From Candidatus Latescibacterota bacterium (lineage in GTDB: Bacteria > JAAXHH01 > JABIQT01), in assembly GCA_018667995.1 (NCBI GenBank), contig JABIQT010000721.1, positions 1 to 6,092 of the forward strand: a stretch of 6,092 nucleotides of DNA, read 5' to 3'. Position 1 is the first letter of the stretch; every line of letters starts with the position of its first letter. The notes under the pieces were generated by a model. That model saw nothing but the letters and a program-made list of their open reading frames with translations, was not told the DNA's origin and did no database searches. Positions 1 through 6,092 of this stretch are shown here, piece by piece. Position numbers and translations under genes: made by a program.

Positions 1-175
1 AGATTGAGTAGAGTTTAAGGTTCGAATAGGGAATTCAGACTACCGCTCGAATGATTTCCTCCCATCTTCAAAGTCCTGGGAACCAATATCCGAGACGGGA
101 GGGAGCCGAATACCTTCGCATTCCGTGATGTTCCTGTAGAGGATCGAAGGATCTCAAGGTAATTGAACCAAAGTA
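1..175. other. Left-edge region without a recognisable gene
   Basis: All three plus-strand frames meet a stop within the first 18 bases (TGA at 5-7, TAG at 9-11, TAA at 16-18). A plus-strand gene from outside the window could therefore contribute at most a few C-terminal codons. The minus strand has a stretch open in one frame, but it has no convincing start codon or ribosome binding site and its translation resembles no family I recognise. I looked for tRNA, 5S rRNA, SRP RNA, tmRNA and RNase P signatures and saw none. The region is best called intergenic. Confidence 0.6.
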
Positions 176-213
176 AAAGAAGCCCGCCAATTACTAACTT
201 GGCGGGCTTCTTT
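176..213 (-). terminator. Strong intrinsic terminator downstream of hsp20, probably bidirectional
   Basis: The arms 176-190 and 199-213 are perfectly complementary over 15 bp, with a GC-rich core (GCCCGCC/GGCGGGC) and an 8-nt loop (191-198). Read on the minus strand, the hairpin begins 24 nt after the hsp20 stop codon and is followed by a T-rich run (TTTTACTTT once the A/T base of the stem is included). Read on the plus strand, it is followed by TTTATTC, so it could also stop transcription entering from the left edge. The position, perfect stem and U-rich tracts on both sides make this a classic rho-independent terminator. Confidence 0.9.
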
Positions 214-236
214 ATTCTATCGGTTAGGTTGGCAAC

Positions 237-668
237 CTATCCGGCTTTGATCTCGATCTCCCTGGGTTTGGCTTCCTCGGCCTTTAGCAAGGTGATCGTC
301 AGTATACCGTCTTTGTAATCGGCTGTTATTCGCTCCGAGTCCACAACTGACGGGAAGTTAAACGATCTTTCGAATGCGCCGTAAGACCGTTCGACTCGGT
401 AGTAGTTCTTATCTTCCTGCTTCTCTTCGTGGTTCTTATGGCCGTACAACGTGAGGACGTTGTTCTGCATATTAATCTTGACGTCTTCGGCCGTCACTCC
501 GGGTAGCTCCGCCTTGATGATAAAGGCATCGGGCGTTTCCGCAACATCGACCATGGGAGCCCAGGATTCTGTGCGTGTGCCCGTCTGGAATTCGCCCAGC
601 ATATTGTCGAAAATTCGGTTTAGATCATGCTGTAGTGAATTGAATGGGCGCGTGGTCAGGTGTGTCAT
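237..668 (-). CDS. Small heat-shock protein, Hsp20/alpha-crystallin family
   Basis: This 143-residue protein is an ATP-independent holdase chaperone of the cytoplasm. Members bind unfolding proteins as large oligomers and pass them to ATP-dependent chaperones. The N-terminal arm (about 1-36, with RPFNSLQHDLNRIFDNML) matches the usual amphipathic sHSP leader. The alpha-crystallin domain spans about 37-130, starting at WAPMVDVAET and including the ELPGV segment (54-58). It ends with the family signature ADYKDGILTITL (116-127). The C-terminal I-x-I anchor that docks neighbouring dimers is present as IEI (138-140). The length is typical. The frame stays open upstream to an ATG at 752, but I chose the ATG at 666-668. 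It follows AGGAG (676-680) with 7-nt spacing and begins right at the conserved N-terminal arm, while the upstream ATG has no Shine-Dalgarno site and would add 28 unconserved residues. The gene is monocistronic, with a terminator directly downstream and a possible sigma-54 promoter upstream. Confidence 0.95.
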   Translation of the reverse strand: MTHLTTRPFNSLQHDLNRIFDNMLGEFQTGTRTESWAPMVDVAETPDAFIIKAELPGVTAEDVKINMQNNVLTLYGHKNHEEKQEDKNYYRVERSYGAFERSFNFPSVVDSERITADYKDGILTITLLKAEEAKPREIEIKAG

Positions 669-675
669 CTTAATT

Positions 676-680
676 CTCCT
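676..680 (-). promoter_or_regulatory. Shine-Dalgarno site of hsp20 (decides the start)
   Basis: The minus-strand sequence AGGAG lies 7 nt before the ATG at 668. No comparable site precedes the alternative in-frame ATG at 752, so this motif fixes the start of the 143-residue form. Confidence 0.85.
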
Positions 681-693
681 CTCACTTCGCTCT

Positions 694-711
694 GCCCGCA
701 TCGCAGCGGGC
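694..711 (-). promoter_or_regulatory. Hairpin in the hsp20 leader just upstream of the ribosome binding site
   Basis: GCCCGC (706-711 as read on the minus strand) and GCGGGC (694-699) form a perfect 6-bp GC stem with a 6-nt loop, ending 13 nt before the AGGAG motif. Leader hairpins near the ribosome binding site are common in bacterial small heat-shock genes, where some act as RNA thermometers (ROSE and fourU types). I do not see a canonical ROSE or fourU motif, and this stem does not itself cover the Shine-Dalgarno bases. A thermosensor role is therefore speculative; the hairpin itself is clear. Confidence 0.4.
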
Positions 712-737
712 GGTAATTTGATGTTCCGGTCTGAGCT

Positions 738-753
738 GATGCTGGTTGGCATC
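738..753 (-). promoter_or_regulatory. Second small hairpin in the hsp20 leader
   Basis: GATGC and GCATC form a perfect 5-bp stem around a 6-nt loop. If transcription starts near 785, as the promoter-like sequence suggests, this element lies inside the untranslated leader, upstream of the hairpin at 694-711. It also overlaps the alternative ATG at 752, which would lie in the stem. It is short and could be chance. Confidence 0.25.
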
Positions 754-795
754 TTGCGCGCCGGTCATCAGTAATTGCCTTCACTGCAATACATA

Positions 796-812
796 TACAA
801 GCAGCGTGCCAA
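796..812 (-). promoter_or_regulatory. Sigma-54 (-24/-12)-like promoter for hsp20
   Basis: The minus strand reads TTGGCACG-CTGC-TTGTA. This matches the RpoN consensus TTGGCACG-N4-TTGCW except for T instead of C in the -12 dinucleotide, with the exact spacing of the family. The predicted start of transcription is near 785, giving a leader of about 117 nt before the ATG at 668. The -12 mismatch could weaken or abolish use. A weaker sigma-70 reading of the same area (TTTACT, 18 nt, TATATG) cannot be excluded. No CIRCE element and no sigma-32-like promoter were seen. Confidence 0.4.
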
Positions 813-813
813 C

Positions 814-853
814 AGAGTAAAACTTTGTATACTCTTTGTTGACAACAAGTTGT
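814..853. promoter_or_regulatory. Cluster of inverted repeats between the divergent genes (candidate operator or activator site)
   Basis: Three dyads are packed together: AGAGTA/TACTCT (814-819 and 830-835, 10-nt gap), TTGTTG-A-CAACAA (836-848) and ACAAC-AA-GTTGT (842-853). They lie just upstream of the sigma-54-like element on the minus strand, roughly 30-70 bp before the predicted transcription start, and more than 100 bp before the plus-strand promoter. The position suits a regulator binding site. The sequence is AT-rich, so some dyads may be fortuitous, and no known operator consensus was recognised. Confidence 0.35.
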
Positions 854-965
854 GATTCTATGCGTAATGTGTACCGATGTCAGATTTTAATGTCTTGTCA
901 CAATGGTCTGAAACCTTGCCATTTTGGCTGAACAACATGCCAGAATTATCCTGTTTGTATTACTA
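854..965. other. Remainder of the divergent intergenic region
   Basis: The noncoding region between the hsp20 start (668) and the nucleotidase-like gene (1065) is about 400 bp. This AT-rich part shows no open frame with a plausible start and ribosome binding site, and no strong hairpin. A 5-bp dyad AATGG/CCATT (about 903-923) is too weak to name. The two promoter-like elements and the dyad cluster are listed separately. Confidence 0.5.
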
Positions 966-993
966 TTGACAGGTCATTCCGATTGGCTATATT
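966..993 (+). promoter_or_regulatory. Near-consensus sigma-70 promoter for the nucleotidase-like gene
   Basis: A perfect -35 box TTGACA (966-971) is separated by 16 bp from TATATT (988-993), a -10 box one base from TATAAT. Transcription should begin near 1000, giving a leader of about 65 nt to the GTG at 1065 or about 134 nt to the ATG at 1134. It is the best housekeeping-type promoter in the window and suggests constitutive expression of the downstream gene. Confidence 0.7.
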
Positions 994-1064
994 TCGGCCG
1001 TCTTTCTCATGGGCTTAACTCGTAATTCGGCGCACCATACACTCCGGAACCTTCAGTTTCTTCT

Positions 1065-3362
1065 GTGCCTTCCACTATCCCTTCGCAGCCCAACGCCTGG
1101 TCCCGCCCACTCAGACTGTGGTTTGAAAGTCCTATGGTATTCTTCATAGGTTTTCTTGCTCTAGAAGTTGTCTCCTGCTTCCTCACTCCTACAGAAGCCA
1201 TTGCCCAGTCCATACCCGCATCATCGTTTCAAGACACTCTAACCCTTACCATTTTTCACAGCAATGACGTCAATGGCGTGTTGGATCGACAAAGGTCTCG
1301 CGCTGGATTCACGGGCGGTATGGCCCCGCGCGCTCAGATAATGGAGCATGCCCGAGCTAACGGCCCTGTACTTGCCTTCGATGCCGGGAACGCGCTTGGT
1401 CCCGCACCACTTTCGACCTGGGATCAAGGTGCGTCCATGATCGATGCCATGCAGTTTGCGGGGTATACGGCGATGTTGCCGTCTAATCACGAATTTGACT
1501 ATGGCATCGACGTGCTTAGGCGGCACAATGTCCGATCCCGAATACCTTTCTTGGGGACTAATCTCTCATACAGCGATGGGGGTGATCTGTTCACCAAGTC
1601 CCTGCTTATTGACGTCGAAGGGGCACAAGTTGGGATTATTGGTCTTCTCTCGCCTGCGATCGTAACCCTCACGAATCCCAGGAACTTTGGCGGCATCGAT
1701 ATCCTGGAACCGATCAGGGCGGCCACGGAGGAGATCAGCAGGCTCGAGGTGGCAGGGGCGGATTATATCATTGTTCTCACCAACATGCAGGAGGATGAGA
1801 CACTCAACCTGGCCAGGCAGGCTAAGGGCGTTCACCTGGTAATTGCCGGTGGCTACCGAAATGTCGGTAGAGCGGAAATGTTGCCGGGGTTGATTCGTCT
1901 GGTGAACGGTACGCAGATCGTAACTACCCCCGGTGCGGGTTCCTTACTCGGGGAAGTCACCGCCCGTCTTGTCCGGCGCGCAGATGGCAGCTACAAACAC
2001 CTGCGTTCTTCCGCTGCGCTTCGAACCATTGACAAGACTGTTCGGGACCATAGGCAGGTGGCCACCGTGGTGGAAAATGCCGTAGAGCGTTATGTGACCG
2101 CTGCAGGTGATACACTCGGGACCATTGCGGGAGGAACTCATTACGACCAGACGCACATGGTAGCCGACATGATACGTGATTACACCGATGCGGAGGTCGG
2201 AATCCTCAATTTTGGTGTCATACAACCACTTGCGACGGATCAAGCTCTGATACGTCGGGATATCAGTCGATTCATTCGCTTCCCCAATACCATACAGCTT
2301 ATCAATTTAAGCGGTTCTCAGCTACGCTCCATCGCGGCTCAGAGTAGTCGATCTACCAGAAATAGTGCCCGACTGGCTTTTTCCGGTTTGGATGCCACCA
2401 CTATGCGAGTTGAAGGACGACAGCTCATTGAATCAGAGGATTACCTGGTCTCAATCACTGATTTCCTTGCGAACGGTGGGGACGGGTATACCCAGTTTGT
2501 AGACAGCCCAGTTCAAATGGAATTGGGCAAACCGCTGAGGACGTTGCTTCAGGAGACTTTGTTGGAGCGAGGTCGCCTGGACGCCCATGGATTGGATCGG
2601 ATACGTCGCAGAGGAGTCTGGCACTCGGGCCTACAGTTGGAAGGGGCCTTTGAGCGTAACTATGTGGACCGGACCACCGAGGAGCTTCGCTCCCAAAACG
2701 AGCAGGTACCGTTCTTGAGTGGAGCCACGACCGTGGCCTGGAGCGGTGCCTTGCGATACTTTCTGGAGCGGCAGAGCGGGCCGCATTTGATGCGATATCA
2801 ACAACGTATGGAGTTCAGTCAAATCGGAAGATCATTCGACGATCTTACGCCCTCCAAGGACCAGGTCGAACTAGAGGCGCGATACCGGTATCGGACATCG
2901 GGAAATCGGGGCGATCCATTCGTCTCAATGGGTCTAAATACAGCCTTTACCAACGGTGCCAGTCAACGCCCTGTGCAACAGGTCAGCACGGTTGGTTTTG
3001 AATACCAGCTGTCTCAGAATCTCATAGCTCGTGTGGCGGGAAGAAGTCAACGTGATTTTGTGGCGAATAAGACGGATCTGGGTGGTGAGCTAACCATGGA
3101 ATGGCGCAGGGCCCTACCTTCGAAGGTGGATTTACAGTCCCGGGTTCGGAGCTTCTTTGGTGTGACTAACAGGAGGGTGATTTCCGTGGAGAACTACAAT
3201 ACCATCAGTCTGCCACTTCTCGGCGATCTGCGTCTCAATGTGAGGCAGAATAACTTCCTGTATCGCGTCAATCAGATTGGTGGCGTGGCCACCAATGGAG
3301 TGGCCTTTCGGTCGATTCTGACACTAGGATTCGCCTATGGTCTGAACTGGAAGTGGTTGTAA
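1065..3362 (+). CDS. Exported UshA/5'-nucleotidase-like protein with degenerate metal site and C-terminal beta-barrel-like domain
   Basis: The predicted protein has 765 residues from the GTG at 1065. An ATG at 1134 (Met24) is an alternative; neither start has a good Shine-Dalgarno site. A signal peptide covers about 14-47: Arg14/Arg17, a hydrophobic core, then a likely cut after AIA (45-47). A lipobox-like VVSC (35-38) is a less likely alternative. Residues about 59-320 match the metallophosphatase domain of UshA/5'-nucleotidases (HSNDVNG 65-71, DAGN 106-109, NHEFDYG 141-147). Residues about 350-480 match the 5'-nucleotidase C domain, with FLANGGDGY at 467-475. Of seven usual metal ligands only Asp68 and Asn141 remain. 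The others are Asn70 (His), Asn109 (Asp), Asn240 (His), Tyr264 and Asn266 (GHxH). The expected NxGGIR reads NFGVIQ (382-387). Residues about 518-765 form roughly twelve amphipathic segments ending in NWKWL, like an outer-membrane barrel. The frame is intact, so this looks like a maintained pseudoenzyme; its function is unknown. Confidence 0.85.
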   Translation: MPSTIPSQPNAWSRPLRLWFESPMVFFIGFLALEVVSCFLTPTEAIAQSIPASSFQDTLTLTIFHSNDVNGVLDRQRSRAGFTGGMAPRAQIMEHARANGPVLAFDAGNALGPAPLSTWDQGASMIDAMQFAGYTAMLPSNHEFDYGIDVLRRHNVRSRIPFLGTNLSYSDGGDLFTKSLLIDVEGAQVGIIGLLSPAIVTLTNPRNFGGIDILEPIRAATEEISRLEVAGADYIIVLTNMQEDETLNLARQAKGVHLVIAGGYRNVGRAEMLPGLIRLVNGTQIVTTPGAGSLLGEVTARLVRRADGSYKHLRSSAALRTIDKTVRDHRQVATVVENAVERYVTAAGDTLGTIAGGTHYDQTHMVADMIRDYTDAEVGILNFGVIQPLATDQALIRRDISRFIRFPNTIQLINLSGSQLRSIAAQSSRSTRNSARLAFSGLDATTMRVEGRQLIESEDYLVSITDFLANGGDGYTQFVDSPVQMELGKPLRTLLQETLLERGRLDAHGLDRIRRRGVWHSGLQLEGAFERNYVDRTTEELRSQNEQVPFLSGATTVAWSGALRYFLERQSGPHLMRYQQRMEFSQIGRSFDDLTPSKDQVELEARYRYRTSGNRGDPFVSMGLNTAFTNGASQRPVQQVSTVGFEYQLSQNLIARVAGRSQRDFVANKTDLGGELTMEWRRALPSKVDLQSRVRSFFGVTNRRVISVENYNTISLPLLGDLRLNVRQNNFLYRVNQIGGVATNGVAFRSILTLGFAYGLNWKWL

Positions 3363-3366
3363 GTTC

Positions 3367-3395
3367 GTCGTCCTCGAAGCGTGCCTTCGCGCGAC
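3367..3395. terminator. Imperfect hairpin between convergent genes (weak terminator candidate)
   Basis: GTCG (3367-3370) pairs with CGAC (3392-3395) and CGAAG (3375-3379) pairs with CTTCG (3385-3389), separated by an internal loop and capped by a 5-nt loop. It lies 5 nt after the stop of the nucleotidase-like gene. No U-tract follows on either strand, so it is not a standard intrinsic terminator. The rest of the 110-bp convergent gap holds only a GCCAC/GTGGC dyad near 3441-3468. Confidence 0.25.
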
Positions 3396-3472
3396 AAACA
3401 GGCTGCTGCTTGAGGTATCATCCCGTTCGGAATATCAGGATGCCACAATCATATCCGCAATGGCGTGGCCTA

Positions 3473-4813
3473 CTACAGTCCTTTTAAAATCACATTGTTT
3501 GCACGAAACCCCCCAGCAGCCAATGTTTCAGCCACGGTACGGCTCTCGTCGTAGTAGTCGCCGCCACCGGGGTATTCTCGACTTCCGTCAAAGTAGGCAA
3601 CGGCAGGAAATCGATTGGAAGGTATTGAGTTGGCGCCCCGTGGCTGTTCCACGCTCGGAACATTGCAGCTGCCGCCTGCCTCAAGAAAGGGGGTCACCTC
3701 GAAGGTGTTGCCCCCATCTCCCGACAGCAACCAGATCACGCATTCGTCGTCTCGCTCCCGCATGCGCATGGCCCGGCTAGGTTTTCCGTCAATCCACTCG
3801 TGATTAAACGGTGTCAGCGTCACCAGTGCGCAAATCATGTCGTCTTCGCGAATGGATGTCTTGCAGTCCACTGCCCGCATATGGGGGTAGTGCGATTCCC
3901 AGTAATGATTGACGGGGGTTTTGTGCAGGCTTCCATTTTCCCCCCGGCTCACCATCACGCAATGACCCGATGCCACGCTGTGGTCAAAGTAAAAGGCAAA
4001 GGGCGAACCGCTGGAGTCGACGACGAGTCCTCCATTCCTGATATCTGGTTGCGGCAGCTTTTCCTGGCGTGGATTCGTATTACGGGACAGTATATCAAGA
4101 TCTTCCGGTCGGGCGCGAGGTGGCACTGGTGTTCCGTCGGCGCGTTTCCACGTGAAGCCCCTATCATCACTGAACGTGTAACACGTGGCTTGATGCACTC
4201 CCCGGCTGACCTCGTTCTCACCTTCAAAGAAATCTATGATGGCATGCAGCTCACCGTTCGGTGCCACATCCATTTGCAGATGGAAGGCCGCATAGGCCTC
4301 ACCGTACTCGTCCGCAAGCTGGACGATGCGATAGGGAGCCGACCACTCCCCACCGGGATCGAGCCGAAACAGATCAACGCCCCGGTCGCTACGTTCAGCT
4401 CCCTGTCCGCGCATGGCCAGATACAGGGTTCCATCGGGACCGCTTAGAAAGACCGGGTAGGTTCCCACCCCTACGGGGCGTGGTGTGGTCCACTCCGAGC
4501 TGTCATTAGGTCTCACACTTCTGCACCATTGGACATTTGTTGCGTGACCGCCAAGTATGGCGTGCAGAAATCCATCAGGATCCATGGCCAGAACAGACCT
4601 TGCATGGTTGTCAACTCCCGTATTGAGCGTCACGGGTTCGCTCCACTGTCCAGTAGTGTGGTCAAGCGTGCGCACACGGTTGAAGTATCCCTCCCGGCTG
4701 ACATCCTGCCAAGAAACATGGGTTCTGTCTTGGAAGGAGATTATCTTACCACTATCGCTGGTCGCACGTTCGCTGCCTTGTTCTGAGATGATATGCATGC
4801 TGTTATTTTCCAT
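3473..4813 (-). CDS. BNR_4-type beta-propeller protein (sialidase/lyase-like fold)
   Basis: This 446-residue protein resembles the BNR_4 repeat family, made of beta-propellers related to sialidases. The family includes polysaccharide lyases such as some ulvan lyases, and many members of unknown role. Two Asp-boxes are visible, SDDRGFTW (215-222) and SGDGGNTF (364-371). Typical blade motifs include DNHARSVLAMDPDGFLHAILGGH (broken here as DNHARSVLAMDPDG, 68-81, then FLHAILGGH, 82-90) and TYPVFLSGPDGTLYLAMRG (118-136). His70, His90 and His310 sit in the blade positions where such families often place functional residues, but I cannot assign catalysis. No signal peptide or membrane segment is seen from either start, so the protein appears cytoplasmic, unlike most secreted lyases. 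Neither the ATG at 4813 nor the in-frame ATG at 4798 has a strong Shine-Dalgarno site; GGAAA precedes the latter at loose spacing. It lies downstream of the PhyH gene on the same strand (234-nt gap) and probably acts with it. Substrate unknown. Confidence 0.8.
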   Translation of the reverse strand: MENNSMHIISEQGSERATSDSGKIISFQDRTHVSWQDVSREGYFNRVRTLDHTTGQWSEPVTLNTGVDNHARSVLAMDPDGFLHAILGGHATNVQWCRSVRPNDSSEWTTPRPVGVGTYPVFLSGPDGTLYLAMRGQGAERSDRGVDLFRLDPGGEWSAPYRIVQLADEYGEAYAAFHLQMDVAPNGELHAIIDFFEGENEVSRGVHQATCYTFSDDRGFTWKRADGTPVPPRARPEDLDILSRNTNPRQEKLPQPDIRNGGLVVDSSGSPFAFYFDHSVASGHCVMVSRGENGSLHKTPVNHYWESHYPHMRAVDCKTSIREDDMICALVTLTPFNHEWIDGKPSRAMRMRERDDECVIWLLSGDGGNTFEVTPFLEAGGSCNVPSVEQPRGANSIPSNRFPAVAYFDGSREYPGGGDYYDESRTVAETLAAGGFRANNVILKGL

Positions 4814-5047
4814 GTGAATATCTGTGATCGGTTACCGAAGGCAGCTCTGTTCTGTAGAGATCTCCCAGGTGCCGCCTTGCGTCTCAATGAGGCCACCGGG
4901 TATAGCTACAGCTGAAATTCTGAGATAATAAAGGTCAGGCTGCGAAGTACCGCTGGACTATGGCACGCTTGCTTTTCGCACTGCCCTCTGCCTATCAACA
5001 TGCTTCAACTGGGAAGACGCCTGCGATAGCAGTTCTCCTAGCCAATG
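4814..5047. other. Spacer between the PhyH and BNR_4 genes
   Basis: This 234-nt gap separates two genes on the minus strand. I see no convincing promoter boxes, no intrinsic terminator and no supportable small gene. A 31-codon minus-strand ORF and the start of a plus-strand 80-codon ORF that runs antisense into the PhyH gene have no ribosome binding site or recognisable product. Without a terminator, read-through from the PhyH gene is plausible. The gap is long for a tight operon, so an unrecognised promoter for the BNR_4 gene is also possible. Confidence 0.45.
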
Positions 5048-5902
5048 CTATAGTTCTGCACTCATATGTGTCAGATACTCCTCTGAGTCCCAACCGGGAT
5101 ACTGCTCCTCGAGCAGCGATAGTGTCTGGGCCGTGTAATAGTGGTGTCCCGGAGGCGGGAAACGCCATATTTCACGCTGAGCGGCTGACAATCCACCTAT
5201 GAACTCCTGGAATATCGGGGTGCTCTTTCCCAGGTGTGTGTAGTGTTTGAAACCCTCCCAATAATGATCGGCCCGGCCAAAACTATATGCCCACGTATAT
5301 CGCTGCCCGTCTGCCCGCGTGTACGCGCTGGCACTATGATACGTGAAGTTGGTGAAGATACAGAGCGTACCAGCTTTGCATACCAATGGCACACATTTCG
5401 TCATGTCTCTACCATGTTTGCGGGGTATGAGTCGCAGTGGTGCCTGGTCCATGTCCACATCTTCAAGGTGTACCCAAAACACCATCTGTCCAAATTCACG
5501 ATATGTTTCGGAGATCGGCAGTAGCGAATTATTGCCGTTATCTATATGTAGTCCGGTATCGTCAAATTCTGTGCCGCCACCGGTGTGTCCAGGATACCTG
5601 GCAATCATACATCCGACGCGCATATGGATCTCGTGCGTCTTAAGCCACTTGCGAGCAAAAGCTATACTCTCTTCATCCATGGTGGCCTTGTAGAGATCCA
5701 TTTCTTCGTGGGGAAAGCAGGGAACGTAACTATTGCCGCTCTGATCCTGAGGAGGATTTGTCCTGATTTCCTCCCAAGGGGGCAAGACACGGCGCTGGGC
5801 TGCTTGCAGTGTGGTCAGCAAATCACCAGATATAAAATCCGGTACGATGGTGAATCCGTTCAGATCCAGTTCTTCGAGATTCTTGTCTGTTAGTCGCCGC
5901 AT
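5048..5902 (-). CDS. PhyH-family (phytanoyl-CoA dioxygenase-like) Fe(II)/2-oxoglutarate dioxygenase
   Basis: The 284-residue protein matches the PhyH superfamily. These non-heme iron enzymes couple oxidative decarboxylation of 2-oxoglutarate to hydroxylation or related oxidation of an organic substrate. The N-terminus (LDLNGFTIVPDFIS, 12-25) is the usual start of the fold. The iron-binding facial triad is visible as His119-x-Asp121 (in LHIDNGNN) and the distal His189 (in NFTYHSAS). Arg201, twelve residues after His189, is the expected 2-oxoglutarate carboxylate ligand. The core strand FWVHLEDVDMDQAPLRLIP (142-160) is the characteristic segment before the distal histidine. All cofactor residues are present, so it should be active; the substrate cannot be read from sequence. 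No signal peptide: cytoplasmic. The ATG at 5902 is preceded by GGAG at 6-nt spacing. It is the first gene of a possible two-gene unit with the BNR_4 protein. The family name does not imply phytanoyl-CoA as substrate; bacterial members act on very varied compounds. Confidence 0.9.
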   Translation of the reverse strand: MRRLTDKNLEELDLNGFTIVPDFISGDLLTTLQAAQRRVLPPWEEIRTNPPQDQSGNSYVPCFPHEEMDLYKATMDEESIAFARKWLKTHEIHMRVGCMIARYPGHTGGGTEFDDTGLHIDNGNNSLLPISETYREFGQMVFWVHLEDVDMDQAPLRLIPRKHGRDMTKCVPLVCKAGTLCIFTNFTYHSASAYTRADGQRYTWAYSFGRADHYWEGFKHYTHLGKSTPIFQEFIGGLSAAQREIWRFPPPGHHYYTAQTLSLLEEQYPGWDSEEYLTHMSAEL

Positions 5903-5908
5903 TGCCTA

Positions 5909-5912
5909 CTCC
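5909..5912 (-). promoter_or_regulatory. Shine-Dalgarno site of the PhyH gene
   Basis: Minus-strand GGAG lies 6 nt upstream of the ATG at 5902 and supports that start. It is the clearest ribosome binding site of the two minus-strand genes on the right side. Confidence 0.7.
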
Positions 5913-5941
5913 AGATGTCTCAAGTTACTGATGTTCGAATG

Positions 5942-5952
5942 GCCGGACCGGC
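5942..5952. promoter_or_regulatory. Short GC-rich palindrome upstream of the PhyH gene
   Basis: GCCGG-A-CCGGC is a perfect 11-bp odd palindrome about 40-50 nt before the PhyH start codon. It overlaps a CGGAC/GTCCG dyad (5944-5948 and 5956-5960). It could be a regulator site or a leader hairpin, but it is short and may be chance. Confidence 0.2.
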
Positions 5953-5963
5953 AGCGTCCGAAG

Positions 5964-5992
5964 GAAATATGGTCAAAGGGATAGCTTCTCAA
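5964..5992 (-). promoter_or_regulatory. Weak sigma-70-like promoter candidate for the PhyH gene
   Basis: Minus-strand TTGAGA (5987-5992) lies 17 bp from TATTTC (5964-5969). The -35 box matches five of six consensus bases, but the -10 box only three. Position and spacing suit the PhyH gene; the match is weak. Confidence 0.2.
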
Positions 5993-6092
5993 GCGATGGA
6001 CAGCCGGGGATGTTATCGTGTGGCCTCAAAATGATGCAACTGGGCCGGCATACTATTCTCCGGACTTTGAGATTTAACTCCTATATGGTCAG
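5993..6092. other. Right-edge region without a recognisable gene
   Basis: A plus-strand frame opens at ATG 6031 and runs off the window end after about 20 codons, without a Shine-Dalgarno site and without recognisable sequence. Minus-strand frames entering from the edge are short: two stop within a dozen bases and the third at a TAA about 80 bases in. Nothing can be assigned. Confidence 0.4.

Follow-up and report, generated by a model that had tools for sequence, protein, structure and literature searches.

A barrel-fused UshA-like protein depleted of its dimetal ligands: a candidate pseudo-5'-nucleotidase family in two bacterial phyla

The window, meaning the whole 6,092-nucleotide stretch of DNA analysed here, carries on its forward strand an intact reading frame for an UshA-like protein with a probable C-terminal barrel, and on its reverse strand three genes that are ordinary members of their families. 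The features are as follows.

237-752, reverse strand: HSP20 chaperone, an ordinary family member (Pfam)
966..993, forward strand: sigma-70-like promoter match, TTGACA-16-TATATT (11/12 positions)
1065..3362, forward strand: candidate pseudo-5'-nucleotidase/barrel ORF, 765 codons/765 aa, GTG start, frame intact
1134..1208, forward strand: probable signal peptide, residues 24-48 (MVFFIGFLALEVVSCFLTPTEAIAQ), by eye from the sequence; N-termini of relatives are similarly hydrophobic
1236..2051, forward strand: UshA-like metallophosphatase-fold domain, residues about 58-329 (AlphaFold pLDDT mostly >90; VIA-align)
1266..1268, forward strand: Asp68 (UshA D41), kept in all barrel-fused homologues with residues there
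1272..1274, forward strand: Asn70 replacing His (UshA H43), from alignment and codon AAT
1389..1391, forward strand: Asn109 replacing the bridging Asp (UshA D84), from alignment and codon AAC
1485..1499, forward strand: Asn141-His142-Glu143-Phe144-Asp145 (UshA N116, H117, D120), ligand Asn and Asp-His dyad retained
1782..1784, forward strand: Asn240 replacing His (UshA H217), from alignment and codon AAC
1851..1862, forward strand: GYRN (263-266) at the position of the GHxH motif, register ambiguous by one residue
2112..2594, forward strand: 5'-nucleotidase C-terminal domain, residues about 350-510 (Pfam match 365-479; PF02872, E 1.1e-12)
2628..3359, forward strand: probable outer-membrane beta-barrel, C-terminal, residues 522-765 (DUF481 in relatives; low-confidence strand prediction)
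3473-4813, reverse strand: BNR_4 family protein, an ordinary family member (Pfam)
5048-5902, reverse strand: PhyH dioxygenase family protein, an ordinary family member (Pfam)

The reading frame, residues and codons given in the initial annotation were recovered when the sequence was re-read: D68 is encoded by GAC, N70 by AAT, N109 by AAC, N141 by AAT, H142 by CAC and D145 by GAC, and in the second half of the site N240 is AAC, Y264 is TAC and N266 is AAT. An alternative start at ATG 1134, where the family profile begins, would give a product of 742 aa. Two arguments attached to the gene carry less weight than had been proposed. The near-consensus promoter does match at 11 of 12 positions, but it is weak evidence because the region contains five such matches where chance alone would give 2.3. 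Each replacement codon does lie one base from a codon for the expected residue, but this is a trivial property of the genetic code and no evidence, since any AAY codon can be reached from CAY or GAY, and TAY from CAY, by a single change.

The conserved metal constellation of 5'-nucleotidases comprises two Asp and three His residues together with one Asn (PMC11708047), and what defines the enzyme family catalytically is its dimetal site (PMC11708047, PMC8475336). We aligned the window protein with a copy of UshA and with PDB sequences, and with these references N70, N109, N141 and N240 fell opposite UshA H43, D84, N116 and H217. The window motifs HSNDVN, DAGN, SNHEFD, LTNM and AGGYRN thus stand against HTNDHH, GGD, GNHEFD, THM and GGHSQ. 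Five of the seven dimetal ligands are replaced, as first claimed, and only Asp68 and Asn141 are left, while His142 and Asp145 of NHEFD are kept and the catalytic Asp-His dyad is present. In the GHxH region nearly the whole family has one extra residue (LVIAGGYRN against LIxGGHsH); L012 has the usual length among the members compared. The equivalents of UshA H252/H254 consequently depend on gap placement, being Y264/N266, as originally assigned, in the gapped alignment but G263/R265 in the ungapped one. The count of five lost ligands stands because neither is a metal-binding pair. No substitute Asp or His was present at the replaced positions in the aligned columns of the sequence alignment. 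The H43 position is a weak marker by itself, because many non-fused homologues (alphaproteobacteria) have Tyr there with every other ligand in place. D84 and H217, on the other hand, were replaced in none of a panel of 79 non-fused homologues, and the replacements are therefore not a matter of chance; for N116 and H117 this panel is biased, since NHE belonged to the search pattern. The loss of the metal site in the window protein is well supported.

Pfam recognised the 5_nucleotid_C domain but did not detect PF00149 (Metallophos) in the window protein because its active-site motifs have diverged, and the protein scores below every NCBIfam cut-off. AlphaFold, run on an alignment of 42 sequences, placed residues 58-510 mostly above pLDDT 90 and the remainder low. 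Foldseek and VIA-align grouped this predicted model with c4898, UshA and CD73 (Z 35-39); with both domains taken together over about 450 residues, VIA-align gave Z 39.1 for c4898 (3ivd), 36.9 for UshA (1ho5) and 36.5 for CD73. The two-domain architecture of UshA is intact in the predicted structure. With these type I 5'-nucleotidases (PF00149 plus PF02872) the window protein has in common the two-domain fold of about 450 residues, the export signal, the NHE-Asp dyad, the aromatic base clamp and the GGDGY motif. It differs from them in having lost five of the seven ligands and the Arg loop, and in its additional C-terminal barrel.

The substrate pocket has changed on one side. We take the relevant UshA residues to be the phosphate-side Arg residues R375, R379 and R410 on the one hand and the base-stacking pair F429/F498 on the other. 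The loop that carries R375 and R379 is absent in all 32 barrel-fused homologues, the window protein included, and R410 corresponds to Gln387 in the window. The loss of this loop does not alone imply loss of activity, because two non-fused Latescibacterota nucleotidases (L143, L145) also lack it and yet keep the full set of metal ligands. The stacking pair, which is conserved in 5'-nucleotidases (PMC11708047), is represented in the window by Phe406 and Phe467. Aromatic residues occupy both positions in 22 of the 32 barrel-fused homologues, the window protein among them; both are lost in the genus g3 and partly lost in L137/L138, and outside these groups conservation is complete (22/22). Judged from the alignment, the phosphate side of the pocket is lost throughout the family and the base side is mostly kept.

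A second divergent exported UshA-like protein occurs in the window's genome. It belongs with the UshA-like (seleno)protein NF041198, a known selenoprotein family (PMC13188914), and unlike the window protein these proteins carry a CxU motif and lack a barrel; the copies seen here also have a multihaem region at the C-terminus. The window protein reaches 81.9 bits against NF041198, where the cut-off is 275. Four genomes of the window's phylum have copies in which CxU-PGNPFGGLP contains an in-frame TGA and a CxxCH region follows at the C-terminus (L179, at G000:C361:4000-11500, L180, L181 and L182), and that of L180 passes the cut-off with 289 bits.

Of the 16 genomes of the window's phylum, 13 have full-length barrel-fused homologues, as do about 20 of the 64 in the Latescibacterota phylum, that of L039. 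In the window's phylum, PF02872 occurs in this protein family only. A contig search with the single window protein found no relative, and a search with the family alignment yielded, apart from non-fused enzymes, a single barrel-fused relative (L039, Latescibacterota). The orthologues that show 44-46% identity are of full length. In a tree built without the ligand columns, the 32 barrel-fused sequences formed one clade against non-fused 5'-nucleotidases (SH-aLRT 100); several branches are long, that of the window included (0.63), and the inner order is uncertain. The Latescibacterota phylum also has separate non-fused proteins of about 475 aa, some with full ligands, such as L143 and L145. Among its non-fused UshA-like proteins of this length, L142, L144, L147, L148 and L149 have GNGEF (in longer form GNGEFYM) and GGDSHT/GGDTHT in common (H117 to Gly, H252 to Asp), a further kind of conserved change in the active site.

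The full ligand set is missing in 32 of 32 barrel-fused homologues. Position D41 is kept in every one with data, and H43 is His in L139 only. Seventeen retain D84 and 15 have a replacement there (14 Asn, 1 Ser), with at least four changes on the tree, and H217 is replaced in 11 of the 32, with at least three; these parsimony counts give the number of changes and not their direction, and we read the changes as losses because every non-fused relative keeps D84 and H217. N116 is replaced in genus g3, L137 and L139, the equivalent of His142 (H117) is kept in 29 of 32, and L012 retains H217 and H252. The main Latescibacterota clades retain D41, D84, N116, H117 and H217. The loss is thus graded: relatives keep D84, N116 and H217, and the window protein, genus g3 and L139 have lost more in parallel, the window and g3 being separate endpoints. 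The initial annotation had asked for homologues with the same replacements. Ligand loss is indeed a property of the family, but which ligands are gone differs by lineage. Barrel-fused orthologues with canonical ligands were not seen in either phylum, and a lone degenerate allele is ruled out, since every barrel-fused homologue in the two phyla has lost ligands.

Selection was assessed within five close clades of relatives, where Nei-Gojobori dN/dS had medians of 0.18-0.28 (range 0.15-0.45). The suggested comparison across orthologues thus shows purifying selection in related clades, but the window branch lies outside this measurement, its nearest relative being about 45% identical. None of the seven ligand columns varies within the S-type and L-type clades, replacements included, which adds little because 80-85% of all columns are invariant there; in genus g3, four of the seven ligand columns are invariant against 53% of all columns. 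One could suppose that the window gene is undergoing relaxed decay and is losing its function while the reading frame is still unbroken, and its long branch and lack of close relatives for measuring selection would fit this. We consider it very improbable, since the 765-codon frame is intact and the C-terminal barrel conserved, orthologues of 44-46% identity are full-length, and all relatives, which evolve under purifying selection, have lost these sites too. The earlier view that this is not simple decay but a selected pseudoenzyme is supported by the intact predicted fold, the family-wide loss and the purifying selection in relatives. The best reading is a maintained non-enzyme family and not a broken gene.

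The protein might still be an enzyme, or at least a metalloprotein, whose metal site is reduced, mononuclear or unusual; Asp68, Asn141 and the amide oxygens of the replaced Asn residues could, for example, hold Ca2+ or a single transition metal. All members retain Asp68 and 29 of 32 have His142, Asn accounts for four of the five replacements in the window, and the main Latescibacterota clade keeps D41, D84, N116, H217 and H117, enough for one metal. However, the window protein retains only two of the seven ligands, genus g3 has lost N116 too and keeps D41 alone, and the Arg loop is absent as well, so that we regard this alternative as unlikely. Nucleotide hydrolysis by the window protein is most likely absent, as far as its residues can tell.

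The C-terminal part of about 245 residues resembles an outer-membrane beta-barrel of the DUF481 type, which is a putative 12-strand outer-membrane family (TC 1.B.75, PMC4827864). When the barrels of 17 family members were compared with Pfam, DUF481 was matched in 11 (best E 1.9e-6), DUF3078 in five, and OMP_b-brl and PagL once each. The barrel of the window protein itself gave no DUF481 match, and its best Pfam match was OprF (E 0.08). A low-confidence model of the barrel alone from two sequences (pLDDT 41) showed about eleven long strands in succession. No solved structure was matched in a PDB sequence search with the barrel profile (residues 522-765), and a barrel-only profile gave only weak, partial matches to short ORFs in nine genomes of other phyla and 245 of one further phylum. 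DUF481 proteins average 277 aa in a published survey (PMC4827864), too short for an added UshA part, whereas here the barrel is a C-terminal fusion. In two genus-g3 genomes we also observed 310-aa ORFs with an apparent signal peptide and the same barrel but without the UshA domain (L183:6962-7894, L184:7335-8276).

The window protein would be exported and its barrel seated in the outer membrane. Most likely the UshA part would hang from that membrane into the periplasm, because the barrel is C-terminal and the soluble part N-terminal, as in POTRA-barrel proteins. The order of signal peptide, soluble domain and C-terminal barrel is also that of a classical autotransporter, in which case the UshA part would be a passenger exposed on the cell surface and not periplasmic. 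This arrangement seems improbable to us, as none of the 17 family members has an autotransporter match in Pfam and the closest barrel families are DUF481 and DUF3078.

None of the window neighbours HSP20, BNR_4 and PhyH suggests a functional link, and there is no NTT gene beside the pseudo-nucleotidase among the genes of the window. In the relative G001, an NTT-HEAT-cNMP gene (PF03219) starts 86 bp downstream of the pseudo-nucleotidase on the same strand, and at seven Latescibacterota loci a gene of the NTT family (the ATP/ADP-transporter family) lies directly downstream, the ORFs overlapping at several of these loci. Identity between the two NTT types is about 22%. An NTT neighbour is not required, because G014 and genus g3 carry the pseudo-nucleotidase and have no NTT genes. 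NTT genes (PF03219, with HEAT repeats) were also observed directly downstream of apparently exported metallophosphatases of two other types, at G000:C791, G000:C192, G001:C34 and G015:C8 (L186, L187, L191, L189); G000 is the window's own genome and G015, like G001, a relative. Among the NTT loci with a readable upstream gene, five of seven follow an apparently exported metallophosphatase, G001:C31 being counted and some pairs being orthologous. Such adjacency should be rare by chance, because G000 has 15 PF00149 matches. NTT-HEAT and NTT-HEAT-cNBD fusions are known, with function described as unknown (PMC5381601). In genus g3 a large protein is encoded just upstream of the pseudo-nucleotidase (L153, L154, L155), and at L155, where it is 1353 aa long, it has matches to leucine-rich repeat and Big_2 families.

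On balance, we think that the window protein is probably a maintained pseudo-5'-nucleotidase tethered to the outer membrane: an exported UshA fold that has lost its dimetal centre and Arg loop, carries a C-terminal barrel, and would bind rather than hydrolyse. A binding role is favoured because the phosphate side of the pocket is lost and the base side mostly kept. The UshA part may be a binding module, either for a nucleoside or base through the Phe406/Phe467 clamp or for a partner protein, and it might assist nucleotide or nucleoside uptake. Base binding cannot be the role of the whole family, because g3 has lost both aromatics and L137/L138 have lost them in part. The gene neighbourhoods allow a more specific proposal, which we put forward as speculative and rather unlikely as it stands: an outer-membrane capture protein for nucleosides or nucleotides, made of a non-hydrolysing 5'-nucleotidase on its own beta-barrel and working with an NTT-family inner-membrane transporter, in bacteria that repeatedly pair NTT genes with exported metallophosphatases.

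Inactive members of the metallophosphatase fold are already known as a kind of pseudoenzyme. Vps29 keeps the fold with catalysis lost or unused. Vps29 and Dpb2 are eukaryotic intracellular docking subunits, whereas the window protein is bacterial, exported and two-domain, and sits on a putative outer-membrane barrel. Dpb2 of Pol epsilon likewise keeps the fold, with catalysis lost or unused (PMC7308368), and the window protein resembles both in this. In the open-access PMC literature searched, no match was found for a pseudo-5'-nucleotidase, an inactive UshA or related phosphatases, and no pseudoenzyme of the UshA/CD73 family. By analogy with docking subunits such as Dpb2 (PMC7308368), the UshA part could be just a structural spacer for the barrel or a scaffold on which proteins dock, and bind no small molecule. 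In genus g3 the domain is still under purifying selection although it has neither metal site nor aromatic clamp, and the barrel-only ORFs of two g3 genomes also speak for such a role. The conservation of both aromatics in 22 of 22 members outside g3 and L137/L138, however, goes beyond what a spacer needs, and a scaffold without ligand is to us a possible but doubtful account of the family. We retain the binding module tethered to the outer membrane as the preferred reading.

Features beyond those initially described are the outer-membrane-type barrel at the C-terminus, the missing Arg loop, the graded parallel losses in two phyla and the NTT neighbour that recurs in relatives. A specialist would be surprised that a barrel-fused protein has shed a textbook dimetal site stepwise and across its whole family. 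UshA/CD73-type 5'-nucleotidases are well studied, and the family described here, with members in two phyla, has lost its dimetal site in steps, with several parallel endpoints. The family is a natural series for the order in which a dimetal enzyme loses its ligands and for the use made of the leftover fold. An automatic '5'-nucleotidase' label would wrongly credit the window's phylum with nucleotide scavenging by hydrolysis, and such mis-annotation matters there because this family holds the only PF02872 proteins found in it. Furthermore, that NTT genes repeatedly stand next to those of exported metallophosphatases offers a testable lead to the role of the NTT-HEAT proteins.
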